Source: Kappaphycus alvarezii (lineage: Eukaryota; Rhodophyta; Florideophyceae; Gigartinales; Solieriaceae). Taken from it: a stretch of 64,000 bases of DNA. Of the stretch, positions 1 through 64,000 are shown in pieces. The DNA lies in the NCBI GenBank assembly GCA_002205965.3, contig NADL03000776.1, forward strand, positions 1-64,000, read 5' to 3'. Every line of letters begins with the position of its first letter. Position 1 is the stretch's first letter. Below the pieces are notes generated by a model. The model worked only from the letters and a program-made list of their open reading frames with translations, did not search any database and was not told the origin of the DNA. The position numbers and the translations under genes were made by a program.

Positions 1-103
1 ATTCAGTTTCGCCGATATGCGTGATATATTGATATCTTTCCGGATGCCGATGAATCTTATCCTGAGGATGAATTTGTGGCGAGGACTATGCCAGTAGTGA
101 TAA

Positions 104-628
104 CGAAGGGTCGCGGAAGATGTTGATGAGTTTCAGTTGTATAGAGGGGGGTTAGAAACGGAAGACGATGATGAAAATGGCAGTTCGAAGCAACTCGACG
201 TAGAGGAAAATGACATGGAGAGCGAAGTTGAGGTCTTGGGTGAGGATATGGACGTTGAGGATGAATCAGCGGAACTGCTTGCGGCTCTCAAAGCGATGCA
301 TCTTGCAGATCTGGAGGAAAGCGATGACGATTCTGAGCTTGACTTCATAGGAAGACGAAGTTTAAGAAGACACGACGACGAAATGGTGCAAAGTGTCGTT
401 ATTGACGACATAGAAAATAATGGAGTTGATATTGATGATGAAGATGAGAGCGATGTTCTGGAGAGTGTGGATGACGAAATTGATGTCGAGGAAGAAGACG
501 ATGACTTTCAAATATTTCTAGAGGATGGGGAAGACGATGAGGACGATGAGGACGACAGTCACAGCGATGATGAACCTGATGAGGATCCTTTTTCAGATGG
601 CGTCAATGACGATTCCTGGCGTCAATGA
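104..628 (+). pseudogene. Acidic Asp/Glu-rich open frame, no ATG start, frameshifted 3' end
   Basis: The frame opens just after a TAA at 101-103 and has no ATG near its beginning, so it is a 3' exon or a 5'-truncated piece. The product is dominated by Asp and Glu, including runs such as EEDDD and EDDEDDEDD. Short acidic stretches also occur in the other two frames upstream (about 40-130), which suggests an older frame break there. At the 3' end a 19-bp direct duplication (598-616 and 617-635) shifts the frame and gives an early TGA at 626-628. With one copy the frame would run about 15 codons further to the TGA at 681-683. I do not recognise the family. A purine-rich tract (about 694-706) follows, as is often seen before the 3' LTR of a retroelement, so an element-borne gene is possible. 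Confidence 0.4.
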
Positions 629-635
629 CGATTCC
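598..635. repeat. 19-bp perfect tandem duplication
   Basis: Two identical adjacent 19-bp copies (598-616 and 617-635). The length is not a multiple of three, so the duplication shifts the acidic reading frame. Confidence 0.95.
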
Positions 636-1405
636 AGCACAGAACAACTTCTAGGTAATGACATAATGGACGAGCTGTTATGAACGAAAGGAGATTAAGA
701 GGGGGAGTTATCCTTACTCAAAGAGGATCCGGCGATGGGTGTGGATGAGTGAACCACACGTGTCCTTCACTCACGGGATAGCTATCGGAGGTATGGCAGG
801 TGTTCCGGGTTTTCATACCTTGAGAGTTACTTTACAATCTGGATAAAAAATTGCTCCGCTCTGGAAAGGAAGGACTGGGTCGCCATCGTTGCTTATAAGG
901 CAGCTTCCCAAGTGATTCTCTACATGTCTCTCCTTGCCCACCAGCATGCCTGGATCTCCGTAAAAGATGATGCTTCCCCTCAGCGCATTTCGAAAAGGCT
1001 GCACTGACCGGAACCATGTTTGACATGATGCTGATAAAGTGTAACAAAGGCCTGATTCCGTTTCCGTCAGACGCTCCACAAGCAGAATCACCTACTCGAG
1101 CTGCCGAAAATTTGCTTTCTTACCAAATTACATGCCCCGCAGCATGCCTGAAAGCGGTTTCAGGATGTGTGGAGCAATATCTGTCACTACCAACGGGATG
1201 CCCAACTCTTTAAGCCTGCTTCCTCAGCGCTCAGAGCTTGCACCCTCGACGTTCGTAATGGTTGTGCTGTCTTTCCAGAGTCTTGTTGTCAACTTTTGCA
1301 TTTGTTTCACCTCGCCATGCATGAGTTAACAGCACATAATCTGCAACAGAATAAGAGCCATTGGGGTCGCCTGGAAATCCCTTTCTCTATTTGATCAAAG
1401 AATGA

Positions 1406-2171
1406 TCAAGTCGTGGCAACCAGAAAAGTCAACACCAGAAACGTTATCGACAAACCCACAATAGTACAGAACTGCTTCGGACCCGTCTCCTCGATAAACT
1501 TGTCCAACTTCTGACGAACGTTGGCCATCCTAGTCTGCGCATGATCCATCTCATCGCCTAGGTCATCCAACAACTGCCCCTGCTCCGCCAACTCCTGATG
1601 CATGTCATGCCCCATGAGCCCAATACGCTCCACCGCCGAAGCAAGGTGGTCCAAATCCTCATCTTGCTGCTGCATGATAAACTCCTGCTGCTGCATCTGA
1701 TCGTTGATAAAGGCATCATTGGCCTCCCTCGCCTCCCTCCTCCTGTCATCTATCGCACTCCCATCGCCCACACTATCAAACAGCTCATTGCGATTCCCGG
1801 CCCGCGTAATCCTCACATCGCCATCATTACCCTTCGTAGCCGCGGAATTCAGTGCGGCTTGAATAGATTGTATGTTGCTGTTCATGTTGGAAAGAAAACG
1901 TTCGCGCGCGTCAATTTGGCCAGGCTGTAGGTTAAATTTGGCAGGATCTTGCTTGGCGTTACGCATGGCCTCAGTGAGGTCTTGAATGTCCCACTGTATA
2001 GTGTGGAGTTTGTTTTCGAGTTGTTGGTGGGCGGTGGTGTTGGAGTGGGTGGAGTGCGATGTGGTTTGGATGCGCCATTGTTCAAAGTCGACGAGTATGG
2101 ATTGCCAGTTGGATTCCACCTCCCTTCTGGACGGCAATGAAGGGATCCTCTGCCGTCGCGGGACGCATCAT
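1406..2171 (-). CDS. Qc-SNARE of the syntaxin-6/SYP61/Tlg1 type (one apparent frameshift near the N-terminus)
   Basis: Tail-anchored membrane-fusion protein expected on trans-Golgi or endosomal membranes. Visible parts: an N-terminal helical domain with the signature 'IQWDIQDLTEAM' followed by 'PAKFNL', as in syntaxin-6; a Q-rich linker; a SNARE heptad region ending 'GQLLDDLGDEMDHAQTRM' with a Gln in the expected central-layer position; and a C-terminal hydrophobic anchor of about 17 residues. The long frame begins without an ATG at 2137. Family comparison puts the start at the ATG pair at 2169-2171 / 2166-2168, which gives MMRPATAEDPFIAVQK in another frame; 'DPF' is typical of the family start. 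The two frames join at a GGG run (2122-2124 on the plus strand CCC) if one base is surplus. Either the sequence has a homopolymer error or the gene is freshly broken. No intron is needed. The family call is firm; the exact start is inferred. Confidence 0.85.
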
Positions 2172-2620
2172 TTCACTCGTCTCTGAACTGTGTGTACGGT
2201 GTGTGCTATTGATGGTGTGCTATTGATGATTTGCTATGGATGACGGGATGTTGTGAGAGAGTTACAGTTGAAGGCCGTGCGGAAGGATGCAGGGCGGGAG
2301 GAAAGGTGCTTTGACGGAAGTTGGAAGAGTAGGAAGCGAGTTCGAAGAAAAATTTGCAATTTGTCAATCAATACCTACATATAAAACTCAAATTTAAGAT
2401 ATTCGAACCTTACCCATGGAGCCCCTTTTTCTGCAATGTTCTCTGGGCATTCCCCGGAAAATTCCCGAGTTGGAACACGAGCTGTCCAGGCGGATGGTCC
2501 TCCCTTCCCTGGACACTTTTTGTGGTACATGCGACTTTGGTTTCCTGTTTCAGACCTTTTGACTCGCTAGGAGCTGCATGGTCTGATAACGTCCGTTTGC
2601 ATGAACTTTTTATCGACCGA

Positions 2621-2770
2621 GCTGCGAAGAAATGTCATGTCTCTCCCACCATCTTTCGCACGCGTAAAAATCAACGCTTGAGTTGCATCATATGGTCGTC
2701 GGCAGCGATGGCCATCATTTCGCGCCCTTCACTGCAGTTGACCGATGTGCATCATCCGACTAGATCTTAA
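2621..2770 (+). repeat. Fragment of an unidentified dispersed coding repeat
   Basis: The translation contains 'FRTRKNQRL' followed by 'IIWSSAAMAII'. It resembles the minus-strand translation at 8079-8240 ('IRTRIYQRM...TIWSSLANAIV') in order and spacing. Two diverged copies of the same protein tail imply a dispersed mobile sequence. I do not recognise the family. Confidence 0.35.
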
Positions 2771-2974
2771 TTTTAATTGTCGATCAGTCAGTGTAAAATA
2801 TTGTTGTTCATGAATGTCGCAGTTGCTATTTCCGATTTCTTCAAAATCGTGGTGTTGTGTAGCACTGACGATCACAAGCAAGTTTTGTCCCGAAGACTGA
2901 CCTCACATCGCTCTAGCTAGACCCTACCTCAAGACGAGTGGCGCAAGTATCACTTTGTAGCTTGCCAAGATTTC

Positions 2975-3090
2975 GTTGGGGGAATTTTCCTCCGCCCTCT
3001 TTGCTGGAGTGGGCATCGGTTAAGCCCTTGCCGGGTTGTGTCTGTTTGGCAGGCCCACTGAAATATTTAAATAGAGGTCTCAGTTTGTCT
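2975..3090. repeat. Dispersed non-coding repeat, copy 1
   Basis: A stretch of about 110 bp that reappears diverged at 18485-18602 in the same orientation. Shared landmarks are 'CTTTGCTGGAGT', 'GGTTAAGCC' and 'AGTTCTCAGTT'-like sequence near the end. It probably belongs to a mobile element, but no coding part or target duplication is visible. Confidence 0.6.
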
Positions 3091-3306
3091 CTCACATTAT
3101 AAGCCTGGTTCAAGCATCGCCGCGAGACCTCGCAACATTGGTCTAAGTGTCACTCCACTCCAGTCCAATAGCCATGCAATTCATATGACACGAAACAGTT
3201 TTTACTACGTTTATCTTGCGGAAGCTTGGAAAAAGATGGTGCTGATTTCGGCAGATGCGCTCGAGGTGAATCTCCTAAGTCAGTTTGCTAAAAAAAAAAG
3301 TCCTTA

Positions 3307-6300
3307 TCAATATCCTACCCCATGCTCGGCACTATTCTCCACAGGCACTTGCTTTGACGAATCGCTGAGCTTTCTTGCCTTCAGCACGAACGGATGTCGA
3401 AGCAATTCAGTTGCGGAGGGTCTTTCTTGCGGATCCCAAATCCAGCACGCCTTTAAAAAGTCTTGAGCTTCAGGACTCAAGTTGGACGGGATCGGCGGTC
3501 GTCGGTCCTCTACCATTCGAAACAGCACCTGCATGGCACTCAACTCGTGATACGGTCGACGTCCAGTGGCAAGTTCCAATGCCGTGCACCCTAAAGCTCC
3601 AAATGTCCACGCTCGTCGTATAAGGCCGATACTCAACCATCTCGGGGGCAATGTACCACGGTGTACCCACCATGTGTTGTTGCCCGGGATTGATCGTCTG
3701 CACATTTTCAGAGCGGCTCACACCAAAATCACATATCTTCACCGCTGCGCTACTATCTACAAGAATGTTGGCCGGCTTGAGGTCCCGATGTGTGACTCCG
3801 TTCATGTGCAGATACTCTAATCCATTGAGCACTTGCCTCGCGATTTCCGCCACTAGAGTCTCAGGAAAAGCAGAATATTGGGACAGATGTTCTCCAAGAC
3901 TGAGCCCATCCACATACTCTACAACAAGATTGAGTGAGCCGTTGTCCCCAACAAAGCTCCCTTTGAATTCCACGACATTGGGATGATGCAGGCCCTTCCA
4001 GATATTTTGCTCCTTCACTGCCTTCTTGTCAACCAGCGCCCCGTGGTTGTGAAAGCGCTTGATGGCAACAATTTCCCCACTCCTGATGTCCTTGGCCATA
4101 AATACAGATCCGTAGCCCCCCTTTCCTAAAACTTGTCCGATTTCAAAGTAGTCTTGCACCATGTTTCCATCTGCCTCCCGCTCGAGCATTTTGGCTCTCA
4201 TTTCTGCCTCGCTCGCCACAGCTTCTTCGTTGCCCCGTGGGAGCGCCTCATAATCGTCATCGTCGGCCGTCATCCGGCCCTCAGCCAGCTGTTGCATCCC
4301 AGACGCTTGAGGTTTATGTTTGACATTCCTTGTCACAGAAACGACACGCCCAGTGGACTTGAACTTGTTAGCATCGAGAGGGCCTCTACGTATCAGATGT
4401 TCACCATGCGGAATTCGTTGTCCGCCTGGTTTCATGTTGTCCGCGATTCGTCCTCTTGCTTGAGCTCGATGGGCATCCATGTAAACCTTGCCCGTCTGAG
4501 CACCCGACGTTGGAAAGTGCTCGGCCTGCGGCCTGCGAATCTGGCGAAAGTCTCCTGCTGCGTGGTTTACAACACCAGAATTGATAAGTCGAATGGAGGC
4601 CCTTGACAGTCGCTCCAAGCTTTCAGGCATTGCAGCGGAGGCATCACGATCGAGTGCTTCTGTATCCTCCAGGATTGCTTGTCGAAGATCATACAATCTC
4701 TTCACAGGGAGACCAGCGGAACCTGCTTGCTTGACTTGAATGCCAACCGAATAGAGCACTTTGGCCCTTCTTGTCGCGCTTCCATGGGCAAGCACCTGAA
4801 GTGCACGAAACGCCGTTTTGATCAGCTTCTCCTGAGCGTCTTGTGCGGTATACACGCGCAGAAGAACTGTTGCCGCATCTTTCTGGCTCAGCGCATCCGC
4901 GGCAGCACGGCCATCCACACAGACGTTTGCCAAGGCACGGACAATGTCAAACGCTGGGACAACATCCTTCAAACTCCGGCATAAGTTCAGGCGGTCAATC
5001 AAGGCAATTAAACCTCCCGCTTCGCGCACTGCCGTGCGAGCCTTTTGCGTAACCGCCACGTTGCCAATCAATCGAGATGCCTCCGCAACCACCTCGAGAT
5101 CACGGGCTTGCCTCAAGGCACGAAATGCGGTAAGGAGGCCATCTGCACTGACAATCGCTTTGTGCCAACGGACCTCCCGCGCAAATTCGGCCAACACATT
5201 AACCACATGGAACAAGGCCTCCTCATCCTCAGTCCTTGTCCCTAAGGTCGTCAAAGAGGCCAGCCCCCCATGTTTGATTACATAGCTCTGAAACCGGGAC
5301 CCATGCTGCGAAAAATTAGAAATGGCCGCGGCTGCCTCCACCACGACGCCTGTCTCCTCAACACGAACAGCTCTGCCGTCAATAATTGCCAAGAGCGGCT
5401 CAACAGAGCCATACTTTGCAGCTTGCACAGCGGTAGCTTCCTTACCGACCAATAAATTTCGCAAGCCACGACACGCACCACTCAAGGTACCACGATCCAA
5501 ACCCTTGGCCATGCCGATCAAAGTACACAGTACCGGGACCGTTCCCGCAGCAACCAACGGCTCCTCACACAAATCCAAAACGGCCAGCTCGGCCAAGGCG
5601 TAGGCGGCATCCCGTCTCATCTCTACTGTGGCATCCTCGTGTCTCAACAGGGCGACAATGGAGGTGGCAACCCCCTCCCTTATCATCTTCATCTTCGTGG
5701 CATCATCTCGTAAAGCGGCAGCGCCAATCCTGCGAATGGCGATATCGGCACGACTGATATCATTCGATCTGAGAATGTCTGCCAAGTCGATATGCGGCCA
5801 GGTTGGGACTGGCACAGGGGCACCATTGGAGCCCTTTCTCTGATGCCCTGCCACAGCTTCCCCCCTGGCAACAGTGACCTTCCTCGAGTCTTGAACGGCC
5901 TTGTCAGATCCCTTTGATACTCTCTTCTTCACTGGTGTGACTGGGGCAGCGTTTGCAGCTGCACTGTGCCCTGCAGTGGGTACTGCTACTGGGGTTGCAA
6001 CCTTGACAGACCTTCTCCTATCCGATGTGACGGACTTTGCCAATACAGCAGCTTCATGACGATTCCTCTTCCTCAAGCCTTTCCTCTTCTTTCCCTCCGA
6101 CGACCCTGAAACCGCACCACCTGATGCAACGGCAACGGCCGGTTTCCTTCCCCTCCTCCGATGTCCCTCTGTTTCATCCTTTGGTTGAGTATTTGTTGTA
6201 TGACCATTTTCCTTTTCTGGAAGCTTGGGACGAGTGGCCCCAGGACGATGCTGGGTTTGTTGACGACGTGCAGTGGAGGCGGAAGGCAGGTTGCGGTCAC

Positions 6301-6448
6301 GGAGGATAGGGCTGGGGTCGACTGGCTTGCGAGAGGAAATTGAAGCGGCGGCAGAGGGATGCGAGGTGACGATGTTTGAGGCGGCAGCAGCGGCAGTAGG
6401 TAGGTCAGGGGGCCGACGTTTGTCCTTGCGACGGAGAAAGTCGAGCAT
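3307..6448 (-). CDS. ARM-repeat protein with C-terminal Ser/Thr protein kinase domain (one apparent frameshift)
   Basis: Putative signalling kinase of about 1046 residues. The start chosen is the ATG at 6446-6448 (MLDFLRRKDKRR); the open frame extends further upstream, but with low-complexity sequence. Order: basic, Ser/Ala/Pro-rich region (1-215); armadillo/HEAT-like helical repeats (about 219-560, e.g. 'AAYALAELAVLD', 'GACRGLRNLLVG'); linker; kinase (about 764-1035). Kinase motifs seen: glycine loop GKGGYGSV, Lys in 'VAIKRF', catalytic loop HRDLKPAN, DFG, APE, and the F-helix 'VDIWS'. The last 95 codons are in a different frame. 'SVDIWS' ends at an AAA run (3593-3595, TTT on the coding strand) and 'LGCTALELATGRRPYHEL' continues one base over, so one base appears surplus. 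The kinase resembles the STE20/Cdc15/MAP3K-epsilon group. Plant and fungal relatives place the kinase first and the ARM repeats second, whereas here the order is reversed. Subfamily and substrate are unknown. Confidence 0.88.
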
Positions 6449-6779
6449 GTTTGATGATGATGATGGAGAGGCAGGTTTTTTCGGAGAGGGGTTGGAAAGG
6501 TAACAGATGTAGGGGGAGGGGAGGCTTTGGGGTTGGGGACGGTGGTTTGGTTTGAGTGAAAAAGGAAAGGTGGCTGGCTGTAGGAGCGTGAGTGCGAAGA
6601 AATGGAAAATGTAACGGTTGGATCGCGAGCAAATCACAGGGCCGCTCTGTGGTGCTTTGAGCTGTTCATTATAGGTGTTGTTATATCGATCATTTTCCCA
6701 CCTTTTTTTTATTTTTGAAAGTTGAAAAGTGCCGCCAACGGCTATCTCTAACAATTTGTAAGCTGTACAGTTTCTGGGT

Positions 6780-7380
6780 AATAGTTATTTTTTGAAAAAA
6801 AAACGGGACTCTAGTCATCCTGTGCAAATTGACCAATGACCAGTGAAGCACTGTGTTGACCGTCCAATTCTAACGTATAGTACAGTTTAGGAGACCATTC
6901 AACATCATTTCTTACTGTACAGTACCGTCGTACAGTAAAGTCGTTACAGTAATGCAATAAGGTACACTATTTGATCCCAGATATTGTACAAACCACTGCG
7001 GGGCCTGCCGCGTAGTACAGTACTGTACAGTATTTGGGATCAAATATGGTGCTCGTACAGTACGATACAACACAGCATTATTACTGATTAACTAGACTTT
7101 TCCCGAAAGTATTGTAGCGGTAAAAAGTCATTAGGATTGCTGACGGTAGACGTGGAGGGCGGGGGCGGGGGATTGTCTGCGTGGATCGTGGTAGACGGAG
7201 GGTGACGTCAACAATCACCAACCTGCGTGAGAGCATTGATGCTACCTTCCTCTAGCTAGTACAGTAGGTGGGGAGAATTCGGGATGCGTTTCTGATTACA
7301 GATATAGGGCGGCTTTCCCGACACGAGGGGGGCACTGCTGTCTATCGGACGTTCAGAAAAGGACGCAGAGTCAGGCGGGG
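6780..7380. other. Intergenic DNA rich in GTACAGTA/TACTGTAC motifs
   Basis: No gene is visible upstream of the ARM-kinase. The stretch contains many copies of GTACAGTA or its complement (about 6880-7075 and near 7260). A 21-bp inverted repeat lies inside it (separate entry). It could hold the kinase promoter; no clear TATA or terminator is assigned. Confidence 0.5.
6969..7045. repeat. Short inverted repeat (hairpin or MITE-like)
   Basis: Arms 6969-6989 and 7025-7045 are complementary over 21 bp with two mismatches and share the core ATTTGATCCC/GGGATCAAAT. The loop includes a GC-rich stretch. Arm spacing of 35 bp would allow a hairpin; it could also be the ends of a tiny non-autonomous element. 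Confidence 0.7.
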
Positions 7381-7385
7381 CTACC

Positions 7386-7660
7386 TCATAAGGTTGGTGT
7401 AAGACCAACCGCAAGGCAGGCTGCGTTGGACGAAACCGTCGCTGCAGCGTGCCTTTGCGTGAAGACGGATGGTCTCCATGGCTCGCAAGGCGACGTGCCT
7501 GGCCACAGCACCGCGAATACGTCGGCGTGCCACCCTCCAGGAGTGGATATTGGCACTGGGATCAGTCGGGATCTGCCATGCGTGGTGACAAACTCTAGAT
7601 ACCTTCTGAACCTTGACGCTGTAGCGGCCTCAACGCTGTAGCAGCGTTCAGAGATGTCAA
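7386..7660 (-). pseudogene. Non-LTR retrotransposon reverse-transcriptase C-terminal fragment (copy 1)
   Basis: The translation carries the block 'RFRRYLEFV' followed by 'PVPISTPGGWHAD' and ends near 'AAATVSSNAACLAVGL'. The same order recurs at six further places in the window. The 'F/L-xP-xxxSTLGGW' pattern after a Lys/Arg-Tyr helix resembles the tail of LINE-type ORF2 proteins. Only the tail is present: no reverse-transcriptase catalytic motif is seen. Family assignment is from pattern memory and is moderate. Confidence 0.55.
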
Positions 7661-8048
7661 GGGGTTGAAACATCGGGCCTGAGTGGTTAGCTAGGGGGGC
7701 CACGCGTTTCTCTGAATGTCGCTCTTGATAGCAACATGTACTGCGAGAATCAGAGATTAGAAACGCTGGACTGCAGTATGTTCACTCACTTTACGTTACC
7801 CCTTTCGTGGCCCGTGAAACATTCAGTTGGACTGGAACCACCAGTGTTGGTAGTTACGGTAACCTGAGAGATTCCGTTTGCTCTTATCAGATGTATCTGC
7901 TTGTTACTTGGTCCAGATCTTCGGCCACGTGGATTTAGTCGCTAGAGCCCACTGCCCTATTGTAAGTATAGACCCGTTTCTTATTCCTTCATCTCTGATG
8001 TACGTGTTAACTTTTTGGCATTAGTATGGGGGGCCCAGAGAAGGAACC

Positions 8049-8080
8049 AACTATTTTGCTAGCTAACTATTTTGCTAGCT
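8049..8080. repeat. 16-bp perfect tandem duplication
   Basis: AACTATTTTGCTAGCT occurs twice head to tail (8049-8064, 8065-8080), next to the end of the unidentified coding repeat. Confidence 0.9.
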
Positions 8081-8335
8081 AAGTGCTGACCGGGTCGTCC
8101 TCGTCGGCCGCAGGCACTGCTTTGCCCGACACGATAGCGTTCGCCAACGACGACCATATCGTGTAACGCATGCGCTGGTAGATTCGAGTGCGGATAACTC
8201 CAACTGATCTGTTGAAATTCTCGCCGATGCGTGAATGAGGGAAGATTTTGGGTATGTAACTGAAGGGGGATTTGGAGCGGCTATTTCCCGGGACAGTGGC
8301 GGGCGGGTCTAAGTAATGGAGGCGGAGTGAAGCAG
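8079..8335 (-). pseudogene. Unidentified dispersed protein tail (second copy of the 2.6-2.8 kb sequence)
   Basis: The minus-strand translation includes 'SRIGENFNRSVGVIRTRIYQ', then 'RMRYTIWSSLANAIVSG', and ends at a TAG (8079-8081) after an acidic 'ADEDDPVST'. It parallels the plus-strand sequence at 2621-2770. It lies directly 3' of a LINE-tail fragment in the same frame, but that junction is probably accidental. The family is unknown. Confidence 0.4.
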
Positions 8336-8339
8336 ACGG

Positions 8340-8687
8340 CCTTACAGGGCTGGCCTTAGGCCAGTACGGCATGCTGCGTTTGATAAAACCGTCGCCGCAG
8401 AATGTCCTTGCATGAGGACAGATTGCACCGGTCCGAAGGTCTCCGTCGCTCTCACACCAAGTATCTGGCCAACTCTGTAAGGATCTGAAATGCGTGGGGG
8501 GCCACCCTCCAAGAGTGGACATTGGCACTGGGGCGAGGCGACATCTGACATTCTTGGTGATGAACTCTTGATACCTTCTGAACTTGGATGCTTTCCTGAC
8601 GGTCAAGGATGTCAACGGGTTGATGCACCGGATCCGTGCGTTTGAGGGGGCCAGCGGGTGACTTCGAAGAAATCTGTTCCTCAACAT
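8340..8687 (-). pseudogene. Non-LTR retrotransposon reverse-transcriptase C-terminal fragment (copy 2)
   Basis: Contains 'INPLTSLTVRKASKFRRYQEFI' in part (8575-8640 region), then 'RLAPVPMSTLGGWPP'. The tail resembling 'SAATVLSNAACRTGLRPAL' is one frame over (8342-8430), so there is a frameshift within the fragment. Same orientation as the copies at 7.4 and 9.1 kb, so this may be one nested or repeatedly targeted site. Confidence 0.6.
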
Positions 8688-9063
8688 CTCCCCATAACTA
8701 TGATATCCGACCTGGCGCGATGTTGACCGTTGGGGCGTGAATGTGCAACGCCACAGAGTCCTTCAACAAATTAGGCTTGAATCGGGTGACTAAACTCTGC
8801 GTGTTACGGGGAACGACAAATTACGGACGCGGCACACGTTGACCAGACTGAGTCGCCATTCCCTGAGGTAGGCAGTCTTCACTCCTGTCAAGTATCGGGT
8901 GAACTCCGGGGGTTAAGTGGGGTTTACTTGAATGGGTTGGTATACTTAATTTTCCTGATAAGAGAAATCGCAGACGAGGACTACCGTAAGCAGGGTAACT
9001 ACTTGCTGTACATACCCTGAGAACGGAGGTTCTCTGGAATGTAAACAATTTCAAGCTGGGGCC

Positions 9064-9351
9064 TTAAGTGTCACTCAAAACTCCCTCAAACAAACAACTG
9101 GCGTTATTCTGGACAATTCTCGCCGCGTGACGAGCGGACAATGTTTGCTCCGCATCAGCAATCGGAACGGCTGCCCGTGCGGCAATGCCAGTCGCAACCC
9201 GGTTGGCGAAGCCGTGAGCGATGGGTTGCCAGCCCCCCAACGTGGAGAGTGGAAGGGCAATGATGCGATGCCCAGGACCCTTGGAACGTATTAACTCGGC
9301 AAAGCGAGTGTCCTTGCCAAGGCGAGCATGGTTAAGGGCTTGAGAGGGCAT
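9064..9351 (-). pseudogene. Non-LTR retrotransposon reverse-transcriptase C-terminal fragment (copy 3)
   Basis: A 95-codon frame with 'RIIALPLSTLGGWQPIAHG' and an end 'RHAARIVQNNASCLFEGVL' that matches the tails of copies 1 and 2 in spacing. It is a 5'-truncated remnant; the upstream ATG is probably fortuitous. Confidence 0.55.
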
Positions 9352-9554
9352 CGCGCCAGGGAGGGGAGGCGGGCGGGGTCAAGGGATGGATGACGGTTAC
9401 GTCATAATAGTCCGTGCCCCCGTTCTCTTTAAGCGCCTTGATGTCCGGGCGAACTGCAGGGGGTTCATTTACTGTAACAGACAAGCTGGATAATACCCAG
9501 TAAACATGTATCAAGTGTCGAGTATCTGCTGCGAAGTTCGGCAGCTGCCGCATA

Positions 9555-10690
9555 TCTCTCTATGAACTTGGATGTTGTCGCAGAAGGTGATCCTAAAGAG
9601 TCAAAAGCTAGCGACAAAAAAATCCACTCTAGCCTTATTCTTACGGTATTGTTGGTGCGACGGTATCAAACGGTAAATTTAAAGATGCAAGTATGCTGCT
9701 GAACGCTCGCATGCAAAACCGGGATTGCAGATCGAGTTCACTTGAGTGCTTATCAAGTACCCTGCATCAGTGCTCCCAAGCTTGTTTCCTATGGGAGTTT
9801 GCGGGCTTTGCCCCGCCAACACACTGCAGTATTGCAGTAATTCCCGCAGTAGAGTAGGTCGAAGCAGAACACAGAAAAGGCCGAAGACTAAAAGAATAAG
9901 AGGCCTGATAGCGAGAAATATGACCAACTCCGTGGTACTATCGATGCCGCGAAAGGTGCGATTGAACTCTCTAGGGTTGAAACGTGTTGCCATCGCATGA
10001 GTATAACTCCTAACTCTGCGAAATGCTTCGGGGGGCTGCGATATTTGCAGTATGAATCAATAGCATATGAAAGCAAGGAAATCCGCTCGCAAAGGAACAG
10101 ACAAATATCGGGAGCTACTTTGCGTCTCACCATCTACTTCGGCAAGGAAAGTGTTGACTTGTTAATCAATCTAGGCGCAATTTCGAAGGCTCGAAAGAAA
10201 ATGCAAAAACAGCCGCGAAGCCAAGAGGGACATGTGAAACTATACGGTAGACGCGACAGACGAGAACTGGAGCAATCAAGGATTGGCAAGGAAGTCTGTG
10301 GAGCACAATTACCACGAAGGATGACCACTGTGCAATCTGCAGCAGATGTACCTGAGGCACGGAAGAGATGACAGAACCTCATTCTGTTTAGACCTGAGCA
10401 AATATACGTTGTTGGCACGCTTCGTGGTCTGAATCTGGCATATTCAAAGGTTACTGAGGACGATAAACCTACATTAAGCAGCCACGATATGACCTTCGAA
10501 TGTTTGGGAAGCCAGGGATTCTTGCCAAGTGTGGGATATTTCGGAGAACCTGGGCAATGCTCCAGGCAAGAGGCATGGATTTTGTCAAGCAAGGAACTGA
10601 ACACATTCTCTCTACGCGCAGAAATTCTCTCTCTTCTTGTTACTCTATATACTTTCCACTTTTAAGCGGCCATATACATTCATGACACCC
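9555..10690. other. Intergenic, no supported gene
   Basis: Mixed-composition DNA. Open frames of up to about 150 codons exist on both strands, but none has a recognisable motif or a plausible start, and they overlap each other. Nothing further is supported. Confidence 0.4.
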
Positions 10691-10699
10691 AAACCTCCC

Positions 10700-11130
10700 T
10701 TCAGATCCTGAGAAACTATGTTGGCCTCTGATAGGGATAAATATTCCGAGGATGGCATTATCAGAGCCAGTTTTCCCAAGGAGGCGTTGCAAGCGACAAG
10801 AGTGCCACTGAAGTACGGTTGTGGGGACGAAAAGAGATGAAAAAGGAAGGAGGATCGAGAGGGTACAAGGTAGTGTAGAGGGAGTAGGGTCTACCACATA
10901 TGCTCAGGGGCTAGCGTTGAAGAATTGTTTGTTATGGCAGAAGTTGATTTTCAGCTTCCAGACTACTTGGATCCGCGCTTGAATTTGTCTCCCAACTTGT
11001 TTGACCTCTCCAAGAGGAACCCTTTTACTTCGCTTATATAGACTTCTGGGCTAACCATAAAGTCTCAAACAAAGATACTAAGTACCAAAAAAATTCACTC
11101 AATGGAATTGAATGGACGAGAATGACTTTT
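10700..11130. repeat. Diverged dispersed repeat, copy 1 (possible LTR)
   Basis: About 430 bp that aligns by eye with 17620-18060 in the same orientation. Landmarks: 'AGAAGTTGAT', 'CTTGAA.TTGTCTCC', 'ATATAGACT', 'TGGACGAGAA'. The roughly 7-kb spacing would suit the two LTRs of one old retroelement, but nothing between them codes for a recognisable retroelement protein, so two independent solo copies are equally possible. Confidence 0.55.
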
Positions 11131-12330
11131 AGAAGATATATTTCCAAGGAAAACATCTAGTTGCAATATCCATGCTCTACACCCATCGGCTAGGGGTGGA
11201 ATTGATTTGACCATTACATAGAATTTTTGGAGTCACTGTTAGTATCACCCAGATCCTTGACGCGTTCTGACATCTATTTATGCCAGAATACCATAAAAAA
11301 ATAAGCCATGAATTTGCCACACTCATCAAAATTAAGAATATCCCTAAAATTCAGATATTTTAAAAATATCTTGGAAATTCAGATACTGTAATGTATTCAA
11401 TGCTGGTCCCCTATCATGAGATATTTTCAAGTGGGTACATGTTTAGTGCCCATCAGCGTCTGCAAGCTCAGCTACCTTCTCCGAGTCACCCCGAACCCAT
11501 GCACGGCGAAAGGCGCAAAGTACTTCGACATCCCCAATGGAGTCAGATATTCGCACGCTGGCAGGTGGATTCCTATACAGCAACATTTTTAAGGAGTTGC
11601 AGCTACCCCTCAAACCGATCGAAGAAAAGTATCTCACACTAGGAATCAGTCTCAAATCAGCGGAAGCATAGCTTCAGCTGACTTTCTTGCATCTAGTGCT
11701 CAGACCAACAAGCTCTAAGGCCGTTTACTAATCTGGCTTATAACCGAGTTGGCCACATATGAATAGGCCCAATCTGGTTTAGTGTGTGGTCCTCCTGTTA
11801 CCGCCCATTAGACTTACTGCCATCCAGCATCTTTTGTTCCAACCAAACACCCATACAAAAGAAGCTGACTCATGCAGTACAAAAGGAACCCTACGAGGAG
11901 CTGCCTCAGGGCGACACCCGAACAAGAACTTTTCGGTCATCTATGAAACTACCTGGTGCCAAAGTCTGGGTCTACTGCATTCCAAGCTCAGGTATCAAAA
12001 TAGCCATTAGCACTTAGAGCTTCTCAATCTGGCTCCAGTAATTTTTCAGGTGCCCCTGTGCATGCTCCAGAAACAATGGACGTCCATGGGGACCACCTGA
12101 TCCATTGCAATTAAATAAGACAAAGAATCGCCCGCCACGACGACCAAGTATGGTTACTGGACAGCGACCTCTTCCTTGCCGCAAGCCACCCCGCCCTAAA
12201 GCCAAGTACACCAGGGGAACACAAAAACAGATCAGAAATCACGGCGAATGGTGCTACCGGGCCTACCGATTAATTCAATATTACATTGGTCAACCCCTTT
12301 GCACTCTCTTATTGAAGGATAAGGACCTTT
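11130..12330. other. Intergenic, no supported gene
   Basis: AT-rich DNA followed by a moderately GC stretch (11450-12250). A plus-strand frame at 12105-12332 has a basic, proline-rich product ('NRPPRRPSMVTGQRPLP'). I do not recognise it and do not call a gene. Confidence 0.35.
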
Positions 12331-12556
12331 AACCTCTTCACTAGATTTAACGTCGCCAACGCGGAAAATATCCCGAAATAACGGGACTTCATTCCTAGAT
12401 TACCGGGCAGGAGTCGGCTGCTTCCTGCCTCAGTCTTCTCGCCCGGCAACTGGCACCCAGATGCCGTTTCCCTCGTCACGAAGGTGGCATGTTCGGTCGC
12501 CAATAAGCCAAGAAACAATTCCTCAAGGTCACGGAAACGATCCCATAGCGGCATTC
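12330..12556 (+). pseudogene. Non-LTR retrotransposon reverse-transcriptase C-terminal fragment (copy 4, opposite strand)
   Basis: The plus-strand translation reads 'RDFIPRLPGRSRLLPASVF' then 'SPGNWHPDAVSLVTKVACSV', with one in-frame stop before it. It matches the minus-strand copy at 33.3-33.6 kb in residues and spacing ('FVAALPGSNRLLP', 'STLGGWHPGAVS', 'VARSVAN'). Nucleotide identity to that copy is also visible. The orientation is opposite to copies 1-3. Confidence 0.6.
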
Positions 12557-12559
12557 TGC

Positions 12560-15500
12560 GCTAATGGTTTCTTTGAACGCCGCATATCTGTTGACAGGGT
12601 TCCCAGCAACTAATTATATACCATTCCACAGCACGTCATTTTTTTCACCGTATTGTTTTCTCCGCCGCCGCCATACCACAGTTTATTCGAACTTTTCCCT
12701 ATGTTACCGTCCAAAACAACTCAAAATTTTATTATTAGGAAAATTAAGTAAACTAACCAACCCATTCAACCCAAAAAGTACCCCTTTTAGAAACAGGAAG
12801 AGGCAAGTCTGTGTATGAAAGAAGAATATTTTAAATGACAACATTTGATTTTCCCCGGATTTCGCCCTTGAGAGAGAAGAAGGATAAGAGGTCGAGGAAG
12901 AGTGAGAGGATGAAGAAGAGGAGGTCGGAGACCAAAGCAGGTCATACGTAAGGGGAAGGAATGAATTGGATGGAACAGGTAGTCTCAGCCATGGATCTAG
13001 TTGAAAGGACGTTAGGTGAGCTGAATTCTCTGCAGGAAGAGGCAGGAAATTGTAAGCCTTCCACGGGTATGTGCGAGGTATACATCCATACTTATGAAGT
13101 CGTTGGGAAGTACTAGGGTCTCCTTTTGAGGAATAAATTTGTTTAGTTTCGGTCAAGACCCTTTTATTGAATTATCTGAGTCCTTATAAGTCCTTTTCCA
13201 AGTTTTTTTTGTACTTCCAGTACTTTTATAGATTTATAATTTGGAAAAATATTCATACAAGCTCGATAAACTGCTTCCTACAGGAGCCGAATGGAAGTTG
13301 GGATTCAACCTCGAATAAAGAACTTGGATTACCTCTCTAGCCTCGAAGCGAGATTGAAGATCCTCTTCCTCTAAAAATTGTTAGTAGTGCAGTAAAACTT
13401 CTTTCGTTTCCATTCCCTCTTCGTTCTGGTAAAGTATATTGTAGCAATTCAGTCATATGCAAAAAATTTTATCGTTGGTAGTTGATAGCTCCTTTTTCCG
13501 TCGACGCCATTTTTCCTCTTTCACGTTTCTTACAGAAATATAATATCTGAAATCTCGTTCTTCTCTAGGCTATCAGTACTATACGGCCAGAGGAGCAGTC
13601 CGAAACACTTTTCACGACTGCTTTCGAGACAAATCTGGTGTTTAGGAGTGATTATGTAGCTCCATGCTTCTAACCAGCTGGTAGCGCTAGTAAAGCATCA
13701 GTAGGGCCTCCAGTAGCCCATTTCGTCAATTCATGGACTGAAGCGCATCAAGAATAAACATTCAGTACAACGTTACAGGCCAATGAGGCACCGGATGTAA
13801 ACGCACATGGGGACAAAAGGTTGGCTAGTACTATAAAATTTCAAATGGGAAAGCCTAAAGCATCTTGGTGGAGGACGCATTTGCAAGGCTCGCAAAAGAT
13901 TTGGGCACCGAATTTTTTCAAACATATACGCCGACAGGCAAATGAGTGATACTGATATGATCTAAAAGAGTCAAGGACGGAAATGGAGAGAAAAAGCCTT
14001 ATAAATGATGTTAACGCTATTTACGAGATCATACAGCTAAATTTCGGAGGTGGGGCCACCAGCTGGTGGCCTATCGCACTCGCCGCTATCAGCGGGGTGT
14101 CCTGATGTAGTTATGGATTAAAAACAGAGGATTTGCACCCCCCAGGCCGATTTTTAGCGACGCAGCTAAAGAATTCTTCTTTATGCATATCTTGGGTAAA
14201 ACCAATTTGGCCAAAATAATCGACTAAATTAATTGTTGTTATTCTACAAATGCTGATGCTCATAACATGCTTTAAGACCTTTCAATATCTAAAATTATGG
14301 ATAAAGTTGCCCAATGGCGACGGCACTAAATTAGAATCTCGAAAAGATGGGAGAGCTAGTTACAAAAGAACTGACTGGGTGCCAAACTGACCACGCTGGC
14401 CTCCTCTTTCTCCGTATTGCCTTCCTTTCAAACCTTTTGGGCTATAAACGGCTTTATTGTGAGTTTAAATTGTACAGGTAGTTCTTAATGAGTTTGGGAC
14501 TGCTGAAGAGACCTATTTCATCAAACAGGAGGAACAATAAATATCTTTTCCGGACATGGGTATTTATATCGCTTCAAATACTGTAAAGAGAGTTGGTACT
14601 ATGGAAAAACCATCTGGCGACGCATTTTTAAAGTAATTTTTGTCGCTATGAGCCATTTTTTGTGTAGTGCAATGAGTAGTGCGTTTTTGTTCCCATCGTG
14701 TTGCGGAATCCAGTCAAAAAATGAGGGAAACAACATACACAAACACCGAAACGAGGAGTATGTTCGTTTTTTATCTTTATCTTTAAATGTGCTGCCATGA
14801 AGGAGCACAGATGTCCAATAGGGAGGAGAAGTTCGGGTTGTAGGGAGGTGGTAATTTTTTTTGACGTCTAGACTATATAGTTTTCTTTTGGTTTGCAAAA
14901 CCGAACCGAGAGCCGTGATGTATTAGAATATTGAGAAGTATCAGAGATAAATAAACGACGACTTTAGGGTTGCAAACTGGACAAGAAGAGATGCAGAATA
15001 TGATCAGTGCATTATTTGGAGATTTGGATGTTGTTGCCAACGTCAAACCTGAAGTTTCTGTTTTTATGTAGAAGCTTGGGTACGGAGCGTAATCGGTACG
15101 TAGAATACTACAATAACAATAAAATGAGAAGGGAAGTATGGAATAAAGAGGGGCAGAGAGAGAGTTAACTCGGATGAGTGACCATTCTATAGCCAAATTT
15201 CCAGTTCAAAAGGAATTGCAGAGACAAAAGTTGGAGGTCAAGCTCAGAGCCAACAACAGGGTTTCTGTTCATTCTAGGGCCCTCTTGTCCCGGTAAATGT
15301 AAATAATTGTTATCAAGGCTAGCTCTATCCACCACTGCATGGTGATTAAAGTCTATGCCAGCTAAGTTATAAATATCAAAACTAGAGAAGTTAAGTGGAC
15401 CCGTGGCCGAAAAAGTGGGTTTCAACTTCGAGAACATCAGTTCCAATTTGGGGGTCGAGTAGTCCGGACCGTTTATCCTCTGGCCCTCAAGTATGTGTAC

Positions 15501-17600
15501 AGTTCCAAGTGATAAATTTATATGGCATCAGTATGAAAGGGTCCGACCATATTGCTAGCTAAGAAAGAAGATTATTGCATTCAGTATCTACTGAAGACTA
15601 TGCTCGTACTAACTATGCTGGTAATACTTATCAGGATTTGAATCGCTTTACCATGCGCATGGGGTCCCGCGAGAGGATCGCTTGGGCAATGGATGGCTAC
15701 AGGGCGCAAATCAGTCACTAGTAGATATGGCGGCGGGGATACCGGGTGTCGAGTGAAACTTGGACGTCAAATGCGGGAAAAATACTCAATGAAGGCCTGG
15801 TACAGAGGGAAGGCACCCAGAGAGTCAAACGACAGGGATAGACATGTGAAATTTGGCACAGAGGATGATTGAGCTCAGGGAGCGGGAGGGATCGGGCGAT
15901 GTTGCGTTCTGGTGTTTAACATTGCCGCCATCCCTTGATTCTGCAGCGCCACCGGAAACATGGGTATCCTTGGTGTAGACTGGGGCTTTTAACGGCGAGC
16001 GAACAGTGATGGTGGCACATGGAATGGGCGCAGCGCTGCGCCTTCCGGGGATTGGAGGGGTTGTAACAGAATATTTGCAGGCAGGAGCTCATTGACCGTA
16101 ACGAGGAGTGGGACCTAGTGCCGAGTATCTAGACTCGCGGCACGGTTAACATGAATCCCGAAATCATGATAAAGCAAATAATGGCGGCGATGACTGCGGA
16201 TTCGAGAAAAAGTTCGACTCGGTAGGGTTCACTTCTCGTGAAACTTTGAATATTTTTAATACAATAACCTCTCTCAATAAATTAAATGGTTATCCCAGCG
16301 AAATATTAAGTATGCTGTTTGGATAAATCTGAGATTTTTTAAGTAGTTGCAGACGCCAGTCTCTTATCCCTGTGATACCACCTTCTTTCCTTCGATGAAT
16401 GTAATTATTTTCCTTTGTTTCCTGATGGGGGGAGCTTCAATTCGGAGCTCACGGTTGTAGTATTCGCGATGAAACTTTTCGGATCGGTGGCTTGCAACTC
16501 GAGGTTTCTATCAGGCCGTTGCTTCGATATATCCACTTCCAGTCGTGATTCCAAGGTGAGGCTTGATTTAATGCTCACCGGTCTTGTCTATTTGATGTCC
16601 GCGGGGTGCAAGAAGAATCGCGGTCATCCCTCCTCTCCTCTTGCCTAATGAAGTCGATGGCAGGCGTTGATGCGTAAGAGTAGGTCTCTGTAGGCCTTGT
16701 CTATCGGCACTGGGCGTTATATCGAAGTATCAAAGTAAAACAGAATGTTATAAACCGCTTGCACCGGACAGACAGGCAAATCCAATAGATATTTTGGCGT
16801 TCTGTCGGATTGGAAGAACTAGAAAAATTGACAGACCTTTTTCGATATATCAGGTGTGGGGTGTCTGGCGCACACCAGATAATTGAAGGTTGAACTGGTT
16901 ATTGATGCTTACAGGTCAGGCTGGAGCTTCAGACACGGATTTATATAGACAGCTCACTTTTTCAGAATCACTCTAAACAGTACACGAATAAAATATTTTG
17001 ATTAAAAAATAGTCCCACCAGTAGTGAATTCACCCATTCTACTTCCATGCAAGCACCCGTACTGTAGTCGTGCAATAATTCGTGGCTCAAGTTTGTGCGC
17101 ATAGTGTATTTCCATGCTGTCTACGAATTTTGAAACAACAGTAACGGCCGAGAATATGGCAGCTTAGATCGGCGGGATGTCCCCGAAGGGTGTCCGATGG
17201 GCGGGTACAGTGGTAAAAGGTCAGAGGCACAGAGTCTTCGTATGCGGGCAGTTTGAAGTGACAGCGGAGAATGGTGATTCAGTTCGCATTTTGCACCCTT
17301 TGTTGCTTCCGTATAGAGGTCGAAAAGGAATGACGCAGCGGGGCTGCGGTGAAACGCCAGGCTGCGGATGCGATGTAATATTTAGGGGCTTCTGTGATCG
17401 ATCGGGTTGAGGGCGGCCTACAAGGCGGCTTCGTGCCAACGATTACCTGCTCGCACCTTTTCTGCACCTACCCGAGAATGTTTAGAGTGTTGGCGTGTGA
17501 AGAAGCTAGAGTGATAGGGTCAAGGGCGAGAGGTCGACGAGGCCTGGGATTAACAGGATGAAATGGAGGAACGGAATCAAAGGTGGTTGATAGTATCATT
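12560..17600. other. Five kilobases without a supported gene
   Basis: No domain or motif is recognised in any frame. Frames of about 75-150 codons (e.g. minus 12704-13156, 14599-14898, 15165-15446; plus 17177-17410) have no family features. A perfect 16-bp palindrome GGCGCAGCGCTGCGCC lies at 16027-16042 inside a GC-rich patch (15650-16240). The segment lies between the two diverged repeats at 10.7 and 17.6 kb and may be a dead element. Confidence 0.4.
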
Positions 17601-17619
17601 TATATAGATAACAGTGCCT

Positions 17620-18060
17620 GGTATGGCAAACAGGCTATGTGAGTTTTATCTACTCTGATTGATAGAAGAAACTCACCGAGGATGAGATTTTCAAAATCGA
17701 ATATCCTAGAATGGAGATTTTTGCAAGCGATAAGAGCTATACCAAAGTATAGTTATGGGAAAGAGAAAAGGTAGATTAGGAATGGGGTCGAGGGGCTACA
17801 TGGTAGTATAAAATGGGCAGGGTATATCACCTATGCTCATGAAAAACCGTAAAATAAATGCTTCTTAGGGTAGAAGTTGATCTTTTACTCTTGAAATACT
17901 TGATCCTGCCCTTGAAGTTGTCTCCAAATTGCTGTTCCTGTTCTAGAGGAAGCAGAATAATAAGTTCATATAGACTCTTTAGCTAACTCTAATGTCTAAA
18001 CAAATATACTGATTAGCATAAAATCCATTAAAGGGAATCTTGTGGACGAGAAAGACTAGC
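17620..18060. repeat. Diverged dispersed repeat, copy 2 (possible LTR)
   Basis: Matches 10700-11130 in the same orientation. Its left edge ('GCCTGGTATGGCAAACAGGC') also has a short relative at 19045-19100 ('TCTGGTATCAGAAAAAGGC'), so the family has at least three members here. Confidence 0.55.
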
Positions 18061-18484
18061 AGTAGAAACTATCTGGATAAATATCTACCCACCTTAGTTC
18101 TCGAGACTAGAACGAAAAATTCCTCCAAAATACCGATAACACCAATTTAATCCCTCATATTTCCATCTGACCGCCCAGAATGATAAATAAACTCCTCATA
18201 TATGTCAAGATCCTCCAATTATTCCTCATTACCCTCAAAATACGCTTCATACCGGGCAGAGGAGTACGAGATTAAGATTAATACCTCCGCAATGATCAGA
18301 GTACCCTGCCGCACTTACCCAGTGCTGCCTTCTTCACAGCAAGCGAGGGGTTCTAGCTGTTGCTATCCTATTTCTGTTAGTCAAGGTCGCTCATTTGAGA
18401 ATTCGTCGCTGTTTTCGTCGCCTTCTGTAAGCCCATCGCTTCCAAGTGGAGTTTTTCAACCCGCTTATTTCCTGGCATTCAGAA

Positions 18485-18602
18485 GTTTCAATGGGGGGAT
18501 TTTATCCCGTCCCCTTTGCTGGAGTAGGCATTGGTTAAGCCGTTTCCAGGTTGTTTCTGTTTAGCAGACCCAATTAAAATTTTTAATAAAGTTCTCAGTT
18601 CC
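18485..18602. repeat. Dispersed non-coding repeat, copy 2
   Basis: Diverged copy of 2975-3090 in the same orientation. Confidence 0.6.
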
Positions 18603-18889
18603 CCGCGTCCCAGAAAACTTTTGCCCTGACTTCTTGCCCTCTAATAGATATCATTCAGTGTACAAGTCATAGACAGAGAGTAAATGATGTTGTTTGAATA
18701 TGTTATGGGTCCAGATTAACTCAAACCGACGATCGCGGGTTCGAGCCTCGCCCTAGTACACTGCGTTAAATATCTACTCCAGCTCCTTTCATTTAAATTA
18801 CAGCAGTACTATAGAGGGGGAGTAATTTGAGCAGCTTTACTGATTGTAGATGTTAAAAGGCTATTTAAATAGACTGCTGGGGCAGTTCT

Positions 18890-19020
18890 TTGTATTAAAG
18901 AGTCTAAAAAGGAGGCAGAGTCGGGTTGGACGATATCATACGGATGATGTGCGGCCAGCCATAAGGCATGGTTCTTGGATAAAGCCGTTATCACAGCGTG
19001 TCTTTGCATAAGAAAAGGGT
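18890..19020 (-). pseudogene. Non-LTR retrotransposon 3' fragment (copy 5)
   Basis: Nucleotide similarity to 7370-7470 and 8310-8420: a 'GGAGGCAGAGTC'-like start and a 'CAGCGTGTCTTTGCATAAG' block matching 'CAGCGTGCCTTTGCGTGAAG'. Only the last part of the tail is left. Confidence 0.5.
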
Positions 19021-19099
19021 TCCCGTGAGTGCTGAATATAGAAATTTGAGTGTCTGGTATCAGAAAAAGGCTATGTGCGTATTGCCTAATCGTAACAGA

Positions 19100-20500
19100 A
19101 ATTCGAATTCAATGATAACTGTACTGCAATGTACAGTTATTTTGCAGTCCTAAACTGCTTGTAAAAAGACTATCGTAAAAGGAGTTTGAGGAGCTTTGAT
19201 CAGCTACGAGGCGCGATATCCAATTCAACGTAAAATTATGGGCGGATTCTCCCCCTTGGGAATCAAAGTTGCACCGCTTTATTAATACCGAAACTCCCAA
19301 CCCTCTTCGGCTGGAGCTTCAGTACACCATCTGGGTCTGGGCTTGTGCTAATTTCAGCATCAACCGCTTGCGATTCCTGCAAGGCTAGTACCAAGCTATT
19401 GCATACATAGCTTGGTCCTGCGTTCATCATTTACGACGAACCGCTCAACAATACCACCTCTAATACAGTTTAGCTGAATTTTACATGGTTAGGTACACCA
19501 TTGCGACTATACACTCAGCACAAACAACTCAAATATAGTTCTTCTGTGTGTAATGTGGCTAACAAACTCTTAGAATACCACTAACGACTCAGTACTACCA
19601 CCTAAAGTGCAATCCAGCCGTGTTTTACTCCTAAAATATTAGATTAACCACAGAAAATTCAAATTAATAGGCATATTTACATTCTGGTTTGGCAAATAGC
19701 CTTTGAAAGCTTCCTAAAATTTTCGGCACAAAATCGACAAACTAAATGGCAAATGCTTATAGTCACACAGACAAATTACAAAAATCCAGTCACAATGCAT
19801 ATTACAAATTCACAACAGTAACTATATAAGTCAGATGGAGCGTTCGTCGTTCCGATAATAAACAGAATGTGGTGTTGGAAATGTTAAACAAGGACTTGCA
19901 CACATCGGGATCCGTGTCCTCGGAAGAGGAAGAGTAAATATAATTGGAGGGAAAGGAAGCGATTCGCGCCGTGTTACTCGAATCGAAGCTGAAAAGTTTC
20001 AAGAAGAAGTAACAGGAGTAATTTTGAACACAATAGAGAGACAATTTCAAACATATCCCTAATGCCAGAATTTTCTGATCGATTTATCGCTCGGTAAATA
20101 TGACCGTTTACTAGTTAGGCGCTCGTCGCCATTTCACATTTCTGCTTTGATGGACCGCATGTCCACGTTGTAAACGTGCTTCCCACGAAGTTTGGGCGCG
20201 TGAGAAGGGTTATTACAGCAGCACGAAAGGCTTCAATTTGGGGTTCTATAGTGGGTTGAAGGGACTCAAAAAATTACCTCTCGATCCATATATCGATCCA
20301 TAGGGCCACTTTACTCCACATACCAAGCCTTTCAACAATGATACTGTTCTGAGTATACTTCCCCCTCCTGCGCCTCTTTCGAAGCGTAGGATCTTGGTTG
20401 TCATTAGCAGCAGACCGGCGGCTTTTAGATTACCGCGTAGGCCTAGATTGTCGTACCTCTTCCGGTGCATTCCCAGTTATTTGTCCGTTCTCTTCCGTTG
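19100..20500. other. Intergenic, no supported gene
   Basis: AT-rich, with no recognisable coding motif on either strand. It contains the 3' flank of the large transposase pseudogene. Confidence 0.4.
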
Positions 20501-20502
20501 CA

Positions 20503-23412
20503 TTAGCAGGAAATTGTTCCTTCATAACCCTCTGCCCCATTCCCACTTTCATCAGTACTACCACTCCCAGCCTCATCATTTCCATCACCTATAGTTGCTT
20601 GGGCCAAGGCTGTCGCTGTCGCGGCCATTAAAGCAGTTCTTGAAGCGCGACTGCTACCAGCAGTGAGAAATCTTTCCGTGCTTCTACTACTTCCTCTACT
20701 GGCATTTTCGGGCGTTAAGAGCAAGACTAGTTCTTTGTGACCATGCCAAATAATCCAACAAGAGACCCTTAGACCTTCATGAACCCTAATACGTAAGTTC
20801 GCAGCACACAAGGAGCAGTGGTACGAAGAGCGATGTCCTCGATTCGGAGGAGGGTTCTGACCACACAAAGCGCAACAAAGAGACTTGTCTTGAATAGGCT
20901 CATGACCTTGAACAACAGTTCTTAGCATGAAACCATCTGCGCTGTTAACGAAAACGATGCGCTTGTTCTTCCGATCATGGGCAAGTCTTACTAGCCTCTT
21001 AATTTATTCCTTCGAAAGGCTACAAGATTGAGCGTTAGTACATTCCTCCTCCACTGGAAGAACTGATTCAACTCCAACAAGTGGTGTTGATGCATAACCA
21101 AGCAGCTCTTGTGACACATCCAACATAAAATTGTTAGTCGCTTGCATTTTGTTGAGCAAGTTGCGATAGCCATACAAAGACCGAAAAGTGTCTGCAGATT
21201 CCAATAAGTCCCGCCTCTCAAACATGCGCCATCCTATAAAGGCATTGATTTCAAAAGTCTTTATAGTTTGCGAGACAATCTTCTGCTCCCAATAAAAATG
21301 CGACGACTGTGACCTTAGGTTGGCTCGCATTTGACTAGCTCCATCGACGCCTCCCTTCGGCTTCGAGTAAAAGCTCTGCGATGCATGCTTAAATAGTTTC
21401 AGCGGAACAAGAGGCCCTTTTTCCCTTACATTCTGATCAACATTACACCAAAAAGGAAGCCTCCTCGTAAGCTTTTCAGCTTGTTCTGGCGTGAGGTAGG
21501 CTGGGGCTGAAGGATCAGCCAAGTGAGCCCATTTGACTATGCAACCTACAGTTGTAACCAAAGCATGATGTGAGGCCTGCAATACAGACATGGGGCACCG
21601 AAACAAAACAATGTAAAGTATTACAGTCTCCGTTGCACAAAAATAAAGTCCTAAACCAATTCCGAGAATGAGCAATTGATGCAGTACTTGACCCATATGT
21701 TCCCTTGGGATATACTTACGAAAGTCGGCATCCCCAACATCGCAACAAATGAGATCAGTGGTCGATAGAGTGGCAGAAGTCCCAAGTGTTGACGCAGCTA
21801 CCCGTGTCTTAATTTCTACAAAGGCAAGGACATAGTTCTACTCCCCTTTTTCAAGCGTCCCTTCCAATACTACATCCCAATTGGGAAACAAGCTCTTCTC
21901 CCAAAGTGCTATACCGTCCGGAGAGCAAGCAAGAAAACAGCCATCCTTTTTCGCAACCGTTCTAACGTCAAAAAATTCCTTCAAAAACTCCTTCGATCGC
22001 AATGCACATAAGACTGGTTCCTCATTGATACTGCCTCGCATCATTGCTTCCGAAGAGAGTGTCGAGCTAAACCAACCATTATAAAACAAACAGAACCCCT
22101 GTTGACAGTCACGATCTGCACCATTAGCTGCTCCACCCAAACCTAGCTTCGTCCTTACCTCACCATTTCCCAACAGCACAGTACCAGCATTTGTTCTATT
22201 TATTCTAAATTGTCGCTAGACAAACCAGTCAGCGCAGCGTTGCCGAATTGTTATGGCATCACAAAAAGTCAGTACGGCATCTTCAACAACCTTCTGCACA
22301 GTCTGATAAGCTTCGTTGACGTTCCTTGAGCGGTAGAGGAGCGAACTGTTCAAGTCGGCACCAGTCTTAGCAACTGCAATCCAATTGTTGAGTGAATTTT
22401 GCACAATGGGTGGAACTGTGTCCAGAAACCTTAATACCTTTGCAAACTTGTTGGTACCCCCTTCCCTCACAGCGACAACTGCCATTTTGTTTTGCCCAAC
22501 CCGACGCCCATTAGCTCCAGCAAACTTTGTAGCAAAGAATGAAGCTGGCCCCAGCGAAAACTTTTCATTAATGACAAACTCCTTTCTCCTGTCAAAATCA
22601 AATTCTTGCTCCATCCTGCCGGATGAAGAAGCCCGCCCCTCGACGGGGGTCACTGTAGCTTGATCACTACTACCTGGTTCAGTCGTCACTAGATCCCGCG
22701 CAACCTCACTACCAGTAACCAACTCGTTTTCACCCCCCACATCTTCCTTGTCATTCAAATCTCCCCTTGAAGGATTAAAGAAAGAAGTCGCAACAAATGG
22801 ATGTGCTCGCAAGAATTGGTCGGACATTACGAAGGCCGATGCAACTCCGAACTCTGACTAGAGCTGCATAAAAGACTACTTCCCATAACCACGATCTGCG
22901 GTGACAATACAACTGCTGCCTGAAATGAATATTCCCGTAAAGTCTGCCTCCATTTGAGAGCTCTAACAAGCATCGGAGCTCAACAAAGATACTTTGCTAG
23001 GATCTTCATATCTTCTACCCCCCCGACGCACATTAGACCGTCCCCTACCTCTTCTTCTCCCTGCATTGCTACCCCCAGATGCAGCTGATGCAGCTGATGC
23101 CCTTCCACCTCTTCCCCTTGATCCGCTTGCTGAAGTGGCTCTTCTCCTGCTTGCCGCTGCAACATTTCGCCCTCTACCTCTACCACCACGCCCAACTCTT
23201 GTCAAAACACCACCACAAGCAAGACCTTTTGACCCAGCGATACTTCCAAGGCCACCACCTTCCAATCCATCCTGCTCAGCATTTGCAGATACCGATCCCC
23301 TCCCTCCACTGCCAGTTACGTTCCTCTCACCTCTCCTTGGTGCGAGTGGGGGACTTACAGAGTCTGTAACACGAGCCCCTGAGGGGTCGTGACGACTTGA
23401 AGGGTGATTTAT
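20503..23412 (-). pseudogene. PiggyBac-like transposase with embedded PD-(D/E)XK nuclease; one frame interrupted by nonsense codons
   Basis: From 23412 to 20503 a single minus-strand frame stays protein-like for about 970 codons. It is interrupted only by TAG at 22963, 22876, 22858, 22216 and 21838 and TAA at 21004 (left plus-strand coordinate of each), then ends with TAA at 20503. Order: Gly/Arg-rich (RGG-like) N-terminus (23400-23010); 'SSCIVTADRGYGK' near 22880-22920, likely one DDE-core Asp; 'FVMSDQFLRAHPFV'; an acidic loop; 'MAVVAVREGGTNKFAKVLRF'; a YqaJ-like nuclease (about 21600-22060); 'YSKPKGGVDGASQM' (about 21343), the GGVD block typical of the last PiggyBac Asp; 'FEINAFIGWRMF'; and a C-terminal Cys/His finger (CALC, CSLC, CW..WH; about 20735-20890), as in PiggyBac relatives. 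No ATG opens the frame and the first catalytic Asp block is not found, so the copy is defective. All stops could derive from CAG, CAA or TGG by C-to-T or G-to-A changes. Confidence 0.7.
21600..22060 (-). other. YqaJ/lambda-exonuclease-like PD-(D/E)XK nuclease domain inside the transposase frame
   Basis: The domain shows the four expected marks in order: an early Glu in 'MRGSINEEPVL'; 'FLACSPDGIA' with the PD Asp; 'LAFVEIKTRVA' with the E-x-K pair (E codon 21814-21816); and a later Gln in 'REHMGQVLHQLL'. The spacing suits YqaJ-type recombination exonucleases. A TAG at 21838-21840 falls between PD and ExK; otherwise the catalytic set is complete. It lies between the 'TADRGYGK' and 'KGGVDG' blocks, in the position of an insertion domain of a DDE transposase. 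The function (for example end processing or donor cleavage) is inferred, not shown. Confidence 0.65.
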
Positions 23413-23419
23413 TTACTGC

Positions 23420-24525
23420 GAGTGTGCAGCGGATGCGCATTGATTTAGTCCCCCTTCCTGGTGTTATTGGTTTTGTAGCTGCCGGTTGGGTTGTCGCGGG
23501 TTGTTGGGAGTAGTTTAGGGAGGAGTGGGGTTCTCAAATTAATCGATTGGAGGGACGTTGGTGGCCATAAAAGGAAGAGCGACTATGCAAAAGTGGACAG
23601 CATGGTGCGATGCACATCTTCCGAACCACTCATCGGATTTTTTTGCTTGAAGATACGTTATGACCGAAGGGAGCTCCGCATTACAGCGAAACAAAAATAT
23701 ACTAGATCTAATCCATTCTGGAGGATGGAAAGCTACTCACAAATGGCTTACTTTACATGCCTAGTGATCGAAATATAGATCAAAACGACTTGAAGCGTCA
23801 AAAGCCCAAAATTGGTTCTGATCTAAATATCGAACAATGGCGGCATTAGGGATATGACATCGACGGCCTCCAGCAGGCCTATGTTACTGTCATTAATTCA
23901 TCTGAGTAAAAAGATAGGGATCTATACATTTTTGTGCCCACTGGATGGCGCAGAGACAAAATTCCGTGGTCTGGAGGGAATTGAATGGCTTGTTCTATAT
24001 CCATTTAAATACTAATTCCGGTTTAGTTGCATCGATGTGTTTGAGAACAAAAAAGAGCGAACAATGTTTTTGCGTATACTACTTTCAGCTCATTAGGGTC
24101 CTAAATAATCATCGATATTCATTACTGTAGTGCAATTGGCACACATACTGTACTGCCATCGGCAGAGCTAATTTTGGTGATCTTTTTTTGATCTGATTCG
24201 CTGCTAACTAGCAGGCACTGTACTGTACAGTACAGTAAGGTAAATTTTCTTTTGTCGCCCACTATTAATTTTGGTACTGTATCCTCACCCGATGGGGCTT
24301 GAGGGCTTGCAATCTGGACCACTCGGCCCTCAAATGGGACCTGATATTTTCGCAAGTGAAAGGCACCTATTGGGCCAAGTGTCGACTTTACTGATCTCTG
24401 ACTTGGATGTCCCTAACTTGGCTGACCCTAACCTTCCCCACCCCGCCGTCCTAGATAACCCTAATCTAGTTAACTAGTATTTATATATCTACCTGGCCAC
24501 TAGGGCCCCAGATTAAACAGCCACC
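23420..24525. other. Intergenic; 5' flank of the transposase frame
   Basis: No supported gene. A GTACAGTA-type cluster occurs at 24212-24245. I found no clear TTAA-flanked terminal inverted repeat for the neighbouring PiggyBac-like element. Confidence 0.4.
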
Positions 24526-24529
24526 CCAG

Positions 24530-25140
24530 TGTTGGCTCTGAACTTGATTCCCAACTTTCGCCTTTGCAGAAACCTTACCAACGGCAACTTTGGCTATAGC
24601 CACATTTATCCGCCCGGGTCCCCCTTTCTATTCCCCCTCTATCCAATATTATACTACCACTTTTGCTGTTTGTTTGTGATATTTATGTGATATTTACTCA
24701 CGCTTGGCGCCCCGGACTCCGGCGCCTGTATACAAATAGGAACTTCAAGGTTGTCGTTGGTGACAACATCCTTATCTCCAAAGGAGATAATCAGCACAGC
24801 TGGCCCAAAACAACATCTTTTTTGTCCTGCATTACACCCCTGGTGTCTACGGTTCTTTGGAATCGACCCATACCAAGTTTCTAGCACTCCGCGGACCACA
24901 GTCCGGCCTTGCAACCCGGAGGACAAGTATACCGTCCAGCCGTCCAAGGAATTCCCCCGCTCTTCCATCTCCATTTCTCCTCGCCGTCGGCGAGCTGTGC
25001 TACTGCATCGCAGGGTGCTTAAAGAGAAAGAGGGACAGCAAACACCCTGTGGGTCTTCGTGTGTGTGTGTTGTGTTTCTCATTGCCTAACGGTGTTCCGT
25101 TACTAGACGAGAAGAACTGCGCACTGCGCATTTCACTACA
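24530..25140 (+). repeat. LTR-like repeat, plus orientation
   Basis: About 610 bp beginning TGTTGGCTCTG and ending near CACTACA (TG...CA form). It matches the reverse complement of about 27090-27670 along most of its length. Shared landmarks: 'GGCTATAGCCACATTTATCCGCC', 'CTCCGGCGCCT', 'TCTCCAAAGGAGA', 'ACCCCTGGTGT', 'AAGTTTCTAGCA', 'CTCGCCGTCGGCGAG'. Best read as a solo LTR or LTR end; the limits are approximate. Confidence 0.65.
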
Positions 25141-27089
25141 ATTACATAGCATAGAGGACCTGTGTAAAAGACCTTGCTAAAGTCAATGCTTTCACGGCAC
25201 TCTACCATATATCTGAGAAGTGTAAAAAGATGTAGAAATTAATGTGCTGATGGGAAATATATAACATCGAAGTGATTCCGTTCTGATTAATATACGCACT
25301 ATAAAAATTCCATGAGATGAATGAATATTTACTAAGATGAAGGCCATTCTTGACGATATGCATGGATGATATGGTTATAATTATCCAAGAATACAGACGA
25401 TAACGTCCTCCAATTATAAGGAGGTTTTGAGAGAAGTCAGAAGGCAAACCTTAAGATCAAGATGACGAAATGCAGTTTTGGCCACTCGAAGATCAAGCTA
25501 CTTAGTTACGTCATAAAAAAGGCAGAATTTAAGGTTGAAGAAAGAAATATTTAAATTGCCGTAAGTATCCCTCCAAAGATAAGTGTGACTTAGGTAAGTA
25601 GCTTCCTCAGACTGAAGGACTACTACCGACTCTTCGTTGGTAATTTTTTCGAGAGCCTGGCAGAATTTCATGCTGCTGCATCGGAAGAGAAGATTTTGAA
25701 GACGGAAAAAAGGTTGGAAGAGGCTTGGAAAAAACCTAGAGAGAAGCTGAAGGTGACCTCAGCTATAGCATTTACGGACTTCGAGTTACCGTTTTTGTGC
25801 TCTCCTGCGATGCTGAAAGCTGCATTTTATCACTCTCGTAGGTAGTTTCTTGGTCACAGTTACTACGCTGGGCAAAAAGGAAGTGGCGAAGGAGCATGGA
25901 TGCACGAGAAAAAATGAATGGAGGTGCTTTTAAACAAGGAAATTTTCTATTTGTTTGCCTTATGTCTTATGTGTAATGCACTTTCAATGGTGTCAAATCC
26001 AGTTAGTGGACTTCTATCCAAATATTTGAGAATACGAGAGTGATCCGAGTAGTCTGAAATTGACGTTCCATGCAACTTGAGCCTAATATGCAAAAGACCT
26101 TCAGGACAATTTTTCCCACTGTCACCTTTATTTAAAGCGCGTACATCTCATATCAATTTTACCTTCTCCGCTACATTATTATAGTTACCTACAAGGAATC
26201 ACGAGAGTAGTCCCCAGATATTTCCAAGCCCCTGAGGTTAGAATTTATTCATTTTGAGAATTTATTAGCCCCCAACTGCTTCTTTAAAGCGGTGAAAGAA
26301 AGTTAATTACTTGTCTTTTCGTGTTTTGTATTCTTCGGAATCCTGATTTATATTATTTGAATAGTATTTTATGTCAAGCTTTCATTCAACGTCCGTCTGA
26401 ACAAAAATTCGAAGCCCATTGAACTCAATTGGATAATTATTGATTTCGAAGATTGAGATCCGACTTAAACGGAGGCTGAGATCCGACTTAAACGGAGGAC
26501 TGCTGCCTTGTGTAGTGATTGGTGTTGAAGGACAGCAGTATTATGAAGAACTTCATTGCTCTGCATACAGTCGGAACCGCTAAGTATTTGGTTCGACCGT
26601 GAGACTTTGTATATTGATGAATAGAAACTCTTTTCGCAAAACTGGCGTTCTTTGACCATACCAAGTCATTGATTTCAGAAAATTCGCATGGATCATTAGA
26701 TGTTTAAGGCCAATTAATTTTATAAAAATTAATTAAAAAAATTAAAATTTGCTCTGGAGACCGTTATATGCAATACTACGTACAGTACCATCAAATCATT
26801 TGATTCCCATGAAAAGTTTACAGTCCTCTGTTGATATCAGAATAAATGATGTATTGAACTACTGTGTGAGGATGATCTCTTAAATTAATAGAAGATCCAA
26901 TGATTTGGAAAAAGATCCACAACTTCTGGAAAAAGAGGCTGTCCTTAGTACTTTACCCTCGATTTATGACCTGTGCAATCAGTAAGAGGTCTTTAAAAAA
27001 TTACTACATGTATTTCATTTTGCCTGCATTTCAAAACTCTGTATGAATTACTTTATTAGCAATATGTACTGCGTTCATCATTTGAGCTC
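25141..27089. other. AT-rich segment between inverted LTR-like arms
   Basis: No recognisable coding sequence. It contains a 23-bp tandem duplication (26454-26476 and 26477-26499, one mismatch) starting TGAGATCCGACTTAAACGGAG. It could be the core of a non-autonomous element or ordinary DNA between two solo LTRs. Confidence 0.45.
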
Positions 27090-27670
27090 GAAATTTGTAG
27101 TCATACGTAGTGCAATATGCAGTTATATTTGAGACACGGGATTTCGTAGGATAATGAAAAAATAAAAACACAAAAAGAATCACAGGGACTTCGCTGTTCA
27201 TTTTTCTTTAATCTCGCCGATGGCGAGCTGGAGATGGGTAATAGAGCATTGGTGATTATTTGGACGCTTGGAAGGCCTTTTTACCCTAAGGTTTCTAGTT
27301 AATCCATACATTGATCCGCAGAATGCTAGAAACTTGCGAAGAATCAAATCAAATTAACAGAGTACACCAGGGGTACAGGACAGGGCAGCGAGCGATATGA
27401 AGATGAGTCATCAGCGCTGAATGTCTCCTTTAGAGATAGGATTTTTTCCAACAAAGACAAACCATAAGTTACTATTCGTATGTAGGCGCCGGAGTCCAGA
27501 GCGCCAAGGTTGATTGAATATCACAGACGAACAATAAACGTGGTAATACAATATGGGTCCGAAAGGGGTGAATAGGAGAACTTAGGCGGATAAATGTGGC
27601 TAAAGCCAAATTTGTGGTTGGAAAGGAGTTGAATAGGTGAATATTGGGAGTTTAGTTCAGGACCAGCACA
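27090..27670 (-). repeat. LTR-like repeat, minus orientation
   Basis: Inverted, diverged partner of 24530-25140. Its outer end reads (reverse complement) TGTGCTGGTCCTGAACT, parallel to TGTTGGCTCTGAACTT on the left arm. Confidence 0.65.
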
Positions 27671-27689
27671 GGCATGCATTTTTATTAGG

Positions 27690-28200
27690 TGTTCCTAGTG
27701 TTCAGGTAGGTATAAACACTATTGTTTATTTGAGGAGGCTCATGTCATTAATTGATTAACTTTTTGTAATTAACTGATGACATGGTTATTTAAAAAATTT
27801 TGTAATAATTCCCTGGTTCCCTTTTGACCTGAGATCTTTTGAACCAACCGCCCATGCTGGCACACCCAAAAAACCTTAATACAACTCAATATGGTTTGGC
27901 AGGAGGCCTGGGTCAATTATTTCTTGAAGGAAGACTCATTCGCAGCTTTTCCAGCCTGTAGCTACCTAGTGCCGGGAACATGAGGCACCAGATCCGTGAC
28001 ATCGCCTTTACCACAGCCCCGACGCAAAAATTCATCCTCGCCCTCGCTAACAGTGCTACCAAGGTGTCTCGGGTCCACTGGACCGTGATTACATCCTCTA
28101 ACCTCTGATTACCTGTCTAAAACGACTGCCTGACGCAAAATTGTCAACAATGTAAGATAATTATGGAACCTCATGGTAATCACTTAGTATAACTCTGCAA
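27690..28200. other. Intergenic, no supported gene
   Basis: AT-rich, then mixed composition. Short palindromic A/T stretches (e.g. 27745-27790), nothing coding. Confidence 0.4.
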
Positions 28201-28204
28201 TTCC

Positions 28205-28513
28205 GGGTTCGGCGGCACAACCTGCCACAAAACGCTCCACAACGCTTTGGTATACCATACCTTCCGCGCTGCTGGACTTGATTGCCGCTTCAAAGAGCCT
28301 ATTACCATCCCTGGCACAGAGTTCCCGCCCGCGTACATCCTGCTTCACCACCCCGCTGATCCGAGTAGCGAAGAGGCACGGGCCGTCGGGCAGGACATCA
28401 CCGTTTTCCCTCCGTTCAACGTCGCTGTCCTTACACAGCCTACCTCAACAGCTGGCTGCAATGCCGCGGTGGCGCGGCGTGATAAGGAACAGTATCTGAA
28501 ACGTAAGCTGTAG
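28205..28513 (+). pseudogene. Non-LTR retrotransposon reverse-transcriptase C-terminal fragment (copy 6)
   Basis: The product has 'YILLHHPADPSSEEA', then 'GQDITVFPPFNVAVL', and ends 'ARRDKEQYLKRKL'. The 'PAD(I/V)xL ... D(I/V)TV' arrangement before a Lys-rich helix is the part expected just upstream of the 'STLGGW' block in the other copies. It stops at the point where that block should begin, so it is a broken internal piece. Confidence 0.45.
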
Positions 28514-28599
28514 CGCCGCCTTCCACTACTCCCTGATATCCAGATCCGCGCAAAGAACCTCAATTTTTTATAGAACCTCATTTTTCAACCTATTGAGTT

Positions 28600-29535
28600 C
28601 AACTCCCTCGGTGCGTTTTCACCCAAAGCTATTGTTTTGTTTGAAGAGTAAATCGTCCGAGGAGCGCGGAAATATTGTACCACTGTAGGAATGATACGCC
28701 CGTCCGGGTATTAGTGCCTGAGTTGCATCTTGTGGTCTTGTATTGCTACAGCTATCTGCTCTCACACCACACTGCACATAGGCGCGACGTGGACCATACG
28801 TTTACTTCAAACCTAATTCTTTTAGGTTTCTTACCGTGGGATATTAAGGACTTTGCATGATGAACCTAAGTATGTCTGTGGTAAAGTAAAAATATTCCTA
28901 GCTGTATAGTCTGATCCTGCGGTGGACATCATAGAAACGTTTTTGTAGTAATATGGGCCCTAAGAAAGACCATAAACCGGGTGGTTGGGGTTTTAGAAAC
29001 AAAGCTTCTTCGGGAGACCAGTCTAGGAGTCCTAGTCAGCTAAGTGGGTTAGCAGAGTAGGGCGACTGTAGGCTGCACTAGGAAGGTAGGAGGATGCCCT
29101 ACGGTCCTCCTGTATTTTCTCCGGGGTTAGAAAGGATGGGAAAAAGGGGTAAAAGAATGGAAAATAAAAGGGGAAAAGGAAACAAAGGGCAGGCCATCCT
29201 ACTCCAGGAGCGCCTGAAAGGGTTAGCAAAAATGGTAGCCCCGACTACTCTGGTCGAACGCTAGATATATCTAGCTATAGTGAGCCCCTTCAGCGCTATG
29301 CTTGCCGGCACTAGCTAGGAATCCTAGTTGGCTTCGAATTTCCGGACTACTCCGGTCACAAAAGTAAAAAGATCGACTTTTGGATCTGGGGTCGGTTATT
29401 TTTCTGGTTTACTGTGGGGCAGCCAAGGCTGGCGAACCTGAGTAGTCGAATTGCCACCTACTGTGGCACTGCCAGCTAGTTCTTCATACAGTAATGACTA
29501 AAATAAAGGGATAATTAAAGGAAAAGAAGTCACTG
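28600..29535. other. Intergenic, no supported gene
   Basis: Contains a GC-richer patch (28960-29470) with palindromic GCTAGATATATCTAGC (about 29260-29275) and several CTAGG/CCTAG motifs. It may include the 3' end of the neighbouring copia element, but no LTR match was found. Confidence 0.4.
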
Positions 29536-29539
29536 CCAG

Positions 29540-30254
29540 CGACCTCACACGTGGTCCTTAAACGTAGCAACTACAAATAGAACTGGACAGGACAGCCTGT
29601 CCACAGATAGTTTGACATCGATCTTCTTGCTGAGCCTTTTCTTGAAGTGCTTCAGTAGTGCTTTGGAGTTGCTTACAAAGACCGTATCATCAACGATGAT
29701 GACAAGGATGATAATCTAATTACCAAACAACTAGTAAAATACTCTTGAGTCAACACGAGACTTATTGAAATCACAGCTCAATACTGTCATTTCTAACAGG
29801 GAGTCCCAAATTATGCCTGCCTGACGAAGTACGCAAATCGACTTTCGCAACTTGCACACGAACTCTGAGCGCTCTTGCTTTCCAGTTGAATCTGTGGGTT
29901 GTTCCATGTAGACAGTGGTTTCTATCTAAACATATAGGTATACAATACTTACATCCTTTCCTTCAACGATGAGTTCTGTTGCTGCGGATATGGAGAGTAG
30001 CATTCGAATAACTTCGCGATAGGGGCATATAATGATTCGGGATCAAAGTCGACTCCGGGAAGTTGCAAGTCACCTTGGATGACGCAACGGGCCCTGTGAA
30101 GGAATTTGATTCCATTGTTGTCCAGTGAGTTGAGGCGAAACACCCACATGAACGGGATCACATTGATTGATGAATCGCGAGGAACGTTACCATGTTTCGC
30201 GATTTCGGAGCGCAATGTACTACTTATCAATAGACTGGCACCATAGCAGATCAA
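29540..30254 (-). pseudogene. copia reverse transcriptase remnant
   Basis: Begins with 'NVIPFMWVFRL' and 'HRARCVIQGDLQ', the classic opening of the copia reverse transcriptase, followed by 'FDPESLYAP'. Downstream, in shifted frames, a 'GLRQAG'-like block and an 'IIVDDTVFVSNS' block provide the catalytic YVDD-type motif (about 29680-29705). At least three frame breaks and several stops. Confidence 0.8.
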
Positions 30255-30499
30255 AGATCGGCTCTTGAAAAGAGCGTGGCAACCGGGAGTCTAGGGTGCT
30301 TCTGCGGGAAGCGGATGTGAAAGTCAGACTTAGAAATAATGGAATAAGATATAAGGAGAATTACTACGTCAGAAGATACTCTAGGTGGAACTCATTGGAA
30401 TTTCGTGAGAGATCAAGTTTACTTTGTCTTGAGATACCATCAATCAGAGAGGTCGGTCCTGGGAGTAGATCTGTAGAGCAGAAGCGGAAGCCTTGTGCT

Positions 30500-31035
30500 T
30501 GAGTAATGATGATTCTAATCTTTTCTGGTATATAGATCCGATACAGTGTTGGTCGCTCTTGAGCCCAATGAAGTGCCCATGAGCAGCTCTTTCGGGTAGC
30601 TTTTTACCTTGCCTTATATCGGATTGATACAGAAAGGCAAATCAGGGTTGTCCCAAGATGGATAAGTCCTTGAAATTGATGCGAGTCAGGGCATCCCCCA
30701 CGAGGATTGGTATGCATCCATTCACTATATCTGACGGAAGACGTTTGCGAAGTCAGTCGCTGTTGCTCATTGCTTCAGCCCACAGCTAGTGTCTAAGCTT
30801 TGCCTCGAATAGAAGAATACGAGCACGAAAGCTCAATTATTTCATGAACGTTTCGGCAACGCCGCTGCGTTGTGGAGCATGCTTCGGACTCGTCTTCAAA
30901 CGGATTCAATTCGATAGAGCGAAAGTCTTGACCATACTGGACATGTTTTAGCCGGCCCTGTCGAAACCTACGTCGATAACCGTGCATCTGGTGGTATTCT
31001 CCGATAGTTCCTTGTAATAGGCCATTGCTGAACAA
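30500..31035 (-). pseudogene. copia integrase remnant
   Basis: In a shifted frame near 30830-30880 the translation gives 'PQRSGVAETFMK', then 'ARILLFEAKLRHSLWAEAM', the copia 'PQQNGVAER ... W.EA' region. Further 3' '(R)KRLPSDIVNGCIPIL' resembles the following conserved stretch. Upstream Asp motifs are not clear. Confidence 0.6.
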
Positions 31036-31828
31036 ATCTGACTTCGTATTGATAAATTAAATATCGCTCTCTGCGTTGCGATCATCGACGAGTACTTCGC
31101 AGTAATTGCTGTTTACGAGGGGGGGCTGAACCATTTGCCGCTAACGTCGACATGTACAATCTCAGTGATGCGCTGGCTAGGTTTTATGAGTAGTCGTTGT
31201 GATTTGGAAATTACAGAGAGAATGCAGAGCATTTACTCCCAAATATTTCTCGGGAAGTAAGTAAGATATTGTACGGTTTCGCAATTGGCTTGACAATGAT
31301 ACGATATCTACGCTCCGGTACAAATTTACTGGATACCAACCCACATATCTACCACAGTAAATTAACCCCCCATTTACACAGTAATATATTGAAAAAAGTT
31401 TGATTGATACCTTTGGATGGCAGTTTAAATCGATAGAGGCCATCATTTTTTAATATTGATTTACTCCACAACATCTCCAGAGCCGCGCATTGATACAACT
31501 CAAGTGCTTACGAATTATATTCCTGGAGGGTCCATTGTGAACATGATGTAAAGGCGCCGGGTTAATAAACCAACAGAAAGTATACTGATCTGAAAAAGAG
31601 GATCGTGGTATGCCTCTACGAAGAGTCCCTCTGCTAAAGAAATGTAAAATTGTCCCGTTCCTACCAAAACAGATGGTTTGGATGCCGCTTGAACATACTC
31701 AGTTTGATTCCTTTCATAGCGAAGGAATGAGCTCTTAGAGTGAAAAAGTGGTGCAAACCACCTGAGTAAATATGAACATCACAAGACTTGGCCATCCAAA
31801 ATTTTGCGATTGTCGACTTGAATATGAT

Positions 31829-32918
31829 CTAGGTTATGAAGCCATAGGTATAACTATTGTATGTTCCTCTGTTTTCTTGAGAACCCTCTTGACCTCGATA
31901 AGGACCTAGATTATTTGGTGCTGGCCGATCGGGTATGCGAACAGGTAATGCAGATTGACCAGGAGCAGATATGCTTCCGTGACCAAGTTTTCCTTGAGGT
32001 TGATGCTTTTTACTCTGAATAAAGCTGTTTTGATGCCCATTTTTGTGCGAGTAAGGATGTACACCACGGCCTCGACCTCCACGGTATTGACTTTGTCCGA
32101 ATCCTCGGCCTCGCCCACGAAAACGGCTACGACTTCTGTCGTTTGACTTTTCAGCGCGAAAGTAGCAATCCTTAGAGCGATGTCCAGATTGCCCACAAAC
32201 CCAACATAGATCAGAATAACTTCGACCATTGTCCTTGCTCAATCGTTTAGCTTGAACTCCGTTGCTTCGGTCCCTGTTACTTGCTCCTGCAGTGGAAGCG
32301 TTTGGAACGTTGAGACCACCATTTAATTCTTTGACATTTTGCCGAGATATTTCAGTGGCGATTGTGTTGAAAAGCTCCTCGTAAAATAGCTTGCTTGAAA
32401 TCCTTGTGATCGGAGCAAAGTGCTCTGGCAATGTACACATCTGTTTGGACACCTTCTCCTCTTGTGGACTAGCCTTGTCGAGCGAAGTTGTGAAACTTGT
32501 TCATATGTCCTTCCCAGCTTGATCCTTCCTCGTACAACAGATTCTCCAAATCTTGAAGAACACTGATTACAGTGTGTTCGTTCGACGTAGTATAAAGTCA
32601 AGCAAATGCGCCCCAAAGATACCTAGCTCCTTGTTCATCATCATTAACAGTGGATCTTGTTTGGACCATAGGACCGTTTGCAAGTGTCAGGATAGTAATC
32701 GATTTGGCACGAATGTGAGCGCTATTCCACGGAGCGAGCTGAGCTTGCGATGCATTCTCAGTCCGTGACTTGAGTCCAAGTAGTTCTAAATCTTCTACCT
32801 GGATGTAGGTTTTGAGTCTTCGACGCCTCTTACTGAAGTCACTGGTCCCGGTATGCCTTGAAAGTTTTCCAAGAGAATCGCCCTTGCCAGCCATGGTCGG
32901 CTGTGATGTATACGGCAC
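31829..32918 (-). pseudogene. copia gag with CCHC zinc knuckle
   Basis: Two overlapping frames. 32918-32598 holds the N-terminal capsid-like part (ATG at 32895 region, 'MAGKGDSLGKLSRHTG'). 32452-31829 holds the C-terminal part with the CCHC knuckle CWVCGQSGHRSKDC, followed by an Arg/Gly-rich RNA-binding tail. A frame break at about 32450-32600 separates them. Product role: RNA packaging in the element's particle. Confidence 0.75.
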
Positions 32919-32999
32919 CGCAGACGATCAGACGTGCACGAGTGATGCAACGTAAAAGAAAAGAGAGATCTCTGGGAGCAGTGGTTAGAGAAGGGCAAT

Positions 33000-33320
33000 A
33001 AGAGCGTTGAAAGTGTGAAAGGTTGGAGAGCAGTTTTCTGAGAGGCGCTATGCTACCGTGTTAGAATTGATCGCAACGATGCCTCTCTGCAGGCGTCTGT
33101 CGGCCCTCAACGGCCTAGTTTGTATTTGTTGACCCTCAGCGGTCACACTCCGTCCGACCAGTGCACTGCACAGCACACGGTGGCGGTAACCCTCAAGGTC
33201 AACTGTCCCATATCCGCGGATAGTAGAGCTATAAATTCACCAAGTACGGTACAGTACAGTCATCCCACGATACAGTAATCACTCTCTTCGGCGGTCCCTT
33301 CAGCCGGACCCGGCTTGCCC
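33000..33320. other. Intergenic; upstream flank of copia element A
   Basis: No gene. It contains a GTACAGTACAGT cluster (33246-33260). The strand-symmetric 'CCCTCAACGGCC' and 'CCCTCAGCGGTC' (33095-33150) might belong to an LTR, but no partner was found. Confidence 0.4.
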
Positions 33321-33329
33321 CTTCTAGAC

Positions 33330-33590
33330 CAAGTCACATCAGTGCACAGCGCGGCACACAAGAGGTCTGCAACAACCCTGATCTTAGGGAACTGCTCCTT
33401 GGCACGATTAGCGACTGAGCGTGCCACCTCGGCCACGGAGGGAAACTGCGCCTGGGTGCCAGCCGCCGAGGGTGGAGATCGCGACGGGAAGCAGCCGATT
33501 GCTGCCCGGCAATGCAGCGACGAAGTCGTGGTATTTCCCGGCGCGCAATCGCCTATTTCCCGAGGCAGCCGGGAAAACGCTCAAGCACAC
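33330..33590 (-). pseudogene. Non-LTR retrotransposon reverse-transcriptase C-terminal fragment (copy 7)
   Basis: The translation has 'GKYHDFVAALPGSNRLLP' followed by 'VAISTLGGWHPGAVS', then in a shifted frame 'VARSVANRAKEQFPKI'. It is the best-preserved copy of the tail block. It abuts the promoter side of the gene at 33724, so it may supply part of that gene's upstream sequence. Confidence 0.6.
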
Positions 33591-33723
33591 GTGTCCAAGT
33601 ATGCAACCCAGCCCCCGCGCCCGAGTCCATCACGGTACACATCGCATACAGCCCAACCCAGCCTCCCCCCATCGACGCCCTCCTTTGATCCCCTCCCCTT
33701 GTCAATCCACCTCTTCCCCCACC

Positions 33724-34318
33724 ATGGGCTTCGGCGCCTGCAAGCTCCCCCCCCCACCCCGACCACACCGTCAACCCCCGCCCGCCCTTCTGTCGCTCCT
33801 GCGACGGGGCGCACGCGAGCAGCGGCGGGGCCCTGTATCACGACAACCGCGGTGCCCGGCATTCTACTGGGATTTGTCGAGCGTGGTGCTCAAGACGGCG
33901 TGTCTGTCGCTGTTTCTGCTTGTCGAGTCTCCGGGGCGCTTGGTGGCGTTTGTGAAACGTAGGCCGGAGGTATGTGATGTGAGGTGAGGTTGAGGTGGTG
34001 TGGTGTGGTATTTATTTTGGGGGCGGTTGTGGGGGGGATGTGTGTTTGGGATGAGGTACTGAGTTTTTGTGCGGTTTTGTCTGCTTTTTTGTGTGTGCGT
34101 GTGTGGAGTTTGTGTAGCCGATGCCGCGGTTCACTTGCCGTCGGTGGGGATATCGGATGTGCGCTTGTGGGCATCATTACTATGACCATGGAGATTACGA
34201 GGGTCCTCCTGTGATGGGTGGTGGAGGGCGGGAGGGGACGGTTGCGGGGGGGGGTGGGGGAGATGTGGCACTGGTTGGGAAGAGGCAGGGGGTTCGGAGA
34301 TGGTACTGGCCGTTTTAA
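33724..34318 (+). CDS. Small protein with one intron and a Cys/His-rich C-terminal part
   Basis: The ATG sits in ACCATGG, a strong eukaryotic start context. Exon 1 (33724-33969, 82 codons) ends at GAG|GTATGT. A 148-bp intron (33970-34117) ends TTTGTGTAG. Exon 2 (34118-34318) continues in phase 0 to TAA, giving about 148 residues. Exon 2 has 'FTCRRWGYRMCACGHHYYDH', a likely metal-binding cluster, then a Gly-rich tail. Exon 1 contains a nine-C run. If that run is miscounted, another frame gives a Cys-rich exon ('FCRSC', 'GICRAWC'), so the N-terminal half is uncertain. No family is recognised. It is convergent with the aminotransferase gene, whose stop lies about 105 bp away. Confidence 0.5.
33970..34117 (+). 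other. Candidate intron
   Basis: GT-AG intron with donor GTATGT and a T/G-rich 3' end before the acceptor. It joins two frames in phase 0. Confidence 0.5.
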
Positions 34319-34423
34319 AAGTGGTGCTCAAATGGGCTGTTGTTCCAGCACGGGATGCGAGGTCAAGCGCGTCGAGGCAAACTAGACTGCTCCGGCAGCG
34401 CTACTTGCCACGCCGCATGACTT

Positions 34424-37064
34424 TTACTCTCCTTGCCAATGTCTTTCACAAAAGGCATTCATGCGTTCCATCGCCTCTTCTAAAACACTGCGTGGTGCCG
34501 AAAACACCAGCCGGATGAAGTTGGGCGCCTGGAAGCACTGTCCAGGCAGCACAAACACCGCCTCCTCCACCAACAGCTTCTTTGTAAACTCCATGTCATC
34601 CGCCAACCCCAACCGTTCCACATCCACTCCCACCATCACATACATTGCCCCTTGCGGTCGGATGCATCTCAACCCGCGGATTCCCCCCAGCTTGCTCTCC
34701 ATCAACTTTGCATTGTCCTCAAGTTCCCTCATCACCTCCACGAATCCTTCGTCCTCCACGCCGTTTTTCAACAACGTGGGCACTACCATTTGTGCCGGCG
34801 TATTCGGTACCAACATTCTTGTCGTTAGTTGTCGGATCCCTTTACGCACCCCGCCATTCTCCAACACCTTGTTTCGATCATGCAGCACCAACCATCCGAG
34901 CCGCCACCCCGGCACCACAAACTGCTTGCTAATCCCTCCTACACTCAACACCGGCACATCACTCGCCACACTTCCCATCGCCGTAAACCTTTCCGATGAA
35001 AACACCATATCCGCGTACACTTCATCCGCAATAATAGGCAACTTCAAAAGCGACGCCATCGCCAGTAAATCTTCAATGTGCGACTTGGAGTACACAGACC
35101 CGCACGGATTGGACGGGTTGTTCACCACAATAGCCGCCGTTCGTTTGTCAGCAAGTGCCATGACATCTTGCAATTCGATTTCCCAATTCTTCTCCGGGTT
35201 CACCCGATAGAACCGGCATTCAATTCCAAACCCCTCACTTATGGTTCGAAATAATGGGAAGCCCGGTTGCGGTAGCAACACGTTATCCCCTTCATTTGCA
35301 ATCGCCCCGATCGCAATCTCCAACGCTCCAGAGGTACCCGCCGTCAGCGTCACATCGTCTGCAGTCAGTGCCGACGCTTCGCTCGAATACCGCTCCGCAA
35401 CAGCCGCTCTCGCCTCCACGCTCCCCATCGACATGGTATATCCATTCGCTTTTCCACTCCGAATCACCTCTGTGAATCGTTCCACCGCCTGTTTGCTCAC
35501 ATTCAAATTCCCATACACAGTCGGATCCCCCACCGACAGACTAATCAACTTCTTGTCTGCATTCGGTTTCACATCAATATTCTGCACAAGATTCCGAATC
35601 GGGTTTATCGTCCGCATAGACCGGTCCGACGCACGCACGTTCCAACCATCCCCGATTCTCGACGCCCCTTGCACGGGCGGCTCCTTCGCGTCATCATCAC
35701 CCGACCCATTCGACGAATACACCCCCTTTTCTCTATTCATAACAGCACCAACCGCACCCCCACCCGCCTCCCCTTCCTTCTCTACATTCCCCGCCGCCTG
35801 CGCCCTCATAATCCCCATTGTCACCGCCTCCGCCTCCAAAGCAGCTCGGTCCTGTGCCGCCTTTCTCTCAGCCACCGACTCCGGATCAAGCGGCCCCACC
35901 GCCGCCCTTTCATGCGGCAACGAACCATCCTCAAGATAAATCTCGCTGTAACAATTATCACACAAAGACTCCTCATCCGTCGGTCGATCCGCATAACAAA
36001 CCGCCTTACACCTCGGACAGGGCGGACAATTCACCACCTCAAACGCCGCCTGCATTCCAAAAAACGGCTTACGCACAAACGGCACCCGCCCCACCTCCGC
36101 CATCAACCCACTCGCACACGCCGTCAACGCACACCGTCTCTTCGATCCCACCGCCTGTTCAAAATCCACCACCCTCGCTCTAGACAACGAGTACGCAAAC
36201 ACATTCTCCATACGTTTCGACTCCAACCCCGGCAACGCATATGCAAACGCATCCATCACATCCCCGCGCACGGGGAGCGCGGCACGCAGCGCAACCCGCT
36301 CATCAACGCCCGTCTCCACAGCTAGACGGTTCTTACGTCGACGCAAATTCTCCATACGCCGCTTTGTTTCGCCGACGGTAAGCCGGCGTGGATCCGCCGG
36401 TTGATAACCATGCAAACGATGCAGCGCGGTAATATCCACGCGTGGGGTGGGATGCATGGGCGATGCAGACGTGGCGGGAGAGGCGGGGTCGAAACGGAGG
36501 TGATGGAACCGGATGTGTCGGGGTTGGGGTGCGGGGTTTGGGTTTCGTTGTCGGTGTGGAGTTCGAGGCCAGAGTTGGGTAGTTGTTCATGTGGGTACAT
36601 GATGTTGAAGAGTTGCTCGTCGGAGAGTTTTGTCTCCTTGCCGCTGATGGCGTGGACGAGGTGTTCGAACTGGGTGTGGTGCGATCCCAGGCGGTGACTA
36701 GCTTGCTGAGATGGTTGCGGACGGTGCGTTCGTCGGTGGGAGTTCGTGAGACGGCGGCGCCGAGTTTGTCAAACATTGTGTTGACCTTGGAGGCATAGTC
36801 TGCATCGGATTTAGGCGCGGTGGGTGCGGAGTGGGGTTTGCGGACCGGGCGACGGCGTTGGCGGGTGGGTCTTTTGGATGGGAGATTTGAGGCGGTGGAT
36901 ATGATACAGGGATGTGGTTTATTCGGGGGTTTGGGATGGTTGTTTGTGGGGGTTTGGGGACGGTGCGAAAGTGGAGTGGCGGTGATAAAGTGGGGGGGGT
37001 GAAGGAGAAGTGGGGTGTGCGTGGCGAATGCCAGCTTTGAGGTGGGAACGGCTTGATGGTTCAT
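34424..37064 (-). CDS. Tyrosine aminotransferase joined to a zinc-motif N-terminal region (two apparent frameshifts)
   Basis: The C-terminal 400 residues are a pyridoxal-phosphate class I/II aminotransferase closest to tyrosine aminotransferase, which moves the amino group of tyrosine to 2-oxoglutarate. Seen: 'NPIRNLVQNIDVKPN', 'SLSVGDPTVYGNL', 'NNPSNPCGSVYSK', 'IIADEVYADMVF', the PLP lysine in 'GGISKQFVVPGWRLGW', and 'PQGAMYVMVG'. The same open frame reaches about 300 codons upstream without a stop, with a Cys motif 'CPPCPRCKAVCYAD ... LCDNC' and an Ala/Glu-rich helix. Further upstream protein-like sequence continues in two other frames to an ATG at 37062-37064. The joins fall near 36686-36688 (CCC run) and 36507-36508, each needing one extra base. 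The reader may treat this as one fusion gene. Alternatively the aminotransferase could start at an internal Met (for example 'MNREKGVYSS'), with the upstream part a separate gene. The aminotransferase identity is firm; the fusion is not proven. Confidence 0.85.
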
Positions 37065-37351
37065 GGCTGATGTGGAGGTTGCAGGTGGGGATGCGGGTGG
37101 CGTGGTGAGTCGGGTCGATGGGTGGGGCGATTCGCAGCCCTTTTTAAGGACGTCACGCGGAGGGCAGGATTCAGCAGCGGCGGGGAGTCGGACACGGTAG
37201 TCGAGGACAAGTGATGAGGTTAGTTACATCACATGCCTCTCTAAAATAGTAAAGTTTTGCAATCTGCCCTTTATTTTACAAGATTGAAACATTCGACAGC
37301 TCAACACAACCCGCATCCCATCTGAGACAAAAACCTCCGCAGCAAATCCAC

Positions 37352-37634
37352 ATGGCCCATAACGTCGCCGACCCCGCCACCGCACTCAATCCACAGCCCA
37401 AACCACAACATATGCTACCTCCAAGCACCCCCTCCACAAAGCCGCTCATGTGAAACTTTCCACGTCGCCTATACCCCCTCCTTCAGCAAGCCCAACGGCC
37501 CCATCCATAAATCCGCCCCCGCACGCCTCATACCTGCAACTCCCATCCCTCTATCTACAATCCCTGCCGCGCTGTCCATTTTCGCAACGTTTACGCAAGT
37601 AGATAAGCGACAGCAAGAATATGCCGTGCCTTAA
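37352..37634 (+). CDS. Possible small host gene with a frame break
   Basis: The ATG at 37352 opens 33 codons (MAHNVADPATALNPQ...) ending in TGA at 37451. A second frame, protein-like and GC-rich, covers the same region and continues ('FHVAYTPSFSKPNGP') to TAA at 37632. Divergent from the aminotransferase frame, whose most upstream ATG is 288 bp away. Not recognised; it could be untranslated leader or a broken gene. Confidence 0.25.
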
Positions 37635-38126
37635 TAGCGATGCATTACGTGCCTGTCAGTTGTCTTGTGTGAAGGAGAGTGTTGGGAAGGGAGATGCAGG
37701 GTGGTTACTTGAAGGCATTGTGTAGACATTTGGGCGGGTGTAGGGCAGTGGATTCGTGTGCGATGCAACGAGTGAGTGAAAGGCCGAGTTACGAGAGGGG
37801 GGGAGGTTGTAGGCGGAGCAAAGCGGGTTTCGCGGCGCGTTGCTCTATTCTCAAATTGGTGTGTTATATGTGTCATGGGTCCGAGCGTTGTGAGGGGTGT
37901 GGTGTGGAGATTGTTTCAGGCCGTTCATTCCGGCTGCAGTGTTTTCCAGGGTCAATTTATGAACGGCGCGACGATGGGAATCTTTTCACGGCTACGCTGT
38001 GCGTCATTACTTTTCCACACGCCTGTTCCCTCCGGAAAGCACTGCTATACACTGGGTGTGGCGGCTCGCCATTTCCCATTCCAACCTCATATCACGCTGC
38101 ACTGGCAACTTTTCACATGCTGCTAT

Positions 38127-40357
38127 TTACAGATCCTCCTCGATTACAAGATCCAAAGCGCTGCTGCCATCATCCTCTTCATCCAGCCCTTCTGGCTGCC
38201 GCATCAAAGCCTTGAGTTTAAGAAAGTTCGATTTCGCGCAATCCAAAGTCTCGTCTAGTCTTATCGCATGCTCCAACATCTTCATCGCATCCTCTAACCT
38301 GTTGGCAGATATGTACAATAGTGCCAGGTTGTTGTACACCACAGCGTGCTCCCCACCCAGCTTGAGACTTATGTTGTATGCTCTCAAAGCTTCAGCAAAA
38401 CTCTTTCCTTCTTGTCGCTTCAAGTTCCCAATATTGTTATACAGCACGGCCAACGCCCGTCGGCCAGAAGCATTCACATCATCCATCCAATCCTCCAGAT
38501 ATCCCTTACCATCCTTTAGCGTTTCGTCCCCGAGCCGTAAAGACTCCGCCATCGTCATGGGCGCAATACCATCCCCGTCCTTTTCTTCTACATCCTCTGC
38601 TTCAAGCTTGCAATCGTCTGGCATGTCTCTTCGTCTTCTGAGCTTGTAATTGAACCGCACCTTTTCAATCGCCTTGTCGTAAGCCTTTTGGGGATTCTTC
38701 AACGTCATCTGTCAATTGATGTGCCACACCCCATGCATTCCATGCCGATTCAATGCTCGCGTCTCTCATTACAGCCTGCCTTGCAGAGCTCTTCGCAGAC
38801 TGATAGTCCCCCGTTGCCATTTGCAGTAACGACAGCTGCACCCAGGCTGTCGTATCATGGTCATCCTTCTCCAACGCCTCAACCAATCTTTCGGCTGCCT
38901 CAGCTCCAAAATTCCTATTTCCCGAATCGTCCCAAGAATGATCATGCCTCAACCTCAACACCGAACCCAAAGCCACACTAGCTGCACTCGACTTTATGTC
39001 CTTTGCTAAAGCACGCAATTTCAAAACTGCCGCATCCATTGCTGCCCGCGGATCTCCTTCCTCATCGTCGCTCTCATCTTCCGGGCTAGCTGGCCCTGTT
39101 TCCTCCCCATCCGACTGTGTTCCTTCCTCCGTTGACAGACACGACATCCGCAGTCCCTCCAGCGCGCCAAACTTCTGCTCTTCGTATCCGATCCGCCAGC
39201 ATCCTCGCTTTCATCGACGTCAATAATAGTGAGAACCGCGCTCGATCACGCGGATTGGCCATCCTCTCCGCCTCCTTTGCAGCTATTACGGCTTCCTTCA
39301 ACTGTCCCAGAGCCCCTCTGGCAATGGCTAATCCTGCCCAGGCGAAACAAAGGCCCCGACCAATGCCCATAGTACCCTCCACAGCCCTCTTATATACACG
39401 AATGGCCGCTTCGTACAATCCAAGTCTCAACAAGATACCCCCATAATTCGACAAGGCCTCGACATGCAGCTGGTCACACATGAGGACCTTTTGAAAGCAG
39501 ACTACAGCTGCCTCGTCCTTATTCCTTGAGAGCTCTACCAATCCAAGATTATTGATGGCATCCAAATAATCCGGACAAATAGTACGAATCCTCTGAAATA
39601 CAGCATGCGACCCATCCATACCGCCCTCCTTCAACAGGAACAAGCCCAAGGCATTCCAAACGTCCATCTGCGAACAGTCGATATTCGTAGCATGGACCAA
39701 ACCCTGTTGCAATTCCTGCAAATACGGTGCACGCGCATCACGATCATATTTGGTAACAGCATCCAAATGAGCGGCCTGCGCCAAATGAGAACGCAAGCGT
39801 GCGACAGACGCACACAATTGACGGGGAGGAGTTTTGTTTTGAGAGCGGCAACTCTTGATCATTTCACTGTAAATATGATCGCAACGCTCAAAAGCATTCA
39901 AGGCGCTCTGGCCATCATTCTTTCGCATGTGCATGAGACCGAGGTGGAAATGAGCTTCGGCATTGCGAGGCATTCGTTTGCAAGCGCCGCTAAGAGCGGA
40001 GCGGAGTTGCTTTTCATTGAGTTCTGTCCATGGATGAGGATGCGGGGGACTGGGTAATGGAGGGAGAGAAAGAGGGGGAAGGGAGGATGGTGAGGTTTGG
40101 GATTGCGTGCAGCGGGATGGAGAGGTTGGGGTTAGGTTGGGGGGAAGGGGTGGGGGAAGGGGGGGAGGGCTGGGAGGATGCATAAAGTCAACAGCCGGAG
40201 GAAAGGAACGGCGGCGGCAGCGGGTGGAGTCGATTATGAGAGAGGGGACGTTGAAAGACACAGGCGGAGGCGGAGGCGGTGGCTGGGGCAAAGAGAATGG
40301 CGATGGTGAAAAAGGTTGAACAAAATGTGGAGTTTGAGCAACAGCCGAATGATGCAT
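38127..40357 (-). CDS. Tetratricopeptide-repeat protein (two apparent frameshifts)
   Basis: The ATG at 40355-40357 starts a protein of about 740 residues. Order: Pro/Ser-rich N-terminus (1-105), a first TPR array (about 115-385; e.g. 'AEAHFHLGLMHMRKNDGQSA', 'DAINNLGLVELSRNKDEAA', 'EALSNYGGILLRLGLYEAA'), an acidic Ser/Glu segment ('PEDESDDEEGD'), a second helical/TPR stretch, and C-terminal TPRs ('AVVYNNLALLYISANRLEDA'). Three frames are needed. The joins lie at about 39181-39182 (TT) and 38694, each with one surplus base. TPRs mediate protein-protein contacts; the partner is unknown. The start lies 42 bp beyond the end of the kinesin frame on the same strand, so the two genes are nearly abutting. 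Confidence 0.75.
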
Positions 40358-40399
40358 CGCCAGCGCGATTTAAAAATAATAAATAATAATAATATAATG

Positions 40400-43300
40400 T
40401 CACTTTGATCCACCATTGCGCATGACGCGAGGGCCAGGGCCAGGGCCAGGGCCAGGGCCACTGCCAACGTTGACATTGACTTCTTTCAACCCCCCGCGAT
40501 TCCGTTTCTTGACAACCTCCAGATCCGCCTCCTTTCTCTCCACCGCTTCCTGCACCCTCCTCAAGTCATTCTCCTTCAAACGTTCCCTCAACCGTCTTCC
40601 CTCCTCCACCACCGCCTCCTTCTCCTTTTCCAGTCGCCCCAACCTCACCTCAAACTGCCCATGCTCAACCAACAGCGCCGCATTCTTCGACTCGAGGAAA
40701 ATCATCCTCTCCAAGTCCTTCAACTCATCCCCTACAGTTCCCTTGTCTGCAACTTCTTGAATCAACTCCAAACGCCGATTCAGCTCCCCGATCATCAATT
40801 CCCGTCTCCGACACCTCTCTTCCAGCATCCCTATCACACCCCCGCCTCGACCCATCTCCTCAAACCGATCCTGTAATCTATAGATTTTTCGATCCCTCGC
40901 CTGAATCGTCTCCGACAGTTTCAACACCTCCCTCGTCCGTGTCGCAGTCTCGGTCATTAGCTTTTCGACCTCATATTCCAGCCTTCCCTTATCCTTCTTC
41001 ACCCCCTGCAACTCCGTCCGCAGCTTTTCCACCTCTCGCAATGATTCTTTCTCCCGCCCTTTCATACCCGTCTCGTACATCTCCATCTTCTTTTTCAACT
41101 CATCTTGCAGCCTGACCCGCTCCTCTCGTCCATGTTCCTCTGCCTCCCTCTTCAGTTTTTCCACCTCCTCCCGTTCTTTCACCTCCCTCTCATGCATTAC
41201 CACCATCTTGTGCAACTCATTTTGCAGCTTACCGCGCTCCTCCCTTTCATGTTCCTCCGCCTGTCTCTTCTCCTTTTCCAGCTCTTCCCACCTCTTCATC
41301 TCCCTCCCGTGCATCTCCACATTCTTCTTCAACTCATCTTGCAGTTTGACGCACTCCTCTCTTCCCCGTTCCTCCGCCTGTCTCTTCAGTGTTTCCAGCT
41401 CCTCAACTCGACCCTCCAAAACTTCAACCCTGTCCCGTGCCTCTTGCAATTCGCTCTTTCCTCTTTGTAAAGCCGGCCCGTATACCTCAATCTCTGCCTG
41501 CAATTTTGCCATACTTTCAATTTGTCCTGCCAATTTCCCCTCAGCCTCCTGCACCTTTGCTTCCGCCGCTTCCCGCCCACTTCTCTCCTCCTTTACAGAA
41601 TTCTCGAGCCCCTCCTCAATCATGCCAAGTTCCTGGATTCGTTTTCTGCTCTCTTGCAAGTGTGCGTCCGTCTCTTGACTTTCGTTTTCAGCCTCTCGCA
41701 GCTTTTCAGTCACCGTCTTCAGTTCTGAACGACACTCCTCCAAATCCAGTTGGCATTTGCCCAATTCCTCTTCGAGCTCGGCTACTTCGTTTCTGTGTTT
41801 CTCCATTGAGTTTCCTAGCTCCCTCATCTCCTCTTTCGAGGCACCCATCTTCTCTTCAACTTCCTGTAGCTTGTTGTTCAGCTCTATATTTTCGGCGCCC
41901 AACTCCTCCTTGGCACCCCTCAACGTATCCCTTTCGGCTGCAAGCTCCTTCACCTCGTCCTCCAACTGACTTATAGTCCTACTCATGTCTTCCAACCCAC
42001 TCTCCGCCACCTTTGCCTTGGCCTGCAATGCCGCAATTTCCTCCCTCATCTCCTTCTCACTAGCCTCAAATCGCTTTCGTTCCTCATTCAATTGCTTATT
42101 GATACGTTCGTGGCCCTTGTTTTGATGGCCGCGATGCTTTTCGATCTCCCCAGTCAACACCTTGTTCTTTCTCATTATTTCCTTCAACTCCTTCTCCACG
42201 GCAACTTTCTCCGACCCCAGTTTGGTACTCGTTTGCCTTAACGTCTTGCATTTCTTCTCTGCCTCCCCTAGCTTCCCTTGCAAGAATTTCATCTCCTTCA
42301 TTACCGGCCCTACCCCTCTCTTCTCCCGTTTCACCACCTCTGCATGCTCCTTCTCCAGCTCCCCCAAACGTTTTTTCAACCCACAGTTCTTGTCTTTCAC
42401 ACCCTCCAAATCCTGTAACCTGTTGCACATCTCTCGAACCTCCCCACGCACCTCCGCCCTTACCCCAGCCTCTGTCACCAAATCATTCACGAGGGACTCG
42501 ACTATGGACCCCGCCAACGCAGAATTCGCCCTCGCGCATTCTCTTTCAGCCTCGCATCGAGCAGCTTCCACCTCCTCACATGTGCTTACAAGTGCCTCTA
42601 CCTCTGCCATCATTGCCTGTCGTTCATACCTAATTTCGGCAATCGCTTGACGCTCACGTCGCTCCGCTTCCAAAGCACGCTTCTCTGCAACGAGAACTTT
42701 GGTTCGAAGACCAGATGCTTCTGCCGAACTGTCCAGTGAACGGGCCGACTGGCGCTTTGATTTGAGACCTTCCAAAGTGGTAAGCGCGCTCACCAGGTTG
42801 CAACTTTGTGATTTGGACCAACTCAAGGACGCGGACGATAATTGCGCAACAGCTTGATCTGCTTTTGCTTCCTTCATCTGCTTGACGAGCACGTCAAACT
42901 TCTTCCCAAACGCGATGACACGCCCGCTAGCGCCTTGTTTCGACCCCGTGCCGATAGCCGCATCGGAAACAGGGACGACACCTGATTTAAGCTTCTGATT
43001 CTCGGCTCTCAAGGTGGCCAACTCCTTCTCTGCTCTTCGCAGCTTCGCACGGTCATCAAGAAACTCATTGGTCTTTGCATGATTGGTGACCTTCTTCGCT
43101 CGACTCGCAAATTTGAGGGTGCTCAAGGTTTCCTCCATGTGGAGCACGGCAGGAGTGACAGCGCAAACAATAGCAGTACGTGCATTGCCACCCAAAGCGG
43201 GTTGAAGAAGACGAGTCAGCTTGGAATCCCGGTAGGGGATATGGGCGGAGGAACCTGCCTCGCCGGAGCTGAGTTTGTTGATGACGTTTCCAAGGGTGAG

Positions 43301-44140
43301 CAAGCTCTTATTGATGTGTCCACCTTCTACCAATCGCATGCCTTGTGCTTTGGTGAAAGAGGCCCGTTCCGAGCCGGCTAAATCGACCAGGGATAAGGTG
43401 CTTGCACGAACTGCGACGCCATCATCGGTTGGCGGCTCCTCACCTTGTTCTTCTTGGGGTGTAAGCTCTCTGGATTCGATTTTGAGTGAAAAAATGGTAT
43501 GAGAGCGAGACGAACGTTCATTCATGTTGGTTTCGCCAACGGCTCTAGCGGTTTCCCCGCGTGCAATGATGTCCATGACCTGAGAAACCGAGGTGACCAC
43601 TTCCTCTCGAGAATCAACAAAGACTCGCTTGTTGAATACGTCTTCATGAATTTTGAGGTTGTCGTTGTCCGGTTGTAAAAGGTCACGTATGATTTCATTG
43701 TAAATTTCGATGTAACTCGCGCGTAGGAGGAATTGGCGGTTGGTGCAAGACGCAATGAGGTGAAAGACCTCTGCAATGGAGCGTCGAGTGACCCCCGGGT
43801 CTCCCTCAGTGCCCAGCATAGTATAGGTCTTACCCGCCGCTGTTTGCCCATAGGCGAAAATGACGCCGTTAATACCATCGGTGGCGGACGTAACAACAGG
43901 CTTTGCCAATGCATTGTAAACCTGTTCATTGTTGATGACGGGCTCGAAAACATGGTCAAAGGCGAAAGAATTGGCGGCTATAGGCTTGTCTTGAATGCAT
44001 TGTGTGATGGTGGTGTTGGAGATTGACCAGGAGGATTTACACTCCACGGCGGCGACCTTCTCCCGTGTATTGAGCGGTCGAACGCGGATACAGACGCGAA
44101 CACCATCCGAAGGAGACGGAGGCGGGGAGTCGGTAGCCAT
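40400..44140 (-). CDS. Kinesin motor protein, kinesin-7/CENP-E-like
   Basis: Microtubule motor of 1246 residues in one uninterrupted frame. The first ATG is 44138-44140 (MATDSPPPSP); the frame reaches two codons further, but from TTG. The N-terminal motor (about 12-345) shows 'RVCIRVRPLN', P-loop GQTAAGKT (98-105; Ala where most kinesins have Ser), switch I 'NERSSRSH', switch II 'LVDLAGSER', and 'HIPYRDSKLTRLLQ'. The neck 'TLKFASRAKKVTNHAKTNE' fits kinesin-7. A coiled coil fills most of 360-1220, and the end is a (GP)n tail encoded by a GGGCCA repeat. N-terminal motor polarity suggests plus-end movement; a mitotic or cytokinetic role is inferred from the family. The upstream region has repeated GGAAAC hexamers. 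Confidence 0.93.
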   Translation of the reverse strand: MATDSPPPSPSDGVRVCIRVRPLNTREKVAAVECKSSWSISNTTITQCIQDKPIAANSFAFDHVFEPVINNEQVYNALAKPVVTSATDGINGVIFAYGQTAAGKTYTMLGTEGDPGVTRRSIAEVFHLIASCTNRQFLLRASYIEIYNEIIRDLLQPDNDNLKIHEDVFNKRVFVDSREEVVTSVSQVMDIIARGETARAVGETNMNERSSRSHTIFSLKIESRELTPQEEQGEEPPTDDGVAVRASTLSLVDLAGSERASFTKAQGMRLVEGGHINKSLLTLGNVINKLSSGEAGSSAHIPYRDSKLTRLLQPALGGNARTAIVCAVTPAVLHMEETLSTLKFASRAKKVTNHAKTNEFLDDRAKLRRAEKELATLRAENQKLKSGVVPVSDAAIGTGSKQGASGRVIAFGKKFDVLVKQMKEAKADQAVAQLSSASLSWSKSQSCNLVSALTTLEGLKSKRQSARSLDSSAEASGLRTKVLVAEKRALEAERRERQAIAEIRYERQAMMAEVEALVSTCEEVEAARCEAERECARANSALAGSIVESLVNDLVTEAGVRAEVRGEVREMCNRLQDLEGVKDKNCGLKKRLGELEKEHAEVVKREKRGVGPVMKEMKFLQGKLGEAEKKCKTLRQTSTKLGSEKVAVEKELKEIMRKNKVLTGEIEKHRGHQNKGHERINKQLNEERKRFEASEKEMREEIAALQAKAKVAESGLEDMSRTISQLEDEVKELAAERDTLRGAKEELGAENIELNNKLQEVEEKMGASKEEMRELGNSMEKHRNEVAELEEELGKCQLDLEECRSELKTVTEKLREAENESQETDAHLQESRKRIQELGMIEEGLENSVKEERSGREAAEAKVQEAEGKLAGQIESMAKLQAEIEVYGPALQRGKSELQEARDRVEVLEGRVEELETLKRQAEERGREECVKLQDELKKNVEMHGREMKRWEELEKEKRQAEEHEREERGKLQNELHKMVVMHEREVKEREEVEKLKREAEEHGREERVRLQDELKKKMEMYETGMKGREKESLREVEKLRTELQGVKKDKGRLEYEVEKLMTETATRTREVLKLSETIQARDRKIYRLQDRFEEMGRGGGVIGMLEERCRRRELMIGELNRRLELIQEVADKGTVGDELKDLERMIFLESKNAALLVEHGQFEVRLGRLEKEKEAVVEEGRRLRERLKENDLRRVQEAVERKEADLEVVKKRNRGGLKEVNVNVGSGPGPGPGPGPRVMRNGGSK
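40430..40462. repeat. Hexanucleotide repeat in the kinesin C-terminus
   Basis: Five to six tandem GGGCCA units encode alternating Gly-Pro near the protein end. Likely length-variable. Confidence 0.85.
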
Positions 44141-44233
44141 TTGCAAAGATGCGACTGCCGTGCACGGCGTTAGTTTGTTTGGCGTGTTGTAAAGTGTGTT
44201 CCCAACGTCACACGGCCAATGCCAACTCCTCTT

Positions 44234-44262
44234 TCAACGGAAACGGAAACGGAAACGGAAAA
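44234..44262. repeat. GGAAAC hexamer array upstream of the kinesin start
   Basis: Four tandem CGGAAA/GGAAAC units about 95-120 bp upstream of the kinesin ATG, followed by ACGCGCC and GGCGAAA. Could be a promoter element cluster (E2F-like GCGCC/GGCGAAA); weak evidence. Confidence 0.35.
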
Positions 44263-44689
44263 ACGCGCCACCTGGCGAAACGAAGCTGCCGCTCTCTGAC
44301 CGAAACCGAAACACAAACATGACTGTGAGAGTGCGTTACTGGCAAGTCACGTTTGCTGGCGCGGGTTTGTAAACTTACGCGCGAGAGGAATATTTTCAAA
44401 TATTTGAAAAGTCAAATTTTTCGTTTCCCTCCAATCGATTATTCGACACTTGGCCAGACTTTACTGGGCTGTAATCAAATCATTGGAGAGGGCATCTGGC
44501 CCATGGGCTTCGACACGGGAATTTTGTACTGTATGAACAAGTGGCCTTTTAGTGTCAATGCACATCAACTAATTACATCTACTGTACTACAGTAGTTAGC
44601 GTACGCACCCACTTTTCAGAATTATATATGACCAAGTAGCACATTTGAATTACAGTCTGTAATGCAATAGTGAAAGTTGCCATTGCATT

Positions 44690-44965
44690 TGCGATTGTCG
44701 ATTGAGCAAGACAGTAAGCCTGCCAGTATCCAAAATTTAGCCTTTACACGTGGCACTATGCAAAACAGTACAGTACAGTAATTACTGAAGTGTAATTTTA
44801 CAGGACGACAGGGAATATAAATAGACCACACGAAATACGGCCGTGGTTCGCTCACGACAGGGAACCCGCAAACCGGGGGAATTTGTACCCATTCTACTTT
44901 GCCGCGTTTTCTCCTTCCCTGGACCAACCATACACCTTCCTTAGCCTCGAACTCCCTGCGCGCAC
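44690..44965 (+). repeat. 5' LTR of copia element B
   Basis: Shares with the 3' copy: 'AAATTTAGCCTTTACACG', the GTACAGTA cluster, 'ATTACTGAAGTGTAATTTTAC', the TATA box (44814-44828) and 'CCCATTCTACTTTGCCGC'. Outer boundary uncertain, perhaps nearer 44640. The gag ATG (44985) follows closely. Confidence 0.75.
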
Positions 44966-44984
44966 GAACCACGCAACTAGACTT

Positions 44985-46220
44985 ATGGGCCCAGGAGGAA
45001 ACAAACCAAACGAACGCCAACAGTCCGATCCTCCGTTTTTCCAGTCGGATCGAGACTTGCAAGAATGGCGCCGAAAAGTTGGCGGCTGGGCTGATCTTAT
45101 TCCCGCCGCCACCAAACAAGGTAATGATCGAAATTACTCTACTATCGCTAAGATCCCTGTATGGAAGGGGACTTCCGTCTGCTCAACAGTCCATCGTAGA
45201 CAAAGCATAGTCCAAGGGTATCATCTACTACACCCAAGAGGATTGAGTGGAGTGGGCACGAGAACTTGTTGAACTAATCGCCGTAGATCCTCCGATCGCA
45301 AGTATTTCTCGGCTCATATCTTCGTTCAACAAGGCTACGAATTGCCAACGAAAGATAAAACGAGGACCCCACCTTCTTTATGTTCAATTTTAGGGGACTA
45401 GCAGCTAACAACCTCGTACAGATTAATGCCCCATCCTCGTCACAAATTGTTGAAGTTTTGGCAATTGCCCTTGTGAATAATGCAAACCTCGAGGAGGCAA
45501 TGTTAAAGAATGCCAAGTTGCCACTGATTTCCCTGGCAGAGGCGCGCGTCAATAAGGAAGAACAAAAAAGGACAACTGAAGTTCTTAAAACGAACCTCGA
45601 CAAGACGGTCGATGTTTTTGAAGATCTAAAGGCGGAATTAATCTCAAGTTTTCTTCCGGATGTCGAAGCAGATGGGTCATTAGAAATACCTTCAATCCTC
45701 TCGGAAAAAGTGACCAAACTCCAAGGGTATATCGAGCAACTCCGTGGTTCAGGAAGTAGTCAACCCATCTAATCTGTGGCAGAAATGTTCATCGATAAGG
45801 AAGCAAGGACGAGACTTCATCTTGACGATGCAGCGACTGTACTTAATAATCTGACTGTCACTTTTGCTAACAATCCCAACGTTAAGACGATACAAAAGGT
45901 ACAAACTCTCTTTGCTCAACAGATGAAAGCCTATTTTAGTTGTACCCAAAGTGATCAGGGTGGATTCGTCTTTTCCCGAACTCCGAGACGGCGTAAAAAG
46001 AGGAACTGCTCGTGGCAGAAAGAGCATCCGTTGCGTAAATTTAAAAGTTCGTGGAGGAAATCGCATCCGACTCCGAAATGATTTGAACGGAGACGATAAC
46101 CCTCGCGTTCTTGGAAAACATCCAAGAGACGAAATCCTAAGGGAAGGGCCAAGTGACTCTCGAACCAAGTGCCGTGATTGCGGGAGAAATTACCACAGCC
46201 GGGGAGATGAAGAATGAAAA
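44985..46220 (+). pseudogene. copia gag remnant of element B
   Basis: The ATG at 44985 gives 'MGPGGNKPNERQQSD', then 'LQEWRRKVGGWADLIP', and shifts frame after 45120. The capsid-like part continues at 45300-46080 ('LPLISLAEARVNKEEQ', one in-frame TAA at 45770). A Cys/His motif 'CRDCGRNYHSRGD' near 46170-46210 looks like a damaged zinc knuckle. Confidence 0.6.
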
Positions 46221-46379
46221 AAACCCAGTGCGTATACTCGCTTGCTGAGGCAGAATTGGAAAGACAATGATGATGAAAACGAAAATAATGGTGAAACGAA
46301 CGCTCTATTTTTTCGCTGAAGCTCCCAGTCCGGAGGAAGAAGAGCCTGATCGGAAGAAGGGGAGCCTAATCAGACGTAA

Positions 46380-46740
46380 GATACGTATCCGATGACCCAA
46401 ACCTAATCATCGATGGCGGTTGTCCCAAAGGCACCGGGGTCATTGAAGCAGCGGCTACACTGTGTAAAACAATGAGAGCAGAGTTCATTCTTCGACTATT
46501 GGAAAATGCACCGTTTCTACATGGGTACGTACCGAACTGCAGTGATGCAAAGCTCACTGTAGCTATGTGGGACTTGGAGATAAAAGATTTGGTAGGAACA
46601 CTGGTCAAAATTCCATTTCACGTTACCGCCGGGGATGGATTTCTCTTCCTAGGAAACTAAGTAGTTCATGAGTCTGACTTCCTGAATTCCCAGAAACTTC
46701 TCGTCATCCCACCGGGAACTGGGTGGCTTTTGTCGAAAAC
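46380..46740 (+). pseudogene. Retroelement aspartic-protease-like remnant of element B
   Basis: 'DPNLIIDGGCPKGTGVIEAA' has the Asp-(Ser/Gly)-Gly active-site form expected after gag. The frame stops with TAA at 46658-46660, and protein-like sequence goes on past it. Confidence 0.45.
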
Positions 46741-46929
46741 CTTTCGGTTCTAGACCTACCACGACAGTATGGTTGAGGAGGATCCGAACTCGAGACGAAC
46801 CTACCTCAACGTCGTGCCCTCCAAGTGCTCATCGTTAAAGTCTTGCGTTTTATCTATCCGATCCTTTTTCTCGATGCAAAATAGTCAGAAGGACTACAAA
46901 GATGGGAAAATAGCGAGAAGGTTCGCGAA

Positions 46930-47590
46930 ATAGATTCATGTCTATTCCCATCTCCCGTACGATGACATGGTAACTTTCTGTGAGCGTAGAGGTGTGCTAA
47001 ACCCCTTCTTGAATCAAGCTCTTAGGTCAGTCGTGGAAAAGTGCACTTCGTGCATATCGACAGTTCAACCTTTGAAGTCAAGCAAAATATCCCCATGGAA
47101 GCTTTGTCTTCAGTTCAATGATCACGTCCAGATGGACTTCTTCGCCACCACAGAGCTAGACGAGAAACTTATAATGCATTTGGTAGAAATTCATAAAGCC
47201 TACTCTAAAGCTTCTATTGTAAATTACAGAGTCATGGAAATTGCCTACAAGCATTTTGACATGATGTGAGTGAACAATCATGGAGCCCCTTGTGCTATAT
47301 TTTGGGATCATGAATTCACGAACAAGGAGTTTCTGAACTGCCTTCGCTATCTTCACGTGAAGATTGAACCTAGGCAGGCACGAAGCCATTACAAACTAGG
47401 AATTGTCGAACGAAAGCACGAAGTCATACGTCTCATTGCTCAACGTCTGTTGAAAGATGCAAAATTCTTCTATGGTAATGAAGTTGACAAGGATGCGATA
47501 ATATCTCGAGTCACGTTCCTGTCCAACATCATGTTTGAGAGCAAAATGATGATTAGTGTCCAACTCGCCAAAGCCTACACACCTTGAATC
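46930..47590 (+). pseudogene. Integrase remnant of element B
   Basis: A Cys pair 'CTSC' (zinc-binding part), then 'FNDHVQMDFF' with the first catalytic Asp, 'FWDHEFTNKEFL' with the second, and 'HYKLGIVERKHEVIRLIA' with the Glu. The core is complete in order but split by a TGA at 47267-47269. Confidence 0.75.
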
Positions 47591-48589
47591 GTTGGTTTGC
47601 CGCAATAAGAAGTTTCAAAGGAGCTACTGAAGACACACCATGAACAAAGCGCCCGGCGTGCAATTGCAAAGATCGAAAAGACCCGCAAACCGAAAACTGT
47701 GAAGCCCGAAGAACTGAAGCAGGGTACAGAAACATACTTCTTCAGAAGGGGTGGCAAGCCCGGAAAATGGGATCATGGATACGTTCGGAGTGGCAACAAA
47801 CACCCGGTCACCATATCAAGCTTCCAAAACCACAGAGGTAAGCCCATTCGTGCTGCTTACGAGGACATAAGACTGAAGCCTACTAGTTCTCTTTTACGGT
47901 AACTAGATGAGATAGATTTCAGATTCTCATTGATCTACTCCGTGGTTCAAGAAGAGATGGATTTAGAGCAGCAGAGTCAACAACCATCTCTTACCCCGAA
48001 GCCATAATGCAATGATGCGAATCACTCGACAGAAAATGGAAACGAAACCTCTATCATGTAAGTCGAAAATAACCCGTGTGCAGGTGACACAAAGCAGGCC
48101 AGAATTGGAAAAGTTAATTCGTCTGTTTGCCTTACTAAGTCTCAAGATCCGCCTTTAACAGAAAAGGATGTAGGTAACACTTCGATTGTACCACCTCCAA
48201 GCTATTCCTCACTAGCTAGGACCTTCCGAGCATGGAATCCTCAAAGACGCATAAAAAATCCTCGGAGATCAGTCAGTCAGCGAGTCAAAGCTCTAATTCC
48301 TACCTAGATGGCTCATCATTGACTCCATCAACAAGGAAAAGGAGAAATATTCCACAGCTTATGAAGATGTCGACGTGATATCTCTACCCAAGAGTGCAAA
48401 CCTAGTCTCCTCTCACCACTTCATCCAAATGAGGCACGATGGGGAAAATGGTAGACGCAAGCTGAAATGCAGCTCGTGCTGCGTGGAAACAGATACAAGG
48501 AAAAGGATTCAATATGAAAGGACTCTGCGAAAGCGCAGTTTCCAATAATCCGCCTTGTTCTCTCTCTCGAATAAGTACTTTAGCTCTCT

Positions 48590-49860
48590 ATAGCTACGCT
48601 TGACATTAAGAAAGCTTATAGAAAGGGTGTATTTCTATCTCGAGAAATATATATGCGACTACCGAAGGGGTGGGCTTCCCCCTTGCGTGAGGTATGGAAG
48701 TTATTAAAACCAACATACGGATTGGTTGAATCAGGCCGAATATGGCTTTTTGCGATTGAAGCATGGCTACGAGAGGAAGCCATGTACGAAATGCCCGGAT
48801 CATCTGATTTGTTTGTGTAACAAAATGCTCATATATCGATCGAAATTCTACTAGCAAAAGTTGTGGATGACTTTCTAGTTGCAGATGAACCGGATGTGAT
48901 CAATTCTTTTTAGGAGTGCCTCTCCGAAAAATTCAAGGTTGGAAGATTCATCACGGAACGAGAGCTGATATTCAATCGGCTGCAAATCATTTCAGGTTGT
49001 CTGTATTTCACAATCAACATCTCCATGAGTGAGTTCATGAACAAAGTAAATCCAATATCCCTCGAACCAGAACGACAGAAATAGTACAACGAGAAATGTA
49101 CCGAGAAAGAGGTACGTGAGTACCAGTGCTTATGTGGTTCGCTGAATTTCCTTGGACATGGCACGCTTCCACAAGTCTCATATGTTGCAAGTTTCTTCCG
49201 ACAACAAGTTCCTCGACCTACTGGTTCTGATTTGGTAACTGCAAACAAGATGGTGGAAGAGCTCAAGAAACTCGACTCTTCGATAACATATCGCTCACCA
49301 CCCACATTAAATCAGACCCCTACCTACCTTGAACTTAGCGACGCAAACATAGGGAGATCAGCTTATGGGCAGACAGGCTACATCTCTGGATTATACCTGC
49401 CAGCTGGGTGTGACAGTAGAATCTATCAGGTGCTCGACTGGGTGAGTGGAAAACAGGCTCGGGTTTCATTCTCATCAATCGGAGCAGAAATCTTGGCAGC
49501 TGCGACAAGAGACGATCGAGGCGTGCTAATGGAAGAACGAATTGCCATAATAGATAGTACGTGTACGAGACTACCATTTTTTGAGCGTGGATTCCAATGG
49601 GCCTTATTCAACAATCACGACGTTGCATGAGTGCACCGATTATCGTCTTCAACCAACGGTATGTCATCTCCGTGATTCGTTTGAAATCGGAGAAATCGAA
49701 ATAATGCAGTGGGCTAGAGGAGTTGAAAACCTCGCCGACGCTTTGACGAAGCGAAATATCCAAATGTTTCAAGAACTTAATAAGGTCATGGTCGATGGAA
49801 GCATATCCGATGCTATTTTCCACGTTGGGAAGCGTGTATCTCGTGGAGAATACTTGTAAT
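48590..49860 (+). pseudogene. Reverse transcriptase and RNase H remnant of element B
   Basis: 'LDIKKAYRKGVFLSREIYM' and 'LPKGWASPL' open the polymerase; 'LAKVVDDFLVADE' carries the VDD catalytic pair (about 48855). 49200-49630 resembles the copia RNase H region ('ELSDANIGRSAYGQTGYISG', 'SSIGAEILAAATRDDR'), and 'IMQWARGVENLADALTKR' (about 49700-49755) is the typical C-terminal end. Stops at 48818 and 48912 and others. Confidence 0.75.
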
Positions 49861-50559
49861 GTTTATACAGCTCCATACAGAAATCTATTCGTTTATTCGA
49901 ATGCTGATCATGGCACAATCATTCGTATAATTGTCATCAGTACGGTTGTTTATTACCACATGACATCCATTGTACTACTCAAGTGAAAGTTCGAGAATAT
50001 TCTGCAATTTGATTTTACAGCTGTCCACGTGGATATTTGTAATGTTTCGGAAACCGTTGGGTCCAGTGATTTTGGTCTGGTTACGATGGTTTCGCTGTAA
50101 GCGCCTAGGAAGGGCATCATCGAGAAAGTTTTTCATTTTTAGTGAACTGGAGCATTCAGCTGCTGCCGCATATTGCAGAACCCTACACAAGCTATCGCTT
50201 TCTTATCGTTTGCAACCGAAATTTTTTAAGCGCCCGCACACTGGCCCAGCACTATTTGGGCAGGAGGGGACAATCACTGGATGGGGAGGTTGAAAGCCGC
50301 CACGACGCGCGAGGGACTGATCAGGTCCAATGCCAACCTAACAAGAATCGATGAGTACCGAGGTATCGATGTGGCGGCCCATATATGCGGAAAAATTGGA
50401 CTACTGTGCGCACAGGATGTTTGATTTTTTTGGTTCCAAAATTTTTATTTGACTAAGAATCAAAACTTTGAAATTAAGGCTGTCCACGTAATTTATGGGC
50501 ACTGCAATACTAGCAATACTACCAATGACTGGCTTCAAAATAGCGCCAGCAAGGGACGT

Positions 50560-50850
50560 GTCGAATAAGCAAAACAGTAGGCCCGCCAGTACCCGAAATT
50601 TAGCCTTTACACGGGGCAATATGCAAAACAGTACAGTATAGTGCAAAACGGTACAATAATTACTGAAGTGTAATTTTACCGACGACGGGGAATATAAATA
50701 GACCACACGAAATACGGTAGTGGTTCCGCTCAGGAGAGGTAACGAACGAACGGAGGGAACTTGTACCCATTCTACTTTGCCGCATTTTCTCCTTCTCTGG
50801 ACCAACCACACACCTTCCTTACCCTGCGCTCACGAGTCGCGCAACCAGAG
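50560..50850 (+). repeat. 3' LTR of copia element B
   Basis: Diverged direct copy of the 5' LTR. It may begin earlier, at TGTCCACG (about 50481). The region 49860-50560 before it has no gene; a purine tract AGGAGGGGACA is at about 50262-50272. Confidence 0.7.
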
Positions 50851-51051
50851 TGATGACGCATGCTAAAATCCCGCCAGTTATTGACGACCGGTGAGACAAA
50901 ATTTCGCGGCAACCCAAGACCCGAAGGCCTTATCCCGCACTTCCTCACTTCCTCCATCCTTGATCACTTCGAGTCCCTATCCACAACCTCAACCGTTTTC
51001 CTCTCATAATTTTATTCCTCATATGATTAAAAATCCTCTGCAAGCACCTAG

Positions 51052-51651
51052 CGGAGCGGAGGTTATCACAGACGAGACCTCGGTCTCACCCCCAACAACC
51101 CTCACCCCCACCTCTTCAGCCCTCCCCCCGGCACATCAACCCTGCCCTCCGCCACATCAACCCTTCCTGCGATTCCTGATGGAGAGGAGGTTGCTTTAAT
51201 CAAGAGGACTCCGAAGAAAGAGAAGAAAGGCCGCCATTCAAGGTTTTCACCCCCAGAGGATCTCATCTTGATACGTTCAGTATCGGCTGCCAAAGCTCAC
51301 GTTGCCACGTATGGTAACATGAGCAAGAGGTTTGAAGAAGCAGCAGATCGTGCCAATCAAAACTCGCTGATGAAAGAGAAAGTAAAAGCGAATAGTCAAG
51401 ACAGATGCAAACGTTTGCAGCCTGTGTTTGATCGCTCTGACAAGAGGGATCAGTTTCGTTTTGGGTTCGGTGGTGAGGCCGGGAAGATAGATGGGTTGTT
51501 GATCTTGTGCAGGGAAGCGAGGGGTGACGCCGATGCAAGAAGGGGCACCGGGAAGAGGGAAGCACAGGAAATCTATGATGACAAGGAAATGGTTAGAAGG
51601 GAGCTGCAAAGCATGGATACAAGCCGAAAACCGGTGAAACTAGTCAAGTAA
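51052..51651 (+). CDS. SANT/Myb-like protein, probably transposon-encoded
   Basis: The frame is open from 51052 without an ATG at its start (a TAG precedes it); a Met-led frame beginning at 51020 overlaps in another frame. The product has a Pro/Thr-rich start, a basic patch 'KRTPKKEKKGRHSRFSP', then 'PEDLILIRSVSAAKAHVATY' and 'RFEEAADRAN', which suggests a SANT-like DNA-binding region followed by a charged helix. At 51648 the frame meets GTAAGT, a good donor site; coiled-coil-like coding continues at 51650-51930 with stops. Harbinger transposons carry such a gene beside the transposase, and a Harbinger-like transposase lies just downstream on the opposite strand. It may be a broken gene rather than an active one. 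Confidence 0.45.
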   Translation, partial: RSGGYHRRDLGLTPNNPHPHLFSPPPGTSTLPSATSTLPAIPDGEEVALIKRTPKKEKKGRHSRFSPPEDLILIRSVSAAKAHVATYGNMSKRFEEAADRANQNSLMKEKVKANSQDRCKRLQPVFDRSDKRDQFRFGFGGEAGKIDGLLILCREARGDADARRGTGKREAQEIYDDKEMVRRELQSMDTSRKPVKLVK

Positions 51652-51959
51652 GTGGAAAGGCCAGTGCGATAGAGTCCTTTGATGCCCATCAGCGAAAATC
51701 TCAACGCATAGTAGGCGCAAGTGATGAGATGGAGCGGTTCGTGACGTGCTAAAGGGATAAATATCTTGGCCGCATTGAACTGGATAAATAAAAGCTTATT
51801 ATTGATAAAAAGATGACGGAGTTGGACGCGATCGAAAAGGAAAAAAGCACTGCGAGAGACGCAACGGGCTCAAAGCTAGTCAAGAATTGGAACTCACCAA
51901 GTCTCGTATCATGATGGAGACGTTTGGTAAGAAGTTATTTCACCTCGATTTGGACTATT

Positions 51960-52390
51960 TTCGGTCATTTTTACAAAAGGTAAATTGCAGAAAGCCCTTC
52001 ACGCTCGCCGGGTTTCCGCTAGCACGGGGCCTCTCCGGAGCACGTCCACTCGCGCTCCACGAGGGCTCCACCACGCCGACTTTTTTCTCGCTCCTCGGGC
52101 CCCGCGCGAGTATCTTTTGTCCTTTACGTTTGGGGGTCATCGGCCGAAGAAAGATACTCCTCAAAAGACGTAGGAGGGCAACGGAAGTACTTTGAGGTCT
52201 GCGGGTAGACGTAATTCAGAACGTTTTTCAAAAGCATAGTAGGCAAGTACAAAGAACATACCAAGGACTCTACTGCCTTCGTCTTCCATTCAATGTCCAC
52301 AGTACTAAACTGTGACTTGATTTCTTTTAAAGTTCATTCAATTTTTACCCTCCACTTTGACATAACCCGATTAAAAGCAGTTCGAAACTG
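51960..52390. other. Spacer between the SANT-like gene and the Harbinger-like transposase
   Basis: Holds a short GC-rich patch (52000-52150) with composition unlike its surroundings. No gene supported. Confidence 0.35.
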
Positions 52391-52392
52391 CT

Positions 52393-53310
52393 TTAGATAG
52401 ATTCTCTAATACGAAACTTCCAAGAACCAACGACTTTTGTATCTTGAATATCCATAAATGAAATACCTATCCCATTCTGTTCCGGTAAATCCTCTTCAAG
52501 ATCACTTCGAAACCATAGAGTCCAGTCATGAAGAAGTCCTTTAATAGGTCGAAATTCATATAAAATCACTCCGTAGGGCCCTGTTACGATTTGACACTTA
52601 ATGTAATTCTTTCTTTTATGGACGTTATAAGCAATCATCTGCAGTATGTGTGACCCATTTGGTCTAACGATGCCAATTCCTGTCCCTTCTATGAAGTCCA
52701 CACAATTAGTTAGCCCATTTAGTTTGGATCTTATTGTTTCCGCACATATAGCAGCTCGAGCCTGCATATATGGATTTGATAGACCAATTGTTAGTAAGTT
52801 ACCCCTCGTGGTAAGAAGCCACTCCAGACCTTCCCAGAATATTTCTGATAACTGTGAGGCTTTTTTTTCAAATATCACCTCCATTTCTGTCCATCTCGAC
52901 GGTGTGGCGATTCGACGGAGTATTACATAGGTCACAGTCAAGGCTTTCACAGCGTACATGTTCCTCTAGGTAGAATATTGTGATATTGGCCACCAGATAA
53001 CGTCAACGACGTTCGATATATGCTTTCTTTCAAAGCGTAACAGCGTTATACAGTCCCAATTGCTTAGACCATTGAAGTTAAACGAGATGCTTGACAAGCT
53101 AATGCAATTACTCCTTTGCAGCATATTCCGTAGATCTTGGCGAAGTTGATGAAATTTATACTGGACTGTTGTGAGAGAAGTGGTGGATATGAAGCTTGAT
53201 TCTCGGCTTATCAGTTTCCGGCTAGACAAAATTAGCAAAACAAGCCTCCAATTACGATGCTGGTTGTCACATTTATGTTGAGTGAAGTCCTTTAATCGGC
53301 CTCTTGTCAT
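52393..53310 (-). pseudogene. PIF/Harbinger-like (DDE_Tnp_4) transposase, one in-frame TAG
   Basis: A minus-strand frame from about 53310 to 52393 is continuous except for TAG at 52966-52968. The N-terminal part has 'LRNMLQRSNCISLSSIS' and 'RFERKHISNVVDVI'. The second part begins 'VKALTVTYVILRRIATPSRW', typical of the region before the catalytic core. Then 'FIEGTGIGIVRP' sits where the family has an Asp-Gly-Thr motif (here Glu replaces Asp); 'KCQIVTGPYGVILYEFRP' and 'GLLHDWTLWF' (second Asp) follow. The frame ends at TAA before the third acidic residue region is clear, so the C-terminus is truncated. Confidence 0.7.
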
Positions 53311-54540
53311 GATTGAGCGAGAAAGATAGGCGATTGCTGCGGTTCGGTATGCCCTGGATGTTTGGTTTGATCTAGTATGGAACTAGTAGCCTCATAGTTT
53401 GGCAGTGTTATTCACACGAGTAAGAGATATTTTGTAATACTCACGCATACTATTTATGAGTAATTGGCGTAAATCACCGCTTCGTACCAAGGGTAAGTTT
53501 TTTCACTACTGCATGACCAAGGATATTTTAGTCCCGATGCTCACATTTATTTCAGAATTTCTTTAAGCGTAAGCTTTCTAATTCCTAACGATGCTGAGAA
53601 CTACAAAGAAGGGCACTCCACATACACTGTACAAAAACTGTATTTACTGTACAGTACAGTACTGTGACCAGGTGAACCCGATCGTGTAATACGTGGAACG
53701 CTGTCATTGTGACGCCTTTTCCTCGGGCACAGCAATGCAACAGTTTCCGGTAATAACAATGCATCAGCATCTAATTGAACTTGAGACCTTAAGGCCATTT
53801 AGTAACAGGAGGTGGATATAAGGAAAAGGGACCACTTAGTAATGATAGGTCATGACGGAGAGTAGGAAGGCGAATGTGGGGGCAGCCTGAGGTTATAAAT
53901 AGTGCTAATATGGGACGCAGATGGTGGGAGGAGAGAAGGCAAGCGATGTGTGCCGAGAGGTAAGCAGAGATCTAGCACGATCAAGCGAATTGAAGTGTTT
54001 GTGTGCTTATGTGTGTTCTGGGGATTCAGCCAGCGCTTCTGGGTTCTCGGGAATAAGTAAGAGTACTCTTTATAGTTTTAAGCCTGAGTAGGTACCCTTG
54101 TTTGGGTTAAGTCAAGGGCGAGAGAGCCGAAGAAGTACTGGCTCAAGGCCTACGTATTGTTTAAGGTGTAAAAAGAGGAAACAAAACAGGTATCCTACTT
54201 CGTACCGAGGTCCAGAGAGAAACTACAAGTGGTGCCCGTGAGTGAAGCAACAGCGGTATCTGACCAGTGCCGAGGTCTGTCGAGACTACTTGTGGTACTA
54301 GTGCCAATGCCAAGGGTAATGGGCAACATAAAATTATTGTTAAATTGGGTTGCTTACAGCAGGGACAAGTGGGCCGCTGACAAGGGACGTTGTGTACGTA
54401 AGTGTCGGAATTGCAGTGGAAGTTCGCTAGCATCACAATATCGACCACAAGGGGGAAGGCTAGCAGCCAAGGAGCTAATGACGGAGCCGATGTGGCTCTA
54501 ACGGAAGCGAGTAACACGGAAGCAGCTGTTGCTATATCCT
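53311..54540. other. Intergenic; possible LTR-like leader sequence
   Basis: Includes a GTACAGTACAGTACTGT cluster (53648-53664). A leader-like stretch follows, with TATAAATAG at about 53893-53901. No partner repeat and no convincing gene were found; the small frames at 54161-54517 (both strands) lack recognisable features. Confidence 0.35.
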
Positions 54541-57500
54541 CTACGCAATCTTGACATTATTAATTCAATGTTACTTGGACTAATTGAGTTTTTAGCCTGA
54601 CATGAGATCGCACATTGAAATTATCCCAGGTAAATTGAACCTATCGTCACAATTATCCTATCCACCTATTAATAGTTTTGCAGAACAAGCATATCTATAA
54701 CAAACTTAATAAAAAATTTTAAATAAAATTGCAATGACTGTTAGAGTGAGGCCTTCACAGTCATACTTCTTCTATTTACATTTGATGTGAAATCAATCTA
54801 TAATTTATTTAAGTTTTATCCTTTTCCCTTAGCAAATAATTGAAAGTTTTTTTGCTTTAAATTCTTTTTTAAGCCTTGAGATTTTTCTTGTATCTACATA
54901 AAATTATCTTGAAACCTTTGGATAAGCGTCAACTACTAATTCTCAGTTTCGAGAAAAATTGAATTCCAAACATATAAATATTTGTTTTTGAACGGGCATT
55001 AAACTTGTGAATGGATCGTTTACGTATGTCCTTGGACCGTTTCAAGCAGAAATTGGTAGTCATTTCTACAATTGTTTCTCCTATATTTACAAAAGCTTAT
55101 TGTGATTTTCCTGTGTTAAGGTGCTATCATAACTCTCCTTTAATTTTCTTCGATAAGAGATAAATGGAAAGCCTGATTCTGTATCTAATCAAAATTTAGT
55201 ATCTTGATAAAATACTTTGTCTTATCGCGGGTCAGCTTTATCGAAGTATTTTCAGTAACATTCAGTTAAGGAGCAATAATTCACTGTCTATTTTCGTACA
55301 TGAATGCAGCTAATATCTGCCTACTGTTGTTATTAATTCATTTCTAAAGTTGTTGATCCAATTCATATTCAAAGATATTCCTAACGCCATTGTTATATCT
55401 CTCTTCTCAGCATGATATACGTAGGACATTAACTATATATTATTTTCATGTACTTTAATTATTAAAAGTAAGATTTAAGAATAATTTACTAACTAAGATA
55501 AACAAAGGAAGCTTATTCTCTTCAAAAAAAATTCGGGCTTCCACGAGAATAATGGTAACGTTCAAGATCTACCGATGTCATTTATTTTTTAACTTGATGC
55601 GTGAAGAAAAGTTTTGACATATAAAACTTTAATACATAAAATAAAATATTGTTTGCTTTTAAAGGGTTTATTAGCCAGCAACAGACACTTTTCGGAGTAA
55701 TATCTGGGTATTTCTCGCAGTCTTGTATCGTGTTGGTAATAAATATGTTTTGTTCCATTGTTTTTATTAGTAAGAGTATTTATTTCACATATTTTATCCT
55801 ATTGATAATCTTGTTTCCATTACTACTTCTTTACTTCTCCTCTAATTAAAATATTCGCAAAAAACTACTTTAATATAGTATTATAGCTTCGACAGCAATC
55901 AATACAAAATATAAGCAACCAAAATTTTTATATCGATGATCCACTCGTTTCATTCAAAATAATAAATTTAGATAAAATATGTGAAACGAACGACACTAAG
56001 ACTGGATAAACAACCAAAAGAATTTAACATATTCCATTTATTTTTCATGAATTTCATTATCGCTATCCTAAAGTACTTCAGAGAGCATGTCAAATTGTAG
56101 GAAAGAACTCCGATGAAGTATCTGATTTGATTTGATTTCATAATAAGTCTGGATATCATAAGCAACGATTCGAACGTGCTAAGTGGTTCACAAGCATTGA
56201 AATTCCAAAAATTCAAAAAATCTATTTATCTATGTGCGTTCTTTACATGTATTTATGATAAATGATTTTTCATAGCTTAATTTTTCAATTTGTTATTCAA
56301 AGCTTCACAGTCAGCTAAAATAATGATTGCCACGTTTCCTAGGAAAATAAGCTAAATTAAATCATTTTTTAGGGTTCATACTTGTTTCAGTTGCTAGATA
56401 TTTCTTTTATCATACTAACCCAAACGCTTGTTGCTATTTTATCAACTTTTGTATCAAATAATGATTTCTAATTTTGCGCGGGGTTTTTATAAAATTTACA
56501 TGGAACTTCAGAAACTTTAGTTTTCTTGAAACTCAACATAAAATCCATCAATAGTATACTCTGTCGAGTATTGTGATTGTGAAGAGTCTGAAAAATCGTA
56601 AATGAAGCTTGTAATAAGCCCATTCATTGCGTATACTTCTTCTATCTTTTTCATGAGCTCAAACTTCAGGTCTTTTCTTATTGTGTCATGAACCCCACGG
56701 AAAAAAAATAAGCCTAATCGATGTGGGGTCGCAACTTTTTCGAGGATGTAAATATAGTCGGAGAAAATTATCATTCCTTACTATTTTCAAATGGTGTGTC
56801 CAGTTTAGCTTATTCATTTAGGCACAATATTTATCTCAAAACGCCTAAGTGATAAATTTCGATTACTACCCAATTTTTCGAAGAGTGTACTCAACAAAAT
56901 ATGGGAAAATAATTAAAAACAAACGAAATTCCACCTAACATTATGTATAGGGAGTAATAAAGAGATAATAAGTAAAGTTTCTTATATTGTGAGAAAAGGT
57001 TATATTGAGATCTCTTTCCAGAATGCAATTACCTAACTTCAATCTATTTGTTATGTAACTCTATACCAAATTTTTGTAATTTCTTTCAATTACTATGGCA
57101 TTTTAATTTGAAATACACTCCAAACTTTACAATATGTTCACGTGTATTCAAAACTTAGAATTTTCGGGAATTTTCAAAGTAAAATTTCTTTTTCTTAGAC
57201 ACCAATCTTCATTTCAAAGTTTTACATTTGCATGTATGCCGATGCATACCCAATTAAATATATTTTTTACTTAATATTATTGAAAACCACCAAATTTTTC
57301 CATTGACGACTGTAACATCGTCTTTTTGAATATCTCTTGCTCGCAACTAAGATATATTTCGCCCTATAAATAGGAAACAATTACAGAAATTTAGAATATT
57401 GAATATTGCGATTCAACCTTCACCTACTTGTGAGGACCCGTAGGACGCATGTGAAGCATTTGTTCCCAAAATAGCAGTAAATGCGAATAAAATACGTTTT

Positions 57501-59140
57501 GAGCTGTTTGTGGTATTTTATTTGTACGATTCGTGCTTTGTCACCTCTGAAGATATTCTCAACGAAATTGTAATGAATCAAATAAGAGATCTACTTACTC
57601 AAGCTTAATTGTTCTTCTTGAATTCTAGGTCCTTTTTTGAATGGATGCTTTCATTGGGTCATTTTTTATTGGCAGTAGTTTCTTGCCTTTTGTGAATGAA
57701 TCTTACTGAATTTGGATATACATAAAATAACTTTTTTATGCGGCTTCGAAACTTCTCGGAAAGATGAAGGAACAACTCTACAATATTTATTTGTGATATA
57801 GCTGTACGTTGAGTCTGTCAATTATTTCTGGGGCTCTGATTGGAAAATAGAGAGTATATTTGAACAAGAAAACTAAATGATATGTTACATTGGTAGAGGA
57901 TATCATCAATACGTTTATGATTTGAATGAAGGTAAATTATTCAAACGTCTTGGACCAAGCGTAGCTTTACTCAATTAATATTAATTTATGTTCCCGGCAT
58001 TAAGAGATTCCTGTATGGATACAAGGCCACCACAGTGGTTTCTGATACTGCAAAAAAACTTGGATAAAAATTTTCTTAAGAAAAAAACTAATATGAAGCC
58101 GTTTTCTTCGCTACAAGGCACACGTTACCGAGTAAATGACAGTATGTGCTTTTTCATTAAATGAAATTTTATGTTGTAAAGGTAAGAATTCGAGTATAGC
58201 AGTCAATTTTCTTCATGCCCTGTTTTTAGATATGCAAATATTTGAGCTGGATCACGAGAAAAGTTTTCATTTTTTAACTTCCTCAAGGTTATTGATAACA
58301 AAGTTAGGGATTTATTAATTCCAGGACTTACTAAAGGGTTGCAGAAATGCTACCGGGTAAGGCATATAAATTCAAATATTGAAGTACGCAGGGAGACATT
58401 CTTCCATACAAACGCTGTAGATGGAACTTAATTTATGGAAATTATGGAGGTAAACAACGAACAACATGTTCTTAAGCCAATGCGCAGAGAACAATAAACA
58501 CCATTGTCCCCATTTTGGAAAATTGTCTTAAATTTTGAAGCAATAGTTGCGATGAATTCTCTATTTCACGGCTGAGCACACAGATTATGTAAGACTGATA
58601 ATGAGCTATTACGTGGAGTGGACCGAGAAGACCTATTGAACAACTGATAATGTTCTTGAAAAGTTTATCCAGGAAGTCTGTATGAAGTTAATGATATTAT
58701 TCTCGAAGCACGCTGACGGCATTAGAGATAGGTGCGATCTTATGGGCGCTATCTCTGCAGTTTAAGGTAATCAGCACGGTTGAATCGAAAAACAACTCGA
58801 TACAACTGTTATGAGATAAGAACTGAATGACTGTAACTGAATCAATGGTAGAACTGCAGATACAATTCAACTCATCTTTATACTTGACGGCCCTCACCAT
58901 AGAGTCTCTCCACCCGTTTTCAATCTCAATTTCAACTTGGGACACTTGTCGAGTTACAAAACCACGGTATTAAATGATAGAAAAATTTCAATCATAAAAT
59001 TCACGAAATATCTATTGGAGTCCGGTTCTCGCCAACATTGAAATTCAAATCCAGTTGATGCTGTACATAGGGATAACTTCACCACGTGGTGTGTACCAAT
59101 TCCCACGTTCCCGATCGCCATCTTTCGGCTCTACTTTCCC
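54540..59140. other. AT-rich gene desert
   Basis: About 4.6 kb clearly richer in A+T than the rest. It has many short A/T runs and no recognisable domain. Two minus-strand frames look slightly protein-like (56517-56774, ending 'YTIDGFYVEFQEN'; 58697-58945, beginning 'MSQVEIEIENGWRDSMVRAV') but match nothing I know. Could be a decayed element or heterochromatin-like DNA. Confidence 0.55.
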
Positions 59141-59149
59141 AAAGATGTA

Positions 59150-60356
59150 ATGCTTCTTCGACGTCCATTAAATCTGTCGTCTTTCCGAACGATTCCTCCC
59201 TCCACCACCCAATATCGTTTCTTTCTTAACCGAAATATCAGCGCATCTGTAACTTTAATTTTTAAGCGATATCGGGAAGCAATGGACAAGGACCTGATCG
59301 CTAATTTTATAGAGGAGAACGTATATTGGGATAAAGAGCCCCCCGCAGTGGCATTTTGGATTCAGTTGAAAAGCTTGGCGGTCTTTGTCCACAGAAGGGA
59401 AAAGCATGGACTCTAGTGTCTAGATAAAGCGGCGAACATTCCCAGGAACTACGATGGTTCTCACCGTCATTATATGAAGAACTATTTCTATTCCTTTGAC
59501 GGATTTCGCCCGGGGGCGTGTTATAAAGGTCCAGAGCAGCCTGAGTGTGCGCTTGGATTAAGGTTTAGTTTTACGAGGGAGGCTTTTGATCGGTTGTTTA
59601 ACAATCCTGTTGCAGTGTCGCTCTATTTAAGACAGGGGCTGATACCAGATGCTACCGGCAGAATTGGAGTAACACCATTTCTGAAAGTTACTGTTGCCTC
59701 GCGAATATTATCGTGCCGTTTACCAGCAGATCTTTGTGATAACATGTTCGAAGTTTCTGACACTTCTGTGTCCTTTTGTGTGTGATATTTAAATATCTCT
59801 CTTCAATGTGCTCACGCGCTCCAACAACCTACAATAGTGCTAACATTGAGATTTATTTTAGGCTTTAGGCTTTCCGGGTTGTATTTGGTGCTTTTATTGT
59901 GCAGGATGGAATTAAAAGAACAGACTGTAAGGGGTTACAGTAAATCATGGTTGTTCAGGAAGGAAATCCGATAGTGACAGTGATAGGATGGAGTTGAATT
60001 GTTCGTTGGACAGGTAGATTCGGTCTCATCAATTTAGACTTCTGAGTTTAATGATTAACTTGAACATCTTCGAAGTCAGTAAGCACTTTCAAGAGGTCTC
60101 TGTATGTACTTTACCACCCGTGCAGCTCATTTTTACTTAATTGGGAGATATTTTCAGCTGGTGTTACTATTTAACGGACGTTATGTATCCAAACTGTAAA
60201 ACCTTCATCAACGCCATATCGGATCCAGAGAACATAAGAGCTCTGTGTTTACGAAGACGCAAGAACGCGTCTAGAAATGTGTTTAAAGGGTGTGCAATAT
60301 TTTTCTGGGCGCTTTATGTCTCTTGTCATTGCATGAGGGTATTTTACCATCGCTAA
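59150..60356 (+). pseudogene. Second Harbinger/ALP1-like transposase N-terminal remnant
   Basis: Three plus-strand pieces. 59150-59416: a basic start, then 'YREAMDKDLIANFIEENVYW'. 59474-59785: 'GRIGVTPFLKVTVASRILSC', 'LPADLCDNMFEVSDTSVSF'. 60141-60356: 'FINAISDPENIRALCLR'. The middle block resembles the region of ALP1/Harbinger proteins where an 'R.L.YG...D..DE...MSES' pattern precedes the catalytic core. No catalytic Asp motif was identified. Assignment is tentative. Confidence 0.4.
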
Positions 60357-60489
60357 AATGCAATGACTCTTTACGGTGTGTGTTTTAAAGCATAACATGG
60401 TTTTAGAACGCAGACAGGAACAATACTCTTTCTTTGGATTCTGTAGTTATGGATACTCCTTTTTTGAAGACGAAGACCTTTCAGATATT

Positions 60490-61029
60490 GTCTTGAAAAG
60501 TTAAAAAGACCAAGTATATCTGCTGCACACCTCTGAAGTGCCCATGAAAAATGAAATAAAGGTGACAGGGCTCGATGCGAAACTCATGAAGGCATTGGTG
60601 ACTAATATTTGGAACATGTATAGCGGGCAATCTAGTGTATCAGAGTGAACATGGTACGAGGTGCGCCGAGGGCTACCCAGGTGCGTTGGAGCAGTCTCCA
60701 ATTTCTCTTGTACTTGCTGAGATCTTTGGTTGATCTCACTCGGTACCTCATTGTGCTTGAGAACTGTACGAACCGCCGTGAGAGGTCGATTCCTTTGCCA
60801 GTTCCGCTTGATAATACCCATCCTTGAGATCGAGCGAACTGAATATCGTCTTTCTGGAAAACCAGTCTATAACTTCCCTACAATCTCCCATAGGGTAGGC
60901 ATCTGTCACTGTAATATTTTTCAGTGCTCTGGATTCCGTTGCGACCCTCACTCCCGCATCCTTTTTAAGAACAAATAAATTCAATGCTGCCCACGGGGAG
61001 TTGGACGGTTTTAGCCCTACGAATTCCAA
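60490..61029 (-). pseudogene. Ty3/gypsy reverse-transcriptase remnant
   Basis: 'VGLKPSNSPWAALNLFVLKK' and 'YPMGDCREVIDWFSRKTIFS' followed by 'SLDLKDGYYQ' are the opening blocks of the gypsy polymerase (PSxSPWAS, SxLDLxxGYxQ). Further on the frames break; a weak 'ADILGLF' near 60515 could be the remains of the YxDD block. The rest of the element is not visible. Confidence 0.7.
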
Positions 61030-61594
61030 TAGCCGTTCTGTTTGTTCAAATACAGTGTCATTTTTGTTTCATTTTAAAGCTCTAGTATCTATTCGACAAA
61101 TGTACTCATTTGAATACATTTTAAAATCCATTCATACAATTTATTGGTCTGATACCAATTATTTGATGCGCTTTGTAACATAGACTAACCTATTTTTCAA
61201 TCTTTAGAACACACCAATTTCCCTCCTGTACAGAGCAAAGCGTTTCTGCTTTTGTACACTAGGACTGGTCAAGATGTATTTATTTTTCATCATTTCAAAG
61301 CAATATTAAATACAATGTTTAGTTATTCCGTTTTTGTAAAACTTTGTACTCAATTGATTACATTTCATGGTCGAATATACACTAGTTCTGACCATTTGAC
61401 ATACCATTTTGTACGGTCCAGGTATTTTTTTTGTTGAGATACGGGAAGCTTATGCGTGAAAAACGGTAGTTGGGAAGAGTCAAGGTTGAGAAATCACAAT
61501 GACTCTACACAGGGCACGATAACTTGGCTTATTTGAAAAAAAGGATGATTTTCACGTCACTTTAGAGCATGTAAAAGTCTTCAAATTTGCGCCT

Positions 61595-62010
61595 TTAGTC
61601 CACTGTCACAAGCCGCCCTCCCACAACAATAGCATGAGCTCTAACAATTTGCAGTTTTGCAAATAAACTACTTTCTATAAGCGACGTCCGAATCGCACCG
61701 ACAGATGGCTCAGAAGACGCGCGCCCAAGGGAGGTACTAAGGGCCTTCTCCTTAGATTTGCGCTTCTCGCGCTTGCGAGATAAAGCCGTCTGTAATCCTC
61801 TGATTTCAACGGCCCGACGCCTCAAAGCCCTACTCTCCTCCTTCTCTGTGATTAAAACAATCGCATCTAGAGCTGATAAAACACCGACATTTGTAGTATA
61901 TAAATATCCAGATTATGCAAGAACCGTATTTGATTCCAGGACTCTCTGCTTGATCTCCTCCATTTTCCTCTTAAAAGCCTCTTCAAGTTCTGAAACTGAA
62001 AAACTCGGAG
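61595..62010 (-). CDS. Coiled-coil protein fragment, possibly transposon-derived
   Basis: Minus-strand coding-like sequence with 'SVSELEEAFKRKMEEIKQRV' (about 61930-61990), then a gap that could be a short intron, then 'LRRRAVEIRGLQTALSRK' and 'SKEKALSTSLGRASSEPSVG' to a TAG at 61595-61597 region. Strongly basic and helical. No family recognised. Confidence 0.3.
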
Positions 62011-62389
62011 GCGATGCATCTGCAGTAGCCTGGCGGGGTACATTCAAAATAAGAAAGTTATCTAAAGGCCATAAAACTGCTCTTAAAAAAGCTGGTCTTT
62101 ATGGTTTGGTGAGTATCAGAAATTTCATAAGCCTCCTTCAGAATGGAACAAAATTCTTAAAAATCAAAAATCTTAGCTGAATCAGCCAACACGCAATTGT
62201 GCAAAGTAGAATCGACTGCCATTTTTGATACGGAAAACAGTACAGTGCCACATGGCTGGTTTCATCCAGATGTGTGGGACGGCAGAGCATAGACTATGAC
62301 GCTGTTTGCGGACAACAACTCGACAATTTTAGTGGCATATGCGAACGATATCTATCATAAACAAGAAGCAATTTCCTTCTATCGGCGGT

Positions 62390-63110
62390 CAGATTCTTAA
62401 TTTTCCTTAGAAATATGTCAGCTCACGCCAGAAAATTAAAGCGGTCAACATTTCCGTTCTCCTCGCGAGTTGCGAGGACTGCATGCCTTGGCAAGTTACA
62501 AGCGGGAGATTCTTGTTATTTATTCCGTCCCTAACGACACTGCGATAAGTCACACGATTTCCCTTCATAAAAACTCAACATATCTCGCTCCCCATTTCGA
62601 GCCATAATTCGCTTCGACGCCGTCCTTGATCCAGCCTCCCTGTCTGGAGAGATTCCACATCCGTCCGAATTGAATAACGGCGAAGCGTCTAAATTGTTCC
62701 ACCAATGATCTTCTGTAACGTCTCAAAATGGACAGTCATCGACTAAGCGTTGATTTCGCGGTCTCAGAGGGCCTCTTGTATAACAGGAGGTATCGTTACC
62801 TATTTATCTTCGGGGTGCTTTCGAAATCTAATTAAATACGATTTGGACGGTTCCTTCCACTCTTCAGACCGGGTGGGGAGCATTCGAGATATCATGATCT
62901 CAATTGCTTCTTGCAAATGAGAGAGTGTCGAATGCATGCCTCTTAATCCGCTTTTAGGCAGGTAGCCGACAACAATAATATCTTCATTCGGAGTAAAGGG
63001 ATTCTTTCGACCTCTGTGGCTTACTGGCTTATGTCGGCGGTCGTTGATGGCTGATCGAGGAATGCCGCAATTCTGCTCTGCCTGTCGTAGAATGATTACT
63101 GCTATAATAA
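62390..63110 (-). pseudogene. pogo/Tigger-like transposase remnant
   Basis: The minus-strand translation near 63100-62940 reads 'AEQNCGIPRSAINDR', then 'HRGRKNPFTPNEDIIVVGYL', the helix-turn-helix plus 'GRK..LT..EE' layout of CENP-B/Tigger DNA-binding regions. It continues with 'SYLIRFRKHPED' before a stop (about 62809). In a later frame 'NLDASPLFNSDGCGISPD' (about 62650-62700) resembles the first catalytic-Asp block of DDE_1, and 'MARNGERDM' follows. Confidence 0.5.
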
Positions 63111-64000
63111 AATAGAAGTATTTCGTAATTTACGGATAGGAGTGCTGTTTGACTCGAGTTGCGACCATTGTAGCTGAATTTTTGGGTTCTCTGCGAAGTA
63201 TGTGATACCTTTAGGAGGTGATTATAGACGAATTAAGCCACCTTTGTGCATAAGAATGGAGTTTCTAATGTATTTTTGGCCCCGAAGAGAAAGGAAGGTT
63301 TTTAATCCAACCTTAAGTTTTCTCTGTAGTTGCGCCCAATACGCAGAATTGTGTGGAGTTTAGCTTCGGCAGGATCAAAACATAAAAATTTATTTATTTC
63401 TTCGCAGAATGCGCCATGTCCGTTGTTTGTGATTTTATCCAGTTATTTTGCCTCCCCTTTATGTATTGTTTACAGTCCTGTAGTGTCTATATTTGCCCTT
63501 AATACTATTTCTACCCTGCGTAGTTTATGTATATTTTCTCTATCCTATTGTACTGTTAGCGATTCCTGCTAGTACTGTTGTATTTTAAGGATCACTAGGA
63601 CCGTCCACAGGACTATCCGATAGACAATTTAATTAGTAGTTAATAGATTTGCTAGAGATAGTCGGCGACATCTACTGCCTGTAAATTTCCTGGCTTCCTT
63701 GGGCACTGAAGTAAACAAAAGAGCATCAGCCATCTTATTAAACTACTCAACTTGTCTACGCTAAGCAAAAACGTCCACTGTTTTTTTCATACTTGCCGGT
63801 AACGCCTCCTGTCTGCTTTTTTCTACTCTAACCCTTCATTTAATGCGACAGTCACCCCACAAGTATTCAACTTCTCTATGCTGCTTCAATTTAATCAAAA
63901 AACTGTTGGGTCCAATTCACTTCGACGACCCTAAACCGCAAAGGGCATTTTAATAGAGAGTTTACGCAAATTATCACAATATTTCTGAAACATTGTAGAT
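63111..64000. other. Intergenic, no supported gene
   Basis: AT-rich with a few short frames (e.g. plus 63330-63572, hydrophobic) that show no family features. Confidence 0.35.

Follow-up and report, generated by a model that had tools for sequence, protein, structure and literature searches.

Does the red alga Kappaphycus alvarezii carry a DDE transposase with a second, complete nuclease inside its catalytic core? DDE transposases handle the second strand by hairpins, by copying or through a partner nuclease, and nucleases of the RecE/YqaJ kind, which viruses use for recombination, are unrelated to them. The question is raised by a minus-strand frame in the window, that is, the whole stretch of 64,000 nucleotides analysed here (positions 1 to 64,000 of contig NADL03000776.1), which a preliminary description had read as a PiggyBac-like transposase with a nested PD-(D/E)XK nuclease. 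The marks on which that reading relied (TADRGYGK, then Glu, SPDG, EIK and Gln, then KGGVDG and a Cys/His finger) were all found in a single frame and in that order. The frame, 20503-23412, contains the transposase's Asp2 and Asp3 blocks with a RecE/YqaJ-type nuclease between them and the finger after them, and it is interrupted by six internal stops, five TAG (22963, 22876, 22858, 22216 and 21838) and one TAA (21004), before it ends with TAA at 20503. The preliminary coordinates cover this frame but not the whole element, which extends from 20057 to 23851 (Table 1). The Asp1 block is missing from the window copy, whereas the sister copy L054 keeps the Asp1 codon at its position 3739; the window element is a transposon copy that has decayed and suffered internal deletion.

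Table 1. Positions of the transposon copy and its parts in the window.
Feature	Position	Strand	Basis or remark
Whole transposon copy, 3795 bases, decayed	20057..23851	-	91-92% identity to L054, in three pieces ending at the termini
Terminal inverted repeat CCCTAATGCC, at the end downstream of the ORF	20057..20066	+	
Terminal inverted repeat GGCATTAGGG, at the end upstream of the ORF	23842..23851	+	
Left ATAT target tetranucleotide	20053..20056	.	One ATAT aligned at the empty-site junction L065
Right ATAT target tetranucleotide	23852..23855	.	
Transposase-nuclease frame	20503..23412	-	Translation, stop positions
N-terminal Arg/Gly-rich basic segment	22966..23412	-	Translation; L040 has the same kind
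Internal deletion junction, about 690 bases lost relative to L054, Asp1 block gone	22916..22917	-	Comparison with L054
Asp2 block TADRGYGK	22879..22902	-	Column 420 is Asp in 34/38 copies
Conserved Asp2-to-nuclease block, start (EFVINEKFSLGP..), 3' of variable linker	22522..22581	-	Translation; columns 495-600
RecE/YqaJ-like PD-(D/E)XK nuclease, ADWFV to Gln motif	21676..22233	-	Profile matches, kept columns
Nuclease Glu motif SSEAMMRGSINE	22018..22065	-	Kept columns
Nuclease PD motif CSPDG	21904..21930	-	Kept columns
Nuclease EIK motif (VEIKTR)	21796..21822	-	Kept columns
Nuclease Gln motif EHMGQVLHQ	21676..21705	-	Kept columns
Asp3 block KGGVDGASQ	21331..21357	-	Kept columns; match to 6x67
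Helical block with W and N of the PiggyBac pattern	21223..21297	-	Family profile against 6x67 residues 437-486, no gaps
C-terminal Cys/His finger	20758..20877	-	Kept columns, sub-threshold Pfam matches

When five pieces of the window copy were searched against Pfam, no transposase or YqaJ family was returned; three pieces gave nothing at E ≤ 10 and the remaining two gave weak zinc-finger or unrelated families only (best 0.001). It is thus the relatives of this copy that show the arrangement to be real. The family is large in the K. alvarezii genome. More than 130 related matches were found there among the matches listed, and two window pieces used as queries returned 165 and 143 matches, 99 of the latter 143 aligning unbroken over the span from the EIK motif of the nuclease to Asp3; given these numbers and this continuity, the arrangement is not a product of chance. 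Column counts refer to a set of 38 non-overlapping genomic copies. In every one of the 36 that have the Asp2, PD, EIK and Asp3 columns, the nuclease lies between Asp2 and Asp3, collinear and on one strand, so the nesting first seen in the window is borne out, and a nuclease encoded as a gene of its own was seen in none of the relatives.

Most of these copies are broken. Asp2 and Asp3 share one open frame in 2 of 37 copies, all test columns fall in one reading frame in 7 of 38, and no copy of 37 is both open from Asp1 to the finger and in possession of all residues. The only copy open over that length is L041, whose frame of 958 aa runs through Asp1, position 2, the nuclease, Asp3 and the Cys/His finger; this copy has Glu in place of Asp2 and Asn in place of the PD Asp. 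L040 has an open frame of 975 aa from a basic N terminus through Asp1 and Asp2 to the whole nuclease, a frame of 578 aa in L050 spans Asp2 to Asp3, and L042 and L036 hold nuclease to finger in a single frame. Recoding of a stop codon was considered and set aside, as no one stop is in excess (TAG 45, TAA 50 and TGA 52 across the 38 copies). A nuclease-free ancestor was also looked for among the Asp1-Asp2 places that have no listed nuclease match (about 40, counted by eye among the matches listed). Of the three places examined, two carry the nuclease and the C block, and the third, L068, has lost the nuclease and Asp3 together; a nuclease-free lineage may still exist.

Profile matches and kept residues support the assignment of the nested domain as a putative PD-(D/E)XK nuclease of the RecE/YqaJ kind. 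The RecE-like family phrog_434 matches 10 of 11 members (best 5.7e-7), as does PF09588 YqaJ (best 1.9e-4), and a whole-genome search with PF09588 gave four matches, all above the curated cut-off of 22 (29.7-36.6 bits, best 8.6e-7). All four adjoin places listed for the transposase-nuclease family, and the same search found no YqaJ match away from it. L039, a member of the nuclease alignment A1, scores 21.7 bits to PF09588. Among the 38 copies the catalytic residues are kept in 34 (Glu), 33 (PD Asp), 35 (EIK Glu), 35 (Lys) and 36 (Gln). A PDB profile search with A1 returned nothing at E ≤ 1, and one with A2 returned a single unrelated pyrophosphatase (0.31).

The transposase itself appears, on sequence grounds, to be PiggyBac-related and not canonical, so that the preliminary identification stands as to kinship and fails as to plain membership: the protein does not reach PF13843, and its target is ATAT. 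The three Asp columns, kept in 29 (Asp1), 34 (Asp2) and 36 (Asp3) of 38 copies, supply the DDD triad of canonical PiggyBac transposases, presumably on an RNase H-like core, and both the GGVD-W-N block and the Cys/His C terminus of that family were found. In a profile alignment without the nuclease columns, family columns 341, 420 and 912 fall on Asp1, Asp2 and Asp3 of the ordinary PiggyBac L001; for the Asp2 block and again for the Asp3 block, 1 of 200 column shuffles scored as high. The probabilities that hhalign itself gives are 1-2%. The spacing of Asp1 and Asp2 is 79 here and 78 in piggyBac (D268, D346), and 32 of 38 copies have Arg at Asp1+7, the place of piggyBac R275 (PMC7351741). The Asp3 block (GGVD, then W and N) gives an ungapped 50-residue match to 6x67 437-486 at E 1.1, with ClpX zinc fingers ranking higher. 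In the finger, five Cys are present in 31-35 of the 38 copies, the His in 34 and a sixth Cys in 28; PF13842 is matched below threshold by 8 of 12 members, and PF03107 C1_2 by 8 of 12 C-block members, also below threshold.

PF13843 did not reach its cut-off in Pfam searches of the window pieces and the family (in the C block, one of 12 members came to E 0.069), while the positive control L001 matched it at 9.4e-67, and a genome search with PF13843 gave none on contig C772 among at least 119 matches listed (116 of 951 candidates scored). The flanking blocks look DDE-like, with PiggyBac hallmarks, and do not point to a non-DDE family.

The ends fit a family of cut-and-paste DNA transposons, whose copy in the window is dead. 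The 12 elements measured are 3.8-5.2 kb long, the window copy being the shortest, and of the 12 with both ends found, 11 have ATAT on both sides and one has GTAT/ATAT. Neither target nor duplication is the TTAA of canonical PiggyBac elements. Empty sites were found in the same genome for two of three elements tested, with a single ATAT at the junction; that of the window copy has ATATAT at the insertion place, in a 207-column alignment with three gaps. Because ATAT is palindromic, a four-base duplication, a two-base TA duplication and no duplication at AT|AT all predict the same sites, and the length cannot be fixed from them; it is only by analogy with piggyBac that we prefer a duplication of four bases. 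Identity within the three groups compared is 95-98% over 3.5-4.75 kb, so some copies have moved recently.

Between subfamilies, the nuclease has a median pS of 0.79 and pN of 0.37 (642 pairs), the Asp1-Asp2 block 0.83 and 0.29 (540 pairs) and the Asp3 block 0.83 and 0.31 (606 pairs), while the median pN/pS of the Asp2-to-nuclease block (columns 495-600) is 0.44. For pairs with dS < 1, median dN/dS is 0.57-0.89; recent copies therefore decay nearly freely. This low-dS result speaks against current function.

Taking the architecture, its family-wide conservation, the ends and the ATAT target as observed, we think that the best explanation overall, and a fairly probable one, is a PiggyBac-related DDD transposase whose nested nuclease acts on the ends in cis. 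Its DDD core would cut and join the transposon ends at ATAT, much as piggyBac does at TTAA. DDE enzymes besides piggyBac also carry an insertion domain at the Asp2-Asp3 place, and the nested nuclease fills the slot of the piggyBac insertion domain. In piggyBac this domain lies between D346 and D447 (residues 372-433), where it helps to line the hairpin/target DNA channel (PMC7351741). The nuclease would then face that channel and process the same ends, its most likely target being the non-transferred (5') strand where transposon and flank meet, and it may either cut the second strand or trim the freed ends. It is not needed on first principles, because piggyBac, as described in the available text of PMC7351741, frees its own ends via hairpins without a second nuclease. 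By analogy, the Tn7/TnsA-like role suggested in the preliminary description would be a reasonable one. It is doubtful, in our judgement, that the protein goes as far as being a one-protein eukaryotic counterpart of TnsA-TnsB, in which the second strand at the transposon end is cut by the nested PD-(D/E)XK domain, exit proceeds without hairpins, and the ATAT target derives from a rebuilt insertion-domain wall of the target channel.

Other readings accept the same architecture. The nuclease could be a 5'-3' exonuclease that resects the donor break, so that repair is copied from the sister or homologue, the element is restored and copy number goes up. We regard this as possible, if tentative: its closest families, RecE-like and YqaJ, consist of recombination exonucleases, and the window copy and L068 both have internal deletions such as interrupted gap repair leaves behind. 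However, DNA transposons often carry internal deletions, the two cases here are anecdotal, and a domain locked in the transposase core is better placed for the transposon end than for a broken chromosome. That the fold is a structural insertion domain only, shaping the DNA channel with its catalysis unused, seems to us distinctly improbable. The slot that it occupies would suit such a role, in amino acids it is less conserved than the other three blocks (median pN 0.37 against 0.29-0.35), and substitutions at catalytic places exist, such as the Asn of L041; yet each catalytic residue is retained in 33-36 of the 38 copies even though synonymous sites between subfamilies are near saturation.

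Two further readings concern ancestry. PF01609 DDE_Tnp_1 touches the Asp1-Asp2 block in 7 of 13 members (best 0.0036), which, with the failure to reach PF13843 and the ATAT target, could suggest a separate IS4-like DDE lineage whose PiggyBac-like end arose by convergence. We consider this unlikely, given the ungapped GGVD..W..N match to piggyBac together with the Cys/His end, the alignment of all three Asp columns to an ordinary PiggyBac and the Arg at Asp1+7; moreover, TTAA flanks are also missing from four examples of ordinary PF13843 elements in this genome. Frame breaks are frequent between the nuclease and its neighbouring blocks, as would be expected of a separate mobile element or gene lying by chance inside transposon copies, but we give this idea almost no credence. 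The position is constant in all 36 checkable copies, the domain is in frame in L041 and L050, the genome search found no further YqaJ match, and L068, the sole nuclease-free copy of the three examined, is also without Asp3. Nuclease distances co-vary with those of the flanks as well (Spearman over all pairs 0.64 for the N block and 0.74 for the C block; when only divergent pairs are taken, 0.53 and 0.65).

If the reading of a nuclease acting in cis within a PiggyBac-related transposase is true, a transposase holding a complete second nuclease in its catalytic domain would be a new solution to the second-strand problem or a novel means of directing donor repair. The arrangement is not described in titles and abstract beginnings of literature on piggyBac, YqaJ or lambda exonuclease with DDE, red-algal piggyBac and piggyBac ATAT, a scope with Repbase and most subscription papers outside it. 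Searches of viral contigs with A1, A2 and A3 gave 41, 139 and 23 pattern matches and of prokaryote contigs with A1 gave 37, none confirmed, and the L039 nuclease had no match at E ≤ 1 among phages.

RecE, YqaJ and lambda exonuclease (PF09588, phrog_434) have the Glu, PD, ExK and Gln motifs in the same order, but these enzymes are mostly free-standing phage recombination enzymes, whereas here the nuclease is a nested domain of a transposase. Tn7 likewise pairs a PD-(D/E)XK nuclease, TnsA, with a DDE transposase, TnsB, which act on the same ends; there they are two proteins and here one, and the TnsA family is absent from the Pfam results for the family sequences. With PiggyBac/PGBD (PF13843 DDE_Tnp_1_7, PF13842 finger; solved as 6x67/6x68) the family shares the DDD triad at near-identical Asp1-Asp2 spacing, the GGVD-W-N block, a low-complexity N terminus, the Cys/His end, ends beginning CCCTA (piggyBac end: PMC7351741) and an AT-rich palindromic four-base target. 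It differs in its ATAT in place of TTAA, in not reaching PF13843, and in its Asp2-Asp3 distance, 492 residues in L041 with the nuclease between, against 101 in piggyBac. Among PiggyBac-related cysteine-rich domains, that of PiggyMac has a C1-like cross-brace fold (PMC8086355), and PF03107 C1_2 touches the C block here; PiggyMac, however, is a domesticated ciliate protein, and the available text of PMC8086355 mentions no nuclease.

The pairing of DDE and YqaJ is not wholly new, because ISL2EU elements of the PHIS superfamily, which also have an AT-rich target, encode both in each element, as two separate ORFs (PMC4482050, PMC9179366). There the nuclease is the second ORF, whereas in L041 and L050 it shares a frame with the transposase blocks. 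Their transposase is Harbinger-like with HTH/THAP and a TSD of AT within AATT (PMC4482050), and no Harbinger-like DDE, THAP or HTH family appeared in the Pfam results for the family blocks. In their available text, the papers on clam and weevil do no more than name the domains, and the PHIS paper leaves the role of the YqaJ nuclease as unknown (PMC4482050). The family described here would help to test what that nuclease does in ISL2EU elements.

Read on the minus strand from 23412 to 20503, the window frame holds in succession an Asp2 block, the nuclease motifs, an Asp3 block and a Cys/His finger, as the preliminary description had ordered them, and carries six internal stops. Because its sequence is too decayed, this copy alone gives no Pfam score to any transposase or YqaJ family. 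Compared with its sister copy L054 (contig C52), the element is 91-92% identical over three pieces with outer ends at 20053 and 23856; about 690 bases of L054, the Asp1 block included, are missing from the window copy, as are about 760 more near L054's other end.

Other features of the window
Feature	Window position	Strand	Basis
Kinesin gene (PF00225, 6e-106)	40400-44233	-	Pfam
117-base tandem repeat, C-terminal half of kinesin gene	41089-41404		
DDE_Tnp_4 transposase fragment	52393-52965	-	sub-threshold
Host genes: syntaxin 6/10/61-type SNARE; class I/II aminotransferase	1406-2167 and 34424-36586	-	

When two pieces of the window were used to query the 336-Mb genome, at least 165 and at least 143 matches were obtained; a further query, the Asp1-Asp2 block taken from locus L039, gave at least 135. 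These counts are lower bounds, with only the best candidates scored. Among the matches listed, 70 of 137 second-query places have a first-query match upstream on the same strand (median 1.04 kb), none of the 137 has one on the opposite strand within 4 kb, and 99 of 143 second-query matches cover the EIK motif through Asp3 in a single alignment. In the three groups of copies that were compared, identity within a group is 95-98% across 3.5-4.75 kb. Closer analysis covered 38 copies that do not overlap, the window's own and those of 37 loci, picked by window similarity and partly by frame length rather than as a random family sample. The Asp2, PD, EIK and Asp3 columns are all present in 36 of these copies, and in every one of the 36 they are collinear on one strand, with an Asp2-to-Asp3 span of 1471-1808 bases. 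Most copies are broken, and no fully intact one was seen among those examined; Asp2 and Asp3 lie within one open frame in only 2 of 37, L041 (958 aa, with Asp2 substituted by Glu and the PD Asp by Asn) and L050 (578 aa). Asp1 through the nuclease is open in L040 (975 aa), L039 (867 aa), L049 and L053, and the nuclease through the finger in L036 and L042. Because the columns are collinear and open frames span both nuclease and transposase blocks, the nuclease belongs to the transposase frame as one of its domains and is not a neighbouring gene; the nesting first proposed for the window is borne out in the one eukaryotic genome surveyed.

At L068 (C600:43200-45900), a deletion fuses the post-Asp2 region to the post-Asp3 block, and nuclease and Asp3 are both lost. 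L015 and L016, inverted about 8 kb apart on opposite strands of C488, have near-equal scores and the same stop types; they are either a duplicated segment or an assembly repeat.

The inserted domain resembles RecE-like enzymes. Of 11 aligned copies, 10 match phrog_434, a phage family of RecE-like proteins (best 5.7e-7), and 10 match Pfam YqaJ (best 1.9e-4); a whole-genome YqaJ search returned four matches (C58, C669, C690 and C488), all above the curated cut-off and all adjoining listed family places. Its catalytic residues are largely kept across the 38 copies (Glu in 34, PD Asp in 33, EIK Glu and Lys in 35 each, Gln in 36). The ordinary PiggyBac L001 of the same genome aligns to the full length of PF13843 in one uninterrupted piece; it is without the nuclease and has no PHROG match at E<=0.1.

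When the nuclease sequences were clustered by single linkage at 75% identity, 15 subfamilies resulted, in which short loci are perhaps over-split. Between subfamilies, median synonymous differences are near saturation (pS 0.79-0.83) versus 0.29-0.37 for non-synonymous ones across four blocks. Median dN/dS for pairs with dS of 1-2 is 0.28 in the nuclease (8 pairs) and 0.36 in the Asp1-Asp2 block (10 pairs); at dS below 1 it is 0.57-0.89, as expected of dead copies. Pairwise nuclease distances correlate with those of the N and C blocks that flank it (Spearman 0.64 and 0.74; 0.53 and 0.65 for divergent pairs only). Given this constraint and these correlated distances, we read the nuclease as probably acquired once, then inherited and selected jointly with the transposase.

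Each end of the window element reads ATAT-CCCTAATGCC on its own strand, and the 13 bases ATATCCCTAATGC occur within the 64-kb window only at both element ends (at most one mismatch), two occurrences being found in 0 of 100 shuffles. Long flanks accompanied 17 family places, namely the window and 16 loci of 8.4 kb; both ends were located in 12 of the 17, and were not located, despite such flanks, in L042, L050, L051, L052 and L053; ATAT lies at both flanks in 11 of the 12 elements, and GTAT and ATAT in one. Searches with the joined flanks of three elements matched one unoccupied site for the window element (89% over 204/204 bases), three for L049 and none in the genome for L054. The junction of all four sites aligns with one ATAT, for the window element inside ATATAT. 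The family's target is ATAT, not TTAA as in piggyBac.

Four flank matches at C760:133102-151904 lie on one strand at about 6.24-kb spacing, which suggests that a larger repeat is arrayed there in tandem. The ordinary PF13843 PiggyBacs L001-L008 (C681, C675, C744 and others; 2.45 kb, 98-99% identical) have ends (CCCCTCGTCTGTA) with AT on each side, and TTAA was not seen, in the four examples printed; TTAA may therefore not be the general pattern in this genome.

The preliminary description had called the transposase PiggyBac-like, and relatedness is what the alignments suggest. In a profile alignment with seven ordinary PiggyBac proteins of the same genome, nuclease columns omitted, family columns 341, 420 and 912 fall on Asp1, Asp2 and Asp3 of L001; the Asp2 and Asp3 block scores were each equalled by 1 of 200 column shuffles, and hhalign's own probability is only 1-2%. 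Against solved structures, the C-block profile matches piggyBac 6x67 (437-486) with E 1.1, ungapped over Asp3, W and N, ranking under ClpX zinc fingers. Sub-threshold matches were to PF01609 (DDE_Tnp_1) on the Asp1-Asp2 block (7 of 13 members, best 0.0036) and, on the C block, to two finger families, PF13842 and the C1-type PF03107, each in 8 of 12 members. Asp1 and Asp2 lie 79 residues apart in the family, compared with 78 in piggyBac as described in PMC7351741, and 90 in L001, L055 and L057; from Asp2 to Asp3 the spacing in L041 is 492, compared with 101 in piggyBac (PMC7351741), and 119-131 in the same three PiggyBacs. L058, a 449-aa open PiggyBac frame with Ala aligned at the Asp2 position, was left out of this comparison, the residue measured being a Met beside that position. 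An Arg at Asp1+7 (32 of 38 copies) takes the same place as piggyBac R275, which lies seven after D268 and contacts the hairpin (PMC7351741). The family nevertheless does not reach the PF13843 threshold and its target is not TTAA, and for these reasons we describe its transposase as PiggyBac-related rather than as a PiggyBac.

According to PMC7351741, the piggyBac insertion domain (372-433) breaks the RNase H fold after the fifth strand and forms part of the DNA channel lining; ends are released as hairpins with a four-base loop, TTAA is recognised through similar contacts, and N440 makes contact with one of the bases in the TTAA hairpin. In the present family the nuclease occupies the slot of this insertion domain. 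It would be held beside the transposon end and, because of that position, we think that it may process the end in cis, through second-strand cutting, hairpin opening or trimming, or donor-break resection, among which the sequence does not discriminate. A Ser aligns with N440 (kept in 41 of 46 rows, overlapping loci still included), and an ATAT target would fit such a changed base contact.

A literature text search, with Repbase and most subscription papers outside its reach, found no description of YqaJ inside a PiggyBac-type transposase. The closest precedent for a DDE transposase with YqaJ is ISL2EU (PMC4482050), which has two ORFs and a Harbinger-like transposase, whereas the present family has one frame and a transposase that appears PiggyBac-related.
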